Source: Pseudomonas mosselii (lineage in GTDB: Bacteria > Pseudomonadota > Gammaproteobacteria > Pseudomonadales > Pseudomonadaceae). Taken from it: 64,000 nt of DNA. The notes below the pieces were generated by a model. That model saw nothing but the letters and a program-made list of their open reading frames with translations, was not told the origin of the DNA and made no database searches. Of the stretch, positions 1-64,000 are shown in pieces (within the stretch, counting starts at the first letter, position 1; the number at the start of each line of letters is the position of its first letter). The position numbers and the translations under genes are program-made. Location of the stretch: contig NZ_CP081966.1 in NCBI RefSeq assembly GCF_019823065.1, positions 496,001 to 560,000 of the forward strand, given 5' to 3'.

Positions 1-22
1 AGCGGCCCCCAGGGCCTTCGAA

Positions 23-1915
23 TCAGATCCTGAAACTCCCCACCAGATGCTTCAACCGCTCGACCTGATGTTCCAGGTCGGTGCAGGCACGCAAGGTGCT
101 CTGCAGGTTCTGCACCCCTTCCTGGTTCAGCGTATTGATCTCGGTGATGTCGACATTGATCGACTCGACCACGGCCGTCTGCTCTTCGGTGGCGGTGGCC
201 ACCGACTGGTTCATGCCGTCGATCTCGCCGATGCGCTGGGTGACGCTGCCAAGGCGTTCGCCGGCCTGGTTGGCGATGCCCACGCTGCGGTCGCTGTGCT
301 GCTGGCTCTGGTTCATGGTGCTCACGGCCACCTGGGCGCCGGCCTGCAGCTCTTCGATCAGGCGCTGCACCTGTTGCGCCGAGTCCTGGGTGCGGTGGGC
401 CAGGTTACGCACCTCGTCCGCCACCACCGCGAAGCCGCGCCCGGCCTCGCCGGCGCGGGCGGCCTCGATAGCGGCGTTGAGCGCCAGCAGGTTGGTCTGC
501 TGCGAGATGCCACTGATCACATCGAGGATCTGGCCGATGTTCGCCGTATGGTTGTTCAGCGTCTCGATATTGCCGCTGGCGTCGCTGATGCGCGCCGACA
601 GTTGGTTCATCACGTTGATGGTCTCGCCGACCACCTGCTGGCCTTCCTCGGCCAGGCCACGGGCGGCGCTGGAGTGCTGCGAGGCGAGGGCGGCGTTCTG
701 GGCGATTTCCTGGGCGGCGGCACCCAGCTGGTTGATCGCCGCGGCCACGCTGCTGGTGCGGCTCGACTGCTGGTCGGCGTTGTGGATCGAGGCGTTGGAG
801 GCGTTGACCACCTGGCTGGCCACGGCATTCACCTGGCCGGTGGCCGAGGCCACTTCGCGGATCGACTCATGGATCCGTTCGACGAAGCGGTTGAACGACT
901 GCGCCAGGCTGCCGAACTCGTCCTGGGCGTGGATGTTCAGGCGTCGGGTCAGGTCGCCCTCGCCCTCTGCGATATCGCGCATGGCGCGGCCCATGACGTG
1001 CAGCGGCTCCATCAGCACGCGGATGAGCAGGCCGAGCAGGGCGATGATCACCACCACCGCGATCAGCGTCGCCACCAGCGCCGAGGTGCGCAGCTCGCCG
1101 AGCATGGCGAAGGCCGCGTCCTGGTCCAGCACCAGTGCCACGTACCAGTCCGCCGACGGCACGCCGTCGACATGGGTGAAGCTGATGAACTGCCGGCGGC
1201 CTTCGACCTCGACCTCTTTCAGGCCGCTGCCGATGCGCAGGTCGTTGCCGGGGTAGACATCGGCCAGGGTCTTGAGCGCCAGCTCGCCCTTGGGATGGAT
1301 GAGCACCTTGCCCTCGCCGTTGACGATGAAGGCATGGCCGCGACCGCCGAAGTCCAGGGTGTTGATCAGGTTGCTGATGGTCTGCAAGTCGGTGTCGACA
1401 CCGCTCACACCAATCATGCGCCCGCCCTGTTGCACCGGGGTGGCCAGGGTGATCACCAGCTTGCCGGCCGAGACCGAGATGTACGGCTCGGTGACGATGG
1501 TCTGGCCCGCCGCGCTGGCCGCCTTGTACCAGCCGCGCACGCGCGGGTCGTAGTCGGCGGCGCGGTTGCCCACCGGCACCGACTGCATGCTGCCGTCCTG
1601 GCCGCCGAAGTAGGTGAGGATGAAGTTGGCGCTGTACACCGGCAGCGCCAGGATGCGCTCAAGGCTGCCCTTGGCCGGGCCGTCGACGGCGATCTGCTGG
1701 GCCACCGAGTTCACCAGCTGGATGCGGCTGTCGAGCCAGGTTCGGATGTTGCCCGCGGTCAGGTTGCCCAGTGACTGCAACGTCGATTCGGTGTCGCTGC
1801 GTAGCGACTGGCGCTGCCGGTAGTCGTTGAACAGAACGAAACAGGTAAAGGCGACGGCCACCACGAGGGCGGCGGCCAGCAGGATCTTGTGGCTGAACTT
1901 GAGGTTCTTGGTCAT
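23..1915 (-). CDS. Methyl-accepting chemotaxis protein, dCache_1 sensor
   Basis: Membrane chemoreceptor of 630 aa that signals to CheA/CheW. Order: TM1 at about residues 9-29, a periplasmic double-Cache domain to about 270, TM2, HAMP, then the cytoplasmic signalling hairpin with the conserved tip around [18 protein letters not shown]. The sensor carries Y122, R127, W129 and Y130 (YDPRVRGWY) and D174, the spacing known for amino-acid-binding dCache receptors such as PctA; the position of PctA D146 is Ser147 here. The ATG at 1915 is chosen because TM1 then starts at residue 9; an upstream GTG at 1969 would add an unlikely basic leader. It lies about 1.2 kb from the hut locus, so an amino-acid ligand is plausible but only inferred. 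Confidence 0.93.
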
Positions 1916-2138
1916 TTTTCTTGGAATCTGCGCACGGGCACGAAGGGGAGGGGTGCGGCAAAAGGCCACACCACCGCTCTATGTCGACGCGCAGGAATAA
2001 AACATTAATCGTTTGCGCGCCAGGCGACCAACGGCGCACAACGAAACCTGGCCTGCCAGGGAACCACGGAGCCTTTTTCCCTTCTAAGCTCCCTGCAGGC
2101 CCTCGTACCTGCGTATCCACCTCCAGGAGTGTCCCTTC
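1916..2138. other. Divergent intergenic region
   Basis: 223 bp between the chemoreceptor gene and the small lipoprotein gene, which are divergently transcribed. It is AT-richer around 1998-2012 (aaaacattaatcg), a likely promoter area. No sigma-28 or sigma-54 pattern and no RNA gene was recognised. A ribosome binding site (AGGAG, 2125-2129) lies upstream of the lipoprotein ATG. Confidence 0.5.
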
Positions 2139-2393
2139 ATGTCGTTGCGTTCCCTCGCCCTGTTGTCCTTGTGCGTCGTCCTGACCGCCTGCAGCAAGAT
2201 CAACCAGGAAAACTATTCCAAGCTCAAGGCCGGCATGAACAAGGCTGAGGTCGAGCAACTGCTCGGTTCGCCCAAGGAGTGCTCCGGCGCGCTGGGCATG
2301 AGCAGTTGCACCTGGGGTGACGAGAAGAGCTTCATCAGCGTGCAGTACGCGGCGGACAAGGTCCTGATGTATTCCGGGCAGGGCCTCAAATGA
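2139..2393 (+). CDS. Small BamE-like (DUF3862-type) lipoprotein
   Basis: 84-aa predicted outer-membrane lipoprotein. A short signal peptide ends in the lipobox LTAC with Cys18 as the lipidated residue. The rest (YSKLKAGMNKAEVEQLLG, then SSCTWGD) has the helix-turn-strand pattern of the SmpA/OmlA/BamE-like fold seen in DUF3862 proteins, with two further Cys that could pair. Its stop overlaps the start of the lipocalin gene by 4 nt, so the two are translationally coupled. The exact function is unknown; the family assignment rests on the motif pattern only. Confidence 0.8.
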   Translation: MSLRSLALLSLCVVLTACSKINQENYSKLKAGMNKAEVEQLLGSPKECSGALGMSSCTWGDEKSFISVQYAADKVLMYSGQGLK

Positions 2394-2962
2394 GGCGTCT
2401 GCACCTGCTGCTGGGCGTGTGCCTGGTGATGCTGCTCGGTGGCTGCGCCACCTCGGCCACCGACCCGCTGGCGCCGAAGACCGCAGGTGCGGTCGACCTC
2501 AAGCGTTACCAGGGCAAATGGTTCGAACTGGCGCGTCTGCCGATGAAGTACCAAGATGGCTGCGCCCAATCCGAAGCCCACTACAACCTCAAGCCCGACG
2601 GCACGGTCGGCGTGCTCAACCGCTGCCGCACCCTGGGCGATGAGTGGCTGCGCGCCGAAGGCCATGCCACGTCGCAGGAGGCCGGGCACACCGACAAGCT
2701 GTGGGTGGAGTTCGACAATTGGTTCACCCGGCTGGTGCCCGGCGTGGCCAAGGGTGATTACTGGATTCTGTTCGTAGACGAACGCTATCGCACGGCGATT
2801 GTCGGCAGCCCGGATCGCAAGTACCTGTGGATTCTTTCACGTACGCCTTCGCTGCCGGCCTGGGAGCGCGAGAACCTGTTGGCCAATGCGAGGCAGCAGG
2901 GGTATGACACCAATCGGTTGATCTGGCGCACGCCTGACAAGCAGATTGTCGTCCGGCATTGA
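2390..2962 (+). CDS. blc: Outer-membrane lipoprotein lipocalin Blc
   Basis: 190-aa bacterial lipocalin. It has a signal peptide with lipobox LGGC (Cys19) and the lipocalin first motif YQGKWFELARLP, where the G-x-W tryptophan closes the barrel base, followed by the NRC and WILSRTP segments typical of Blc. Family members bind lysophospholipids or fatty acids at the outer membrane and are usually expressed in stationary phase or under envelope stress. It overlaps the preceding lipoprotein gene by ATGA. Length is about that of Blc homologues (near 180 aa). Confidence 0.93.
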   Translation: MRRLHLLLGVCLVMLLGGCATSATDPLAPKTAGAVDLKRYQGKWFELARLPMKYQDGCAQSEAHYNLKPDGTVGVLNRCRTLGDEWLRAEGHATSQEAGHTDKLWVEFDNWFTRLVPGVAKGDYWILFVDERYRTAIVGSPDRKYLWILSRTPSLPAWERENLLANARQQGYDTNRLIWRTPDKQIVVRH

Positions 2963-2981
2963 GCAGCAGACTGACGCGGTC

Positions 2982-3109
2982 CCTGCAGGAGCGGCCTTGT
3001 GTCGCGATAGGGGTGCGAAATGCCCCCAGGATTTCAGTGTCAATGCACATATCGCCGGGGCCGCTATGCGGCCCTTTCCGACCGGTCCGACGCCTCGGCA
3101 AGGCCGCTC
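2982..3109. repeat. REP pair with unusual right copy
   Basis: Two inverted REP-type segments. The left one is of the form GCGGCCTTGTGTCGCG. The right one contains, on the minus strand, GCGGCCTTGCCGAGGCG followed by TCGGACCGGTCGGAAAGG. This long variant recurs in opposite orientation at about 34851-34888. It sits between convergent blc and hutF and probably serves as a bidirectional transcription stop. Confidence 0.75.
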
Positions 3110-3120
3110 AGAGCCGGCGT

Positions 3121-4485
3121 TCAGGCTAGAAGCTGGCGCAGGACTGCCGCAAACGCCACCGCGCTTTCCTCGTCCTGCCCATGACGCCCCTGGCGCACCA
3201 CCCACTGCCCGTTGACCATCACATCGCGCACCTGGCGGTCGCCGCCGGCGAACAGCCAGCGGTTCAGGATCGCATCGCCTTCGGCCACGGCCAGGTATGG
3301 ATCCTGCCCATCGAGCACCAGCCAGTCCGCGCGCTTGCCCACGGCGAGTTCGCCGATCGGCTGCCCCAGCGCCTGGGCACCGCCCATCAGCGCGGCATCG
3401 TAGAGCGTGCGGCCCACCATTGGCTGGTCGGCGCGATACAGCCGGTTGCGGCGCTGGTCGCGCAGGCGCTGGCCATACTCCAACCAGCGCAACTCCTCGG
3501 CCACGCTGAGCGACACATGGCTGTCCGAGCCGATGCCCATGCGTCCGCCCTGGGCCAGGTAGTCCACCGCCGGGAAGATTCCATCGCCCAGGTTCGCCTC
3601 GGTGGTCAAGCAGAGCCCGGCCACCGCGCCGCTGCGGGCCATGGCGGCGACTTCGTCGGCTTCGGCGTGGGTGGCGTGTACCAGGCACCAGCGCTGATCC
3701 ACCTCGACATGCTCGTATAGCCACTGCAGCGGACGGCGGCCACTCCAGGCCAGGCAGTCATCGACTTCCTTCTGCTGCTCGGCAATGTGGATATGAATAG
3801 GGCAGGCCGCATTGCTGGCGCCCAGCACATCGGCGATCTGGCCCGGCGTCACCGCGCGCAGGGAATGGAAGCACAGCCCCAGTGCTTGCGCCGGTTGTTG
3901 CGCCAGCAAGGGTGCAAGCTGCTGCTGCAGGCGCAGGTACTGCTCGGTGGAATTGATGAAACGTCGCTGACCGTCGTTGGGCGCCTGGCCACCGAAGCCG
4001 GAATGGCTGTACAGCACTGGTAGCAAGGTCAGGCCGATACCGCTGGCGCTGGCGGCGGCGCTGATGCGGCGCGACAGCTCGGCAGGGTCGGCATAGGCCT
4101 GGCCATTCTGGTCATGGTGCACGTAATGGAACTCGGCCACCGAGGTGTAGCCGGCCTTGAGCATCTCGATGTACAGCTGGCGGGCGATCACCTGCAACTG
4201 CTCCGGGGTGATCCGGCCGACCAGGCGGTACATCAGCTCGCGCCAGGTCCAGAAGCTGTCGTTGGGATTGCCGGCCACTTCCGCCAGCCCTGCCATGGCC
4301 CGCTGGAACGCGTGCGAGTGCAGGTTGGGCATGCCCGGCAGCAACGGCCCGGCCAGGCGCTCGGCGCCATCGGCGCTGGCATCGGCCTCGATCGAGGCCA
4401 GTCGGCCGTCGGCGGCGACCTCCAGGCGGACATTGCGGGCCCAGCCCGAGGGCAGCAGGGCGCGTTCGGCGAAGTAGGCGGACAT
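3121..4485 (-). CDS. hutF: Formimidoylglutamate deiminase HutF
   Basis: 454-aa amidohydrolase that converts N-formimino-L-glutamate and water to N-formyl-L-glutamate and ammonia, the fourth step of the Pseudomonas histidine pathway. The metal-binding HxH is visible as NLHSHAF (H56, H58). Further family motifs are IHIHIAEQ, the HATH segment and the Asp in GIGSDSHVSLS. The ATG at 4485 is preferred; an in-frame ATG at 4521 would add 12 residues and would start inside the HutC operator. It is divergent from hutC, with the operator between them. HutG further along completes the route, so the set encodes the deiminase plus deformylase branch rather than a one-step formiminoglutamase. Confidence 0.96.
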   Translation of the reverse strand: MSAYFAERALLPSGWARNVRLEVAADGRLASIEADASADGAERLAGPLLPGMPNLHSHAFQRAMAGLAEVAGNPNDSFWTWRELMYRLVGRITPEQLQVIARQLYIEMLKAGYTSVAEFHYVHHDQNGQAYADPAELSRRISAAASASGIGLTLLPVLYSHSGFGGQAPNDGQRRFINSTEQYLRLQQQLAPLLAQQPAQALGLCFHSLRAVTPGQIADVLGASNAACPIHIHIAEQQKEVDDCLAWSGRRPLQWLYEHVEVDQRWCLVHATHAEADEVAAMARSGAVAGLCLTTEANLGDGIFPAVDYLAQGGRMGIGSDSHVSLSVAEELRWLEYGQRLRDQRRNRLYRADQPMVGRTLYDAALMGGAQALGQPIGELAVGKRADWLVLDGQDPYLAVAEGDAILNRWLFAGGDRQVRDVMVNGQWVVRQGRHGQDEESAVAFAAVLRQLLA

Positions 4486-4508
4486 CGGTGAAATCCTGTT
4501 ATTGTTAA

Positions 4509-4522
4509 CTTGTATATACATA
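4509..4522. promoter_or_regulatory. HutC operator between hutF and hutC
   Basis: CTTGTATATACATA, matching 12 of 14 positions of the palindrome CTTGTA-N2-TACAAG found intact in front of hutU. Its place between divergent hutF and hutC fits HutC controlling hutF and its own operon. Inferred from pattern and position. Confidence 0.75.
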
Positions 4523-4593
4523 TACAGCCGTTTGCCTGCCGGGTAAACTCCGGCAAGCTACCGTTCACTCCAACCGCACAAGGATTCAACGCC

Positions 4594-5340
4594 GTGCCGA
4601 CACCTCCTGTCTCCGCGCTGGTTGCCCAGATGGGCGAAGGGCCGGCGCCGCTCTACGCCCGGGTGAAACAGATGATCATCCAGCAGATCGAGAGCGGCAG
4701 CTGGCCGCCTCATCACCGGGTGCCTTCCGAGAGCGAACTGGTCAGCGAGCTGGGCTTCAGCCGCATGACCATCAACCGCGCCCTGCGCGAACTGACCGCC
4801 GAAGGCCTGCTGGTGCGCATGCAGGGCGTCGGCACTTTCGTCGCCGAGCCCAAGAGCCGCTCGGCACTGTTCGAGGTCAACAACATCGCCGACGAGATCG
4901 CCGGCCGTGGCCACCAGCATAGCTGCCAGGTGATTACCCTGGCCGAGGAGGCCGCCGGTTCCGAGCGCGCCCTGGCCCTGGACATGCGCGAAGGCCAGCG
5001 GGTGTTCCATTCGCTGATCGTGCATTACGAGAACGGCGTGCCGGTGCAGATCGAGGACCGCTACGTCAACGCGGCCATCGCTCCGGATTACCTCAAGCAG
5101 GATTTCACCCTGCAGACGCCTTACGCCTATCTATCGCAGGTCGCGCCGCTTACCGAAGGCGAGCACGTGGTCGAGGCCATCCTCGCCGAGCCTGAAGAAT
5201 GCACGCTGTTGCAGATCGAGCGGGGCGAACCTTGCCTGCTGATCCGCCGCCGCACCTGGTCGGGGCGCCAGCCGGTGACCGCCGCGCGCCTGATCCACCC
5301 CGGTTCCCGCCATCGCCTTGAAGGACGATTCAGCAAATGA
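4594..5340 (+). CDS. hutC: Histidine utilisation repressor HutC
   Basis: 248-aa GntR-family (HutC subfamily) transcription factor. The N-terminal winged helix-turn-helix (about residues 14-85) contains ARVKQMIIQQIESG and PSESELVSELGFSRMTINRAL. The C-terminal UTRA effector domain follows and in this family binds urocanate, the true inducer. The GTG at 4594 is taken as the start because AAGGA lies 9 nt upstream and the length then equals the 248 aa I recall for P. putida HutC. Candidate operators are at 4509-4522 and 5986-5999. hutD overlaps its stop codon by 4 nt. Confidence 0.96.
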   Translation: MPTPPVSALVAQMGEGPAPLYARVKQMIIQQIESGSWPPHHRVPSESELVSELGFSRMTINRALRELTAEGLLVRMQGVGTFVAEPKSRSALFEVNNIADEIAGRGHQHSCQVITLAEEAAGSERALALDMREGQRVFHSLIVHYENGVPVQIEDRYVNAAIAPDYLKQDFTLQTPYAYLSQVAPLTEGEHVVEAILAEPEECTLLQIERGEPCLLIRRRTWSGRQPVTAARLIHPGSRHRLEGRFSK

Positions 5341-5909
5341 CTCAGTTGCAGTTGTTGCGCGCCCGGGATTATCCGCGCATGCCCTGGAAGAACGGTGGTG
5401 GCTTCACCGAAGAGATCACCCGCGATGCCGGCGACAGCCTGGACGGTTTTGGCTGGCGCTTGTCGATTGCCGATATCGAGGAGTCCGGTGGCTTTTCCAG
5501 CTTTGCCGGGTACCAGCGGATCATCACCGTGTTGCAAGGCGACGGCATGCGGTTGCTGGTCGATGGCCAGGCCAGCCGGCCGCTGCTGCCGTTCGATGCG
5601 TTTGCCTTCAGTGGCGAGAGCCAGGTCAGTTGCAAGCTGCTGGGCGGGGCGATTCGAGATTTCAATCTGATCTACGCGCCGCAGCGGTATCGGGCTCGGT
5701 TGCAGTGGTTCGATGGTGGCAACCGCGTGTTCAGTTCGGCGTCGACGCTGTTGCTGTTTGCCGCCGGCACTCATGTCGAGGTGAGGTTGGCTGGGGAAGA
5801 GACGCAGCAGCTTGGGCGGTATGACTGCCTGCGGATCGATGGCAACGAGGGGTTGCTGGAAATGGATATGCAGGGGCGATTCTGCCTGATCGAACTCACT
5901 TCGCGTTGA
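5337..5909 (+). CDS. hutD: HutD family protein
   Basis: 190-aa cytoplasmic protein of the HutD family, a conserved member of Pseudomonas hut loci with a two-cupin fold. The N-terminal signature is RDYPRMPWKNGGGFTEEI, followed by the F-AGYQRIITVLQG cupin strand pair. In P. fluorescens HutD is reported to limit hut activity and to be important for fitness on histidine; no enzymatic reaction is established. It is translationally coupled to hutC (ATGA) and followed at once by a strong terminator. Confidence 0.93.
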   Translation: MTQLQLLRARDYPRMPWKNGGGFTEEITRDAGDSLDGFGWRLSIADIEESGGFSSFAGYQRIITVLQGDGMRLLVDGQASRPLLPFDAFAFSGESQVSCKLLGGAIRDFNLIYAPQRYRARLQWFDGGNRVFSSASTLLLFAAGTHVEVRLAGEETQQLGRYDCLRIDGNEGLLEMDMQGRFCLIELTSR

Positions 5910-5943
5910 AATAACTGGGGCCGCAAAGCGGCCCCAGTTATTT
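5909..5943. terminator. Rho-independent terminator after hutCD
   Basis: A perfect 16-bp inverted repeat (AAATAACTGGGGCCGC, loop AAA, then its complement) that starts on the last base of the hutD stop codon. A-run and T-run on the two sides allow action in both directions. Confidence 0.93.
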
Positions 5944-5985
5944 CAGCCGCTCAGCGGATAGGTCTGATTTTTTTGGTTGTCCATG

Positions 5986-5999
5986 CTTGTACATACAAG
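5986..5999. promoter_or_regulatory. HutC operator in the hutU promoter
   Basis: Perfect palindrome CTTGTACATACAAG about 66 nt upstream of the hutU start. A partial second copy, TTGTATATTGAG, lies at 6011-6022, and TATATT at 6014-6019 could serve as a -10 box. Binding by HutC is inferred from the matching site at the hutF-hutC promoter. No correctly spaced sigma-54 -24/-12 pair was found here. Confidence 0.85.
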
Positions 6000-6064
6000 T
6001 AAAGGTGTGTTTGTATATTGAGCACGACATACCCGCCCGCGGACGACCGCAGAGGACCTCTCCC

Positions 6065-7738
6065 GTGACTGACAACAACAAATACCGTGACGTAGAAATC
6101 CGTGCCCCGCGTGGCAACAAGCTGACCGCCAAGAGCTGGCTGACCGAAGCCCCGCTGCGCATGCTGATGAACAACCTCGACCCGCAGGTCGCCGAAAACC
6201 CGAAAGAGCTGGTGGTGTACGGCGGCATCGGCCGCGCCGCGCGCAACTGGGAGTGCTACGACAAGATCGTCGAGACCCTGACCCGTCTGGAAGACGACGA
6301 AACCCTGCTGGTGCAGTCGGGCAAGCCGGTCGGCGTGTTCAAGACCCACAGCAACGCCCCACGCGTGCTGATCGCCAACTCCAACCTGGTGCCGCACTGG
6401 GCCAACTGGGAACACTTCAACGAGCTGGATGCCAAGGGCCTGGCCATGTACGGCCAGATGACCGCCGGCAGCTGGATCTACATCGGCAGCCAGGGCATCG
6501 TCCAGGGTACCTACGAAACCTTCGTCGAAGCCGGCCGCCAGCACTACAACGGCAGCCTGAAAGGCAAGTGGGTACTGACCGCCGGCCTCGGTGGCATGGG
6601 CGGTGCCCAGCCACTGGCCGCCACCCTGGCCGGTGCCTGCTCGCTGAACATCGAGTGCCAGCAGAGCCGCATCGATTTCCGCCTGGAAACCCGCTACGTC
6701 GATGAGCAAGCCAAGGACCTCGATGACGCCCTGGCGCGCATCGCCAAGTACACCGCCGAAGGCAAGGCCATCTCCATCGCCCTGCACGGCAACGCCGCCG
6801 AAATCCTGCCGGAGCTGGTCAAGCGTGGCGTGCGCCCGGACATGGTCACCGACCAGACCAGCGCCCATGACCCGCTCAACGGCTACCTGCCGGCCGGCTG
6901 GACCTGGGAGCAATACCGCGACCGCGCGCAGACCGACCCGGCTGCGGTGGTCAAGGCCGCCAAGCAATCGATGGCCGTGCACGTCAAGGCCATGCTCGAC
7001 TTCCAGAAGCAAGGCATCCCGACCTTCGACTACGGCAACAATATCCGTCAGATGGCCAAGGAAGAGGGCGTGGCCAACGCCTTCGATTTCCCGGGCTTCG
7101 TCCCGGCCTACATCCGCCCACTGTTCTGCCGCGGCGTCGGCCCGTTCCGCTGGGCCGCGCTGTCCGGCGACGCCGAGGACATCTACAAGACCGACGCCAA
7201 GGTCAAGGAACTGATCCCGGACGACGCCCACCTGCACCGCTGGCTGGACATGGCCCGCGAGCGCATCAGCTTCCAGGGCCTGCCGGCACGTATCTGCTGG
7301 GTCGGCCTGGGCCTGCGCGCCAAGCTTGGCCTGGCGTTCAACGAAATGGTGCGCAGCGGCGAGCTGTCGGCGCCAGTCGTCATCGGCCGTGACCACCTGG
7401 ACTCGGGCTCGGTGTCCAGCCCCAACCGCGAGACCGAAGCCATGCGCGACGGCTCCGACGCGGTCTCCGACTGGCCGCTGCTCAACGCCCTGCTCAACAC
7501 CGCGGGCGGCGCCACTTGGGTTTCGCTGCACCACGGCGGTGGCGTGGGCATGGGCTTCTCCCAGCACTCGGGCATGGTCATCGTCTGCGACGGTACCGAT
7601 GAAGCCGCCGAGCGTATCGCCCGTGTACTGACCAACGACCCGGGGACTGGTGTGATGCGCCACGCCGATGCCGGCTACCAGATCGCCATCGACTGCGCCA
7701 AGGAGCAGGGCCTGGACCTGCCGATGATCACCGGCTGA
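6065..7738 (+). CDS. hutU: Urocanate hydratase HutU
   Basis: 557-aa urocanase that converts urocanate and water to 4-imidazolone-5-propionate with tightly bound NAD+. The glycine-rich dinucleotide segment [10 protein letters not shown] and the catalytic cysteine in RICWVGLG are present (codon 7295-7297, Cys411 counting the initiator, the known Cys410). The GTG at 6065 is chosen because AGAGGA lies upstream and the length then equals the P. putida enzyme. First gene downstream of the HutC operator and probably cotranscribed with hutH. Confidence 0.98.
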
Positions 7739-7825
7739 TCGCCGCGCTTTGGATCGCACCCTTCACGGGTGATACTGAACAACAAGAAGGGGCCCCGCGT
7801 GGCCCCAAGCGATTGGAGTAGCGAA
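7739..7825 (+). other. hutU-hutH spacer with small hairpins
   Basis: 87-nt spacer with two short inverted repeats, CACCC-N5-GGGTG (about 7758-7772) and GGGGCC-N6-GGCCCC (7789-7806). Neither is followed by a T-run, so they are more likely RNA-stabilising or mild attenuating structures than terminators. Confidence 0.4.
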
Positions 7826-9358
7826 GTGACCGAATTGACCCTCAAGCCCGGCACCCTGACCCTGGCCCAACTGCGCGCCATCCACGCCGCCCCCGTGCGC
7901 CTGCAGCTGGACGCCAGCGCCGCGCCGGCCATCGACGCCAGTGTCGCCTGCGTCGAGCAGATCATCGCCGAAGACCGCACCGCCTACGGCATCAACACCG
8001 GTTTTGGCCTGCTGGCCTCGACCCGCATCGCCAGCCATGACCTGGAGAACCTGCAGCGTTCGCTGGTGCTGTCCCACGCCGCCGGTATCGGCGCGCCGTT
8101 GGACGACGACCTGGTGCGCCTGATCATGGTGCTGAAGATCAACAGCCTGAGCCGAGGTTTCTCCGGTATCCGCCGCAAGGTGATCGACGCGCTGATCGGC
8201 CTGGTCAACGCCGAAGTCTATCCGCACATTCCGCTCAAGGGCTCGGTCGGCGCTTCCGGCGACCTGGCGCCGCTGGCACACATGTCGCTGGTGCTGCTGG
8301 GCGAAGGCAAGGCGCGCTACAAAGGTCAGTGGCTGCCTGCCACCGAAGCCCTGGCCGTCGCTGGCCTCGAGCCGCTGACCCTGGCCGCCAAAGAAGGCCT
8401 GGCCCTGCTCAACGGCACCCAGGCGTCCACCGCCTACGCCTTGCGCGGCCTGTTCCAGGCCGAAGACCTGTACGCCGCGGCCATCGCCTGTGGCGGCCTG
8501 ACCGTGGAAGCGGCACTGGGCTCGCGTTCGCCGTTCGATGCGCGCATCCATGCCGTGCGTGGCCAACGTGGCCAGATCGACACCGCCGCCTGCTTCCGCG
8601 ATCTGCTGGGCGACTCCAGTGAAGTGTCGCTGTCGCACAAGAACTGCGACAAGGTCCAGGACCCGTACTCCCTGCGCTGCCAACCACAGGTCATGGGCGC
8701 CTGCCTGACCCAGATCCGCCAGGCCGCCGAAGTCTTGGGCATCGAAGCCAACGCCGTATCGGACAACCCGCTGGTGTTCGCCGCCGAAGGTGACGTGATC
8801 TCCGGTGGCAACTTCCACGCCGAGCCCGTGGCCATGGCCGCCGACAATATTGCCCTGGCCATTGCCGAGATCGGTTCGCTGAGCGAGCGGCGCATCTCGC
8901 TGATGATGGACAAGCACATGTCCCAGCTGCCGCCGTTCCTGGTGGAAAACGGCGGGGTCAACTCCGGCTTCATGATCGCCCAGGTCACCGCCGCCGCGCT
9001 GGCCAGCGAGAACAAGGCGCTGTCGCACCCGCACAGCGTCGACAGCCTGCCGACTTCGGCCAACCAGGAAGACCACGTGTCGATGGCCCCGGCCGCCGGC
9101 AAGCGTTTGTGGGAAATGGCCGAGAACACCCGTGGCGTGCTGGCCATCGAATGGCTGGGCGCCTGCCAGGGCTTGGATCTGCGCAAGGGGCTAAAGACCT
9201 CGGTCAAGCTCGAACAAGCGCGCCAGGCGCTGCGCAAGGACGTGCCGCACTATGACCGTGACCGTTTCTTCGCGCCGGATATCGAAGTGGCGTCCGAGCT
9301 GCTGGCCAAAGGTACCTTGACCGGCCTGCTGCCGGCTGGGGTCCTGCCTAGCCTGTAA
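7826..9358 (+). CDS. hutH: Histidine ammonia-lyase HutH
   Basis: 510-aa lyase that deaminates L-histidine to trans-urocanate and ammonia, the committed step. The autocatalytic MIO prosthetic group forms from the Ala-Ser-Gly triad in [13 protein letters not shown] (residues 143-145 with the initiator counted), and the active-site tyrosine lies in [10 protein letters not shown]. The GTG at 7826 is preferred because GGAG lies 7 nt upstream and the length matches the P. putida enzyme; an upstream in-frame start at 7769 would run through the spacer. A REP pair separates it from hutT. Confidence 0.98.
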
Positions 9359-9360
9359 TG

Positions 9361-9473
9361 CCGCTGGGGCCGCTGTGCGGCCCTTTCGCCGGCAAGCCGG
9401 CTCCCACGCAGGTGTGCCGCATGCACCCTGTGGGAGCCGGCTTGCCGGCGATGGGCTGCGCAGCAGCCCCCTC
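9361..9473. repeat. REP pair between hutH and hutT
   Basis: Two inverted copies of a REP element (CGCCGGCAAGCCGGCTCCCAC and its complement GTGGGAGCCGGCTTGCCGGCG), each flanked by a small GC hairpin (GGGGCCGCTGTGCGGCCC and GGGCTGCGCAGCAGCCC). Within the hut operon this may lower expression of the downstream permease genes or protect the upstream mRNA. Confidence 0.88.
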
Positions 9474-9507
9474 ATTCTCACGACCAGAACAACAATAAGG
9501 ACGTGAC

Positions 9508-10911
9508 ATGCAACAAGCTCAAGGTCTCAAGCGCGGGCTGTCGGCCCGGCATATCCGTTTCATGGCGCTCGGTTCGGCAATCGGTACCGGGCTTTTCTAC
9601 GGTTCGGCCTCGGCCATCCAGATGGCCGGCCCGGCCGTGCTGCTGGCCTACCTGATCGGCGGCGCTGCCGTGTTCATGGTCATGCGCGCCCTCGGCGAGA
9701 TGGCCGTGCACAACCCGGTGGCCGGCTCTTTCGGCCACTACGCCAGCACCTACCTCGGCCCGATGGCCGGCTTCATCCTGGGCTGGACCTACGCCTTCGA
9801 GATGGTCATCGTCGCCATCGCCGATGTCACCGCCTTCGGTATCTACATGGGCTTCTGGTTCCCCGAGGTCGCCCGCTGGATCTGGGTGCTGGGTATCGTC
9901 TTCCTGATTGGCGGCCTGAACCTGTGCAACGTGCGGGTCTTCGGCGAGATGGAGTTCTGGCTGTCGCTGCTCAAGGTCGGCGCCATCGTCGCGATGATCC
10001 TCGCGGGCCTGGGCATCATGGCCTTTGGCTTCAGCCAGGTGGGCACCGGGCACGCGGTCGGGGTGAGCAATCTGTTCGACCATGGCGGCTTCATGCCCAA
10101 TGGCGTCAGTGGCCTGATCGCCTCGTTCGCGGTGGTGATGTTCGCCTTCGGCGGCATTGAGATCATCGGCGTCACCGCCGGCGAGGCGAAAGATCCTCAG
10201 CGGGTCATCCCCAAGGCGATCAACGCCGTGCCGCTGCGCATCCTGCTGTTCTATGTGCTCACCCTGTTCGTGCTGATGTGCCTGTACCCGTGGCCGCAGA
10301 TCGGCAGCCAGGGCAGCCCGTTCGTGCAGATCTTCAGCAACCTTGGGATCGGTTCGGCCGCGGCCGTGCTCAATATCGTGGTGATCTCGGCTGCGATCTC
10401 GGCAATCAACAGCGACATCTTCGGCGCCGGGCGCATGATGTATGGCCTGGCCCAGCACGGCCAGGCGCCGCGTGGCTTCGGCAAACTGTCGAAACACGGC
10501 GTACCGTGGATGACCGTGGTGGTGATGGGCGCGGCGCTGCTGATCGGCGTGCTGCTCAACTACCTGATCCCGGAAAACGTGTTCCTGCTGATCGCCTCGA
10601 TCGCCACCTTCGCCACCGTGTGGGTGTGGCTGATGATCCTGGTCACCCAGGTTGCCATGCGTCGCAGCATGAACCGCGAGGAGGTCGCCCAGCTCAAGTT
10701 CCCGGTACCGTTCTGGCCCTATGGCCCGGCCCTGGCCATTGCCTTCATGGTGTTCATCTTCGGTGTGCTCGGCTACTTCCCTGACACCCAGGCGGCGTTG
10801 ATCGTCGGCGTGATCTGGGTGGTGTTCCTGGTGGCGTCCTACCTGCTGTGGTGCAAGCCGCGCGCCGGTGGTGGCGAGCAGGTCCGGGAGCCTGCCGAGC
10901 TGCATCGCTGA
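9508..10911 (+). CDS. hutT: Histidine/amino-acid permease HutT (APC family)
   Basis: 467-aa inner-membrane transporter of the amino acid-polyamine-organocation superfamily (AAT subfamily) with about 12 hydrophobic segments. TM1 has the family signature [11 protein letters not shown], with unwound-helix glycines for substrate amino-group binding, followed by [15 protein letters not shown]. Position between hutH and hutI makes histidine (possibly also urocanate) the likely cargo; the same gene is often labelled proY. AAGGA lies about 9 nt before the ATG. A downstream AAAAAGGAG begins the hutI initiation region. Confidence 0.92.
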
Positions 10912-10929
10912 ATTAAAAAGGAGATCCTG

Positions 10930-12135
10930 ATGAGAACCCTCTGGCAGCACTGCCACGCCGCGACCATGACCGATGGTCGCTACGCGGTCATCGAGGACGC
11001 GGCGATCGTCACCAGCGCTGGCCTGATCGAGTGGATCGGCCCCCGCGCTGACGTGCCTTCGGTCGCGGCCGACCGCGTCGTCGACCTGGACGGCGCCTGG
11101 CTCACCCCCGGGCTGATCGACTGCCATACCCACGCGGTATTTGGCGGCAACCGCAGCGGCGAATTCGAGCAGCGCCTGCAGGGCGTGAGCTATGCCGAGA
11201 TCGCTGCCCAGGGCGGCGGTATCGCCAGCACCGTGCGGGCCACCCGCGCCGCCAGCGAGGACGAGCTGCTGGCCAGTGCCCGCCAGCGGGTCCAGGCGCT
11301 GATGCGCGACGGCGTGACCACGATCGAGATCAAGTCCGGCTATGGCCTGGACCTCGAGAACGAACGCAAGATGCTGCGCGTCGCCCGGCGCCTGGGCGAG
11401 GAGCTGCCGGTGACTGTACGCAGCACCTGCCTGGCTGCCCACGCCCTGCCGCCGGAATACGCGGGCAAGGCAGATGATTACATCGATCATATCTGCGAGC
11501 AGATGCTCCCGGCGCTGGCTGCCGAGGGGCTGGTGGACGCGGTGGACGCTTTCTGCGAGCACCTGGCGTTCTCCCCGGCTCAGGTCGAGCGCCTGTTCAT
11601 CAAGGCGCGCGAGTTGGGGCTGCCGGTCAAGCTGCACGCCGAGCAGCTGTCTTCGCTGCACGGCTCGAGCCTGGCGGCGCGCTACCAGGCGCTGTCGGCC
11701 GACCACCTGGAGTTCATGACCGAGGAAGACGCCATCGCCATGGCCGAGGCCGGTACCGTTGCCGTGCTGTTGCCTGGGGCGTTCTACTTCCTGCGCGAAA
11801 CCCAGCTGCCACCGATGGACGCCCTGCGCCGGCACGGCGTGAAGATCGCCCTGGCCAGCGACCTCAACCCCGGGACTTCACCGGGGCTGTCGCTGCGCCT
11901 GATGCTGAACATGGGCTGCACCTGTTTCCGCATGACCCCGGAAGAAGCGCTGGCCGGTGTCACCGTTCACGCCGCCACGGCGCTGGGGCTGGGCGACAGC
12001 CACGGCTCGCTGGAAGTGGGCAAGGTGGCAGACTTCATTGCTTGGCAGATCGAACGCCCGGCCGACCTCAGCTACTGGCTCGGCGGCGACCTGCCCAAGC
12101 GTGTGGTGCGCCTGGGCCATGAGATATCCAATTGA
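10930..12135 (+). CDS. hutI: Imidazolonepropionase HutI
   Basis: 401-aa metal-dependent amidohydrolase that opens 4-imidazolone-5-propionate to N-formimino-L-glutamate. Family features are the metal HxH in [14 protein letters not shown], the [10 protein letters not shown] segment, KLHAEQLS and the Asp in ASDLNPGT. A strong AAAAAGGAG ribosome binding site lies 7 nt before the ATG. Ten bases separate it from hutG, so the two share one mRNA. Confidence 0.97.
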
Positions 12136-12145
12136 GCGAGGCGAC

Positions 12146-12949
12146 ATGGACAAGGTATTGAGTTTCCACCAGGGCCGCCTGCCCCTGCTGATCAGCATGC
12201 CCCACGCCGGGCTGGGTCTGACGCCAGCCGTGCGTGAAGGCCTGGTTGACCAGGCACGCAGCCTGCCAGACACCGACTGGCACATTCCACGCCTGTACGA
12301 CTTCGCCCGTGACCTGGGCGCCAGTGTGGTGGCGGCCGAATACTCGCGTTTCGTCATCGACCTGAACCGCCCGGATGACGACAAGCCGCTGTACGCCGGC
12401 GCCACCACCGGCCTGTATCCGGCGACATTGTTCGACGGCAAGCCATTGTTCAGGGAAGGCCAGGTGCCCTCCGTTGAGGAGCGGGCAACGTACCTGGAAG
12501 AGATCTGGCGCCCCTACCACGACACGATACGTCGCGAGCTGGACCGTCTGCGTGCCGAGTTCGGTTATGCACTGCTCTGGGATGCTCACTCGATCCGTTC
12601 ACATATACCCCACCTGTTCGATGGCAAGTTGCCGGACTTCAACCTGGGTACTTTCAATGGTGCCAGTTGCCACCCGGAGCTGGCCGAGCGGTTGCAGACT
12701 GCATGTGCCCAAGCCAAAGGCTACAGCCATGTCCTCAATGGCCGTTTCAAGGGCGGGCACATTACCCGGCATTACGGCGACCCGGGTAACGATATTCATG
12801 CCGTGCAGTTGGAGCTGGCGCAGTGCAACTACATGAATGAAACCGAGCCATTTGCCTACCGCGAAGACCTGGCCCAACCGACGCAGAAGGTATTGACGCA
12901 GCTTTTGCAGGCCCTTCTGGATTGGGGCAATGAACGGTACAGGCGCTGA
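12146..12949 (+). CDS. hutG: N-formylglutamate deformylase HutG
   Basis: 267-aa hydrolase of the N-formylglutamate amidohydrolase family. It splits N-formyl-L-glutamate (made by HutF) into glutamate and formate, the last step of the pathway. Diagnostic segments are LLISMPHAG, the ATTGLYP loop, LLWDAHSIRS and FKGGHITRHYG. The ATG at 12146 is supported by GAGGCGA just upstream and the 10-nt gap after hutI. The last third is slightly richer in A/T than the rest of the operon, approaching the accessory gene beyond it. Confidence 0.95.
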   Translation: MDKVLSFHQGRLPLLISMPHAGLGLTPAVREGLVDQARSLPDTDWHIPRLYDFARDLGASVVAAEYSRFVIDLNRPDDDKPLYAGATTGLYPATLFDGKPLFREGQVPSVEERATYLEEIWRPYHDTIRRELDRLRAEFGYALLWDAHSIRSHIPHLFDGKLPDFNLGTFNGASCHPELAERLQTACAQAKGYSHVLNGRFKGGHITRHYGDPGNDIHAVQLELAQCNYMNETEPFAYREDLAQPTQKVLTQLLQALLDWGNERYRR

Positions 12950-12965
12950 AGTTTTCCTGTGGAGT

Positions 12966-12997
12966 TGGCGACGCGCCGCGGGCCATGTGCGTCGCCA
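12966..12997. terminator. Hairpin between hutG and the LRR gene
   Basis: Inverted repeat TGGCGACGC-N14-GCGTCGCCA between two convergent genes. There is no clear T-run, so it is a likely but unproven terminator. Confidence 0.6.
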
Positions 12998-13011
12998 GTT
13001 CAAGCAGTTAA

Positions 13012-16000
13012 TCAGTTGTTGATCTGCGCTATTGTGAGCTCACGCAACAGCTCCTGCTCCTCCAGATCCCTATCATTTTGCAATCTCTGTTGCAGGCTTA
13101 GCTCCTCCCCAAGCGAATGATCCTTGTTGGCCAGCTCAAGCACGTGCTGGCGGAAACGGGTTTCAATTTCAGCGAAGCGGTCGGCATGTTCGGCTCGCAG
13201 GCGTGCAACCCAGTCCGTATTTGCCAACATATAGTCGACCAGAGCATCGCTCAGTTCACTTTTGCGAACGTTTTCCAGCACTTGCGACAATTCATTAGGC
13301 GCCAGATTCGCGGCACTTCGAAAACGCATGCTGTCGGCAAGTGGAAGGTCAAGTTCCTTGGCCAGCTCCCGCCGGTAGGCCAGTCGCACCGAAACCCGGT
13401 CACCCGGGCCGGATCGCTGGCTGGCCAGTTTCTCCAGCTGTTCGATCCTGAACAGCTGCAATAGACGCCGGCGTAACGTTTGCAAGGTATCGCCAGCCTC
13501 GATGATCAGGCGCTGCCCCATCAGGTACAACTCGATATTGTTGAACTCCTGCAATGCGCCATCGTGGCAAGTCTGCGAGCCTGTTTCAGGGTCGGGCAAT
13601 GCGGCTGCGGCAATATTTTCCATGAGCGGGCGCTCATCCTGGTTGCTTGCGGCTACCACCAGCATCATGCGCACGCGCTCGCAGAAGCTGGCTTGTGTGT
13701 TCGGGTCGACGTAGGGCGCAGCATTGCGCAAACGGCCTGCCAGGCGCAGCAGGTCGCTGCCTTCGAGCATGTCCCAGCAGTCGCGCAAGGCCTCGTTCTG
13801 CGCATCGTTGCCAAGCATCCAGTCTTCAAGCCTGGGTTTATCGTCGCCCAGTAGCGGGAAGTGAGGGTGATCCAGTGAGCCTTCGCTCGATGAGTCGTCA
13901 AGCATCAGGTTGTCCGGGATATCCAGGGCGAAGGAATAACTGTGCTGGCTGTCCGAGAGCGCACGCACCCGAAGAATGGTTTCCAGTGGCAAAGGGTTGT
14001 CGAACAAGGCAATCGAAGAAATAGGCATGGAGTTGCCCAGGTTCGAGAGGATGTGCTCTGGCAACTGGGTGATGCTGTTGGAACTCAAGTCCAGCAGCTC
14101 CAGCGGCAGCAAACTGTCGCACCAGCTGGGCCAGGCTTGCAGGTCCATGTTGGTCAGCGCGAGTGATTGCAGGTTGCTGGACAGCTGCGCGGGAACCTGC
14201 CTGATGGTCCCCACGCGGTTGCCTGAGAGGTCCAGCGAGGTCAGGTGCTCCAGCCCTGCGAAGACTTCCAGCATCGCTTGATCGACTTCCAGGCCCATGT
14301 TGCGCATTTCCAGGTAGTTGAGTTGGGGAAGGTGTGCCAAGGCAGACGCCAGAGAAGAAGTGGCCGCCTGATGCGTATCAATGGTCAGCCGGGTGACGTT
14401 GGGGAAACGGCTGAGCAGTTTAGCGACCTCTGAAGCGGCGCCGCTCGTGCGGGTCAGGAAGAGCGCCCGAACGCGTTCTTCAAAAAATGCCGGAAGCCGT
14501 CTGGGGAAGTGTTCGACAGCCACATCCTCCAATTGCAAGCGAAGGTATTGCTGGCCCTGTTCCTGCTGTTCCCAGAATCGGCCGATCGCTGCCTGGATAC
14601 GCTGCCTGTCCGCCAACGCTGCGGGTGTCAGCGGGTTGCGCGAACTGGACGCCTGGGTCCAGCCGTCGATCGCGTCGCGCATCTGCTGGCGCTCATCGCG
14701 GATGCGTGCAAGCCGGTCGGTGAGCGCCGCGGACACATCCACGGTGATACCGGCTGTCCCGGCCCACTCGTTCAACAGCAAACGCTGCAAATGGGTTTCA
14801 TTGATTGGGTTGTCTTCGAGTGCAATCACCGTCGGGCTTGGCAGGGCGTCTGCTTCATTGAGCAGGAACGATGGCAATGACCTGAGGTTGTTGTTGCGCA
14901 GGGACAGGTGGGTGATGCGTCTCAGGGCATCACTGCCAATCCCGATAGGCCACTGCGTCAGTTGCATATTATCCAGGCCCAGGAAATCCAGAGACAGCTG
15001 ATGGAAGCTAGGGCTGTTGTTCTGGGCCAGGCGGTTGCCACTCAGATTCAGGTACCTCAACTGGCGCAATGCTGCCAACTGATTGAGGTCGTTTTCGGAG
15101 AGCGCGATGTTCTGGTTGGTTAGCACCAGTCTTTGCAGCTCGGGCAAGCGCTCGGTGATGGAAGGGACAGCGAGAAGGAATAAGGACGGTGTAGCTCTGG
15201 GGTTGTACGGCCGGCTGATTTCAAGTGATTCGATCTGCGGCATCAACCTGAGCAGGCGTTGCAGCAAGCGTTCGTGCTGTGCCCAGCCGGCGAGGCTGCC
15301 TGACGGTAGATCGACCAGGCTCAAGCTGCGTATGCGACGGTAGAAGAAATCGGGCAAGGTCAGGGGGACATCGGCCAAGGAAACCCGCGTGATGCGGAGC
15401 TCAGCCGTGTGCTCGCCGCTTTCATCCAGAGCGGTGTCATACCAGTGTTGCATGATTGACTCGCGCAGGCGGCTGTAGTCCTGTGCAGCTTGCTCTGTCA
15501 CGGGGGAAAAGGCCTCGCTCCAGTCAGCCAGCCTGCTTTGCAATTCATTGCGCTGCTCCAGCAGCACCTGCAGGTGTTCGAGCGTCTGCAATTGCGTACG
15601 TCCGCGATTGGCAAGCGAAAACAGTACCTGATCCGCCGAAAGCCCAGTGTGTGTGGCAAGGCCTGTTGCTTCGACAGCGTCGATCAGGCGCTGGTGGGTA
15701 ATGTCTTGTGTTGCAGGGCCACCCCCGCTCAGCGGATAGCCCAGGCGCCCATCGGCCAGGCGCATGGGCGAACGGTAGCCAGGGAGCACTGGTTGCATGC
15801 CCAGAAACGTCCTCAAGGTCGAGCGGGGCAGCAAGGGGAGGGCCTGTACCAGGTGCTTTAATGCTTGCCGATCTGCGACACGCAACTGCGTCATGGCCTT
15901 TGGCAGCGCTTGATATATCGCTGAGTAAAGGTCAGCGTATGCCGTGAGCCCTGCACTCGGGCGGCTTTTATCGTGAACGATGTAGCCTGCCTCGGCATGA

Positions 16001-18501
16001 GTGATGGTCTGGTAGGGGCGCGTGTCCTGGGGGCCGATGCTCTGCGACTGGGCAGGCCAGGACATGCGCTGCAGCACTTGCAGTTTTGTCTCGGCCGGCC
16101 AGCCTGGCAGTCGCTCAAGCGTGTGCAGGATCAGTCGGTCACTGTCCCAGTTTGGCACCCCGGACAGGTACAGCCCTTCGCAGGCGCGGGCCAGGCGAAT
16201 GTGTTGCAGGTAGACGCGGATTTCCTCTCCAAGGCGTATGGGTATCTTGCCGCTGCCAAGCATTTGCCGTTCGCTGGCGCTGGCGCCGCGTTCCAGCTCA
16301 GCGATTACGGGGACCGGCAGGTTCGGATACACCCGCTGTATGGTCTCGGCTCCCGGCGCCAGATTGCTCGGTAGGCGGGCGTAAGCTCTGGAATACTCCG
16401 TTGGCCAGGTGCTTGCGTCAGGTAGCTGGCGGATGGTTTCGTCAAGCTTGAAGCGTTGCATCGTGTCTTCCAGCAAGGCCGGCAGCCGCTGGTTCTCGGC
16501 CAAGACCCGGCGCAGTACGTCTTCGTGGGTGTCGCTTACGGCGAGTATCCGTTGTAGCGTTGGCTCGTCGAAGTGGTTGTTCAAATGACCGATACGGCGT
16601 AACAGGGCGCCGCCCGACCAGCTCAGTGGCTGATCGGTTACTTGCAACCAGGCCCCGGCCCCATTATGTCGTAGCGATGGCTGATAACCGCCAGCCTTGC
16701 TGGGGTGTTCGATGCTGTAGGTGCCTCTATCCACATTCCATTTGAGTGAAAATGCCTTGCCTTCAAGGCGTAACCAGATCTTCCCATCCTGGCGGTACAG
16801 CCCGAGCTCATCTGGTTTGGCCTGTGAGGGAAACGCGATGTCTTGTGCAAAGGGAGTCAGGTCCTTCTTCCACAAGCGCGTACTGCCATCCGGTAGCTCA
16901 ACCTCCACCAGTTCCTCGATGAAGGAGGGCGTTGTCACAGCAATATGTTCTACCTCGGGCTCTTCCAGCGCGGCGCCTGTTTCGCCGACTTCTGTTCTCG
17001 TCGCTTTGGCTGCCGCGCTCAGTACGGCCATGATCGCCACGTTTTCGATCACATCGACCATGTAGGTGAAGGCTTTTTCGCGTTCGTCGTTTTTCCAGGC
17101 CTCGATGCCTTCGTATACCTCATGGGCTAGCTGGGTCACGCAGACGGCAAGCATCACCTCGCCCAGTCCGGGCACGAAGAAACCGGCGATGTTCAGGGCC
17201 GTCAGCACGCGGCCGGCGATCATTTTCCGGTGAGCCTGGGCGGTGCGCCGGTCGACGATTTCAGTCGGGATGGCGTTGAACAACGCATCTTTTTCATGGC
17301 GTTGGGCTTTCTGAAACGCCATGGCGCCTTGGAACGCGTGGCTGAAAGGCTCGGCAACCGGATACAGGGTGGCATGTGGGTCAGGGACACCCTCAAGTAC
17401 CCCGCGGGCACTCCAGGTGATGGGCGTGAACCGGTCCTTGAGACGAGATATCGTCGACGCTTTGTCACGGTCGGCGATGTGTTTGTCCAGGTAGCTGATG
17501 TTGGCCTGGAGCCGGTCGCGCAAGTCGGCCTGCAAGGCCTCCAGGGTTGTAAATTCCTTGAGGGGCTCTGCGCTGTCCTCTGGGTTGTACAGGGCCACGG
17601 CCTGATGCCCTTTGGCCTGAAAGGTCATGAGCACAATCCCGGTCAGCTGCGTTTCCCACAGGTAGAGATAGCTGAACGTCACCTGCGAGGCCGCCGATAG
17701 CGGCTGGTCAAGCGGGACGGCAAGGGCTGCGGTGTACAGCGGTTCGCTGATATCGCCTTTGAGGCGGGCGAAATGTAAAGACTGCCGGAAGGCCGAGACC
17801 TCTGCTTGCCCCAGGGTCTGGTAAACGGACAGCTTGGCTTCATCGGCGCTGAGCTGCGTCGTGGCCGCAGGGTAATAGATCGCATGCACCAGTTGGTGAT
17901 ACTTGCCGCCGATGTCCAGCGTACGGCACAGGTCGGCGAAGTCTTCGGCGGCGATATCCACGGCATTGGTGATCGGCACGGTGCCCATGAAGCGCCGGTG
18001 ATCGAGGATGACGGACTTCTTCAGCAGTGCCTTGGGCGCGTTCATCCCATGTTCGGCAGCGGTGTACTGGTCAAAGTTGTGCAGGGCACTTTGCAGCAAC
18101 GAGCGGGTAGCCTGGTTCACGGCCATGCGCGCGTCGCTTGTATTGGTAGGGTCGATCAGGCGTGCATCGACCAAGTGTGTGTTGTGCACATCCAGGTCGA
18201 GCCCGAACCGCTGCTTGATGGCTTCAGTCAGTCGCTGGGCGGCGTAGGCTTGCAGGTCGGGTAGTTGTTCGAACAGTTTCTGCACCTGTGCCTGGTGTTC
18301 ACGGTGGCGGGCATGTTCCTCCTGCCACGCTTTGGCAATTTCCGGTAGCCGCCGGATTGCTGCGGTCAGCCAAGCTGGGGCCTGCTGCCAGTTGCGCATG
18401 GCGCGATGGGTGTCTGGCGGGGCTTGCTTGAGCCAGGCGGGGATCTTGCGCTCGATGGCGGTGTAATGAGCGCTGGGCGAAGTTGTGGAGGGGGGTGGCA
18501 T
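13012..18501 (-). CDS. Giant LRR protein with C-terminal NEL E3 ubiquitin ligase domain
   Basis: 1829-aa protein resembling the Pseudomonas family with a DUF6543/dermonecrotic-toxin-like N-terminal region, leucine-rich repeats and a NEL domain. Residues 1 to about 400 form the first module; two hydrophobic stretches follow (about 435-465 and 480-500). LRRs lie at about 1100-1235 and 1390-1505 in two similar blocks. The C-terminal 280 residues hold TCHDGALQEF with C1645-x-D1647, the catalytic Cys-x-Asp of IpaH/SspH-type ligases, which take ubiquitin from a eukaryotic E2. No signal peptide is seen. Base composition is visibly less GC-rich than its neighbours and it interrupts a conserved neighbourhood (hutG-pip), suggesting transfer. 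ATG at 18501 has AAGGG 8 nt upstream. No type III chaperone gene lies beside it, so the delivery route and host target are unknown. Confidence 0.88.
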   Translation of the reverse strand: MPPPSTTSPSAHYTAIERKIPAWLKQAPPDTHRAMRNWQQAPAWLTAAIRRLPEIAKAWQEEHARHREHQAQVQKLFEQLPDLQAYAAQRLTEAIKQRFGLDLDVHNTHLVDARLIDPTNTSDARMAVNQATRSLLQSALHNFDQYTAAEHGMNAPKALLKKSVILDHRRFMGTVPITNAVDIAAEDFADLCRTLDIGGKYHQLVHAIYYPAATTQLSADEAKLSVYQTLGQAEVSAFRQSLHFARLKGDISEPLYTAALAVPLDQPLSAASQVTFSYLYLWETQLTGIVLMTFQAKGHQAVALYNPEDSAEPLKEFTTLEALQADLRDRLQANISYLDKHIADRDKASTISRLKDRFTPITWSARGVLEGVPDPHATLYPVAEPFSHAFQGAMAFQKAQRHEKDALFNAIPTEIVDRRTAQAHRKMIAGRVLTALNIAGFFVPGLGEVMLAVCVTQLAHEVYEGIEAWKNDEREKAFTYMVDVIENVAIMAVLSAAAKATRTEVGETGAALEEPEVEHIAVTTPSFIEELVEVELPDGSTRLWKKDLTPFAQDIAFPSQAKPDELGLYRQDGKIWLRLEGKAFSLKWNVDRGTYSIEHPSKAGGYQPSLRHNGAGAWLQVTDQPLSWSGGALLRRIGHLNNHFDEPTLQRILAVSDTHEDVLRRVLAENQRLPALLEDTMQRFKLDETIRQLPDASTWPTEYSRAYARLPSNLAPGAETIQRVYPNLPVPVIAELERGASASERQMLGSGKIPIRLGEEIRVYLQHIRLARACEGLYLSGVPNWDSDRLILHTLERLPGWPAETKLQVLQRMSWPAQSQSIGPQDTRPYQTITHAEAGYIVHDKSRPSAGLTAYADLYSAIYQALPKAMTQLRVADRQALKHLVQALPLLPRSTLRTFLGMQPVLPGYRSPMRLADGRLGYPLSGGGPATQDITHQRLIDAVEATGLATHTGLSADQVLFSLANRGRTQLQTLEHLQVLLEQRNELQSRLADWSEAFSPVTEQAAQDYSRLRESIMQHWYDTALDESGEHTAELRITRVSLADVPLTLPDFFYRRIRSLSLVDLPSGSLAGWAQHERLLQRLLRLMPQIESLEISRPYNPRATPSLFLLAVPSITERLPELQRLVLTNQNIALSENDLNQLAALRQLRYLNLSGNRLAQNNSPSFHQLSLDFLGLDNMQLTQWPIGIGSDALRRITHLSLRNNNLRSLPSFLLNEADALPSPTVIALEDNPINETHLQRLLLNEWAGTAGITVDVSAALTDRLARIRDERQQMRDAIDGWTQASSSRNPLTPAALADRQRIQAAIGRFWEQQEQGQQYLRLQLEDVAVEHFPRRLPAFFEERVRALFLTRTSGAASEVAKLLSRFPNVTRLTIDTHQAATSSLASALAHLPQLNYLEMRNMGLEVDQAMLEVFAGLEHLTSLDLSGNRVGTIRQVPAQLSSNLQSLALTNMDLQAWPSWCDSLLPLELLDLSSNSITQLPEHILSNLGNSMPISSIALFDNPLPLETILRVRALSDSQHSYSFALDIPDNLMLDDSSSEGSLDHPHFPLLGDDKPRLEDWMLGNDAQNEALRDCWDMLEGSDLLRLAGRLRNAAPYVDPNTQASFCERVRMMLVVAASNQDERPLMENIAAAALPDPETGSQTCHDGALQEFNNIELYLMGQRLIIEAGDTLQTLRRRLLQLFRIEQLEKLASQRSGPGDRVSVRLAYRRELAKELDLPLADSMRFRSAANLAPNELSQVLENVRKSELSDALVDYMLANTDWVARLRAEHADRFAEIETRFRQHVLELANKDHSLGEELSLQQRLQNDRDLEEQELLRELTIAQINN

Positions 18502-18669
18502 GGCGGGCCCTTGCTAGGTATGGGGCAAGGGACTATCGATGAGTTGGCTGGCGTGTTGGAGGTAAATGTATGTGCCCGGCTCGCGGTGGTGTCCGAGAGG
18601 ACGGTGCTCAAAGCGCAATTCAGGTTTATGATGGCCCACGGCCGAACCAAACCTCACACGGAGTGCGCG

Positions 18670-19641
18670 ATGCAGACCCTCTACCCGCAGATCAAACCCT
18701 ACGCCCGGCACGATCTGGCCGTGGAAGCGCCGCATGTGCTGTATGTCGATGAGAGCGGCTCGCCGGAAGGTCTGCCCGTGGTGTTCATCCACGGCGGTCC
18801 GGGCGCGGGCTGTGATGCCCAGAGCCGTTGCTACTTCGACCCCAACCTGTACCGCATCGTCACCTTCGATCAGCGCGGCTGCGGTCGCTCCACGCCCCAT
18901 GCGAGCCTGGAGAACAACACCACCTGGCACCTGGTCGAGGACCTGGAGCGCATCCGCGAGCACCTCGGCATCGAGAAATGGGTGCTGTTCGGCGGCTCCT
19001 GGGGCTCCACGCTGGCCCTGGCCTACGCCCAGAAGCACCCCGATCGCGTGCACGGCCTGATCCTGCGCGGCATCTTCCTGTGTCGCCCGCAGGAGATCAC
19101 CTGGTTCTACCAGGAAGGCGCCAGCCGCCTGTTCCCCGACTATTGGCAGGACTACATCGCGCCGATCCCGGCAGAAGAGCGCGGCGACCTGGTCAAGGCC
19201 TTCCACAAGCGCCTGACTGGTAACGACCAGATCGCCCAGATGCATGCTGCCAAGGCCTGGTCCACCTGGGAGGGCCGCACCGCGACCCTGCGTCCGAACC
19301 CGCTGGTGGTCGACCGCTTCTCCGAGCCGCAGCGCGCCCTGTCGATTGCTCGCATCGAATGCCACTACTTCACCAACAACGCCTTCCTCGAGCAGGACCA
19401 ACTGATTCGCGACATGCCGAAGATCGCCCACTTGCCGGCGGTGATCGTGCATGGTCGCTACGACGTGATCTGCCCGCTGGACAACGCCTGGGAGCTGCAC
19501 CAGGCCTGGCCGAACAGCGAGCTGAAGGTGATCCGCGACGCCGGCCACGCCGCCTCCGAGCCCGGCATCACCGATGCCCTGGTGCGCGCCGCCGACCAGA
19601 TGGCCCGACGCCTGCTCGACCTGCCCCTGGAAGAAGCATGA
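18670..19641 (+). CDS. pip: Proline iminopeptidase Pip
   Basis: 323-aa alpha/beta hydrolase (peptidase family S33) that removes N-terminal proline from peptides. The oxyanion-hole motif HGGPGAG, the nucleophile elbow GGSWGS and the late DAGHAA histidine are present. Cytoplasmic; no signal peptide. The ATG at 18670 has GGAG 6-9 nt upstream, and the protein then begins [11 protein letters not shown], typical of the family. Its TGA overlaps the dtd start. Confidence 0.97.
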
Positions 19642-20075
19642 AGGGGCTGATCCAGCGCGTGCGCGGCGCCCGGGTTGAGGTGGCGGGGGAAATCGTCGGC
19701 GCCATCGACCAGGGGTTGCTGGCGCTGGTGGCGGTCGAGCCTGAAGATTCGCCTGAGCATGCCGACAAGCTGTTGCACAAACTGCTGAACTACCGGGTGT
19801 TCAGCGACGAACAGGGCAAGATGAACCGTTCGCTCAAGGATGTCGGTGGTGGCCTGCTGCTGGTGTCGCAGTTCACCCTGGCCGCCGACACCCGCAACGG
19901 CATGCGCCCGAGCTTTTCGACGGCTGCGCCACCGGCCCTCGGCGCCGAACTGTTCGACTATCTGCTGCGCCAGGCACAGGGTCAGCACGCGGTTGTGGCC
20001 AGTGGTCGCTTCGGTGCCGACATGCAGGTGCATCTGGTCAATGATGGCCCGGTAACATTTATGTTACAAATATGA
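19638..20075 (+). CDS. dtd: D-aminoacyl-tRNA deacylase Dtd
   Basis: 145-aa enzyme that hydrolyses D-aminoacyl-tRNA (D-Tyr and others, and mischarged Gly-tRNA-Ala), recycling tRNA and excluding D-amino acids from proteins. Both active-site signatures are present, SQFTLAADT in the middle and NDGPVTF near the C-terminus with the Gly-Pro motif. Overlaps pip by 4 nt (ATGA). A palindrome GTAACAT-TT-ATGTTAC covers its last codons (20052-20067). Confidence 0.97.
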
Positions 20076-20080
20076 GGTCA

Positions 20081-20115
20081 AAAAACCCTTTGTTTGTCGA
20101 AAAACAAGGGGTTTT
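20081..20115 (+). terminator. Terminator after pip-dtd
   Basis: Near-perfect hairpin AAAACCCTTTGTTT - GTCGA - AAAACAAGGGGTTTT ending in a T-run, directly after dtd. Confidence 0.85.
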
Positions 20116-20338
20116 GTACGATAAATAGTTTGTTCAGCCTGATGCGTTGTAACGCGACCTGCTGGATAATCGCGCGCTGCATGAACCTGCGTTCGCAGGT
20201 TCGTTTCACTTTGACTCGAGCATTGTCAGGATCCGTTTGGGGAATCATTAGGCCCTCACGGGGTCCGAACAGTGCTCGCCAACCCGGCATTGGTCGCTGG
20301 CCGTTGGTTTCATGATCTGTTTTCGGCGAGGATTGCTC
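20116..20338 (+). promoter_or_regulatory. opgGH promoter and untranslated leader
   Basis: Region from the dtd terminator to opgG. It contains a possible -10 box (GATAAT, about 20164-20169), then a perfect hairpin GAACCTGC-GTTC-GCAGGTTC (20183-20202) and a long stretch to the GTG start. If transcription starts near 20175, the mRNA has a leader of about 160 nt with this hairpin at its 5' end. A short open frame across the leader has no supporting start signal. Confidence 0.4.
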
Positions 20339-22060
20339 GTGATTGTAAGCCCCTGTATTGCACCTAGAATCCCCGGTACCCGGCTGCGCAAGGCCATGCT
20401 GGCCGGCGTGGCGCTGGTCGGCCTGATGAGCGCGGGCCAGCTGTGGGCATTCAATCTGGACGATGTTGCAGCCAAGGCAAAGGATCTGGCCGGTCAGAAG
20501 TTCGAGGCACCGAAGAGCAACCTGCCGCCGGTGTTCCGCGACATGAAGTACGCCGACTACCAGAAGATCCGCTTCCTGCAGGAAAAGGCCGAGTGGGCCA
20601 AGGACAAGACGCCGTTCAAGCTCTCGTTCTACCACCAGGGCATGCATTTCGACACGCCGGTGACCATCAACGAGATCACCGCCAACAAGGTCAGGGAAAT
20701 CAAGTACGACCCGAGCCGCTTCGAGTTCGGTGACGTGCCGCACGACGCCGACGCCACCAAGAACCTCGGCTACGCCGGTTTCCGCGTGCTCTACCCGATC
20801 AACAAGGCCGACAAGCAAGATGAGATCATGACCCTGCTTGGCGCCAGCTATTTCCGCGTGGTCGGCAAGGGCCACCGCTACGGCCTGTCGGCCCGTGGCC
20901 TGGCCATCGACACCGCGCTGCCGTCCGGCGAGGAGTTCCCGCGCTTTCGCGAGTTCTGGATCGAAAAACCCAAGCCGAATGACAAGCACCTGGTGATCTA
21001 CGCACTGCTCGACTCGCCGCGCTCCACCGGCGCCTACAAGCTGACCCTGCGTCCGGGCGAGGATACCCTGGTCGACGTCAAGTCGCGGGTCTACCTGCGT
21101 GACAACGTCAGCCGCCTGGGCATCGCCCCGCTGACTAGCATGTACCTGTTCGGCCCCAACCAGCCGTCCAAGGTCATGAACTACCGTCCGGCCCTGCACG
21201 ATTCCGAAGGCCTGTCGATTCACGCCGGCAACGGCGAATGGCTGTGGCGTCCGCTGAACAACCCCAAACACTTGGCCGTGAGCAACTTCAGTGTCGAGAA
21301 CCCGCGTGGTTTCGGCCTGCTGCAGCGCCAGCGCGACTTCAGCGACTACGAAGACCTCGACGACGAATACGAGAAGCGCCCGAGCGCCTGGATCGAGCCG
21401 AAGGGTGACTGGGGCAAGGGCACTGTCGACCTGGTCGAGATCCCGACCGCCGACGAGACCAACGACAACATCGTGGCCTTCTGGAGTCCGGAAAAACTGC
21501 CGGAGGTAGGCAAGCCGTTCGAGTACGACTACCGCCTGCGCTGGACCATCAAGGAAGACCAGCTGCACTCGCCTGAGCTGGGCTGGGTCAAGCAGACCTT
21601 GCGTTCCACCGGCGACGTCAAGCAGTCCAACCTGATCCGTCAGCCCGATGGCACCATCGCCTTCCTGGTCGACTTCATCGGCCCGAACCTTGCCAGCCTG
21701 CCGGCCGACACCGCCGTGCGCAGTCAGGTCAGCGTTGGCGACAACGCCGAAGTGGTCGAGAACAACCTGCGTTACAACCCGGAAACCAAAGGCTGGCGCC
21801 TGACCCTGCGCCTGAAGGTGCAGGATCCGAAGAAATCCACCGAGATGCGCGCCGCGCTGCTGCGTGACGTTCCGGTCGAGCAGCCCAAGCCGGCCAAGGA
21901 TGCCAAGCAGGACAAGGCCGCGGCCAAGCACGCTCACGCCAAGGCCGAGAAGGCTGCCGAGCAACCCGCCGCCGATGCGGCATCCACCAACGGGACCCCG
22001 GCCACCACCGAGAAAGTGCTGACCGAGACCTGGAGCTATCAGTTGCCTGCCGATGAGTAA
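20339..22060 (+). CDS. opgG: Glucan biosynthesis protein G (OpgG)
   Basis: 573-aa periplasmic protein needed for osmoregulated periplasmic glucan synthesis, probably in branching or release of the beta-glucan backbone made by OpgH. A basic leader with the hydrophobic stretch [15 protein letters not shown] ends at WAFNL, a likely signal peptidase I site (A-F after LWA). The MdoG domain covers most of the rest; the C-terminal 60 residues are rich in Ala/Lys/Glu. The GTG at 20339 has GAGGA 6 nt upstream. It overlaps opgH by 8 nt. Confidence 0.95.
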
Positions 22061-24626
22061 CTCAAGCGCAAGGCCGGAATCGCTGAGCGAATACCTGGCC
22101 CACCTTCCCCTGAGCGACGAGCAGCGTGCGGAACTTGCCCGCTGCACCTCCTTCAGCGAGCTGCACCAACACCTGGCGGCCCAACCGGCCGCCGGCACCA
22201 CCGAGGCCGCCCAGGCTTCGGTGGGCGCCCGTCTTACCGTCGGCAGCGCCGCCGAACTGGAAGACGCCGAGATGCTCGGCGTCGATGCCGGTGGGCGGCT
22301 GTGCCTGAAGATCGCCCCGCCGATCAAGCGCACCAAGGTCGTGCCCGAGCCTTGGCGCACCAACATCCTGATCCGCATGTGGCGCCGCATGACCGGCCGC
22401 ACCAACGCCCCGCAGCCGCCCAAGCGCGAGCTGCCGCCGGCGCGCTGGCGCACGGTCGGTTCGATCCGCCGTTACATCCTGCTGACCCTGATGATCGGCC
22501 AGACCCTCGTCGCCGGCTGGTACATGAAGGGCATCCTGCCTTACCAGGGCTGGTCGTTCGTCGATCTCGACGAGATCCTCAACCAGCCGTTGTGGGACAC
22601 GGTGGTGCAGGTGTGGCCGTATGCGCTGCAGACCTCCATCCTGGTCCTGTTCGGCATCCTGTTCTGCTGGGTGTCGGCGGGCTTCTGGACCGCCCTGATG
22701 GGCTTCCTCGAGCTGCTCACCGGGCGTGACAAGTACAAGATTTCCGGCAGCAGCGCCGGCAACGAGCCGATCGCGCCCGAGGCGCGCACCGCGCTGGTGA
22801 TGCCGATCTGCAACGAAGACGTGCCACGGGTGTTCGCCGGCCTGCGCGCCACCTTCGAATCGGTGGCCGCCAGCGGCAACCTCGACCGCTTCGATTTCTT
22901 CGTGCTCAGCGACACCAACGACACCGATATCGCCGTCGCCGAACAACAGGCCTGGCTCGACGTGTGCCGTGAAACCAAGGGCTTCGGCCGCATCTTCTAC
23001 CGCCGCCGCCGGCGCCGGGTGAAGCGCAAGAGCGGCAACCTCGACGACTTCTGCCGTCGCTGGGGCGGCGAATACAAGTACATGGTCGTGCTCGACGCCG
23101 ACAGCGTCATGAGTGGCGAGTGCCTGAGCAGCTTGGTGCGCCTGATGGAGGCCAACCCGGACGCCGGTATCATCCAGACCGGGCCGAAAGCCTCGGGCAT
23201 GGACACCCTGTATGCGCGCATGCAGCAGTTCGCCACCCGCGTGTACGGCCCGCTGTTCACCGCCGGCCTGCACTTCTGGCAGCTGGGCGAATCGCACTAT
23301 TGGGGCCACAACGCGATCATCCGCATGAAGCCGTTCATCGAGCACTGCGCCCTGGCGCCGTTGCCGGGCAAAGGTGCGTTTGCTGGTGCGATCCTTTCCC
23401 ACGACTTCGTCGAAGCCGCGCTGATGCGCCGTGCCGGTTGGGGCGTGTGGATCGCCTATGACCTGCCGGGCAGTTACGAAGAGCTGCCGCCGAACCTGCT
23501 CGACGAGCTCAAGCGCGACCGTCGCTGGTGCCACGGCAACCTGATGAACTTCCGCCTGTTCCTGGTCAAGGGCATGCACCCGGTGCACCGCGCGGTGTTC
23601 CTCACCGGGGTGATGTCGTACCTGTCGGCGCCGCTGTGGTTCCTGTTCCTGGTGCTGTCGACGGCGCTGCTGGCGACCAACACCCTGATGGAGCCGCAGT
23701 ACTTCATCGAGCCGTTCCAGCTTTACCCGCTGTGGCCGCAGTGGCACCCGGAGAAAGCCATCGCGCTGTTCTCCACCACCATCGTGCTGCTGTTCCTGCC
23801 CAAGCTGCTCAGCGTCATCCTGATCTGGGCCAAAGGCGCCACCGAATTTGGCGGGCGCATCAAGGTCACCCTGTCGATGCTGATGGAGATGCTGTTCTCC
23901 ATGCTGCTGGCGCCGGTGCGGATGATCTTCCACACCCGCTTCGTGCTGGCCGCGTTCCTCGGCTGGGCCGCGACCTGGAACTCGCCGCAGCGTGACGACG
24001 ACTCGACTCCGTGGAGCGAGGCGGTACGTCGCCATGGTCCGCAGACCCTGCTGGGCATCGCCTGGGCTGGCCTGGTGGCCTGGCTGAACCCGAGCTTCCT
24101 GTGGTGGCTGGCGCCGATCGTCGGCTCGCTGGTGCTGTCGATCCCGGTGTCGGTAATTTCCAGCCGCACGCGCCTGGGCCTGGCGGCCAAGGACGAGAAG
24201 CTGTTCCTCATCCCCGAGGAATATGCAACGCCGCAAGAGCTGCTGGCGACCGACCAGTACACCCACGAGAACCGCTGGCACGCCCTGCATGACGGTTTCG
24301 TCCGTGCCGTGGTCGACCCGCGCCAGAACGCCCTGGCCTGTGCCATGGCCACTGCGCGTCACGGCCAGGCGGCTCCGATCGAGGCGCTGCGCGCCGAGCG
24401 CGTGGGCAAGGCACTGGAAGTCGGCCCGAAAGGCCTGGACCTGAACACCCGCCTGGCGCTGCTCAGCGATCCGGTGGCGCTATCGCGTCTGCACGAGCAG
24501 GTGTGGGCCGGGCACAACACGGCGTGGATCGATGTGTGGCGGGCGTCCATCGCCAACGATCCGCACTCGCCGCTGCTGCCGCTGCATCCGGAGAACGTGG
24601 CCCAGCCAGCCTTGGCCGGCGCCTGA
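22053..24626 (+). CDS. opgH: Glucan glucosyltransferase OpgH
   Basis: 857-aa inner-membrane family 2 glycosyltransferase that polymerises glucose from UDP-glucose for osmoregulated periplasmic glucans. A cytoplasmic N-terminus of about 140 aa is followed by two TM helices, the GT2 domain with LDADSVMSG (DxD-type) and DRRWCHGN (the (Q/R)xxRW-like motif), then a C-terminal block of TM helices. The long basic [13 protein letters not shown] segment before the DxD is typical of the family. Start overlaps opgG by 8 nt. A REP/terminator region follows. Confidence 0.96.
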
Positions 24627-24633
24627 CCCTTCC

Positions 24634-24746
24634 TTGGGGCCGCTTCGCGGCCCGTTCGCCGGCAAGCCGGCTCCCACAGGTGCAACACTATCCTTGTGAG
24701 AGCCGGCTTGCCGGCGATACGAGGGCAAAGCCCTCGTTCTTCGCCA
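24634..24746. repeat. REP pair with terminator-like hairpin after opgH
   Basis: Hairpin GGGGCCGCTTCGCGGCCC followed by two inverted REP copies (CGCCGGCAAGCCGGCTCCCAC and GAGAGCCGGCTTGCCGGCG) and a second small stem GAGGGC-AAA-GCCCTC. Probably ends opgGH transcription. Confidence 0.88.
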
Positions 24747-24885
24747 TCTTTTGGCCAACAAAGTCCCCCCCGGCTCTAGGTCCTGCGCCGCGCATGCGTT
24801 AGCATCCGTCCCGATATTGCGCATCGGTCTGTCGGACCGTGCTTACAAGAAAAAATCTGCGTACTTCTTGCTAGGGGACTTGGTG

Positions 24886-25686
24886 ATGATTAAGAAATAC
24901 CTGTCGCGACTGCTGGTAGGTGCGACCGCCCTGATCGCGGTGACCGCCGCCCAGGCCGGCGCCATCGACGACGCGGTCAAGCGTGGCACCCTGCGCGTGG
25001 GCATGGACCCGACCTACATGCCGTTCGAAATGACCAACAAGCGCGGTGAGATCATCGGCTTCGAGGTCGACATCCTCAAGGCCATGGCCAAGTCCATGGG
25101 CGTCAAGCTGGAGATGGTTTCCACCGCCTACGACGGCATCATCCCGGCCCTGATGACCGACAAGTTCGACTTCATCGGCAGCGGCATGACCCTGACCCAG
25201 GAACGCAACCTGCGCCTGAACTTCAGCGAACCCTTCATCGTGGTTGGCCAGACCCTGCTGATCCGCAAGGAGCTGGCGGGCGAGATCAAGTCGTACAAGG
25301 ACCTGAACAACGAGAAGTACCGCCTCACTTCCAAGCTTGGCACCACCGGCGAGATGGTCGCGAAGAAGCTGATCAGCAAGGCCAAGTACCACGGCTACGA
25401 CAACGAGCAGGAAGGGGTGATGGACGTGGTCAACGGCAAGGCCGACGCCTTCGTCTACGACTCGCCCTACAACGTAGTGGCGGTGGAGAAGGCCGGCGCC
25501 GGCAAGCTGGTGTTCCTGGAAGAGCCCTTCACCTACGAGCCGCTGGCCTTCGGCCTGAAGAAAGGCGACTACGACAGCATCAACTACATCAACAACTTCC
25601 TGCACCAGATCAAGCATGACGGGACCTACGATCGTATTCACGACAAGTGGTTCAAGAGCAAGGACTGGCTGAAGGAAATGGAATAA
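24886..25686 (+). CDS. Amino-acid ABC transporter, substrate-binding protein
   Basis: 266-aa periplasmic binding protein of family 3 (SBP_bac_3). A signal peptide ends at AAQAG (likely cut after AQA). The mature part starts AIDDAVKRGTLRVGMDPTYMPFEM and carries GFEVDILKAMAKSMG and DKFDFIGSGMTLTQER, the ligand-pocket segments for polar amino acids. Substrate is not decidable by eye. The ATG at 24886 has AGGGG about 8 nt upstream. It leads a three-gene set with the permease (79-nt gap) and the ATPase. Confidence 0.94.
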   Translation: MIKKYLSRLLVGATALIAVTAAQAGAIDDAVKRGTLRVGMDPTYMPFEMTNKRGEIIGFEVDILKAMAKSMGVKLEMVSTAYDGIIPALMTDKFDFIGSGMTLTQERNLRLNFSEPFIVVGQTLLIRKELAGEIKSYKDLNNEKYRLTSKLGTTGEMVAKKLISKAKYHGYDNEQEGVMDVVNGKADAFVYDSPYNVVAVEKAGAGKLVFLEEPFTYEPLAFGLKKGDYDSINYINNFLHQIKHDGTYDRIHDKWFKSKDWLKEME

Positions 25687-25765
25687 GGCCCGGGCCAAAA
25701 CCCCAGGCACTGACCTCGACGCGCAGGCAAGCCCTGCGCGTTTCGCTTTTACGGAAGTACCCCAC

Positions 25766-26728
25766 GTGATCAAACACAAGAAAGCACAGTGGCCCTGGCA
25801 TGGGCTGACCGCGCTGGTCCTGGTGGGCCTGGCGTTCAGCCTGTACCTGGCTACCTCGATGATTTCCTATGAGTGGCGCTGGAACCGCGTTCCGCAATAC
25901 TTCGCCTACAAGGCCGAGGAAACCCAGCGTGCCACCAACCCAGGCACGGTCGAGGAAATCGTGGTGTCCGGCGACAATGCCCGGGTCACCCTGAAGGACG
26001 AGAACGGCGACAACCAGGTCGTCGAAGTGGCCAAGGACAGCATGCTGCTGGCCCGCGGCGACGACGTCGCCGAGGGCGATGCCATCGGCGTCACCCGCCA
26101 CTGGGCCGCCGGCCCCTTGGCCTGGGGTCTGTGGACGACGCTGTGGATCTCGGTGATCTCTGGCGCCCTGGGCCTGGTGATCGGCCTGTTCGCCGGGCTG
26201 TGCCGGCTGTCGAACAACCCGACCTTGCGTGATCTTTCCACTGTCTATGTCGAGCTGGTGCGTGGCACGCCGCTGCTGGTGCAGATCTTCATCTTCTACT
26301 TCTTCATCGGTACCGTGCTCAACCTGTCCCGCGAGTTCGCCGGGGTGGCGGCGCTGGCGCTGTTCACCGGCGCCTACGTGGCCGAGATCGTCCGTGCCGG
26401 CGTGCAGTCGATCGCGAAGGGGCAGAACGAGGCGGCGCGATCGCTGGGCCTGAACGGCGCCCAGTCGATGCGTCACGTGATCCTGCCGCAGGCGTTCAAG
26501 CGCGTGCTGCCGCCGCTGGCCGGGCAGTTCATCAGCCTGGTCAAGGACACCTCGCTGGTGTCGGTGATCGCCATCACCGAGCTGACCAAGAGCGGCCGCG
26601 AGGCCATCACCACCTCGTTCTCGACCTTCGAGATCTGGTTCTGCGTGGCGGGCCTGTACCTGCTGATCAACCTGCCGCTGTCGCACATCGCCAGCCGGCT
26701 CGAGCGGAGGCTTGCGCAAAGTGATTGA
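25766..26728 (+). CDS. Amino-acid ABC transporter, permease with N-terminal insert
   Basis: 320-aa inner-membrane permease of the HisM/GlnP type. TM1 is at about residues 14-33. It is followed by an unusual charged segment of about 80 residues (35-112) rich in Glu, Asp and Val, which looks like a small beta-rich periplasmic domain. The core permease with the His/Glu/Gln/Arg opine family pattern ([15 protein letters not shown] and the EAARSLG coupling helix) follows. GTG start. Its end overlaps the ATPase gene by 8 nt. As a single permease it probably works as a homodimer. Confidence 0.93.
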
Positions 26729-27455
26729 AGTCCGTGACCTGCTGAAAGTCTTCGACACCCGGGGCCAGGTGGTGCGCGCGGTGGACAACGTCACCACCCA
26801 GGTCGCCAAGGGCGAGGTGGTGGTGGTGCTGGGGCCGTCGGGCTCGGGCAAGTCGACCTTCCTGCGCTGCCTGAACGGCCTGGAGCATTTCGACGAGGGC
26901 CATGTGTCCATCGGCGGTTTGCAGCTGGACGACCCGAAGACCGATATCAACGCCTATCGCCGAGAAGTCGGCATGGTGTTCCAGCATTTCAACCTGTTCC
27001 CGCACATGACCGTGCTGGAGAACCTGTGCCTGGCGCAGAAGGTGGTGCGCAAGCGCAACAAGGCCGAGCGCGAGGCCAAGGCCCGGGCGTTGCTGGAAAA
27101 GGTCGGTATCGCGCAGAAGGCCAACGAGTACCCGTCGCGGCTCTCCGGTGGCCAGCAGCAGCGGGTGGCCATCGCCCGGGCCCTGGCGATGGACCCGAAG
27201 GTGATGCTGTTCGACGAACCGACCTCGGCGCTCGATCCGGAAATGGTCGGGGAGGTGCTGGATGTGATGAAGACCCTTGCCCAGGAAGGCATGACCATGG
27301 TCTGCGTGACGCACGAGATGGGCTTTGCCCGGGAAGTGGCGGATCGGGTGTTGTTCTTTGACCACGGGAAGTTGCTGGAAGATTCGCCGCCGCAGGAATT
27401 CTTTGCCGCGCCGAAGGATTTGCGGGCCCAGGCGTTCTTGCGGCAAGTTTTGTGA
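26721..27455 (+). CDS. Amino-acid ABC transporter, ATP-binding protein
   Basis: 244-aa ATPase of the polar amino-acid uptake family. Walker [11 protein letters not shown]-loop MVFQHFNLF, signature LSGGQQQR, Walker B VMLFDEPT and the switch histidine in CVTHEMGFA are all intact. The GTG at 26721 is chosen because GGAGG lies 11 nt before it; a TTG at 26712 would be only 2 nt from that site. It overlaps the permease gene by 8 nt and ends the transporter operon. Confidence 0.95.
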
Positions 27456-27507
27456 TTGTGTTTAGACCTGCGTAAACCGTGGGTGCAATGTATGTGATCA
27501 AAACTGT

Positions 27508-27542
27508 TCAGGCCTCTTGCTATATATTGGCGAGAGGCCTGA
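27508..27542. terminator. Hairpin after ABC transporter operon
   Basis: Inverted repeat TCAGGCCTCT-N15-AGAGGCCTGA about 50 nt after the ATPase stop. There is no T-run directly after it, so it may be a terminator or an mRNA 3'-end stabiliser. Confidence 0.6.
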
Positions 27543-27584
27543 CTGTCGAAATACCACCACCTTCCAATCAAAGAATGCTCATTT

Positions 27585-27650
27585 CTTGATCTTGATCTTG
27601 ATCTTGATCTTGATCTTGATCTTGATCTTGATCTTGATCTTGATCTTGCT
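27585..27650. repeat. CTTGAT hexanucleotide array
   Basis: Ten perfect head-to-tail CTTGAT units and one degenerate CTTGCT. It lies outside the left structured element by about 35 bp and mirrors the GCCAAA array on the far side. Confidence 0.97.
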
Positions 27651-27683
27651 TCTAAGTGCGCGATAGTTCAGACGCCGCTAATT

Positions 27684-27938
27684 GCGACTTCAGGAGGCCG
27701 AGCGGAGTTCTTGCGGAGGGAGGTGACGGGCATGGATGCCCGTCAAGCGCTGCGCCCCAGGATGGGGCGTTCAGCGCGGTCCTCCCGGGAGCAAGAACGG
27801 AGCGAGGGGACCCCGGAGCGAAGCGTAGGGGCCGTATGAATGGAGCCAGCGGTTTTTGCCTACTTTTGCCCAAGAGCAAAAGTAGGTCGCCGTAAAGGCG
27901 AAAAGGTGACTATGCGTCGATATCGCAAATGAATGCGC
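27684..27938 (+). repeat. Structured repeat element, left copy
   Basis: About 255 bp, the inverted counterpart of 28034-28305. It folds on paper into a three-way junction. The closing stem is GTTCTTGC+GGGAGG (27707-27723) with CCTCCC+GCAAGAAC (27781-27798). Hairpin P2 is GACGGGCAT/ATGCCCGTC (27725-27744). Hairpin P3 is GCGCTG-CGCCCC/GGGGCG-TT-CAGCGC (27747-27777). A further 11-bp hairpin, CCTACTTTTGC/GCAAAAGTAGG, lies at 27859-27886. No protein is encoded. Stems are conserved in the right copy by paired changes. Confidence 0.9.
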
Positions 27939-27962
27939 ATATAACTTTCAAAACACACTCTC

Positions 27963-28004
27963 TCAAAGTCAAAGTCAAAGTCAAAGTCAAAGTCAAAGTC
28001 AAAG
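27963..28004. repeat. TCAAAG hexanucleotide array
   Basis: Seven perfect TCAAAG units between the two inverted structured elements, close to the symmetry centre of the block. Confidence 0.97.
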
Positions 28005-28033
28005 ACGGTCGGCGTCGGTTTCTATTGTTGTAA

Positions 28034-28305
28034 GCGCATTCATTTACGATATCGACGCATAGTCACCTTTTCGCCCTTACGGCGAGTCACTTTTTGTCAA
28101 ACGCCCGGAGCGCCGGCCGGACAAAAGTAACCAAAAAACGCTGCGCTCCATTCATCCGGCCCTCCGCTGCGCTCCGGGTCCCCTCACTCCGGCCTTGCTC
28201 CCGGGAGGACCGCGCTGCAGGGCCCATCCTGGGCCCCAGCGCTTGACGGGCATCCATGCCCGTCACCTCCCTCCGCAAGGCCTGCGTTCGGCCTCCTGAA
28301 GTCGC
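28034..28305 (-). repeat. Structured repeat element, right inverted copy
   Basis: About 272 bp, in opposite orientation to 27684-27938. The same junction can be drawn (plus-strand coordinates): closing stem GGCCTTGC (28191-28198) with GCAAGGCC (28275-28282), plus GGGAGG/CCTCCC; P3 GCGCTG-CA-GGGCCC/GGGCCC-CAGCGC (28212-28242); P2 GACGGGCAT/ATGCCCGTC (28245-28264), identical to the left copy. The distal hairpin is kept with different bases and a larger loop (28086-28131). Confidence 0.9.
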
Positions 28306-28372
28306 GAAGGTACGGGCGGCGCCTGGGCTGACGCAGCTGTCGCTAGTGGGCTGTGGTGTTAATCTTCTGATC

Positions 28373-28447
28373 GCCAAAGCCAAAGCCAAAGCCAAAGCCA
28401 AAGCCAAAGCCAAAGCCAAAGCCAAAGCCAAAGCCAAAGCCAAAGCC
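28373..28447. repeat. GCCAAA hexanucleotide array
   Basis: Twelve perfect GCCAAA units plus a final GCC, outside the right structured element by about 65 bp and ending about 45 bp from the chemoreceptor stop codon. The complementary strand reads TTTGGC. Confidence 0.97.
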
Positions 28448-28493
28448 GTCGGTCTGGTTTCAGGTCCTGGCGATCTGGGCGCGCCTGCAAGGC

Positions 28494-30437
28494 TTAGAGA
28501 TTGAACCTTCCCACCATGCCCCGCAACTGCTGCCCCAACTGCTCCAACTCCCCACTCGAAACCGCAGTCTGTTCACTGGCCGCCCGCGTCTGTTCCGAAA
28601 CATCACGTACATTGATCACGTTTCGGTTGATCTGCTCGGCCACCACGCTCTGCTGCTCACTGGCCGTGGCAATCTGCTGGTTCATCCCCTGGATCGTCGA
28701 CACCGTCTCGGTAATCTGCCCCAGCGCAGCGCCAGCCTTGCGGCTGAGTTCGACGCTTTGCCCGGTCAGGCGCTTGCTGTCGTCCAGAAGGCCGGTCACC
28801 TCGTCGGTGCCGCGGTGCAGGCTGTCGATCAGCAGCTCGATCTCTTCGGTCGACTGCTGCGTGCGCTGGGCCAGGCCGCGCACCTCGTCGGCCACCACGG
28901 CGAAACCGCGCCCGGCCTCGCCGGCCCGGGCTGCCTCGATGGCGGCGTTGAGCGCCAGCAGGTTGGTCTGCTCGGACACCGACTTGATCACATCGAGAAT
29001 CGAACCGATACGCTGGCTTTCACCGGCCAGGTGACCCATGGCCGTGAGGCAGTGGTCCATCTGCCTCGCCAACTGCTCGATGCGGGCAATCGCCTCGGCC
29101 ACCACCTGATCACCCAGCTGTGCCTGGCGGTCGGCGGTGGTGGCCGCCTGGGAGGCCTGCTCGGCATTTTGCGCGACCTCCTGCACCGTGGCGCTCATCT
29201 GGTTCATGGCCGTGGCCACCTGGTCGGTCTCCTCGCGCTGCTGGCCGATGCGCTCGCGGGTGTCCACGCTGGCGCCGGCCAGCGCCGTCGCGGCTCTGGA
29301 CAGTTGGCCGACACCCTGGTCGATGCCGCCGAGCAGCTCGCGCAGGCTCAAGGTCATCTCGCGCATGCTGGCCTGCAGCTGCCCCATCTCGTCGCGGCGC
29401 TGCACCGTCTGTACCTGGCTGAGGTCGCCACGGGCGATACGCGCGGCCTGGGCCAGCACCTGGCGCAGGGGCTGGGTGACCTGCCGGGTGATCAGCCAGG
29501 CAGCGAGGATGCCGAACACCAGTGCTAGCACAGCCACGCTGGTCAGCAGCGAACGGTCGGCCAGGGCCTCGTTGTCGCGCTGCTCGACTTTGCGCTCGCT
29601 CAGTTCAACGCTTACGGTCTGCAGCTCGTCACCCATTTTCTCCATGCCGTCCTGCAACTGCTCGACCTTGAGCGCGGCCTCGCGATATTGGTGCAGGACG
29701 TCGCGGTAGCGGTCCAGTTCCACCTGTGGGCGCTGGGTCAATGTGCCGGGCAGTTCCAGCGCGGTGATTGCCCGCAGCAACTGGCCAAGGCTGGCATTCG
29801 CCGCCTGCAGCGCGTCATCGCCCATGCTGGCAAAGCTGTCCCGGGGTGAGAAGGCATAGGCTGGCACCAGGCTTTGCTGGCTGGCGGACTCGATATGGCG
29901 GCCCAGAGTGTCCATGAGACCGACCACGCTGCTCTGCAAGCCGTCGCCCGACAGCTTCAGCAGGGCTTGGGTCTGCAGTTCGTCGATCACGGTTTCGAGC
30001 ACGCCAGACTGCGCCTGCATCGCCGCGTGCAAGCCTTCGCGGCTGTCCACGGTACTTTGTAAGGTGGCGAAGTCGCCTTTCAGGCGCTGCAGCAACTGCA
30101 GCTTCTGGCTCAGCATCTGTCGCGACGAATCGAGGCCGCTGCGTTGCTGCAGCAGGGTCAGGCGGTCGTGCAACTGTTCCAGGATGGTCGCGATGCGTGT
30201 CCTGCTGACGTCGTCGGCGAGTACCCGGTAGGTGATGCGCTCGGCGCGCAGGTCACGGGTCAGATCGTTGAGTTGGCCGATGTCGCTCAGTTGTTCCGAG
30301 CGCTCGATGGCGCCGTCCAGCGCACGCCAGCCGCTGAGTGTGGTGGCCAGGGTGAGCAGCAGCACCACGGCGAAACCCAGAGTGAGCTTGAGCCCGACGC
30401 CGAGGTTGCCGAGTTGGCGGTCAAGGTATCCGAACAT
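28494..30437 (-). CDS. Methyl-accepting chemotaxis protein, HBM sensor
   Basis: 647-aa chemoreceptor. TM1 is at about residues 14-36. An all-helical periplasmic domain of roughly 250 aa of the helical bimodular (HBM) type follows, then TM2 at about 290-312, HAMP and a signalling domain with the tip [19 protein letters not shown]64 and R67 in [11 protein letters not shown] align with the membrane-distal ligand arginines of the adjacent McpQ/McpS-like receptor, but the RGY arginine of the second helical module is absent, so its ligand may differ. ATG at 30437 begins [15 protein letters not shown]. It lies downstream of the second receptor gene on the same strand, separated by two hairpins. Confidence 0.93.
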
Positions 30438-30460
30438 GGCAGGTCTCCGTCCGATTGAGA

Positions 30461-30495
30461 AAAGGCCATGGCAGCAGATTGCCGCCATGGCCTTT
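30461..30495. terminator. Hairpin upstream of HBM receptor gene
   Basis: Inverted repeat AAAGGCCATGGC / GCCATGGCCTTT (12 bp) just before the receptor start. It could terminate read-through from the upstream receptor gene; on the minus strand a T-run forms the end of its 3' arm. Confidence 0.65.
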
Positions 30496-30551
30496 GCTCA
30501 TCGGCCGGAAGTCCGTCGGACTGGACCTGCAAATTGAGTAGGAAAATTCTC

Positions 30552-30583
30552 TGCGGGCTGAAGGGTAGTGCCTACAGCCCGCA
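30552..30583 (-). terminator. Terminator after mcpQ-like gene
   Basis: Inverted repeat TGCGGGCTG / CAGCCCGCA starting 10 nt beyond the stop codon of the minus-strand receptor gene, followed on that strand by GAGAATTTTCC. Confidence 0.7.
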
Positions 30584-30592
30584 AGCCGCGAA

Positions 30593-32509
30593 TTAGAGCC
30601 TGAAACGCCCCACCAGGCCCTGCAGGTGCGTTCCCAGGCGGGCCAGCTCGACGCTGGAGCTGGCGGTCTCCTCGCTGGCTGCCGAGGTCTGGTCGGAGAT
30701 GTCGCGCACGTTCATCACGCTGCGGTTGATCTCTTCGGCCACGGCGCTCTGCTGTTCGGCGGCGGTGGCGATCTGCTGGTTCATCGACTGGATCGACGAC
30801 ACGGTGCGGGTGATGGTGCCCAGCGAGTCGCCAGCGCGGCGGGTCAGCTCGACGCTGCTGTCGGTCAGGGCGCGGCTGCTGTCCATGACGCTGGCCACGC
30901 GCTCGGTGCCGTTCTGCAGGCTGGCGATCAGTTCCTCGATCTCCTCGGTGGACTGCTGGGTGCGCTGGGCCAGGCTGCGCACCTCGTCGGCGACCACGGC
31001 GAAGCCACGGCCCGCTTCGCCAGCGCGGGCGGCCTCGATGGCGGCGTTGAGCGCCAGCAGGTTGGTCTGCTGGGCCACCGACTTGATCACATCCAGCACG
31101 CTGCCGATCTTGTCGCTCTCGGCCTTGAGCTGGCTCATCGCTTCGCTGGAGTTGACCACCTCGCCGGCCAGGCGCTCGATCTGGCTGATCGCCTCGCCCA
31201 CCACCTTGTCACCCTCGCGGGCCTGCTGGTCGGCCATCAGCGCCGCTTCCGAGGCTTGCTCGGCGTTGCGCGCCACTTCCTGGACGGTGGCGGCCATCTC
31301 GTTCATGGCAGTGGCGACCTGGTCGGTCTCGACCTTCTGGTTGTTGACCCCGGCGCTGGTCTGCTCGGTGACCGCCGACAGTTCCTCGGCGGCGCTGGCG
31401 ATCTGCGTCACGCCGTCACCAATGCCCCCGATGAGCTCACGCAGGCCCTGGGTCATGCGCTGCATGCTGGCCTGCAGCTGGCCCAGTTCGTCGCGCCGAT
31501 CGGCCTTGAGGTCCTGGCGCAGGTCGCCGCCGGCCACGCGCTCGGCGGCGGTGAGGGTCTGGCGCAGCGGCACGATGATCTGCCGGGTGATGGCGAAGGC
31601 GGCCAGCACCCCCAGCAGCAGCGCCAGGGCGGTGGCGCCGGCCAGCAGGGTCTTGGCCTGCTGGGTGCCCTGGTCGCGCACGGTGGTTTGCGAGACGGTC
31701 ATTTCCTGGCTGGCGGACAGCAGCACCTGGCCTTGCGCGGCCATGCGCGCCAGCGCCTGCTCACTGGCCGTCTGGGCGTTGCCGAACTGGTTCACCGCGT
31801 CGCGGTAGGCGGCCAGTGCGCTGGCGGCGTCGTCGAGGCTGGCGGCGAATTCGCCCGGAAGCTTGCCTGGCAGGGCCTTGAGTACGGTCATGGCCTGGTC
31901 GATGGCGCCGAGCGCGGTCTGCTGGAACTCGGCCTTGCCGCTGTAGGTGTAGCCGCGCACCTGGAAGCGTGCCTGCTGCAACAGGGCGGCGACCTGCACC
32001 ACCTCCTGGTACTGCTGGATATCGCCGCCCTGCAGCAGGCGCTGCTGGACCTTGGCGATCAGCTCGGCGGCCTTGTCGGCGCTGTCGCCCAAAGTGGCGC
32101 GGCTGGCCTCGCGGCGCAGGCCGGCCTGCTTGAGTTCGGTGAAGGCCTGCTGGTACTGGCGCACGGCGTCCTGCTGCTTGTCCAGGCGCTGGCGGTCGGC
32201 GGGTAGCTCGATCTGGCCGAGCATGAACTGCACCTGGCGCTCGAGGTTGGCCAGGGCTTTTTCCAGTTCCGCCACGGCGGCGTCGTCTCGGTTGCGCTCA
32301 TAGCCCAGGCGGGCCAGGCGCAGGTCCTGGGTGTACTGGTGGATCACCGAGATGTTGCCGAGCTTGTCGCCACGGCTGGTGACGCTGTCGATGCCCAGCC
32401 AGCCGGTGAAGGTGATGCCGAGGGTGAGCAGCAATACCAGGCCAAAGCCGATCCCCAACTTGCGATTGACGCTTACATTTCCCAGTGACTGGGCAAACCA
32501 ACGGTACAT
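30593..32509 (-). CDS. mcpQ: Chemoreceptor McpQ/McpS-like, HBM sensor for organic acids
   Basis: 638-aa chemoreceptor with TM1 (about 18-38), a helical bimodular ligand domain (about 40-285), TM2 (about 288-310), HAMP and signalling hairpin. R64 and R67 ([13 protein letters not shown]) and R181/R185 (ARFQVRGY) correspond to the arginines that bind TCA-cycle carboxylates in McpS and citrate in McpQ. In P. putida KT2440, as I recall, McpQ is encoded next to rsmE and another receptor gene, exactly this arrangement, which is the basis for the symbol. A sigma-28 promoter is visible upstream at 32560-32586. Confidence 0.88.
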
Positions 32510-32559
32510 AGACGACTCCCCGGCGCGTGGCAGTGCGGATTATTGTTCTGTTGCACAGG

Positions 32560-32586
32560 CCATCGGCGCGGGGCGGGGAAACTTGA
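32560..32586 (-). promoter_or_regulatory. Sigma-28 (FliA) promoter of mcpQ-like gene
   Basis: On the minus strand TCAAGTTT - 11 nt - GCCGATGG, against the FliA consensus TAAAGTTT-N11-GCCGATAA (7/8 and 6/8 matches with exact spacing). The -10 lies about 50 nt from the receptor ATG. This ties the receptor to the motility regulon. Confidence 0.8.
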
Positions 32587-32608
32587 TGGCAAAAACTTGA
32601 CCTTTGTG

Positions 32609-33316
32609 TCAGAAAATTCGCGAGAGCAGGGCGGTGACCGCCGTTTCCACCCGCAGGATGCGATCGCCCAGCTGCACCGGGGCCAGGCCGGCCTTGCCGA
32701 GCAGCTCGACCTCGTAGGGGATCCAGCCGCCTTCGGGGCCGATCGCCAGGGTCACCGGGCCTTCCACGGCGCGCGGGCAGGCAGGGTAGGGGCCGGGGTG
32801 GCCGACCAGGCCCAAGGAGCCTTCGGCGATGGCGGGCAGGCGGTCTTCGACGAAGGGCTTGAAGCGCTTCTCGATGATCACTTCCGGCAGCACCGTGTCA
32901 CGGGCTTGCTCCAGGCCGAGAATGAGGTTTTCGCGGATGGTCTCGGACTGCAGAAACGGCGTCTGCCAGAAGCTCTTCTCGACCTTGTAGCTGTTGACCA
33001 GGATCAGCCGCGGCACGCCCAGGGTGGCGACCGTCTGGAACAGCCGACGCAACATCTTTGGCCGCGGCACGGCCAGCACCAGGGTCAGCGGCAGCTTGGC
33101 CGGCGGCGGCTGGTCGAAGGCCACCCGCAGTTCGGCCTCATGGCCTTCGAGGCGGATGACCTCGGCCTTGCCCATCAGGCCGCCGATGCGCCCGACGCGC
33201 AGGTTGTCGCCCACCGCCACGCGGTGGATCTCCTGCATGTGGGTGAAGCGGCGATCGGCCAGGACGACACGGTCGGCCGACACGAAGTCGGCCTCTTCAA
33301 GAAGCAACAGGTTCAC
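32609..33316 (-). CDS. rsmE: 16S rRNA m3U1498 methyltransferase RsmE
   Basis: 235-aa SPOUT-family methyltransferase that methylates N3 of U1498 in 16S rRNA using S-adenosylmethionine. The C-terminal SAM-binding trefoil knot shows IGPEGGW and [11 protein letters not shown], the family signatures. The GTG at 33316 is chosen because it gives the normal N-terminus ([11 protein letters not shown]) and overlaps the tatC stop by 4 nt. It is the last gene of a minus-strand run that includes tatCBA. Confidence 0.96.
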
Positions 33317-34104
33317 GGTTGGGTCGCTGGCGGCTGGTCGTTGTGGTCGTTGCTCGCTTCGTCCGGCTCGTGGCTGCGCTTGCGGATCAGGCTGCCGCAC
33401 AGCACGCCGACCTCGAACAGCATCCACATGGGCACGGCCAGCAGGGTCTGGGAGAAGATGTCCGGCGGGGTGAGGATCATGCCGACCACGAAGCAGCCGA
33501 TGATCACGTACGGGCGGATCTTCTTCAGGTACTGCACGTCGACCACGCCGATCCACACCAGCAGCACCACCGCCACCGGGATCTCGAAGGCGACGCCGAA
33601 GGCGAAGAACAGGGTCATGACGAAGTCGAGGTAGCTGGAAATGTCGGTCATCATCGACACGCCCTCGGGGGTGGCGCTGGCGAAGAAGCCGAAGATCAGC
33701 GGGAACACCAGGAAGTAGGCGAAGGCCATGCCGGCATAGAACAGGAAAATGCTCGATACCAGCAGCGGGATGGCGATGCGCTTTTCGTGGCGGTACAGGC
33801 CCGGAGCGATGAAGCCCCAGATCTGCTGCAGGATGAACGGGATCGCCAGGAACAGCGAGACGATCATGGTCAGCTTGAACGGCGTCAGGAACGGCGAGGC
33901 CACGTCGGTGGCGATCATCGTCGCGTTGGCCGGCAGGTGCGCGCGCAGCGGCGCCGAGACCAGGGTGTAGATCTGCTGGGCGAAGGAGAACAGCCCGGCG
34001 AAGATCAGGAAGATGGCGGCGACGCAGCGCAGCAGGCGGGTGCGCAGTTCGGTCAGGTGCGAGACCAGCGGCATCGGCTGGTCATGTTCCGGATTCTCGC
34101 TCAT
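33313..34104 (-). CDS. tatC: Sec-independent translocase TatC
   Basis: 263-aa six-helix inner-membrane protein that recognises twin-arginine signal peptides. Conserved N-terminal [12 protein letters not shown] (with the essential Glu) and FLTPFKLTM after TM1 are present. The C-terminal tail is charged ([12 protein letters not shown]). It overlaps tatB by 4 nt upstream and rsmE by 4 nt downstream, so the genes are translationally coupled. Confidence 0.98.
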
Positions 34105-34469
34105 GGGGCTCGTGGCGGTTGGGGCGGCTCGGAGGGTGGCGTCGCGGTCGGCTGCGCGGGGGCGGCTTCGACGGCGGGTGTGGCGGGCGTTTCAGCGCTG
34201 GTCGGCGGCTGCGCCGGTGGCGTCAGCGGGTTGAGGATGCGCTTGGCCTCCTGCTCCATCTGCAGGATGTGCTCGTTGTGCAACTGGCGGCGGATGTCGT
34301 CGGCGCCGATCTCGCGCTCGACCTCCATCTTGATCGCGTTGAAGCTGCGCTTGAGGCGGCCGATCCACAGGCCCGCGGTGCGCGCGGCCCCCGGCAGGCG
34401 CTCGGGACCGAGCACCAGCAGGGCGACCAGGCCGACGAGCAGCAGCTCGCTGAAACTGATGCCGAACAT
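34101..34469 (-). CDS. tatB: Twin-arginine translocase subunit TatB
   Basis: 122-aa inner-membrane protein that forms the TatBC receptor. One short N-terminal TM ([19 protein letters not shown] with the conserved Glu and GPERLP hinge) is followed by an amphipathic helix ([14 protein letters not shown]) and a Pro/Ala/Thr-rich tail. Located between tatA (3-nt gap) and tatC (4-nt overlap). Confidence 0.97.
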
Positions 34470-34472
34470 GGG

Positions 34473-34745
34473 TCAGTCTTTCCGCTGTGGCTCTTGGACC
34501 GGCTGGGCCTGGCCCTCGATGGTGTGGCCCTGGGCCTGCTGCGCGGTGTTCTGCACCGGCGGAACCGGTTGGGCCGGCGGCGGGGTCTGCTCGGCGGGCT
34601 TGGTTTCTTCTTCGTTCATGGCCTTGCGGAAGCCCTTGATCGATTCGCCCAGGTCGCTGCCGAAGTTCTTCAGTTTCTTGGTGCCAAACACCAGCACCAC
34701 GACGACCAGCAGGACGATCCAGTGTTTCCAGTCAAAAATACCCAT
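34473..34745 (-). CDS. tatA: Twin-arginine translocase subunit TatA
   Basis: 90-aa pore-forming Tat subunit. [21 protein letters not shown] is followed by the FGTKKL hinge and the amphipathic helix [12 protein letters not shown], then an acidic and Pro/Gln-rich tail. The ATG at 34745 is fixed by this family N-terminus; longer readings would run through the upstream REP element. First gene of tatABC. Confidence 0.97.
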
Positions 34746-34842
34746 TTCGTACTCCTGAAAAATGTGTGTCGGTCTATCGGGCCCTGGGGCTGCCTTGCAG
34801 CCCATCACAGGGTTCAGCGAATCGTTCAGGCGACGCGGCCCC

Positions 34843-34905
34843 CTGTAGGAGCGGCCTTGCCGAGGCGTCGGACCGGTCGGAAAGGGGCGCAACGCGCCCC
34901 CGGCA
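34843..34905. repeat. REP variant with CCGAGGCGTCGGACCGGTCGG core
   Basis: GTAGGAGCGGCCTTGC followed by CGAGGCGTCGGACCGGTCGG and AAAGGGGCGC. The same extended form is present inverted near 3070-3109. It lies between hisE and tatA. Confidence 0.75.
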
Positions 34906-34909
34906 ATCG

Positions 34910-35245
34910 TCAGGCAGACGGCTGACGCGCAGCCTTCTCATCATGCCCGGACAATCCGAACCGACGCTCCAGCTCGTCGAGCACCGCCTGCGGATGCTGG
35001 CCGAGCGCGCTGAGCATGACCAGGCTATGAAACCACAGGTCTGCGGTTTCATAGATGACATCGCTGTAATCCTTGCTGACGGCGGCATCCTTGGCGGCGA
35101 TGATGGTCTCGATGGACTCTTCGCCGAGCTTCTCGAGGATCTTGTTCAGGCCCTTGTGATACAGGCTGGCCACGTAGCTGCTGTCCGGCGCCGCGTGCTT
35201 GCGTTCTTCCAGCACCTCGGCGAGGCGGTTCAGGGTGTCGCTCAT
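34910..35245 (-). CDS. hisE: Phosphoribosyl-ATP pyrophosphatase HisE
   Basis: 111-aa MazG-type pyrophosphohydrolase that removes pyrophosphate from phosphoribosyl-ATP, the second step of histidine synthesis. The helix pattern [18 protein letters not shown] and [13 protein letters not shown] carries the Mg-binding Glu and Asp residues (EExxE and DxxxE). It follows hisI with a 1-nt gap; the two enzymes are separate here rather than fused as HisIE. Confidence 0.97.
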
Positions 35246-35246
35246 G

Positions 35247-35639
35247 TCAGTGTCCTGCGCTGTAGATGGCGTTCGGATCCTTCAGGACCGGGTCGACGGT
35301 TTTCCACTGGCCGTCCTCGAAGACGCGGTAGAAGCAGCTTTCGCGGCCGGTATGGCAGGCGATATGGCCCAGTTGCTCGACCATCAGGATGATCACGTCG
35401 GCGTCGCAGTCCAGGCGCATTTCATGCAGTTTCTGCACATGGCCCGACTCTTCGCCCTTGCGCCACAGCTTGCCCCGCGAGCGCGACCAGTAGATGGCGC
35501 GATGCTCGGCGGCGGTCAGGGCGAGGGATTCACGGTTCATCCAGGCCATCATCAGCACGCGCCCGGTCTTGTGGTCCTGGGCGATCGCCGGCACCAGGCC
35601 ATCGCTGTTCCACTTGATCTCGTCCAGCCAGTCTTTCAT
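35247..35639 (-). CDS. hisI: Phosphoribosyl-AMP cyclohydrolase HisI
   Basis: 130-aa enzyme that opens the adenine ring of phosphoribosyl-AMP in histidine synthesis. Zn/Mg ligands are visible in LDCDADVI and in [15 protein letters not shown]. The ATG at 35639 has GGAG 7 nt upstream and gives [10 protein letters not shown], the usual Pseudomonas start. Next upstream gene on the same strand is ubiB. Confidence 0.97.
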
Positions 35640-35691
35640 CGTCGACTCCAAACCAGGCCCGCTCCCGTACCGGGCCCCTGTACGCTAGTGT

Positions 35692-35713
35692 GCCAGCCGA
35701 CGGCGCGGCTGGC
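35692..35713. terminator. Hairpin at the end of ubiB
   Basis: GCCAGCCG-N6-CGGCTGGC directly at the ubiB stop codon, without a T-run. Weak candidate terminator between ubiB and hisI. Confidence 0.35.
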
Positions 35714-37326
35714 TATCGGCGCACGATAAGGTACAGGCCCGCGGCCAGCATCAGCCACGCCGGCCAGGTGGCCGGGGCGCTGAGGCTGACGGCGCCGGCG
35801 GCCAGCGTCGCTCCGCCGCCGAGCAGGCCGGCACCGAGCAGGCGCAGCGCCCAGTTGTCGCCGGCGCGGCGTCGCTCGGGCAGTTGCGCATCGTGCAGGT
35901 GCGGTTGCGACAGGCGCTCGAGCAGGTCGCGGGTCATGTCGGCCAGGTGCGGCAACTGCTCGGCCTGGCTGTACAGGTTGCCGATAACCGCCTTCGGGCT
36001 CATGCGCTCGCGCATCCAGCGTTCGAGGAACGGCTTGGCGGTGCTCCACAGGTCCAGGTCGGGATAAAGCTGGCGGCCCAGGCCTTCGATATTCAGCAGG
36101 GTCTTTTGCAGCAGCACCAACTGCGGCTGGACTTCCATGTTGAAGCGCCGGGCAGTCTGGAACAGGCGCATCAGCACTTGGCCGAAGGAGATGTCCTTCA
36201 ACGGCTTTTCGAAGATTGGCTCGCACACGGTGCGGATCGCCGCCTCGAATTCGTTGACCTTGGTCTGCGCCGGCACCCAGCCCGAATCGATGTGCAACTG
36301 GGCCACGCGGCGGTAGTCGCGCTTGAAGAAGGCGATCAGGTTGCGGGCCAGGTAGTCCTGGTCCTCGGCGGTGAGGCTGCCGACGATGCCGCAGTCGATG
36401 GCGATGTACTGCGGGCTCCATGGCTTGACCGTGCTGACGAAGATGTTGCCCGGGTGCATGTCGGCGTGGAAGAAGCTGTCGCGGAACACCTGGGTGAAGA
36501 ACACTTCCACACCCCGCTCGGCGAGCATCTTCATGTCGGTGCGCTGGTCCGCCAGCGTGACCATGTCGGTGACCGGTACGCCGTAGATCCGCTCCATCAC
36601 CAGCACCTTGGGCCGGCAGAAGTCCCAGTACACCTGGGGCACGTACATCAGCTCGGAGCCTTCGAAGTTGCGCCGCAGCTGGCTGGCGTTGGCCGCCTCG
36701 CGCAGCAGGTCGAGCTCGTCGTAGATGGTCTTCTCGTAGTCGCCGACGATCTCCACCGGGTGCAGGCGACGGGCATCGGCCGAGGCGCGTTCGGCGGCCT
36801 TGGCGATCAGGAACAGCCAAGCCAGGTCCTGGGCGATGACTGGCTTGAGGCCCGGGCGCACCACCTTGACCACCACTTCCTCGCCGCTCTTGAGGCGCGC
36901 GGCGTGGACCTGGGCCACCGAGGCCGAGGCCAGCGGCTCGACGTCGAAGCGGCTGAACACCTCGGCCACCTTCGCCCCGAGCTGTCCCTCGATCAGCGCC
37001 ACGGCGTGCTGCGGGTCGAACGGCGGTACCCGGTCCTGCAGCAGCATCAGCTCGTCGGCGATGTCGGTGGGCAGCAGGTCGCGGCGGGTGGAGAGCAACT
37101 GGCCGAACTTGATGAAGATCGGCCCCAGGTCCTGCAGCGCCAGGCGCAGGCGCGCGCCGCGGCTCAGCTCCAGGGGCTTGCGCGGCAGCCAGCGCCAGGG
37201 CATCAGCAGGCGCAGGCTGGCCAGCCACCAGGGCAGCAGGGGCTGTTCGAACAGCAGGTCATCGAGGCGGTAGCGGATCACGACGCGCTGGATGCGCAAC
37301 AGACGGCGGACGGCGAGCAGCTTCAT
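35713..37326 (-). CDS. ubiB: Ubiquinone biosynthesis kinase-like protein UbiB
   Basis: 537-aa atypical kinase/ATPase of the ABC1/ADCK/UbiB family that supports ubiquinone synthesis, probably by moving or extracting lipid intermediates. The KxGQ-type motif [11 protein letters not shown], the Ala-rich loop [20 protein letters not shown] (Lys), [10 protein letters not shown] and the DCGIVG metal motif are intact. Two C-terminal hydrophobic helices (about 495-535) anchor it to the inner membrane. Overlaps ubiJ by 4 nt. Confidence 0.97.
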
Positions 37327-37946
37327 GCGTTATCGCTGGTATCAAGAGTGTGGGCGAGGCGGCGCAGGCGCGCCTCGAGACGTTCGATGTCGACTTTCAG
37401 CGCATCGAGCTCGCTGAACGCCGCTTCGGCTTCGCGTTTGCCGACCAGGGTGCGGGATTCCTCGGCCAGGTACTCGGAGAGGTTCTCGCCGAAACGGGCC
37501 AGACCCTGGCGGGTCCAGCGCGCGCGCAGGCGCAGGTGGCCGGCGATCAGCGCGGTGGGCACCGGGCCCAGCCAGCGCTGCAGCTCGTATTCCCAGTCCA
37601 GCTCCAGGTCTTGCACGATGCCGAACAGGTCGAGCAGCACGGCGCTGTCGCCATGCAGTTCGATCTGGGGGCTGTGCAGTACGGCGGTCTTGTCCTTGGC
37701 CAGGGCCAGCTGCGCCAGGCGTCCGGCGGGGGCACGCAGGGTGCAGTCGACCTCGCCCTCCCAGTGGGCGGCGAGCATCAGGCCTTCCTCGTCGGGCAGC
37801 ACGAACACCTTCAGGGCCGGCTGCACGCAGTCGATCTCGATCACCCGGCCCTCCAGCGCCGCCAGGCGCGGGAGGGCGGTGCTGTCCAGGCGCAGGACAC
37901 GGTTGAGCCCGTGCTCGGCGCTGGCGAGCAGGCCGGCCAGGAGCAT
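37323..37946 (-). CDS. ubiJ: Ubiquinone biosynthesis accessory factor UbiJ
   Basis: 207-aa protein with an N-terminal SCP2 lipid-binding domain (about residues 15-115) and a C-terminal coiled coil. With UbiK it scaffolds the soluble Ubi complex that hydroxylates and methylates ubiquinone intermediates. Position between ubiE and ubiB with 1-nt and 4-nt overlaps is the standard arrangement and is the main support beyond the SCP2-like pattern. Confidence 0.93.
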
Positions 37947-38716
37947 CAGGGCTTGATCCCCCGGTGCACGGCGACGATGCCGCTGGTCATGTTGTGGTAG
38001 GTGACGCGGTCGAAGCCAGCCTCGACCATCATGCTCTTGAGCGTTTCCTGGTCGGGGTGCATGCGGATCGATTCGGCCAGGTAGCGGTAGCTTTCCGCGT
38101 CGTTGGTGATCAGCTTGCCGGCCAGCGGCATGAAGGCGAACGAATAGGCGTCGTAGGCCTTGGACATCAACTTGTTGGTCGGCTTGGAGAACTCCAGGAT
38201 CAACAGGCGGCCACCAGGCTTGAGCACCCGCAGCATGGAACGGATGGCTTCGTCCTTGTGGGTCACGTTGCGCAGGCCGAAAGCGATGGTCACGCAGTCG
38301 AAGTGGTTGTCCGGGAACGGCAGCTTCTCGGCGTCGGCCTGGACGAACTCGATGTTGCCGGCCACGCCGCGGTCGAGCAGGCGGTCACGGCCGACCTTGA
38401 GCATCGAGTCGTTGATGTCGGCCAGCACCACCTGGCCGGTCGGGCCGACCAGGCGCGAGAACTTGGCGGCCAGGTCGCCGGTGCCACCGGCGATGTCCAG
38501 CACCCGGTTGCCGCTGCGCACGCCGGACAGCTCGATGGTGAAGCGCTTCCACAGGCGGTGCATGCCGCCGGACAGCACGTCGTTCATCAGGTCGTACTTG
38601 GCGGCCACCGAGTGGAACACCTCGGCGACTTTCTTCGCCTTCTGGCTCTCGGGCACGTCCTGGTAGCCGAAGTGGGTAGTGGGTTCGGCGTGGTCGCCTT
38701 TGCGCTGGTCGGTCAT
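37946..38716 (-). CDS. ubiE: Ubiquinone/menaquinone C-methyltransferase UbiE
   Basis: 256-aa class I SAM-dependent methyltransferase that C-methylates the ubiquinone precursor ring. SAM motif I is [12 protein letters not shown], and the UbiE signatures [17 protein letters not shown] and [17 protein letters not shown] are present. First gene of ubiEJB, divergent from the small PHA-associated gene. Confidence 0.98.
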
Positions 38717-38841
38717 ATCGCTTCACCAGAAAAAAATTACGGCCATTCTAGGGGCTGCGGGCGGATTTGTCTTGGCGGGGTGTGTCATGCACAGGGGGCG
38801 GGCATAATGGCGATTATGTCTTCATATCCAGGATCACCCGC

Positions 38842-39117
38842 ATGACCCAGATCAGCGTCGAACGCAAACACTCCCTCGGCCGTGAAGCCGCCCGTGCCAA
38901 GGCCGAGGCGCTGGTCGACAGGCTCAGCCGCGAATACGACCTCAAGGCCACCTGGAACGGCGACCGCGTCGATGTGACGCGCAGTGGTGCCAATGGCAGC
39001 GTGCACATTGGCGAGGACACCATCCGCGTCGAGCTGAAGCTGGGCATGATGCTGTCGATGATGAGCGCCAGCATCAAGGGCGAGATCGAGCGGGCGCTGG
39101 ACAAGGCACTGGCCTGA
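38842..39117 (+). CDS. Polyhydroxyalkanoic acid system family protein
   Basis: 91-aa protein of the family often found beside mcl-PHA granule genes (PHA_gran_rgn type). It starts MTQISVERKHSLGREAARAKAEALV and has a small alpha/beta pattern with a Met-rich helix (LGMMLSMMSASI). No enzymatic motif was seen and the function is unknown. The ATG at 38842 has AGGA 8 nt upstream. It precedes phaI by 184 nt. Confidence 0.88.
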   Translation: MTQISVERKHSLGREAARAKAEALVDRLSREYDLKATWNGDRVDVTRSGANGSVHIGEDTIRVELKLGMMLSMMSASIKGEIERALDKALA

Positions 39118-39138
39118 TTCGCCCGTACCGTCCCGATC

Positions 39139-39168
39139 CCTTGTAGGCGTGGCACAAGGCCGCGCCTA
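39139..39168. terminator. Hairpin between the PHA-associated gene and phaI
   Basis: TTGTAGGCG...CGCGCCTACA inverted repeat, REP-like, 22 nt after the stop codon. Confidence 0.5.
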
Positions 39169-39301
39169 CATCCAGCAGGCCTGAAGCGGCAATACGGCCC
39201 ACCTTAGGGTGAGGATTCTAATTTTTCCGCCTACCTTCACGCTCAAGCCCTGCCTCCCAGGGCAGTTCCTCCCTCCCTTGAACGAGCATGAGGTGCAGAG
39301 C

Positions 39302-39724
39302 ATGGCCAAAGTGAATCTCAAGCAGAAAGACGACGCCCAAGGCAGTACCCTGGGTGAGGTGCGCGGCTACGCCCGCAAGATCTGGCTGGCGGGCATCGGT
39401 GCCTACGCCCGCGTCGGCCAGGAAGGTTCCGACTACTTCAAGGAGCTGGTGAAGGCCGGCGAAGGCGTCGAAAAACGCGGCAAGAAGCGCCTGGGTAAAG
39501 AGATCGAAGCCGCCAACGGCCATCTCGACGAAGCCACCCAGGAAGTCAGCCGGGTACGCGGCAAGGTCGAGGTCCAGCTGGACAAAATCGAGAAAGCCTT
39601 CGACGCCCGTGTCGGTCGCGCCTTGAATCGCCTCGGCATTCCGTCTAAACATGACGTTGAGGCGTTGTCCATCAAGCTTGAACAGCTGCATGAGCTGCTC
39701 GAGCGCGTCGCGCACAAACCATAA
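39302..39724 (+). CDS. phaI: PHA granule-associated phasin PhaI
   Basis: 140-aa phasin that coats mcl-PHA granules. The N-terminal signature EVRGYARKIWLAGIGAYARVG matches the start of PhaF; the C-terminal half is a long amphipathic helix with the leucine-zipper-like ending SIKLEQLHELLERV. GAGGTG precedes the ATG. phaF begins 10 nt downstream. In P. putida these two genes are repressed or activated through PhaD at the phaI promoter; no PhaD site was identified here by eye. Confidence 0.95.
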   Translation: MAKVNLKQKDDAQGSTLGEVRGYARKIWLAGIGAYARVGQEGSDYFKELVKAGEGVEKRGKKRLGKEIEAANGHLDEATQEVSRVRGKVEVQLDKIEKAFDARVGRALNRLGIPSKHDVEALSIKLEQLHELLERVAHKP

Positions 39725-39734
39725 GGAGAGCAGG

Positions 39735-40478
39735 ATGGCTGGCAAGAAGAACACCGAGAAAGAAGGCAGTTCCTGGATCGGCGGAATCGAGAAGTATTCC
39801 CGCAAGATCTGGTTGGCTGGCCTGGGTATCTACTCCAAGATCGACCAGGACGGTCCCAAGCTGTTCGATTCGCTGGTGAAGGATGGCGAAAAGGCTGAGA
39901 AGCAGGCGAAGAAAACCGCCGAAGACGTGGCCGAAAGCGCCAAGTCGTCGACCAACTCCCGGGTGTCTGGCGTGAAGGACCGCGCGCTGGGCAAGTGGAG
40001 CGAGCTGGAAGAGGCCTTCGACAAGCGCTTGAACAGCGCCATCTCGCGCCTGGGCGTGCCCAGCCGCAATGAGATCAAGGCCCTGCACCAGCAGGTCGAC
40101 TCGCTGACCAAGCAGATCGAGAAGCTGACCGGCGCGTCGGTGACCCCGATCTCCAAGGCCAGTGCCAGCAAGACCGCGGCCAAGCCCTTGGCCAAGGCGG
40201 CAGCCAAGCCTGCGGCCAAGACCGCTGCGGCCAAACCGGCGGCCAAGCCTGCGGCGAAAACCGCGGCGGCTAAACCGGCAGCCAAGCCAGCGGCGGCCAA
40301 ACCCGCTGCCAAACCCACTGCGGCCAAAAAGCCGGCCGTGAAGAAAGCGACTCCGACCAAGCCTGCGGCAGCCAAGCCGGCCGCTCCGGCGCCCGCCGCC
40401 ACCGCGGCTCCGGCTCCGAGCGCGGCCCCGGCCAGCAGCACGCCGTCGGCACCGGTGAACGCGGCCACCCAGGCCTGA
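39735..40478 (+). CDS. phaF: Phasin and nucleoid-binding protein PhaF
   Basis: 247-aa bifunctional phasin. Residues 1 to about 140 are the granule-binding phasin domain (KYSRKIWLAGLGIYSKI, then an amphipathic helix and a coiled-coil stretch KALHQQVDSLTKQIEKL). Residues about 147-213 are a histone H1-like Ala-Lys-Pro tail with about ten AAKP-type repeats, which binds DNA non-specifically and helps share granules between daughter cells. An Ala/Pro-rich end follows. AAGGAG lies 7 nt before the ATG. Convergent with phaD across a REP pair. Confidence 0.96.
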   Translation: MAGKKNTEKEGSSWIGGIEKYSRKIWLAGLGIYSKIDQDGPKLFDSLVKDGEKAEKQAKKTAEDVAESAKSSTNSRVSGVKDRALGKWSELEEAFDKRLNSAISRLGVPSRNEIKALHQQVDSLTKQIEKLTGASVTPISKASASKTAAKPLAKAAAKPAAKTAAAKPAAKPAAKTAAAKPAAKPAAAKPAAKPTAAKKPAVKKATPTKPAAAKPAAPAPAATAAPAPSAAPASSTPSAPVNAATQA

Positions 40479-40489
40479 CACACCGCGTC

Positions 40490-40563
40490 GCCCTGATCGC
40501 GGGGCAAGCCCGCTCCCACGAAGCCTGCACAGGACGCGTGGGGGTGGGCTTGCCCCGTGATCG
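40490..40563. repeat. REP pair between phaF and phaD
   Basis: Inverted copies ATCGCGGGGCAAGCCCGCTC and GGGGTGGGCTTGCCCCGTGAT around a short centre. Lies between convergent operons and probably stops transcription in both directions. Confidence 0.88.
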
Positions 40564-40565
40564 TT

Positions 40566-41180
40566 TCAGCCTTCCAGATAGCGCATCGCCAACTGCTCCG
40601 CCGCCCTGCGCGCCGGTGCCTGCAGATGCGGCGCCACCAGCATCATCACCTGGTATACCACCACCCCCACATCGCCCTCGCGCCCCAGCACCCGCTGGTA
40701 GTCCAGCGAGCACATCAGGGTCAGGGTGATCTGCTCCACCAGTTGCCCCAGCGCCTGGGTCTCACTGGTCACCTGGCCCTGGCCCTTGAGGCTGGCCAGC
40801 AACGCCGCCAGGGTGCGCTTGAGGGCGTTGATCAGGCTGCGCATGCCCCGCGCCAGCTTGGGCAGGCGCCCGGTGAGGTTGGACAGGTCCTGGAACAAAA
40901 AGCGGTACTGGGCCATGCGCTCGACGATCAGGTGCAGGAACAGCCAGTAGTCCTCGGCGTCCAGGCGCACATCTAGGGGCGGATCGAGCAGTGGCATCAG
41001 CTCCTCTTCGAAACGCTCGAACAGGCCGATCACCAGCGGCTCCTTGCCGTGGAAGTGGTAGTACAGGTTGCCGGGGCTGATCCCCAGTTCATTGGCGATC
41101 TCCAAGGTCGAGACGTTCGGCTCGCCCTGGCGGTTGAACAGCTGCAAGGCACATTCAAGGATACGGTCGCGGGTCTTCAT
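40566..41180 (-). CDS. phaD: TetR-family regulator PhaD
   Basis: 204-aa TetR-type DNA-binding protein. The N-terminal helix-turn-helix (about residues 1-55: TRDRILECALQLFNRQG ... ISPGNLYYHFHGKE) is typical. In P. putida PhaD acts as an activator of the pha promoters, sensing a fatty-acid-derived CoA ligand. Last gene of phaC1-phaZ-phaC2-phaD, starting 4 nt after the phaC2 stop. Confidence 0.95.
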   Translation of the reverse strand: MKTRDRILECALQLFNRQGEPNVSTLEIANELGISPGNLYYHFHGKEPLVIGLFERFEEELMPLLDPPLDVRLDAEDYWLFLHLIVERMAQYRFLFQDLSNLTGRLPKLARGMRSLINALKRTLAALLASLKGQGQVTSETQALGQLVEQITLTLMCSLDYQRVLGREGDVGVVVYQVMMLVAPHLQAPARRAAEQLAMRYLEG

Positions 41181-41184
41181 CCGG

Positions 41185-42867
41185 TCAGCGCGCCAATACG
41201 TAGCTGCCCGGCGCGGGGCCCAGCGGTGGATAGGTGGCGTTGCCCAGTTCCTCGCGTGGCGCCTTCAGCGTGCCGGAGCGCTCACTGATCCATTCCCGCC
41301 ACAACGGCCACCAGCTGCCGTCGCGCCGTTGGGCATCGTGGAACCAGGCCCGCGGGTCGCTGGAGAGCTTGGGGTTTTCCAGGTAGTAGGCCTTGGGATT
41401 GCCGGGCGGGTTGATGATGCTCTGGATATGCCCACTGTTGGCCAGGATGAAACGTCGGTCGCCACCGAGCAACAGCGCCGAGCGGTAGACCGCGTCCCAC
41501 GGAGTGATGTGGTCGTTGCTGCCGGCCACGGTGAAACTGTCCAGCCCGACCTGCTTGAGGTCGATAGGTGTACCGCACACTTCCAGGCCTTCGGGGAAGG
41601 TCAGCGGGTTGAGCTTGAAGAAGTCCAGCAGGTCGCCGTGCAGGGCGGCGGGCAGGCGGGTGTTGTCGGCGTTCCAGTAGAGGATGTCGAACGCCGGCGG
41701 GGTCTTGCCCATCAGGTAGTTGTTGACCCAGTAGTTCCAGATCAGGTCGTTGGGGCGCATCCAGGCGAAGATGCGCGCCACTTCGCCGCCGTCCAGCACG
41801 CCGCGCTGGTACGAGCGGCGCTTGGCCGCCTCGATGGTCTGCTCGTCGGCGAACAGGCTGGCGGGACTGTCGAAATGGCTGTCGAGCAGGCTCACCAGGT
41901 AGGTGGCGCTGCGCACCTTGCGCAGTTGCTTCTTGGCCTGCAGGTGGCCCTGCAGGGCGGCCATGGTCAGGCCGCCGGCGCAGGCGCCCATCAGGTTGGG
42001 ATCACGGCTGCCGCTGATGCTGCGGCAGGCGTTGAGCGCCTCCTCCAGGGCCTGCACGTAGCTGGACAGGCCCCATTCGCGGTGACGCGGGTCAGGGTTG
42101 CGCCAGCTGACCATGAACACCTGCAGGCCCTGCTTGAGCATGTACTGGACGAAGCTGTTGGTCGGGCCGAGGTCGAAGATGTAGAACTTGTTGATCTGCG
42201 GCGGTACCACCAGCAATGGCCGGGCGTACTGTTTCTCGCTCATGGGCTTGTACTGGATCAGTTCCAGCAGCTCGTTGCGAAACACCACCGCGCCGGGGGT
42301 GGCGGCCAGGTTGCCACCGACTTCGAAGGCCCGTTCGTCCACCTGGCGCGGCAGGCCGTCGTTGTGGCGCAGGTCGTCGAGCAGGTGGCTGGCCCCGCGC
42401 AGCAGGCTCAGGCCGCCGGTGTTGAACAGCTCCTTGATCGCCAGCGGGTTGAGCAGCGAGTTGCTCGGCGCGAAGGCGTCGCTGACCAGGTTGAACAGGA
42501 ACTGCGCCCGGGCGCGGTCATCGTCGGTCAGGCTGCTTTCCTCGATCCACAGGCGAGTTTGCTTCTGCCAGGCCAGGTAGGCCTGCAGGCCGCGACGGTA
42601 GAACGGGTTCTGGCTCCAAGTCGGGTCGCTGAAGCGCGCGTCGCGGGGGTGGGGTTGATAGGCGCTGTCACCGATCAGCACACGGCCCAGCTGGCCGCCC
42701 AGGCTCAGCAGATGGTGCGCGGTGTGCAGCGGGTTGCGCAGGCCGATCCGGCCGACCTGGCGCAGGGTCGAGATCAGGTCGCGACCGCGCAGGCCGGTGA
42801 TGGCGTTCTGCACGTTCATGCTCGTGGCGGGGACCGGTGTCATCCCTCTGGCCGGTTTGTCCTTCAT
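41185..42867 (-). CDS. phaC2: Class II PHA synthase PhaC2
   Basis: 560-aa poly(3-hydroxyalkanoate) polymerase using 3-hydroxyacyl-CoA of 6-14 carbons. The lipase-like box reads GACAGG with the nucleophile Cys296; VAGSNDHITPW and GGDRRFILANSGHIQS hold the partner Asp and His. N-terminal PhaC_N domain and C-terminal alpha/beta hydrolase domain are both complete. Shares length and layout with PhaC1 about 1 kb away, from which it arose by duplication. Separated from phaZ by 115 nt. Confidence 0.96.
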   Translation of the reverse strand: MKDKPARGMTPVPATSMNVQNAITGLRGRDLISTLRQVGRIGLRNPLHTAHHLLSLGGQLGRVLIGDSAYQPHPRDARFSDPTWSQNPFYRRGLQAYLAWQKQTRLWIEESSLTDDDRARAQFLFNLVSDAFAPSNSLLNPLAIKELFNTGGLSLLRGASHLLDDLRHNDGLPRQVDERAFEVGGNLAATPGAVVFRNELLELIQYKPMSEKQYARPLLVVPPQINKFYIFDLGPTNSFVQYMLKQGLQVFMVSWRNPDPRHREWGLSSYVQALEEALNACRSISGSRDPNLMGACAGGLTMAALQGHLQAKKQLRKVRSATYLVSLLDSHFDSPASLFADEQTIEAAKRRSYQRGVLDGGEVARIFAWMRPNDLIWNYWVNNYLMGKTPPAFDILYWNADNTRLPAALHGDLLDFFKLNPLTFPEGLEVCGTPIDLKQVGLDSFTVAGSNDHITPWDAVYRSALLLGGDRRFILANSGHIQSIINPPGNPKAYYLENPKLSSDPRAWFHDAQRRDGSWWPLWREWISERSGTLKAPREELGNATYPPLGPAPGSYVLAR

Positions 42868-42982
42868 GCCAACACTCCTTCGTCAGATCCATTTCCGCGT
42901 TGGCCTCGTCGCGGGCTCGCCCGCGCGAAGGCGCACTGGGCTTGGCTGCAACTAGCCTGTGCTGACGCATAAAAAAGCCTTC

Positions 42983-43834
42983 CTACCCCCTTGCCGCTGG
43001 CCGGGGGTGCATGACCGCGCGTTGGCGTTCCTGCTCGAGGAATTTCATGATGATCGGCGCGACGGCTTCGGCCCGGGTGATCAGGAACAAGTGGCCGTCG
43101 TCGATTATGTGTAGCTGGGCATTGGGAATTCGCCAGGCCAGCAAGCGCATGTTGATCAATGGGATCAACGGATCGTCGTCGCCGGCCAGCACCAGCGTGG
43201 GTTGGTGGATCTTGTGCAACCAGTGGATGCTGGTCCATCCGAGTCCGGCGAACAGTTGCCAGTAGTAGCCCAGCTTGCCGCCCGAACGGACCTTGGAGGC
43301 GTGGTGCATGGCCAGCTCAGGGTCGCGCCGGAAGCCGCCGCCATAGATCAGCGGGGCGATGCGGATCACATGGGAGGGTTGCACGTAGCGCCTTGGGCTG
43401 GCCATCATCCACAGCACCTTGGGCTTGCCCGGTACCATCACCGCGCCGGCGGCGGTGGCGGCCAGCACCAGCTTCTTGCAGCGCTCCGGGTAGTCGTGGG
43501 CAAATTGCTGGGCCAGGGCGCCGCCCCAGGACACACCGATGACGTTGACCTGGCCGTAGTCCAGGTAGTCGAGCATGCGCGCGGTCAGCTTGGCCAGGCC
43601 GGGAAAGCGGTAGGGGTGGCGCGGCGTCGACGAGCCGCCGACCCCGGGCACGTCGAAGGCGATGACTTCCAGGTCCGGGTCCAGCGCCTCGATGAAAGGG
43701 AATACCAGCTCGAGGTTGGCGCCGATGCCGTTGAAGATCAGCAACGGCGTCAGGTGTGGCTTGCCCGGGCGGACCGCGGTGCGGATGGACTGATCGTCCA
43801 GCTCGACGGTCCTGAAGATGTACGGTTGCGGCAT
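42983..43834 (-). CDS. phaZ: Intracellular PHA depolymerase PhaZ
   Basis: 283-aa alpha/beta hydrolase that releases 3-hydroxyalkanoic acids from intracellular mcl-PHA. The serine elbow GVSWGG and the late IDDGHLFL histidine, plus LVLAGDDDPLI with the Asp, form the triad. No signal peptide, as expected for an intracellular depolymerase. Placed between the two synthase genes, the canonical arrangement. Confidence 0.96.
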   Translation of the reverse strand: MPQPYIFRTVELDDQSIRTAVRPGKPHLTPLLIFNGIGANLELVFPFIEALDPDLEVIAFDVPGVGGSSTPRHPYRFPGLAKLTARMLDYLDYGQVNVIGVSWGGALAQQFAHDYPERCKKLVLAATAAGAVMVPGKPKVLWMMASPRRYVQPSHVIRIAPLIYGGGFRRDPELAMHHASKVRSGGKLGYYWQLFAGLGWTSIHWLHKIHQPTLVLAGDDDPLIPLINMRLLAWRIPNAQLHIIDDGHLFLITRAEAVAPIIMKFLEQERQRAVMHPRPAARG

Positions 43835-43898
43835 GCGCGTGACTCTGTGGTGAAGGTAGCGCCGCGATGCGCCGACTGGCCCATCGCGGCGGTTCGGT

Positions 43899-45578
43899 TC
43901 AACGCTCGTGCACGTATGTTCCCGGTGCGGCCTCGCCTGCGGTATAGGTGCGGTTACCCAGCTTTGTAGGCGCCTTCTTGAGTTCGCCGGCGCGCTCGCC
44001 CAGCCAGGCCTGCCAGTGCAGCCACCAGGAGTCGGCGTGCTTGATGGCGTTCTCCTGCCAGGCCACCGGGTCGTCCGGGCGGTCCTCGCCGGTCATGAAG
44101 CGTGCCTTGGGGTTGCCCGGCGGGTTGAGGATGCTCTGGATATGGCCGCTGTTGGACAGCACGAACTCGATCTTGCCGCCGAACAGGTGCGCAGAGCGGT
44201 AGCACGACTGCCACGGGGTAATGTGGTCGGCGGTGCCGGCGACGCTGTAGATGTCGCAGTCGACCTTCTTCAGGTCGATGGCGGTGCCGCACACCTCGAG
44301 GGCGTCGGGGCGGGTCAGCGGGTTGTTCTTGAACATCTCGATCAGATCACCGTGGAAGGCGGCCGGCAGGCGGGTGGTGTCGTTGTTCCAGAACAGGATG
44401 TCGAACACCGGCGGTTCGTTGCCCAGCAGGTAATTGTTGACCCAGTAGTTCCAGATCAGGTCGTTGGGGCGCATCCAGGCGAATACTTTGGCCATGTCGC
44501 TGCCTTCGAGCACGCCAGCCTGGTAGGAGTGGCGCTTGGCCGCCTCCAGCGTTTGCTCGTCGACGAACAGCGCGACCTGGGTGTCGACGGTGGTGTCGAG
44601 CACGCTCACCAGCAGGGTGAGGGCGTTGACCTTTTTCTCGCCGAGCGCGGCGTAGTGGCCCACCAGCGCGGTGCAGGTGATGCCGCCGGAGCAGGCGCCA
44701 AGCATGTTCAGGTCCTTGCTGCCGGTGATCGCCAGCACCGCGTCGACTGCTTCCTTGAGCGCGTCGATGTAGGTCGAAAGGCCCCACTCGCGCTGAGCCT
44801 TGGTCGGGTTGCGCCAGCTGATGATGAAGGTCTGCTGCTGGGAGCGCAGGCAGAAGCGTGCCAGGCTCTTTTCCGGGCTCAGGTCGAACACGTAGAACTT
44901 GTTGATCTGGGGCGGTACCACCAGCAGCGGACGGCTGTGCACCTGCTCGGTAATGGGGCTGTACTGGATCAGCTCCAGCACATCGTTGCGGTACACCACC
45001 GAGCCTTCGCTGGTGCCGAGGTTTTTACCGACCTCGAAGGCCTCCATGTTCACCTGGCTGGGCATGCCGCCGTTGTTGACGATGTCCTTGGCCAGGTTGG
45101 ACAGCCCGTCGAGCAGGCTCTTGCCGCCGGTCTCGAAGAAGCGCTTGACCGCGGCGGGGTTGGAAAGGGTGTTGGTGGGGGCCATGGCCTCGGTCACCAG
45201 GTTGATGACGAACTGCCCGCGGCTGATGTCCTGGGGCGACAGGTCGCTTTCGCTGATCCAGTCGTTGAGCTCCTTGCGCCAGGCCAGGTAGGTCTGCAGG
45301 TAGCGGCGGTACAGGGGGTTCTTGCTCCACGCCGGGTCGGCGAAGCGACGGTCGTCGCCTTCGGGCTGCAGGGCCGACTTGCCCAGCAGCACGTTCTTCA
45401 GCTCCAGGCCGAAATGCGCCACGTGCTTGGCGCTGTGCAAGGGCTGGCGTATTGCCTGGCGCAACACCGTGCGCGCCGATGTCAGCAGATCCTTGCGGCG
45501 AATGCCGATAACCGGGTTCAGCCCCAGGGTGTTTTCCGAGGCCTGCCGCTGCAACTCATCGTTGTTCTTGTTACTCAT
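43899..45578 (-). CDS. phaC1: Class II PHA synthase PhaC1
   Basis: 559-aa main mcl-PHA polymerase. Nucleophile Cys296 in GACSGG, with VAGTADHITPW and LSNSGHIQS supplying Asp and His. First gene of the phaC1ZC2D unit. It has a 336-nt upstream region with a sigma-54 type promoter about 205 nt before the ATG. Stop to phaZ start is 64 nt. Confidence 0.97.
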   Translation of the reverse strand: MSNKNNDELQRQASENTLGLNPVIGIRRKDLLTSARTVLRQAIRQPLHSAKHVAHFGLELKNVLLGKSALQPEGDDRRFADPAWSKNPLYRRYLQTYLAWRKELNDWISESDLSPQDISRGQFVINLVTEAMAPTNTLSNPAAVKRFFETGGKSLLDGLSNLAKDIVNNGGMPSQVNMEAFEVGKNLGTSEGSVVYRNDVLELIQYSPITEQVHSRPLLVVPPQINKFYVFDLSPEKSLARFCLRSQQQTFIISWRNPTKAQREWGLSTYIDALKEAVDAVLAITGSKDLNMLGACSGGITCTALVGHYAALGEKKVNALTLLVSVLDTTVDTQVALFVDEQTLEAAKRHSYQAGVLEGSDMAKVFAWMRPNDLIWNYWVNNYLLGNEPPVFDILFWNNDTTRLPAAFHGDLIEMFKNNPLTRPDALEVCGTAIDLKKVDCDIYSVAGTADHITPWQSCYRSAHLFGGKIEFVLSNSGHIQSILNPPGNPKARFMTGEDRPDDPVAWQENAIKHADSWWLHWQAWLGERAGELKKAPTKLGNRTYTAGEAAPGTYVHER

Positions 45579-45782
45579 CTACGACGCTCCGTTGTCCTGA
45601 GACGAGTACCGGTGTGCTGTGACAGCCCGGTACTGCTACTCGGGTGACCAGTGATAAGGAACAGCGGTGCTGCGACCGGATGCGTGCCGATGATGAGCTG
45701 CGTGGGTTTCTGCGTGTGAAGACAACCTGCTTTCGCTCGCGACCTCTACATACCGGCCCGGCCCTGCCTGCCTTCAAGGCGA

Positions 45783-45798
45783 TGCAGGGAACTTGCCA
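45783..45798 (-). promoter_or_regulatory. Sigma-54 promoter of phaC1
   Basis: Minus strand TGGCAAGTTCCCTGCA against TGGCACG-N4-TTGCA: the invariant GG and GC are 12 nt apart as required. Sigma-54 control of phaC1 has been suggested in other pseudomonads. Inferred from sequence. Confidence 0.72.
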
Positions 45799-45834
45799 GC
45801 TCCATTGGTTACCCGACTTTCGTGTAATGCGCAA

Positions 45835-45855
45835 GACAGCCAATCTTTGGCTGTC
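45835..45855. repeat. Palindrome upstream of phaC1
   Basis: GACAGCCAA-TCT-TTGGCTGTC, 9-bp arms. It lies about 37 nt upstream of the -24 box and 60 nt beyond the DUF971 stop codon. It could be an operator or the DUF971 terminator; no T-run follows on either strand. Confidence 0.6.
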
Positions 45856-45914
45856 ATCAAGGCATTCAAGCAGATGAGATTAGAAAATGCGCTCTAAAGC
45901 CTGCGAGCCTTGAG

Positions 45915-46292
45915 CTAGAGCATCAATTTCACCACCGATTCGGACGGGTCGCGGGATTTGCCGGCCTTGTGCAATTCGTCGAGGTACTCGGCCCACAGCT
46001 GCTCCTGGCGCAGGCACAGCTGCTCGAGGTACTCCCAGGTGAACAATCCGGAGTCATGGCCATCGTCGAAGGTCAGTTTCAGTGCATATTGACCGGCCGG
46101 TTCCAGACCGCTGAGGCCGACGTTGATCTTGCCAAATTGCAGGATGGGGTTGCCGTGGCCCTGGACCTCGGCGGACGGCGAATGCACGCGCAGGAATTCG
46201 GCGGGCAGGTGGTAGACCTCGCCGGGGGCGTAGGTGAGGGTGAGGGTCTTGGAGGCTTTGTGCAGGTTGATGGCGGTGGGGAGGCGGGCCAT
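45915..46292 (-). CDS. DUF971 protein (GBBH-like N-terminal domain)
   Basis: 125-aa protein of the DUF971 family, a small beta-rich domain also found at the N-terminus of gamma-butyrobetaine hydroxylase. Seen segments are INLHKASKTLTLTY, YHLPAEFLRVHSPSAEV and FDDGHDSGLFTWEYL, the last being the most conserved. The bacterial stand-alone protein has no proven function; links to iron-sulphur metabolism have been suggested from gene context elsewhere. Located downstream of hslU across a REP pair. Confidence 0.9.
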   Translation of the reverse strand: MARLPTAINLHKASKTLTLTYAPGEVYHLPAEFLRVHSPSAEVQGHGNPILQFGKINVGLSGLEPAGQYALKLTFDDGHDSGLFTWEYLEQLCLRQEQLWAEYLDELHKAGKSRDPSESVVKLML

Positions 46293-46349
46293 GGCTGGAA
46301 TCTCTGGTGAGCTGATGGTGCAAGCTTCGGGAGATTCAGGGGATTGTGC

Positions 46350-46462
46350 AAGGGGGCTGCTTTGCAGCCCTTTCGCGACACAAGGCCGCTCCTACAGATG
46401 ATCGCGATTCCCTGTAGAAGCGGCCTTGTGTCGCGAAAGGGCCGCGCAGCGGCCCCCAGCGG
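46350..46462. repeat. REP pair between hslU and DUF971 gene
   Basis: Inverted copies CCTTTCGCGACACAAGGCCGC and GCGGCCTTGTGTCGCGAAAGG flanked by GGGGGCTGCTTTGCAGCCC and GGGCCGCGCAGCGGCCC hairpins. Confidence 0.9.
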
Positions 46463-46464
46463 TC

Positions 46465-47808
46465 TTACAGGATATAGCGCGACAGGTCTTCGTTCTGCGC
46501 CAGCTCACCCAGGTGGCTGTTTACGTAGGCGGCGTCGATGTGGATCGGCGTCTCGTCGTGGGTGCTGGCCAGGTCGCCGGCGCTGAACGACACTTCTTCG
46601 AGCAGGCGCTCGAGCAAGGTGTGCAGGCGGCGGGCACCGATGTTCTCGGTCTTCTCGTTGACCTGGTAGGCGATCTCGGCCAGGCGCTTGAGGCCTTCGT
46701 CGGCGAACTCGATGTTCAGGCCCTCGGTCTTGAGCAGGGCGCTGTACTGTTCGGTCAGTGAGGCATGCGGCTCCTTGAGGATGCGCTCGAAGTCTTCCGG
46801 GGTCAGCGCCTTGAGCTCGACACGGATTGGCAGGCGGCCCTGGAGCTCGGGCACCAGGTCGCTTGGCTTGCTCAGGTGGAACGCGCCGGAGGCGATGAAC
46901 AGGATGTGGTCGGTCTTGACCATGCCCAGCTTGGTGTTGACGGTGCAGCCCTCGATCAGCGGCAACAGGTCGCGCTGTACGCCTTCACGGGAGACATCGG
47001 CGCCGCCGACGTTGCCACGCTTGGCCACCTTGTCGATCTCGTCGATGAACACGATGCCGTGCTGCTCGACCGCTTCCAGGGCCTTGGCCTTGAGCTCTTC
47101 CTCGTTGACCAGGCGGCCGGCTTCCTCGTCGCGGACCATCTTCAGGGCGTCCTTGACCTTCAGCTTGCGGCTCTTGCGCTTGCCCTTGCCCATGTTGGCG
47201 AACAGGCTCTGCAGCTGGTTGGTCATCTCTTCCATGCCGGGCGGCGCGGCGATCTCGACGCCCATGTTCTCGGCGACTTCGATCTCGATTTCCTTGTCGT
47301 CCAGCTGGCCTTCGCGCAAGCGCTTGCGGAACAGCTGGCGGGTGTTGGAGTCGGTGCTGGACTGCTGGGCTTCCTCGCTGAAGCTGCTGACCCGCGCCTG
47401 CGGTAGCAGGGCGTCGAGGATACGGTCTTCGGCGGCGTCCTCGGCGCGGTGGCGCACGCGCACGATCTCCTGCTCGCGCAGCATCTTCAGCGCGGCGTCG
47501 GCCAAGTCGCGGATGATCGACTCGACGTCACGGCCAACGTAGCCAACTTCGGTGAACTTGGTCGCCTCGACCTTGATGAACGGCGCGTTGGCCAGCTTGG
47601 CCAGGCGGCGGGCGATTTCGGTCTTGCCGACACCGGTGGGGCCGATCATCAGGATGTTCTTGGGCGTCACTTCGGCACGCAGCTCGGCAGGGAGCTGCAT
47701 GCGCCGCCAGCGGTTGCGCAGGGCGATGGCGACGGCGCGCTTGGCGTCGTCCTGACCGATGATGTGGCGGTTCAGTTCGTGAACGATTTCGCGGGGGGTC
47801 ATGGACAT
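46465..47808 (-). CDS. hslU: ATP-dependent protease ATPase subunit HslU
   Basis: 447-aa AAA+ unfoldase (ClpY) of the HslUV protease. Walker [10 protein letters not shown], the [14 protein letters not shown] pore segment, Walker [10 protein letters not shown], and the C-terminal tail EDLSRYIL that docks into HslV are all intact. The start [12 protein letters not shown] at 47808 is standard. It follows hslV by 76 nt in one operon with the heat-shock promoter upstream of hslV. Confidence 0.98.
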
Positions 47809-47884
47809 GATGAATGTGGTCCTTCGGCAAAGTGGGTCAGCGTGGAAAAGCCCCATCACCGGGATGGGGCGCCAGAACAGCTGA

Positions 47885-48415
47885 TCACTCGGCCAGGTCC
47901 TGCTCCTCGATGGTCAGGTTGTGGTTGGTGAACACGCAAATGTCGCCGGCGATGTTCAGGGCTGTCTCGGCGATCTCACGGGCCGAGAGGTCGGTCTTGT
48001 TCAGCAGGGCGCGGGCCGCGGCCTGGGCGTAGGCACCGCCGGAACCCATGGCGATCAGGCCGTCCTCGGGTTCGACCACGTCGCCGTTACCAGTGATGAT
48101 CAGCGAGGCGTCCTTGTTGGCCACGGCCAGCATGGCTTCCAAGCGGCTCAGGGTACGGTCGGTACGCCATTCCTTGGCCAGCTCGACGGCGGCGCGCACC
48201 AGATGGCCGGAGTGTTTCTGCAACTGGGCTTCGAAGCGTTCGAACAGCGTGAAGGCATCGGCGGTGGCACCGGCGAAGCCGGCGATGACCTGGCCGTTGT
48301 ACAGGCGACGGACTTTCTTGGCGTTGCCTTTCATCACAGTGTTGCCGAGGGAAACCTGGCCGTCGCCGCCCATGACGACTTTGCCGTTACGGCGGACAGA
48401 AACGATGGTAGTCAA
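47885..48415 (-). CDS. hslV: ATP-dependent protease peptidase subunit HslV
   Basis: 176-aa proteasome-beta-like threonine peptidase (ClpQ). The nucleophile is Thr2, exposed after removal of the initiator ([22 protein letters not shown]). [15 protein letters not shown] is the conserved C-terminal helix region. The start codon is TTG, which is forced by the catalytic Thr position; GGAG lies 9 nt upstream. Confidence 0.98.
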
Positions 48416-48462
48416 GGGAGAGTCTCCACGCAGCGGGGCGAAAATGCCTGATGCAGACTCAT

Positions 48463-48489
48463 ATGGGGGGAGGGGGGAAGGATTTCAAC
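48463..48489 (-). promoter_or_regulatory. Sigma-32 heat-shock promoter of hslVU
   Basis: Minus strand GTTGAAA - 14 nt - CCCCAT, very close to the sigma-32 consensus CTTGAAA-N13/15-CCCCAT, about 50 nt before the hslV start. Confidence 0.85.
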
Positions 48490-48527
48490 CAGCGGGGATG
48501 AATGGTTGTTTCAGGTCTTTGCCGGCT

Positions 48528-48609
48528 CCATCGCGGGGCAAGCCCGCTCCCACGCCAGGTCGACCTTGCGTGGGAGCTCCTGCGTGGGAGCGGGCTTGCC
48601 CCGCGATAG
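48528..48609. repeat. REP pair upstream of hslV
   Basis: ATCGCGGGGCAAGCCCGCTC and GAGCGGGCTTGCCCCGCGAT in inverted order around a GTGGGAGC-containing centre. Lies between the pyrC' stop codon and the hslV promoter. Confidence 0.9.
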
Positions 48610-48616
48610 GCGTTAC

Positions 48617-49888
48617 TCAGGCCTCGTGGCAGACGTGCCCATCGACCAAGGTATAACGCACCGCGCCCGGCAGGCAGTGGCCGATGAACGGGCAGTTCGC
48701 ACCGCGAGAGAACCACTGCTCGCCTGCCACGGTGGACGCGTTCGGATCGAACAGCACCAGGTCCGCCGCGCCACCCACCTTCAGCTCGCCGGCCGGCAAG
48801 CGCATCGCGGCAGCCGGGCCGCTGCTCAGGCGTGCCAGCAGGGTTGGCAGGTCGAGCAGGCCGTCCTCGACCAGGGTCATGGCCAGCGGCAACAGCAGCT
48901 CGACGCTGCTGATACCCGGCTCGGTGGCACCGAACGGCGCCAGCTTGGCATCACGCTCGTGAGGCTGGTGATGGCTGCTGATCGCCTGAATCACCCCGGA
49001 CTTCACCGCCTCGCGCAGGCCATCGCGGTCGGCGGCGGTGCGCAGCGGCGGCTGGACGTGGTACAGGCTGGAGAAGTCGCGCAGCGCTTCGTCGGTGAGG
49101 ATCAGCTGGTACAGCGCCACGTCGGCGGTGACCGGCAGCCCCAGCGCCTGGGCCTGGGCGATCAACCGGGCGCCGCGGGCGCTGGTGATCTGGGTGAAGT
49201 GGGCGCGCACGCCACTCTGCTCGACCAGCAGCAGGTTGCGGGCCAGGGCCACGGTCTCGGCGGTTTCCGGGATGCCCGGCAGCCCGAGGAAGCTGGCCAT
49301 GGGGCCTTCGTGGGCCAGGCCGCCTTGCGCCAGGTCGCGGTCCTGGGAGTGGAACACCACGGTCAGGTCGAAGGTCGCCGCGTATTCCAGGGCGCGGGCC
49401 AAGGTGCGGTTGTTGGGGATTTCCTTCAGGCCGTTGCCGAAGGCCACGCAACCGGTGTCGCGCAGGGCCACCAGTTCGGCCAGTTGCTCGCCTTCCAGGC
49501 CCTTGGTCAGGGCGCCTATCGGGTAAACCTTGCTGTTGGCCGCCTCGCGGGCGCGGTCGAGGATCAGTTCGGCGACTGCCGAGGTGTCCAGCACCGGCTT
49601 GGTCTGCGGTGGGCAGCACAGGCTGGTGACGCCGCCAGCCACGGCGGCGCGGGTTTCACTGGCGATGTTGCCCTTGCGGCTGTAGCCCGGCTCGCGCAGG
49701 GAGACGCCGAGGTCGACCAGGCCCGGCGCGGCTACCAGACCGTCCGCCTGGATCGTGCGGCTGGCGTTGAAACCGGCCGGCGCCGCGCCGATGGCGGCGA
49801 TGCGCCCGCCGTCCAGGTGCAGGTCGGTGATGCGGTCCAGGCCGCTGGCAGGATCGATGACCCGGGCGCCGATAATGCTGATGGTCAC
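48617..49888 (-). CDS. pyrC': Inactive dihydroorotase-like subunit PyrC'
   Basis: 423-aa amidohydrolase-fold protein. Where active dihydroorotases have DxHxHLREPG, this protein reads [10 protein letters not shown], so both metal His are lost; the late catalytic Asp position reads ISSHHQPH instead of a DHAPH-type motif. It therefore should not be an enzyme. In P. putida this protein is known as a non-catalytic partner required for the assembly of aspartate carbamoyltransferase. GTG start overlaps the pyrB stop by 4 nt, in agreement with that role. Confidence 0.94.
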
Positions 49889-50889
49889 TGGGCGTTCTCC
49901 TGGTCGAATTGACGTTGCGCGTTCTGCCCGCTCATGGCCATGGACAGCACGGCCATGCGCACGGCGATGCCGTAGGTGACCTGGTTGAGGATCACCGAGT
50001 GCTGGCCGTCGGCCACCGCCGATTCGATTTCCACGCCGCGGTTGATCGGACCCGGGTGCATGACGATGGCATCCGGCTTGGCCCCGGCCAGGCGCGAGGT
50101 GGTCAGGCCGAACAGGCGGTAGAACTCGCCCTCGCTGGGCAGCAGGCCGCCGGCCATGCGCTCGCGCTGCAGGCGCAGCATGATCACCACGTCGACATCC
50201 TTGAGACCTTCGGCGAGGTCGGTGTAGACCTTCACCCCGTATTGTTCGATACCAATCGGGATCAGCGTCTTCGGGCCGATCACGCGGATGTCCGGGCAGC
50301 CCAGCGCCTTGAGCGCGAGCATGTCCGAGCGCGCCACCCGCGAGTGCAGGATGTCGCCGACGATGGCCACGGAGAGGTTTTCGAAGCCGCCCTTGTGCCG
50401 ACGAATGGTGAGCATGTCGAGCATGCCCTGGGTCGGGTGGGCGTGGCGGCCGTCACCGCCATTGATTACTGCCACGTCCGGGCACACATGCTCGGCGATG
50501 AAGTGGGCGGCGCCGGAATCGGAGTGGCGCACGACGAACATGTCGGCGGCCATGGCCTCCAGGTTGCGCAGGGTGTCGAACAGGGTCTCGCCCTTGCTGG
50601 TCGAGGAAGTCGACACGTTCAGGCTGATCACGTCGGCCGACAGGCGCTGGGCCGCCAGTTCGAAGGTGGTGCGGGTGCGGGTGGAGTTCTCGAAGAACAC
50701 GTTGCACACGGTCTTGCCGCGCAGCAACGGGACTTTCTTCACGGCCCGGGCGCCGACTTCGAGGAACGAGTCGGCGGTGTCGAGGATCTCGGTGAGCAGT
50801 TCGCGGGGCAAACCGTCGAGCGAGAGGAAGTGGCGCAGCTGGCCCTGGTCATTGAGCTGCAGCGGGCGCTTGGCGTCGAGTGGCGTCAT
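49885..50889 (-). CDS. pyrB: Aspartate carbamoyltransferase catalytic subunit PyrB
   Basis: 334-aa transferase that joins carbamoyl phosphate and aspartate in the first committed step of pyrimidine synthesis. The carbamoyl-phosphate loop [13 protein letters not shown] and the later HPTQGMLD and MHPGPINRG motifs are intact. The N-terminus is about 30 residues longer than in the E. coli catalytic chain, as in other pseudomonads. Lies 12 nt after pyrR and is coupled to pyrC'. Confidence 0.98.
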
Positions 50890-50901
50890 CGCGGGGGACT
50901 C

Positions 50902-51420
50902 TTAAAGGGCGGAAGCGGGAGCGAGGTCCTGGCGCTCGAGGGCGAGCGGCGTGGGTCCGGTCAATTTTACCCGTTCATGGGCGGCCAGGGACAGGGTGGC
51001 GCCGACTACATTCGGACGGATCGGCAATTCGCCGGCATCCAGGTCGAGCAGGCAGGCCAGGGTCACGCTGGCCGGACGGCCATAGTCGAACAGCTCGTTG
51101 AGGGCGGCGCGGATGGTGCGCCCGCTCATCAGCACGTCGTCTACCAGCACCAGGTGCTGGCCTTCGATCTCGAACGGCAGCTCCGAAGGGCGCACCTGCG
51201 GGTGCAAGCCGTTCTGGCTGAAGTCGTCGCGGTAGAAGGACACATCCAGGGTGCCCAGCGGGCCCTGGTCGCCCAGCTCGGCCAGCAGGGCCTGGGCCAC
51301 CCACACGCCGCCGGTGCGGATGCCGATGAAGCGCGGCTCGCTGATGCCGCGGCGGGCCAGGTGGGCGCGAAGGTCGACGGCCATCTGCCGGATCAGATCG
51401 GCGGGATTGGGTAGGCTCAT
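50902..51420 (-). CDS. pyrR: Bifunctional regulator/uracil phosphoribosyltransferase PyrR
   Basis: 172-aa PRTase-fold protein. The PRPP loop [18 protein letters not shown] is the family signature. In Gram-positive bacteria PyrR binds pyr mRNA; in Pseudomonas its homologue is tied to pyrB regulation. Directly upstream of pyrB in the same orientation. Confidence 0.95.
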
Positions 51421-51471
51421 TGCGTGCTCCTCGGAAGGCGGGCGCCGGCTCCAGCCGGCGGCAAAGCGGAT

Positions 51472-51897
51472 TTAAGTGTTGGCCTCCAGCCAGCCTTGCA
51501 GCAGCAGGGCGGCGGCGATGGCGTCGACCGGGTTATCGCGGTAGCTGCCGTGGCGCCCGCCTCGGGCCATCTGCTCGCCCTTGGCCTCGAAGGTGGTCAG
51601 GCGTTCGTCGTGGGTGTGCACCGGCAGGTTGTAGCGGCCGTGCAGGCGCCGGGCAAATTTCTCGGCGCGTTCGCTCATCTCGCTGGGCGTGCCGTCCATG
51701 TTCAGCGGCAGGCCGACAACGATCGCGTCGGGTTTCCATTCCTTGATCAGCTTCTCGACCTGGTTCCAGTCCGGTACGCCGTTCTGGGCCTTGAGCGTGC
51801 ACAGCTCGCGGGCCTGGCCGGTGATCACCTGGCCGACGGCCACGCCGATCTGTCGGGTGCCATAGTCGAAGCCCAGCAGTAGACGCAGTTCGGCCAT
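51472..51897 (-). CDS. ruvX: Holliday-junction resolvase-like nuclease RuvX (YqgF)
   Basis: 141-aa RNase H-fold protein. LLGFDYGTRQIGVAV holds the first catalytic Asp; IVVGLPLNMDG and the late NPVDAIAAALLLQ Asp complete the site. Family members process pre-16S rRNA 5' ends and may act on Holliday junctions. The ATG at 51897 overlaps the algH stop by 1 nt (TGATG). Confidence 0.95.
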   Translation of the reverse strand: MAELRLLLGFDYGTRQIGVAVGQVITGQARELCTLKAQNGVPDWNQVEKLIKEWKPDAIVVGLPLNMDGTPSEMSERAEKFARRLHGRYNLPVHTHDERLTTFEAKGEQMARGGRHGSYRDNPVDAIAAALLLQGWLEANT

Positions 51898-52466
51898 CAG
51901 GCGTGGCCCGCCTGGCTGGTCAGCAGGCTGAGGTTGATCCCCAGGCTCGCGGCGGCGGCGCCCAGGCGTTGGTCGCTGGCCAGGCCAAAGATGATCTCGG
52001 GGTCGAAGGGGCAGTTGAGCCAGGCATTGTCGGCCAGCTCCGCCTCCAGCTGGCCGGCTTCCCAACCCGCGTAGCCCAGGGTGATGAGGCTCTTGCGCGG
52101 GCCATCGCCGGTGGCGATGGCGAACAGCACGTCCTGGGAAGTGGACAGCGACAGGCCCTCCAGCTCGACCGTGGCCTGGTAGCTGCGGTCGTTGCTGTGC
52201 AGCACGAAACCGCGGTCGGTCTGCACCGGGCCACCCTGGTAGATCGGGATATGCAGGGTGCTGGCGGGCGGCTCGTCGTCCGGGCGCAACTGCTCGAGGA
52301 TGTCGGCCAGGTTCAGCTCCTGCGGGCGATTGACCACCAGGCCCATGGCGCCGTGGGCATTGTGCTCGACGATGTAGGTGAGGGTCTGGGCAAAGTTCGG
52401 ATCGGCCATGTGCGGCATGGCGATCAGGAACTGGTGCTTGAGGTAGCTGGGGGCGAGGGTTTTCAT
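51897..52466 (-). CDS. algH: YqgE/AlgH family protein
   Basis: 189-aa conserved protein. MKTLAPSYLKHQFLIAMPHM and FAQTLTYIVEHNAHGAMGLVVNRP are the UPF0301 signatures. In P. aeruginosa it was linked to alginate gene control, but the molecular role is unsettled. Coupled to ruvX. The start is fixed by the family N-terminus; an upstream open frame crosses the REP region. Confidence 0.93.
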   Translation of the reverse strand: MKTLAPSYLKHQFLIAMPHMADPNFAQTLTYIVEHNAHGAMGLVVNRPQELNLADILEQLRPDDEPPASTLHIPIYQGGPVQTDRGFVLHSNDRSYQATVELEGLSLSTSQDVLFAIATGDGPRKSLITLGYAGWEAGQLEAELADNAWLNCPFDPEIIFGLASDQRLGAAAASLGINLSLLTSQAGHA

Positions 52467-52544
52467 GACCGCTAGTGTGGCGCCAGGTGACGAGACTGAC
52501 AAGCCGGGTCCCACACCGATCGTGCAGAACTCAAGCCATGCGCT

Positions 52545-52593
52545 GTCCCTGTGGGCGCTGGCTTGCCAGCGATGGGCCGCAACGCGGCCCCGA
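52545..52593. repeat. REP element after tonB-like gene
   Basis: GTGGGCGCTGGCTTGCCAGCGATGG followed by the GGCCGCAACGCGGCC hairpin, ending at the stop codon of the TonB-like gene. Confidence 0.8.
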
Positions 52594-53493
52594 TCAGTTG
52601 CTCGACAGCCGGTCACCCCGGGCAAAGCGCCAGGTGCGGATGATCTCCAGGCGGTCGAACTCCGCCAGGTCGCCGGTGAACGGCGCGAATGGCGCCGCCA
52701 GGCGCACGATGCGCTGGGCCGCCTGGTCCAGCACCGGCTGGCCCGACGATTCCAGTACCAGCACTTCGTACAACGAGCCGTCGCGGTTGATCGACACCAT
52801 CATCCGCAAGCTGCCGTACAGCTGCTGGCGCCGGGCCTCCTCGGGGTAGTTGAGGTTGCCGATGCGCTCGACCTTCTTGCGCCACTCTTCCTTGTACCAG
52901 GCGCCCTTGTCGCGCAGGGTCGAGGCGGCGTTCAGGCGATGGATGCGCGGGCGCTTGGCATACAGCTGCTGCTCATGGGACAGCTCGGCCTCGAGGCTGG
53001 CGATCTGGCTGGACAGCTGCGAGCTGTCGAAGTCCGGCACCTTGGCCTCGGGCTTGGGCTGCGGCTTGCTTTCCTTCGGCCTGGGCTCGACCTTCTGGGT
53101 TTTCGGCGCCTGGGTGGCGACCACGGACTTTGCCGGTGCGGGCGGGATCTCTGGTTTCGCCGCCGGCGGCGGCGTGATCTTGTTGATCTTGCTGTCCTGG
53201 AACGGCGCGACCTCGGTGGTTTTGGGCACCGCCTTTTTTTCCAGGGTGCCGCTGCCCTGCTGGTTGTCCTGGGCCTGGAAGTCGGCCTTCTCGGGCGCCT
53301 TCTCACTCTTGAAGGTGGCCAGGGTGATGTCCATGGTGTGGCGGATGTCGGCCGGCTTGACCACGGTGAAACCCACGCCCAGGATCAGCGCCAGGTGCAC
53401 CAGGGCGGCCAGGAACAGGGTGAAGCCGAGCCTGTCCACCGGGCGAACGCGGGGTGGCAGCAGGTCGGCGGGGATGTCGGCAGGCAGCGTCAT
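52594..53493 (-). CDS. tonB: TonB-family energy transducer
   Basis: 299-aa protein with one N-terminal TM (about residues 22-45, RLGFTLFLAALVHLALILG), a long periplasmic Pro/Lys-rich linker (about 100-150, PKESKPQPKPEAK) and a C-terminal TonB domain (NLNYPEEARRQQLYGSLRMMV ... LVLESSGQPVLDQAA). It passes proton-motive energy from ExbBD to outer-membrane receptors, or a related task. No exbB or exbD gene is adjacent. An additional coiled-coil segment (SQIASLEAELSHEQQLYAK) lies before the C-terminal domain. Confidence 0.92.
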   Translation of the reverse strand: MTLPADIPADLLPPRVRPVDRLGFTLFLAALVHLALILGVGFTVVKPADIRHTMDITLATFKSEKAPEKADFQAQDNQQGSGTLEKKAVPKTTEVAPFQDSKINKITPPPAAKPEIPPAPAKSVVATQAPKTQKVEPRPKESKPQPKPEAKVPDFDSSQLSSQIASLEAELSHEQQLYAKRPRIHRLNAASTLRDKGAWYKEEWRKKVERIGNLNYPEEARRQQLYGSLRMMVSINRDGSLYEVLVLESSGQPVLDQAAQRIVRLAAPFAPFTGDLAEFDRLEIIRTWRFARGDRLSSN

Positions 53494-53583
53494 CAGGTAT
53501 CCAGCAACCGCGAAACAGGGCGCAGGTCAGCGAAAAAGGACCGGCATCATACCCCACTCCGCGGGTTTGCCACGTGTCGGCGG

Positions 53584-54537
53584 TCAGCGCGCCTGCAGCT
53601 TGCGATCAATGGCGTCCATCAAACGGCCGCCGATGTCGGTGTTGTAGGCAGCATCGATCTCGCGAATGCAGGTCGGGCTGGTGACGTTGATTTCGGTGAG
53701 GTAGTCGCCGATCACGTCCAGGCCGACGAACAGCAGGCCCTTCTCGCGCAGGGTCGGGCCGACCTGGGCGGCGATCCAGCGGTCGCGCTCGCTCAGCGGC
53801 CGGGCTTCGCCGCGTCCGCCGGCGGCCAGGTTGCCGCGGGTCTCGCCGCTGGCCGGGATGCGCGCCAGGCAGTAGTCCACCGGCTCGCCGTCGATCATCA
53901 GGATGCGCTTGTCGCCGTCCTTGATCGCCGGCAGGTAGGCCTGGGCCATGATCTGCTGGGCGCCGAGCGCGGTCAGGGTTTCGAGGATCACCGACAGGTT
54001 GGGATCACCGGCCCGGTGACGGAAGATCGAGGTGCCGCCCATGCCGTCCAGCGGCTTGAGGATCACATCGCCGTGCTCGGCCGCGAATTCTCGGATGATG
54101 TCCGGGCGACGGCTGACCAGGGTCGGCGGCGTGCACTGCGGGAACAGCGTGGCGAACAGCTTCTCGTTGCAGTCGCGCAGGCTCTGCGGGCGGTTGACCA
54201 CCAGCACGCCTTCGGCCTCGGCCTGCTCCAGCAGGTAGGTGCTGTAGACGAACTCCATGTCGAAGGGCGGGTCCTTGCGCATCAGGATTACGTCCAGCTC
54301 GGCCAGCGGGCTGTCCTGCTCCTCGTCCAGCTCGAACCAGCGGGCCGGGTCGGCGAACACCTTGAGCGGGCGCATCCGCGCGCGGGCCTTGCCCTGGGCC
54401 TGGTACAGGTCGCGCTGTTCCAGGTAGAACAGGCTCCAGCCACGGGCCTGGGCGGCCAGCAGCATGGCCAGCGAGCTGTCCTTTTTGTAGGAGATGGACG
54501 CGATGGGGTCCATGACAATCCCGAGGCGAACGCTCAT
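53584..54537 (-). CDS. gshB: Glutathione synthetase GshB
   Basis: 317-aa ATP-grasp ligase joining gamma-glutamylcysteine and glycine. MSVRLGIVMDPIASI is the usual start, VLVVNRPQSLRDCNEKL and GDVILKPLDGMGGTSIFR (ATP-binding loop) and the late INVTSPTCIREID metal site are intact. The ATG at 54537 is the family start. Divergent from pilG. Confidence 0.98.
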   Translation of the reverse strand: MSVRLGIVMDPIASISYKKDSSLAMLLAAQARGWSLFYLEQRDLYQAQGKARARMRPLKVFADPARWFELDEEQDSPLAELDVILMRKDPPFDMEFVYSTYLLEQAEAEGVLVVNRPQSLRDCNEKLFATLFPQCTPPTLVSRRPDIIREFAAEHGDVILKPLDGMGGTSIFRHRAGDPNLSVILETLTALGAQQIMAQAYLPAIKDGDKRILMIDGEPVDYCLARIPASGETRGNLAAGGRGEARPLSERDRWIAAQVGPTLREKGLLFVGLDVIGDYLTEINVTSPTCIREIDAAYNTDIGGRLMDAIDRKLQAR

Positions 54538-54722
54538 GGGGTAGTTCCTCTTGGCGGCGGGTGGCCGCGATGGCACGAAAGAAAAGTGGCTCAGGGTGGC
54601 GCCGGGCGCGCCCACGGTCAAGGGGCGGGCGGATGGAATGGCCCTCTGGACTGTGTTAAAAAGGCCAGGCACATGGCCTGCACGGCCTTTTGGCGAATTC
54701 GCTCCCAGGCAGAAGCGCAACT

Positions 54723-55124
54723 ATGGAACAACCCCTGAAGGTGATGGTGATCGACGACTCCCGCACGATCCGCCGCACCGCGCAGATGTTGCTCGGCGAG
54801 GCCGGCTGCGAGGTGATCACCGCCAGTGACGGCTTCGACGCCCTGGCCAAGATCGTCGATCACAAGCCCCGGATCATCTTCGTCGATGTGTTGATGCCAC
54901 GCCTTGACGGTTACCAGACCTGCGCCATCATCAAGCACAACAATACGTTCAAGGACACCCCGGTGATCCTGCTGTCTTCCCGCGATGGCCTGTTCGACAA
55001 GGCCCGCGGCCGGGTGGTCGGCTCCGACCAGTTCCTGACCAAACCGTTCAGCAAGGAAGAACTGCTCGACGCGATCCGTGCCAGCGTGCCCGGTTTCGCC
55101 GCGCAGGACCCACACGCACCCTGA
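54723..55124 (+). CDS. pilG: Twitching-motility response regulator PilG
   Basis: 133-aa single-domain receiver. VMVIDDSRTIRRTA holds the acidic pocket, FVDVLMPRLDG the phospho-accepting Asp, LLSSRDG the Thr/Ser switch and FLTKPF the Lys. In P. aeruginosa PilG is phosphorylated by ChpA and promotes pilus extension and cAMP production. First gene of pilGHIJ-chpA-chpC. Confidence 0.96.
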   Translation: MEQPLKVMVIDDSRTIRRTAQMLLGEAGCEVITASDGFDALAKIVDHKPRIIFVDVLMPRLDGYQTCAIIKHNNTFKDTPVILLSSRDGLFDKARGRVVGSDQFLTKPFSKEELLDAIRASVPGFAAQDPHAP

Positions 55125-55171
55125 CGCCGCCCTCGCCGGACGGCGTCTCTATTTCCTGATGGGGAAACAGC

Positions 55172-55537
55172 ATGGCCCGAATTCTGATTGTCGACGATTC
55201 GCCGACAGAGATGTACAGATTGACCGAATGGCTGGAGAAAAGCGGCTATGGGGTGCTCAAGGCCGACAATGGCGCCGACGGCGTGGCCCTGGCCCGCCAG
55301 GAGAAACCCGATGCCGTGCTGATGGACATCGTCATGCCTGGCATGAACGGCTTCCAGGCCACCCGGCAACTGAGCAAGGACCCGGAAACCAGCGCCATTC
55401 CGGTGATCGTGGTGACCACCAAGGACCAGGAAACCGACCGAATCTGGGCCCAGCGTCAGGGCGCCCGCGATTTCCTGACCAAGCCGGTGGAGGAGGAGGC
55501 GCTGATCGCCAAGTTGAAAGAAGTGCTCGGCGCTTGA
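55172..55537 (+). CDS. pilH: Twitching-motility response regulator PilH
   Basis: 121-aa single-domain receiver with ILIVDDSPTEMYRL, phospho-accepting Asp in VLMDIVMPG, VVVTTKDQE and FLTKPV. In P. aeruginosa PilH opposes PilG, possibly as a phosphate sink. Its stop codon overlaps the TTG start of pilI. Confidence 0.96.
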   Translation: MARILIVDDSPTEMYRLTEWLEKSGYGVLKADNGADGVALARQEKPDAVLMDIVMPGMNGFQATRQLSKDPETSAIPVIVVTTKDQETDRIWAQRQGARDFLTKPVEEEALIAKLKEVLGA

Positions 55538-56088
55538 CCACCCGGCCCCAGGGCGCGTCGCTGACCGCCTTCGAGCTGTTGCTGGACATCGACCGGCGCT
55601 GCCGCCTGCTGGTGGCCGACCAGCCACCGCAGGACACCCGCCTGCAGCAGTGGAGTGGCATCGGCTTTCGCATTGCCGGGCAGTGGTTCGTCGCGCCCAT
55701 GGGCGAGGTTGCCGAGGTGCTGCGCGAGCCCCGCAGCAGCCGGGTGCCGGGGGTGCAGCCGTGGGTCCGCGGGGTGGCCAACCTGCGCGGGCGGCTGTTG
55801 CCGGTGATGGACCTGTGCGCGTTCTTCGGTCTCGGCCCGGCGGCGGCGGGCAAGCAACGGCGGGTGCTGGTGCTGGACCATGAGGAGCTGTTCGCCGGGC
55901 TGTTGGTGGACGAGGTGGTCGGCCTGCAGCACTTCGCCCTGAGCAGCCTCGAGCTGTCGCCGCCGCAACCGCTGATTCGCGCGGCCACGCCCTTCGTGCA
56001 GGGCCATTTCCCCCGTGAACGCAATTGGGCGATCTTCAGCCCGTTCGCCCTGGCACAGGCCCCGGGTTTTCTCGATGTGGCGTTGTAG
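55534..56088 (+). CDS. pilI: CheW-like adaptor PilI
   Basis: 184-aa CheW-domain protein that links PilJ to ChpA. IGFRIAGQWFVAPMGEVAEVL and GVANLRGRLLPVMDL are CheW signatures. The frame has no early ATG or GTG; the TTG at 55534, which overlaps the pilH stop (TTGA), is the most plausible start and gives a length close to P. aeruginosa PilI. Followed 12 nt later by pilJ. Confidence 0.92.
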   Translation: MTTRPQGASLTAFELLLDIDRRCRLLVADQPPQDTRLQQWSGIGFRIAGQWFVAPMGEVAEVLREPRSSRVPGVQPWVRGVANLRGRLLPVMDLCAFFGLGPAAAGKQRRVLVLDHEELFAGLLVDEVVGLQHFALSSLELSPPQPLIRAATPFVQGHFPRERNWAIFSPFALAQAPGFLDVAL

Positions 56089-56100
56089 AGGATTTTCGAC

Positions 56101-58176
56101 GTGAACAAGCCAGGACCTTCCGTAGCCACCGCAGGCGTCTCGCCAGCCGCCCTGGCCCAGCGCCCGCGCAGCACCGCGCAGATTACCGTGCTGTTCGTGG
56201 TGCTGATCCTGTCGATCGTCCTGCTGTTCGCCAACTTCGCTTACCTCAACACCCAGGCCAACCACGACAAGCAGTACATTGGCCATGCCGGCGAGCTGCG
56301 CGTGCTGTCCCAGCGCATTGCCAAGAACGCCACCGAGGCGGCGGCGGGCAAGGCGCTGGCGTTCAAGCTGCTCAGCGACGCGCGCAACGACTTCGAGCGG
56401 CGCTGGGGCTACCTGCGCGAGGGCGACAAGACCACCGGCCTGCCAGCCGCGCCGGTGACGGTGCGCGACGAGATGGACGCGGTGCGCCAGGACTGGGAGA
56501 ACCTGCGCAAGAACACCGACACCATCCTCGCCAGCGAACAGACCGTGCTGTCGCTGCACCAGGTCGCGGCCACCCTGGCCGAGACCGTGCCGCAGTTGCA
56601 GGTCGAGTACGAGAAGGTGGTGGAGATCCTGCTGCAGAGCGGCGCGCCTGCCAACCAGGTGGCGGTGGCCCAACGCCAGTTGCTGCTGGCCGAACGCATT
56701 CTCGGCTCGGTCAATACCGTGCTGGCCGGCGACGAAACCTCGGTGCAGGCCGCCGATGCCTTCGGCCGCGACGCCAGCCGCTTCGGTCAGGTGCTCGAAG
56801 GCATGCTCGCCGGCAACCCGGCGATCCAGGTCACCCGGGTCGAGGACGCCGACGCCCGGGCGCGGCTGGCCGAGATCGCCGAGCTGTTCCAATTCGTTTC
56901 GGGCTCGGTGGATGAGATCCTCGAGACATCACCCGAGCTGTTCCGGGTACGTGAGGCCGCCGGAAACATCTTCAGCCTGTCGCAGACCCTGCTCGACGAG
57001 GCCTCGCACCTGGCCAACGGTTTCGAGAACCTGGCCGGCGGGCGCACCCTGGACACCGTCGGCGGCTACGTGCTCGGCCTGCTGGCGCTGGCTTCGATCA
57101 TCCTTATCGGCCTGGTGATGGTGCGCGCCACCCACCGCCAGCTGCGCGAGACCGCCGAGAAGAACGAACGCAACCAGCAGGCGATCATGCGCCTGCTCGA
57201 CGAGATCGAGGAGCTGGCCGACGGCGACCTGACAGTCACCGTATCGGTCACCGAGGACTTCACCGGCGCCATCGCCGACTCGATCAACTACTCGGTCGAC
57301 CAGCTGCGCGACCTGGTGGCCACCATCAACCACAGCGCCGAGCAGGTCGCCGCCGCCGTGCAGGACACCCAGAACACCGCCCGCCAGCTGGCCAAGGCCT
57401 CCGAGCACCAGGCCGAGCAGATCAGCGAGGCCTCCGAGGCGGTGGGCGACATGGTCGAGTCAATCGACCGCGTCTCGGCCCACGCCTACGAGTCGGCCAA
57501 GGTGGCCGAGCGCTCGGTGGCCATCGCCAACAAGGGCAACGAGGTGGTGCACAACACCATCCACGGCATGGACAACATCCGCGAGCAGATCCAGGACACC
57601 GCCAAGCGGATCAAGCGTCTGGGCGAGTCCTCCCAAGAGATCGGCGACATCGTAAGCCTGATCGACGACATTGCCGACCAGACCAACATCCTCGCCCTCA
57701 ACGCGGCGATCCAGGCCTCGCTGGCTGGCGAGGCTGGTCGCGGCTTTGCCGTGGTGGCCGATGAAGTGCAACGCCTGGCCGAGCGCTCCTCTTCGGCGAC
57801 GCGGCAGATCGAGGCATTGGTGCGCACCATTCAGGCCGATACCAACGAGGCGGTGATCTCCATGGAGCAGACCACCGCCGAAGTGGTGCGTGGTGCGCGC
57901 CTGGCCCAGGATGCCGGGGTGGCCCTGGCGGAAATCGAGGGTGTGTCGCAGACCATGGCCGACCTTATCCACAGCATCTCCGACGCCGCCCAGTTGCAGA
58001 CCTCCTCGGCGGGGCAGATTTCCCACACCATGGCGGTGATCCAGCAGATCACCGCGCAGACCTCCGCCGGCTCCGGCGCCACCGCTGACAGTATCCGCCA
58101 CCTGGCGCGCATGGCCAGCGAGATGCGCCGCTCGGTGTCCGGCTTCACCCTGCCCAAGCCGGTGGAGCGCTCGTGA
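56101..58176 (+). CDS. pilJ: Type IV pilus chemoreceptor PilJ
   Basis: 691-aa methyl-accepting-type receptor of the Pil-Chp system. TM1 at about residues 30-52, a periplasmic region with two PilJ-type four-helix modules (about 55-315), TM2 at about 320-340, HAMP, and a signalling tip [25 protein letters not shown] that differs from flagellar receptors (IQAS in place of IEAA). GTG start with AGAGGA upstream. pilK, the usual next gene in P. aeruginosa, is absent; chpA overlaps the pilJ stop by 4 nt. Confidence 0.96.
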
Positions 58177-61100
58177 GCGAGGCGCACCTGAACCCGTCCG
58201 GCGAGCGCCACGACACGGTGGCCCTGGCCTGGACCAAGGCGCCGATCCTCGATTGCCTGGGCCAGGCGCGCCAGGCCCTGGAGCGCTTCTCGGCGGAACC
58301 GGGCGACCTGTCGATGCTGGCGTTCTTCGTTGACAACCTGCACCAGGTCCACGGCTGCCTGCACATGCTCGCGCTGCCGGGCGCGATGCGCCTGGCCGAG
58401 GAACTGGAGCTGCTCGGGCGGGCCATGGCCGACGGTCAAGTGAGCCCACGCGGCGATTGCCTGGGGGCGCTGTTCCGCGGGCTCGAGCAACTGCCGCCGT
58501 ACCTGGACCGCCTGCGCGGCGCGCGCCACGACCTGCCGCTGGTGGTCATGCCGCTGCTCAACCAGTTGCGGGTCTGCCGTGGTGCCGAGCCCTTGGCCCA
58601 GGGCAGCCTGCTGGGCGACCTGGGGCAACGGCTGGCCGGGGCGGCGGACCTGGCCAACCTCGACCTGTCCCTGGGCAGCTGGCGTGAGCACATGCAGGCC
58701 GGCCCGGGGCGCGATGCGCTGCGCTCGGTGGTGATGGCCTTGTGCGACGACCTGATGCGCATCAAGGACCGCCTTGACCCCTTCGTCGGCGGCGAGCGCT
58801 CGCCCAGCGAGCCACTGGAGTCGCTGCTGCCGCCCTTGCGGCATGTGGCCGATACCCTGGCGGTGCTGGGCTTCCAGCAGCCGCGGCGGGTGATCATCGA
58901 CCAGGTGCTGGCGCTGCAGGCACTGGTTGAAAAGGACAGCGCCGTGGATGAAGCGCTGCTGATGGATGTCGCCGGGGCACTGCTGTATGTCGAGGCCACC
59001 CTCAACGGCATGGTCGGCCCGTTGGAGGAAACCAACCCCGGCAGTTTGCCCGGCTCGGACCTGGCCGAAATCCGCCAGCTGGTGCTCAACGAGTCGCTCA
59101 ACGTGCTGCAGCAGGCCAAGGACCTGATCGGCGATTGCCTGGAGTCCGACTGGTCGCGCCAGCGCCTGCAGGCCCTGCCCGGCTTGTTGCAGCAGGTGCG
59201 CGGGGCGCTGGCGATGCTGATGCTGCCGGCGGCCGCCGAGGTGTTCGCCGGTTGCGCGGGCTATGTGCAGGGCTGGCTGGTGCACCTGGAGGATGAGCCG
59301 CAAGCGGACGAACTGGCGCATCTGGCAGATGCCCTGAGTGCCGGCGAAGCCTGGTTGCAATGGCGGGTGGCCGATCCGCTGGCCGACGCCCAGCGCTTCA
59401 TCGACATGGCCCACGCCAGCCTGGCCGCGCTGGGCGTGCAGTGCGCGCGCGACACGGCAGCCGCCGGCGGCGAGCAGGCGCTGGACGGTATCGACGATGA
59501 ATTGCGCGAGGTGTTCCTCGAAGAGGCTGGCGAGCTGCTGCCGGAGATCGAGCGCCAATGGCTGCGCTGGCGCGCCGACAATGGTCTGCGCGAGGCGTTG
59601 ATCGAGGTGCGCCGGGCACTGCACACGCTCAAGGGCAGCGGGCGGATGGTCCATGCCGAAGCCGTGGCCGAGCTGGCCTGGGGCGCCGAGCACCTGCTCA
59701 ATCGGGTGCTGGAAGGGCGCATCGTGCTCAGCGCCGAAGGGCTGGTGGCCCTGCAGCAGGTGTTCGTGCGCCTGCCCGACCTGCTGGCCGACTTCGCCGC
59801 CAGCCAACTGCCGCCCACGGCCGAGATCGAACAGCTGGCCGGGCACCTGCACGCGCTGGCGCTCAACGACACGCCGGCCAGCGCCAGCATCGATGGTCTC
59901 GACCCGCAGTTGCTGGAAATTTTCCGCAACGAAGCCCAGGGCCACCTGGCCGGGCTTGATGGCTTCCTGCAGGCGGTCGATGGGCGGGGCAGCGCGGTCA
60001 GTGACAGCCTGCAACGCGCTCTGCACACCCTCAAGGGCAGCGCCGCCATGGCCGGCGTGATGCCGGTGGCGGAGCTGGCCACCGCCCTCGACCGCCTGGT
60101 GCGCGAATACAAGGGGCACCAGCTACCCCTGCGCGTGGCCGAGATCGAACTGCTGGAGGCGGCGCGTGCGCTGTTCCACCTGGGCCTGGCCCAGCTGGGC
60201 AGCACGCCGTTGGCGCCCATCCCCGGGGCCGCCGGGCTTATCGAGCAGGTCGGGCAGACGGTAGACGCCCGGCTGGCCCAGCTCCAGGCCGAACCGCACC
60301 CGCCGCGGCGGGCCCGACGCGACCCGCAACTGACGGCCACCTTCCTGACCATGGGCATGGACATCCTGCTCGATGCCGAGGCGCGGCTTGCCAACTGGCA
60401 GGGCGATCCTGCGCAGCACCACGAGCTGCACCTGCTGCTCGAGGAAATGACCACCCTCGGTCATGGCGCGCACCAGGCCGAGCTGTGGCAGGTCGATGAG
60501 GTCTGCGAAGGGCTGCTGGACCTGTATGGCGCGGTTGAGGAGGGCAGCCTGGCGGTCACGCCACGCTTCTTCGCTGTCGCCCGGCAAGCCCACGAAGCGC
60601 TGCTCGACCTGTTCGACGAGATTGCCGCCGGCCAGGACCCGAACCCACGGCCTGAATGCCTGGCAGCCCTGCATGGCCTGCTCGACGATGCCCTCGATCC
60701 TGCCGCCCTGGGGCTGGTCGGGGCGAACGGCGTGACAGCGCTGACAGCGCCAGGCGAGTTGCCGGACCCCGCGGTGGTCGAGCTGTTCCTCGAAGAAGCC
60801 GGGGATATCCTCGACGGTGCCGACCAGGCTTTGCGGCAATGGAAGTCCGATCCGGACAGCCTGTCGCCGCTGTCGGCGCTGCAGCACGATGTGCTCACCC
60901 TCAAGGGCGGGGCGCAGATGGCGGCGATCGGCGCCGTCGAGGTGCTGGCCCAGGAACTGGCGCTGCTCTATGAAGGCCTGGTGGACCGTCGGCTAGGTGC
61001 CGGCCCGGCGCTGTTCGAGCTGCTCCGGCGCAGCCATGACGCCCTGGCCGAAATGTTGCGCAGCCTGCGCGAGGGCCAGCCACCGCTGTCGGCGGTGGCG

Positions 61101-63470
61101 TTGCTGGGCGAGTTGCGCGACTTCCGCCACAGCGCCCCGCCTCCCGTCGCCTCCGAGCCGCAGGAGGACAACGAAGAAACCGAGGGCGACAAGGAGCTGC
61201 TGGAGGTTTTCCTCGAAGAGAGCTCCGATATCCTCGAGAGCGCGGCCGAGTCCCTGGCGCGCTGGCAGGTCGACCCGCGCAACACGGTCGAGGTGGAGAA
61301 CCTGCTGCGCGACCTGCACACGCTCAAGGGCGGCGCGCGCATGGTCGAGATCGCCGCCATCGGCGACCTCGCCCATGAGTTGGAATTCCTCTACGAACTG
61401 CTCGCCGCCGGGCGCCTGCCGTCGACGCCGGCCCTGTTCAGCCTGCTGCAGAATTGCCATGACCGCCTGGCGCACATGCTCGACGCGGCGCGCCTGGGCG
61501 AGCCGCTGCATGCGGCCACGGCGCTGATCGACTACATCCGCAACTTCTCCAGCGCCGCCCTGACCGACAGCGTGGCCGGCCAGGCCCAGGTCGAGCCGGC
61601 CCCCGCCGAAATCCCGGCCGTAGCCCCCGAGCGGGCGGGCGATATGGTCAAGGTCGATGCCGAACTGCTCGACGACCTGGGCAACCTGGCCGGTGAGCAC
61701 TCGGTCATTCGTGGGCGTATCGAGCAGCAGGTCAACGATGCGCAGTTCGCCCTCAACGAGATGGAAACCACGCTGGAGCGCATGCGCGACCAGCTGCTGC
61801 GCCTGGACATCGAGACCCAGGGACGGATTTCCAGCCGTCACCAGTTCGAGGGTGACACCTATGACGATTTCGACCCCCTGGAGATGGACCGCCATTCCCA
61901 GCTGCAGCAATTGTCGCGGGCGCTGTTCGAATCCACCTCGGACCTGCTCGACCTCAAGGAGACCCTGCTGCAGAGGGCCCAGGAGGCCTACAGCCTCCTG
62001 CAGCAGCAGGCGCGGGTCAACAGCCAGCTGCAGGAGGGCCTGACCGCTACCCTGATGGTGCCTTTCGAGCGGCTGGTACCCCGTTTGCAGCGGGTGGTAC
62101 GGCAGGTGGCCAGCGAGCTGGGCAAGCAGGTCGAGCTGGTGGTCGGCAACGCCGAGGGCGAGCTTGACCGCAGCGTGCTCGAGCGCATGGTGGCGCCCTT
62201 GGAGCACATGCTGCGCAACGCCGTCGACCATGGCCTGGAGGCCCGCGAGGCACGCCTGGCCGCCGGCAAGCCGGAGCAGGGCACCATTCACCTGAACCTG
62301 CTGCACGAAGGCGCCGACATCGTCATCGAGATGAGCGACGACGGCGCCGGGGTGCCGCTGGAGGCGGTACGCAACAAGGCCATCAAGCGTGGCCTGCTTG
62401 ATCCGCAGGCGCGCCTGAGCGACCACGAGATCCTGCAGTTCATCCTGCGTCCCGGGTTCTCCACGGCCGAGAAGATCACCCAGATCTCTGGCCGCGGCCT
62501 GGGCATGGATGTGGTCCATGAGGAGGTCAAGCAACTGGGCGGTTCGATGAGCATCGAGTCCAGTCCCGGCAAGGGCGCGCGTTTCCTGATTCGCCTGCCG
62601 TTCACGGTGTCGGTGAACCGAGCGCTGATGGTGCACGTTGACGAGGAACAGTATGCCATTCCGCTGAACACCATCGAGGGCATCGTGCGCGTGCCACCGG
62701 CGGAGCTGGAGGCCTGTTACCGGCTCGACCCGCCGCGCTACAGCTACGCGGGCCACGACTACGCGCTGCGCTACCTCGGTGACCTGCTGCAGGGCGGCGG
62801 CCAGCCCGGCCTGCTGGGCCAGAGCGTGCCGCTGCCGGTACTGCTGACCCATTCCCATGAGCAGTCGTTCGCCATCCAGGTCGACAGCCTGTCGCCCAGC
62901 CGCGAGATCGTGGTCAAGAGCCTCGGCCCGCAGTTCGCCGCAGTGCCGGGGCTGTCCGGCGCCACCCTGCTGGGGGACGGGCGGGTGGTGCTGATTCTCG
63001 ACCTGCTCGGCCAGTTGCGCGGACAGCAACGGCGTCTGGCGCGCCTGCCGGGCGTGGCCGAGGCGGCGCATGCGCTCACTGGCCCGGTGCCCCGGCGGCC
63101 ATTGCTGGTGATGGTGGTGGACGACTCGGTGACCGTGCGCAAGGTCACCAGCCGCCTGCTCGAGCGTCACGGCATGAGCGTGCTGACGGCCAAGGACGGC
63201 GTCGATGCCATGGCGCTGCTCGAGGAGCACCGTCCGGATGTGCTGTTGCTGGATATCGAGATGCCGCGCATGGACGGCTTCGAAGTGGCCACGCGGATCC
63301 GTCGCGATGAGCGCCTGAGCCAGCTGCCGATCATCATGATCACCTCGCGTACCGGCCAGAAGCACCGCGATCGGGCCATGGCCATTGGCGTCAATGAATA
63401 CCTCGGCAAGCCGTACCAGGAATCGGTGCTGCTGCAGAGCATCGCCCACTGGAGCCAACCCCATGCTTGA
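58173..63470 (+). CDS. chpA: Hybrid chemosensory histidine kinase ChpA (PilL)
   Basis: 1765-aa CheA-like hybrid kinase of the Pil-Chp system. It has several Hpt modules: intact phospho-acceptor motifs at H484 ([11 protein letters not shown]), H618 ([11 protein letters not shown]) and H1049 ([11 protein letters not shown]), and a degenerate one with Leu908 in place of His ([11 protein letters not shown]). Degenerate helical repeats occupy the first 400 residues. Then come a dimerisation helix, the ATP-binding domain ([23 protein letters not shown]), a CheW-like domain and a C-terminal receiver with Asp1694 (VLLLDIEMP). GTG start overlaps pilJ. The Hpt array lets it feed PilG and PilH. Confidence 0.96.
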
Positions 63471-63936
63471 ACATATTGCCGGCCAGCGCAGCAGCCTGAC
63501 CGGGTTGCTGCTGCCGCTGGGCGACCGCACCTTGGTGTTGCCAAACGTGGCGGTGGCTGAGCTGATCGGACACCGTGTCATTGCTTGTGAGCCAGGGGAG
63601 CCGGCCTGGCACCTGGGCTGGGTCGACTGGCGCCAGCAACGGCTGCCGCTGATCGGCTTCGAGGCGGCTTGCGGCGGGCAGACCCCTTGCGGCGAGCGGG
63701 CGCGGGTGATGGTGCTCAACGCCCTGGGAGATACCGGGCTGCGCTACCTGGCGTTGCTGCTGCAGGGTATCCCGCGCTCGTGCAAGCTCGACAGCCAGCT
63801 GAACTATGTCGACGTGCCGTTGGCGGGGTTGGAGTTGGCGGCGGTGCAGGTGGGCGAGCAGGTGGCGCGGGTGCCGGACCTGGCGGGGCTGGAAAGATTG
63901 GTGCGTGACGCGCAACTGCAACCTGCCGCTGGCTAG
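63463..63936 (+). CDS. chpC: CheW-like adaptor ChpC
   Basis: 157-aa CheW-domain protein, second adaptor of the Pil-Chp system. GLLLPLGDRTLVLPNVAVAELI is the CheW N-terminal pattern and WVDWRQQRLPLIGFEA the central one. Overlaps chpA by 8 nt. No chpB (methylesterase) gene lies between chpA and chpC, unlike P. aeruginosa. Confidence 0.9.
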   Translation: MLEHIAGQRSSLTGLLLPLGDRTLVLPNVAVAELIGHRVIACEPGEPAWHLGWVDWRQQRLPLIGFEAACGGQTPCGERARVMVLNALGDTGLRYLALLLQGIPRSCKLDSQLNYVDVPLAGLELAAVQVGEQVARVPDLAGLERLVRDAQLQPAAG

Positions 63937-63940
63937 GATG

Positions 63941-63975
63941 GTGTCTGGGCTTGCCCCGTGATAGGGGTTTCAGGA
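63941..63975. repeat. REP fragment after chpC
   Basis: GTCTGGGCTTGCCCCGTGATAGGGG, a single REP-like copy after the chpC stop codon; its partner may be outside the window. Confidence 0.6.
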
Positions 63976-64000
63976 ACCCGAACGGCGTAGCGAGGTCTGT

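Follow-up and report, generated by a model that had tools for sequence, protein, structure and literature searches.

The mirrored pair at 27684-28305 of the window, a stretch of 64,000 nt from Pseudomonas mosselii (contig NZ_CP081966.1, positions 496,001 to 560,000), is a copy of a dispersed repeat. The repeat is evidently non-coding, and its unit consists of two divergent TwoAYGGAY-type elements in inverted orientation. It is read here, with a probability of roughly 0.55, as a mobile inverted-pair repeat carrying predicted RsmA/CsrA-binding RNA hairpins. The RNA core of the element is already known. The fold P1-P6 is maintained by compensatory changes, and at the two sites compared the unit is gained or lost in the manner of a MITE or REPIN.

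The mirrored pair and its TwoAYGGAY core

The two inverted copies proposed in a sequence-only reading, termed A and B, are real. The arms 27684-27813 and 28176-28305 (130 nt) are 91% complementary, the arms 27878-27954 and 28018-28094 (77 nt) 86%. The inner end of the right copy reaches 28018 instead of 28034. Copy B is 82% identical to copy A across positions 1-262. The closing stems and the P3 stems with an AGGAT loop are present in both copies as that reading had quoted them. P3 is CGCCCC-AGGAT-GGGGCG in copy A and GGGCCC-AGGAT-GGGCCC in copy B. The closing stem of copy B is GGCCTTGC/GCAAGGCC (on the plus strand, GCAAGGCC at 28275-28282 and GGCCTTGC at 28191-28198). Features are listed in Table 1.

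Table 1. Features of the tail-to-tail pair, with positions in the window
Feature	Position	Strand	Basis
A-type element, head P1-P3 and tail P4-P6	27684..27954	+	inverted arms, BLAST copies, fold
B-type element, tail-to-tail with A	28018..28305	-	inverted arms, fold, identity to A
RF01731 TwoAYGGAY core, copy A	27722..27781	+	40.6 bits, E 7.6e-5 (gathering 43)
RF01731 TwoAYGGAY core, copy B	28208..28267	-	38.1 bits, E 2.8e-4 (gathering 43)
P1 5' strand GTTCTTGC, copy A	27707..27714	+	sequence; covarying helix; partner 27791-27798
P1 3' strand GCAAGAAC, copy A	27791..27798	+	sequence
P2 hairpin, copy A; loop AUGGAU 27732-27737, C-G closing	27724..27745	+	covarying helix
P3 hairpin, copy A	27753..27769	+	fold, covarying helix; lower stem 27747-27752 with 27772-27777
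P4 hairpin, copy A; sequence variable	27811..27831	+	covarying helix
P5 hairpin, copy A; CCTACTTTTGC/GCAAAAGTAGG	27859..27886	+	covarying helix
P6 hairpin, copy A; TCGCC/GGCGA	27887..27901	+	covarying helix
P2 hairpin, copy B; loop AUGGAU	28244..28265	-	sequence
P3 hairpin, copy B	28220..28236	-	sequence, fold
(TCTTGA)n array, head side of A	27584..27649	.	sequence; precedes the element in P. soli (L254) too
(AAAGTC)n array between both tails	27963..28005	.	found in 6/6 aligned tail-to-tail loci
(AAAGCC)n array, head side of B	28373..28447	.	sequence

Tandem arrays with units of 6 bp, sometimes 7 bp, flank many heads and tails of the element copies. A 118-aa ORF at 28087-28443 (-) translates (AAAGCC)n into Ala-Leu repeats before it enters the element; loci of element plus array may yield false gene calls. 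A hairpin, TCAGGCCTCTTGC/GCGAGAGGCCTGA, follows the ABC gene at 27508-27542 and is also present in P. soli (L254). It is probably the gene's own terminator.

The suspected relation to a known Pseudomonas repeat family can be named as TwoAYGGAY (RF01731, clan CL00106). At the gathering cut-offs (43 bits for RF01731) no Rfam model matches in the window; in E-value mode both heads match, each just under the gathering score. Across the P. mosselii genome, 35 matches were obtained at E <= 1 from the 150 of 300 first-look candidates scored. Two sister copies lie above gathering (49.2 and 43.7 bits), the other 33 below. All 35 matches fall inside element copies detected independently by BLAST, and they cover model positions 47-111 only, which correspond to P2-P3. 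Since neither window copy passes gathering, family membership rests on the aligned sister copies. Both window copies display the hallmark of the family, two adjacent hairpins of the AYGGAY type on a common closing stem, with AUGGAU in P2 and AGGAU in P3; P3 of both copies is without the Y/N letter. Judged by sequence, the window copies are classed as TwoAYGGAY-type RNA elements. A MIR1919 match over the tail-to-tail palindrome was rejected as spurious (E 0.0012; 29.3 bits versus 85 needed).

Covariation of the fold, strand and transcription

Folded singly, both copies beat 200/200 dinucleotide shuffles (z -5.40 for A and -5.38 for B). Copies A and B were aligned with the best RF01731 match from each of 29 other Pseudomonas genomes (n=31); 31 sampled genomes besides P. 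mosselii had a match, and two of these, G019 and G048, were left out. All 31 sequences follow one plan: P1 encloses two hairpins, P2 and P3, whose loops carry A(N)GGA, and the tail hairpins P4 to P6 come next. Of the 52 pairs in the consensus fold, 38 show compensatory changes. After removal of pairs 177-188 and 178-187, both-sided changes were counted in 38/50 pairs, and 95.8% of 1533 cells could pair, versus 77.3% after shuffling. Double-change cells numbered 269, versus 72.8 +/- 7.4 in shuffled alignments (0/500 shuffles as high). Slid registers gave 31-47 such cells, a control over which the fold is favoured, as it was derived from the same alignment. The paired changes first noticed between the two copies are thus general across the 31 sequences, and the selection on folded DNA or RNA deduced from them is upheld by covariation exceeding both the shuffled and the slid-register controls.

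A decayed coding sequence or a chance inverted repeat is extremely improbable. Low-complexity ORFs do cross the arrays (28087-28443), as a decayed gene might leave, but the pairs co-vary across 31 sequences, which refutes this explanation. Loop letters stay while stem letters swap, and an identical fold recurs between unrelated flanks, as in the units of genome G023.

The tail P4-P6 is absent from the Rfam model yet covaries in the 31-sequence alignment. Among 14 loci from other gammaproteobacterial genomes, the motif pair was present in 12 and not found by search in two. P5 and P6 were recognized by eye in 8/12 of these loci and were absent by eye in 4/12 (L275, L276, L278, L279). The conserved unit therefore appears often to extend past the Rfam match. 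Six B copies in P. mosselii have an A-G mismatch in P1, five of them together with an IS110-type IS, so some copies are no longer intact.

The strand was addressed by comparing G-U with A-C cells. In a fold prediction that forbids G-U, P1 contains 31 G-U versus 0 A-C cells, which are not independent of each other. All helices with >=85% Watson-Crick cells together contain 43 versus 15; by pair, 15 lean to G-U and seven to A-C. No G-U excess occurs in P2 (3 versus 3 A-C) or P3 (1 versus 6 A-C), perhaps owing to misalignment. With G-U allowed in the fold, P5 has 26 G-U versus 0 A-C. The strand argument hence rests on P1, together with P5 with G-U allowed. It lends moderate support to an action of the GGA-bearing strand as RNA. 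In vitro, Rsm proteins also bind AnGGA hairpins formed by single-stranded DNA (PMC9928087), so the loop motif is no proof of RNA.

A simple consensus scan of 27400-28600 found no sigma-70-like promoter (0.4 expected by chance). With no evident promoter, read-through into 3' ends is the likeliest transcript source. RsmW provides a precedent for an RsmA-binding RNA derived from a 3'-UTR (PMC4950607). Terminator-like sites number three, versus 1.6 +/- 1.2 by chance. Two of these consist of the antisense strand of P6 with the T run of P5 behind it: the site at 28070-28086 (+) is reached by left-to-right transcripts after A, the site at 27901-27887 (-) by right-to-left transcripts after B. These weak sites could end read-through transcripts. 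A tail-to-tail pair read through could, as an alternative, form one long A-B duplex.

The antisense P6 with its T run also bears on an unlikely explanation, in which structure alone matters and the pair is a bidirectional transcription barrier or an mRNA 3'-end stabiliser between genes. Both copies have strong stems, and the window pair lies between convergent genes. So do 4/4 own loci that are without an IS neighbour and have both flanking ORFs within 300 bp (ORF heuristic). However, 8/9 G023 units lie between same-direction genes, the excess of terminator-like sites over chance is weak, and the conservation of the GGA loops amid changing stems is left unexplained. A barrier role could accompany the preferred reading of a mobile RsmA/CsrA-docking repeat, with the partner ending each element's transcript.

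Copies, spread and mobility

BLAST of the element in its own genome gave 52 matches, itself included. About nineteen intergenic copies of the repeat are present, 16 inverted pairs and three with a headless partner. Of the 35 heads, 32 lie in the 16 inverted pairs and three face a partner without a head. Ten pairs are head-to-head, six tail-to-tail and none direct, and 16/16 are heterotypic, combining one A closing stem with one B closing stem. Genome G023 carries nine head-to-head units of the same two types by eye, G063 six tail-to-tail pairs and one single head; direct neighbouring heads occur elsewhere (G010, G045, G059). From these arrangements it is concluded that the halves mostly spread as fixed couples. 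A copies differ by arrangement, mostly in P2, which reads GGCC in 8/10 head-to-head and GGGC in 6/6 tail-to-tail pairs, so the two arrangements look like separate lineages. A circular intermediate linking head-to-head and tail-to-tail units was dropped on account of these P2 differences. Many head-to-head units hold a REP-like palindrome pair between their halves. In G045, four tandem 134-bp REP-like units lie between two heads (L336:650-1130), each carrying CACATGGATG, a further RsmA-site-like loop.

RF01731 was found at E <= 0.001 in at least 32 of 59 sampled Pseudomonas genomes (30 above gathering) and at E <= 1e-4 in at least 13 of 185 sampled Gammaproteobacteria genomes; both samples include the P. 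mosselii genome. None of 14 control genomes had a match. Per genome, the best candidates only were scored (at most 39 in the genus and 14 in the class sample), and copy counts are lower bounds. The 27/59 genus genomes without a match among the best candidates scored may still carry copies. Inverted pairs also occur outside the genus (G242, G170). Contig CAJYNG010000026.1 (L124), which bears the label uncultured Stenotrophomonas, shares 99.4% identity with the P. mosselii genome over 3.3 kb; it was probably mis-binned and belongs to Pseudomonas.

The ABC gene was detected, at the cut-off applied, in 19 of 20 named relatives. At the window site, 16/20 have both convergent flanking genes (ABC, MCP) and no element in the fetched stretch, while RIT623 has the ABC gene and neither the MCP gene nor the element in the fetched stretch. 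P. soli carries the element at this very position, behind the same flanking sequence; in P. peradeniyensis it lies some 1.1 kb farther along. A second locus, L222, was compared in nine genomes. Three of these are cleanly empty, the flank matches lying 92, 113 and 159 bp apart. In two the element directly adjoins both genes, in one the element is accompanied by a 1.4-kb insert, and in the remaining three the locus is cut off by a contig end or its parts are not joinable. The idea of a mobile structured repeat is borne out by this presence and absence at orthologous sites and by the 52 BLAST matches. Some sites are old, as shown by a 79% match between the L215 flank and an element locus of P. 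reidholzensis. Near 5374161 of the P. mosselii genome (L231), a 144-bp stretch with pair remnants stands where P. monteilii (L161) has about 613 bp; pairs are thus also lost by deletion.

In its short non-coding unit, terminal inverted repeats and polymorphism at orthologous sites, the repeat resembles a MITE; these terminal repeats were read in units of G023 and not in the tail-to-tail unit of the window. It is conceivable, although clearly less probable than the preferred reading, that a MITE- or REPIN-like repeat is all there is. The fold would then serve its own movement through single-stranded DNA ends and a transposase in trans, the GGA loops would be recognition letters of that enzyme, and RsmA would be irrelevant. 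Consistent with this are the presence/absence polymorphism and the sharp outer ends of the inverted paired units in G023 (nine units aligned). The outer-end pattern (<=2 mismatches) occurs 39, 112 and 17 times in three genomes, versus 0 for the reversed control, and the heterotypic halves of 16/16 own pairs resemble a left and a right end. Against it, no autonomous copy was recognized among twelve fetched units, with long ORFs scanned in three 2-kb units of G058, and no target duplication was identified. Head-to-head and tail-to-tail units both exist, so that no single terminus defines the unit, and the asymmetry of G-U over A-C in P1 favours RNA.

An IS110-family IS (>=99% identical) interrupts P5 at one fixed point in eight P. 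mosselii copies, of which six are B and two are A (L212, L216, L217, L220, L224, L226, L227, L229; example L014:1527-2690 (-)). Given this identical insertion point, the IS probably targets the P5 hairpin. The 387-aa ORF in P5 is its transposase (PF01548, PF02371), and beside several tails lies a 415-aa ORF of the Mutator type (PF00872). Seven P. mosselii loci carry a Mutator-type IS, for the most part within tails or close to them (L212, L218, L220, L224, L226, L227, L232). At L220 the IS110-family IS is itself split by one. Relatives have other insertions inside the element (L121, L254), and the elements thus act as landing pads for IS. A Pfam scan of long ORFs detected rve-type transposase genes in the 2-kb G058 units (L332, L333, L334). 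L332 and L334 are units in different places, and in both a 1.3-kb rve-type IS (99.7% identical) is inserted beside P5 at one and the same position. This would fit amplification of a unit that already contained the IS, or site specificity of the IS. L333 has another IS in the spacer. The rve-type genes are interpreted as inserted IS, one of which was copied along with its unit; they may drive movement of the element. A resident gene driving the unit is unsupported, as the ORFs are IS110-family, Mutator-type and rve-type transposases, the last being less firmly dismissed.

Predicted RsmA/CsrA docking and significance

Loops were tallied in 287 aligned, non-independent and partly truncated copies: the 31 aligned sequences and 256 others from the P. 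mosselii genome, 120 named stretches and five sampled genomes. GGA is intact in 277/282 P2 loops and 278/283 P3 loops with letters. The 287 copies contain 14 loop variants in P2, 21 in P3 and 71 in P4. At N, P2 and P3 have any of T, G, A and C or no letter at all, and the position following GGA is variable too. The loop-closing pair is C-G in 31/31 sequences of the alignment for P2 and for P3; the second pair is mostly G-C in P2 and C-G in P3. Both hairpins have the form of a CsrA/RsmA site, in which an A(N)GGAX loop sits on a stem with a closing C-G pair.

High-affinity RsmE sites are described as ANGGAX loops directly on a stem, with N and X free (PMC4005645). According to the same source, RsmZ stem-loops have a C-G closing pair, N is missing in weaker 5-nt loops, and the next pair is U-A in three of four stem-loops and G-C in one. 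The survival of GGA amid varying neighbours and stems fits this published RsmE/CsrA binding rule, as would be expected of docking sites. By that rule the window P3 loops, lacking N, are the weaker form. The second pair here, mostly G-C/C-G, differs from the mostly U-A pair of RsmZ. RsmX/RsmY/RsmZ/CsrB-type sRNAs share the paired GGA hairpin loops, the closing C-G and the free N/X. They are dedicated sRNA genes, rsmY and rsmZ being activated by GacA (PMC4950607), whereas the element is a dispersed repeat without an evident promoter. The P. mosselii genome encodes three CsrA-family proteins. CsrA is present in 13/13 sampled class genomes with RF01731 and in 159/185 overall, so the co-occurrence is uninformative.

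In the mechanism proposed, the GGA-bearing strand would work as RNA, with read-through into 3' untranslated regions as the likeliest origin of the transcript. Each half would fold into an RNA of about 240 nt displaying the P2 and P3 loops. These A(N)GGAX loops on C-G-closed stems would together give an RsmA/CsrA dimer two sites. Each element would then provide an RsmA site locally, in a 3'-UTR, and the roughly 35 heads with their roughly 70 hairpins may in sum constitute a decoy pool against the Rsm/Csr regulator. A bolder version, put forward tentatively, is a selfish, self-dispersing RNA sponge. It would be MITE-like, with RsmA/CsrA-docking RNA as sole cargo and inseparable A+B couples. Each insertion would place decoys at the 3' end of a gene next to it, and copy number would set the strain's Gac/Rsm threshold.

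Among known repeats, REPINs/BIMEs and the R-families R178 and R200 (Silby et al., 2009) are likewise intergenic, inverted paired and strain-variable. The element is far longer than a REP and has a multi-stem covarying fold. R178, which is 101 bp long and contains inverted repeats of 11 bp, could correspond to the tail, and R200, 320 bp long with 47 copies in SBW25, could correspond to the whole element (Silby et al., 2009). Compared with TwoAYGGAY as described, the element is a high-copy, inverted, heterotypic and mobile repeat, and its conserved tail P4-P6 is additional to the Rfam model. No description of a high-copy heterotypic inverted couple, of the tail domain or of mobility was found in the available parts of the TwoAYGGAY/RF01731 literature, nor of the repeat under other wordings in literature listings.

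TwoAYGGAY was listed in 2010, without an assigned function, as probably RNA and probably not cis-regulatory (Weinberg et al.; PMC2864571). In 2014 it was matched to the CsrA motif twice and proposed as a CsrA-binding RNA (Gardner and colleagues; PMC4333381). A fuller Rfam model including P4-P6 is suggested, and TwoAYGGAY annotations may count repeats rather than single sRNA genes. Should TwoAYGGAY prove to be a mobile repeat of high copy number in roughly half the Pseudomonas genomes sampled, laboratory strains would allow the question to be tested, and Rsm/Csr decoy capacity could differ between strains through transposition.
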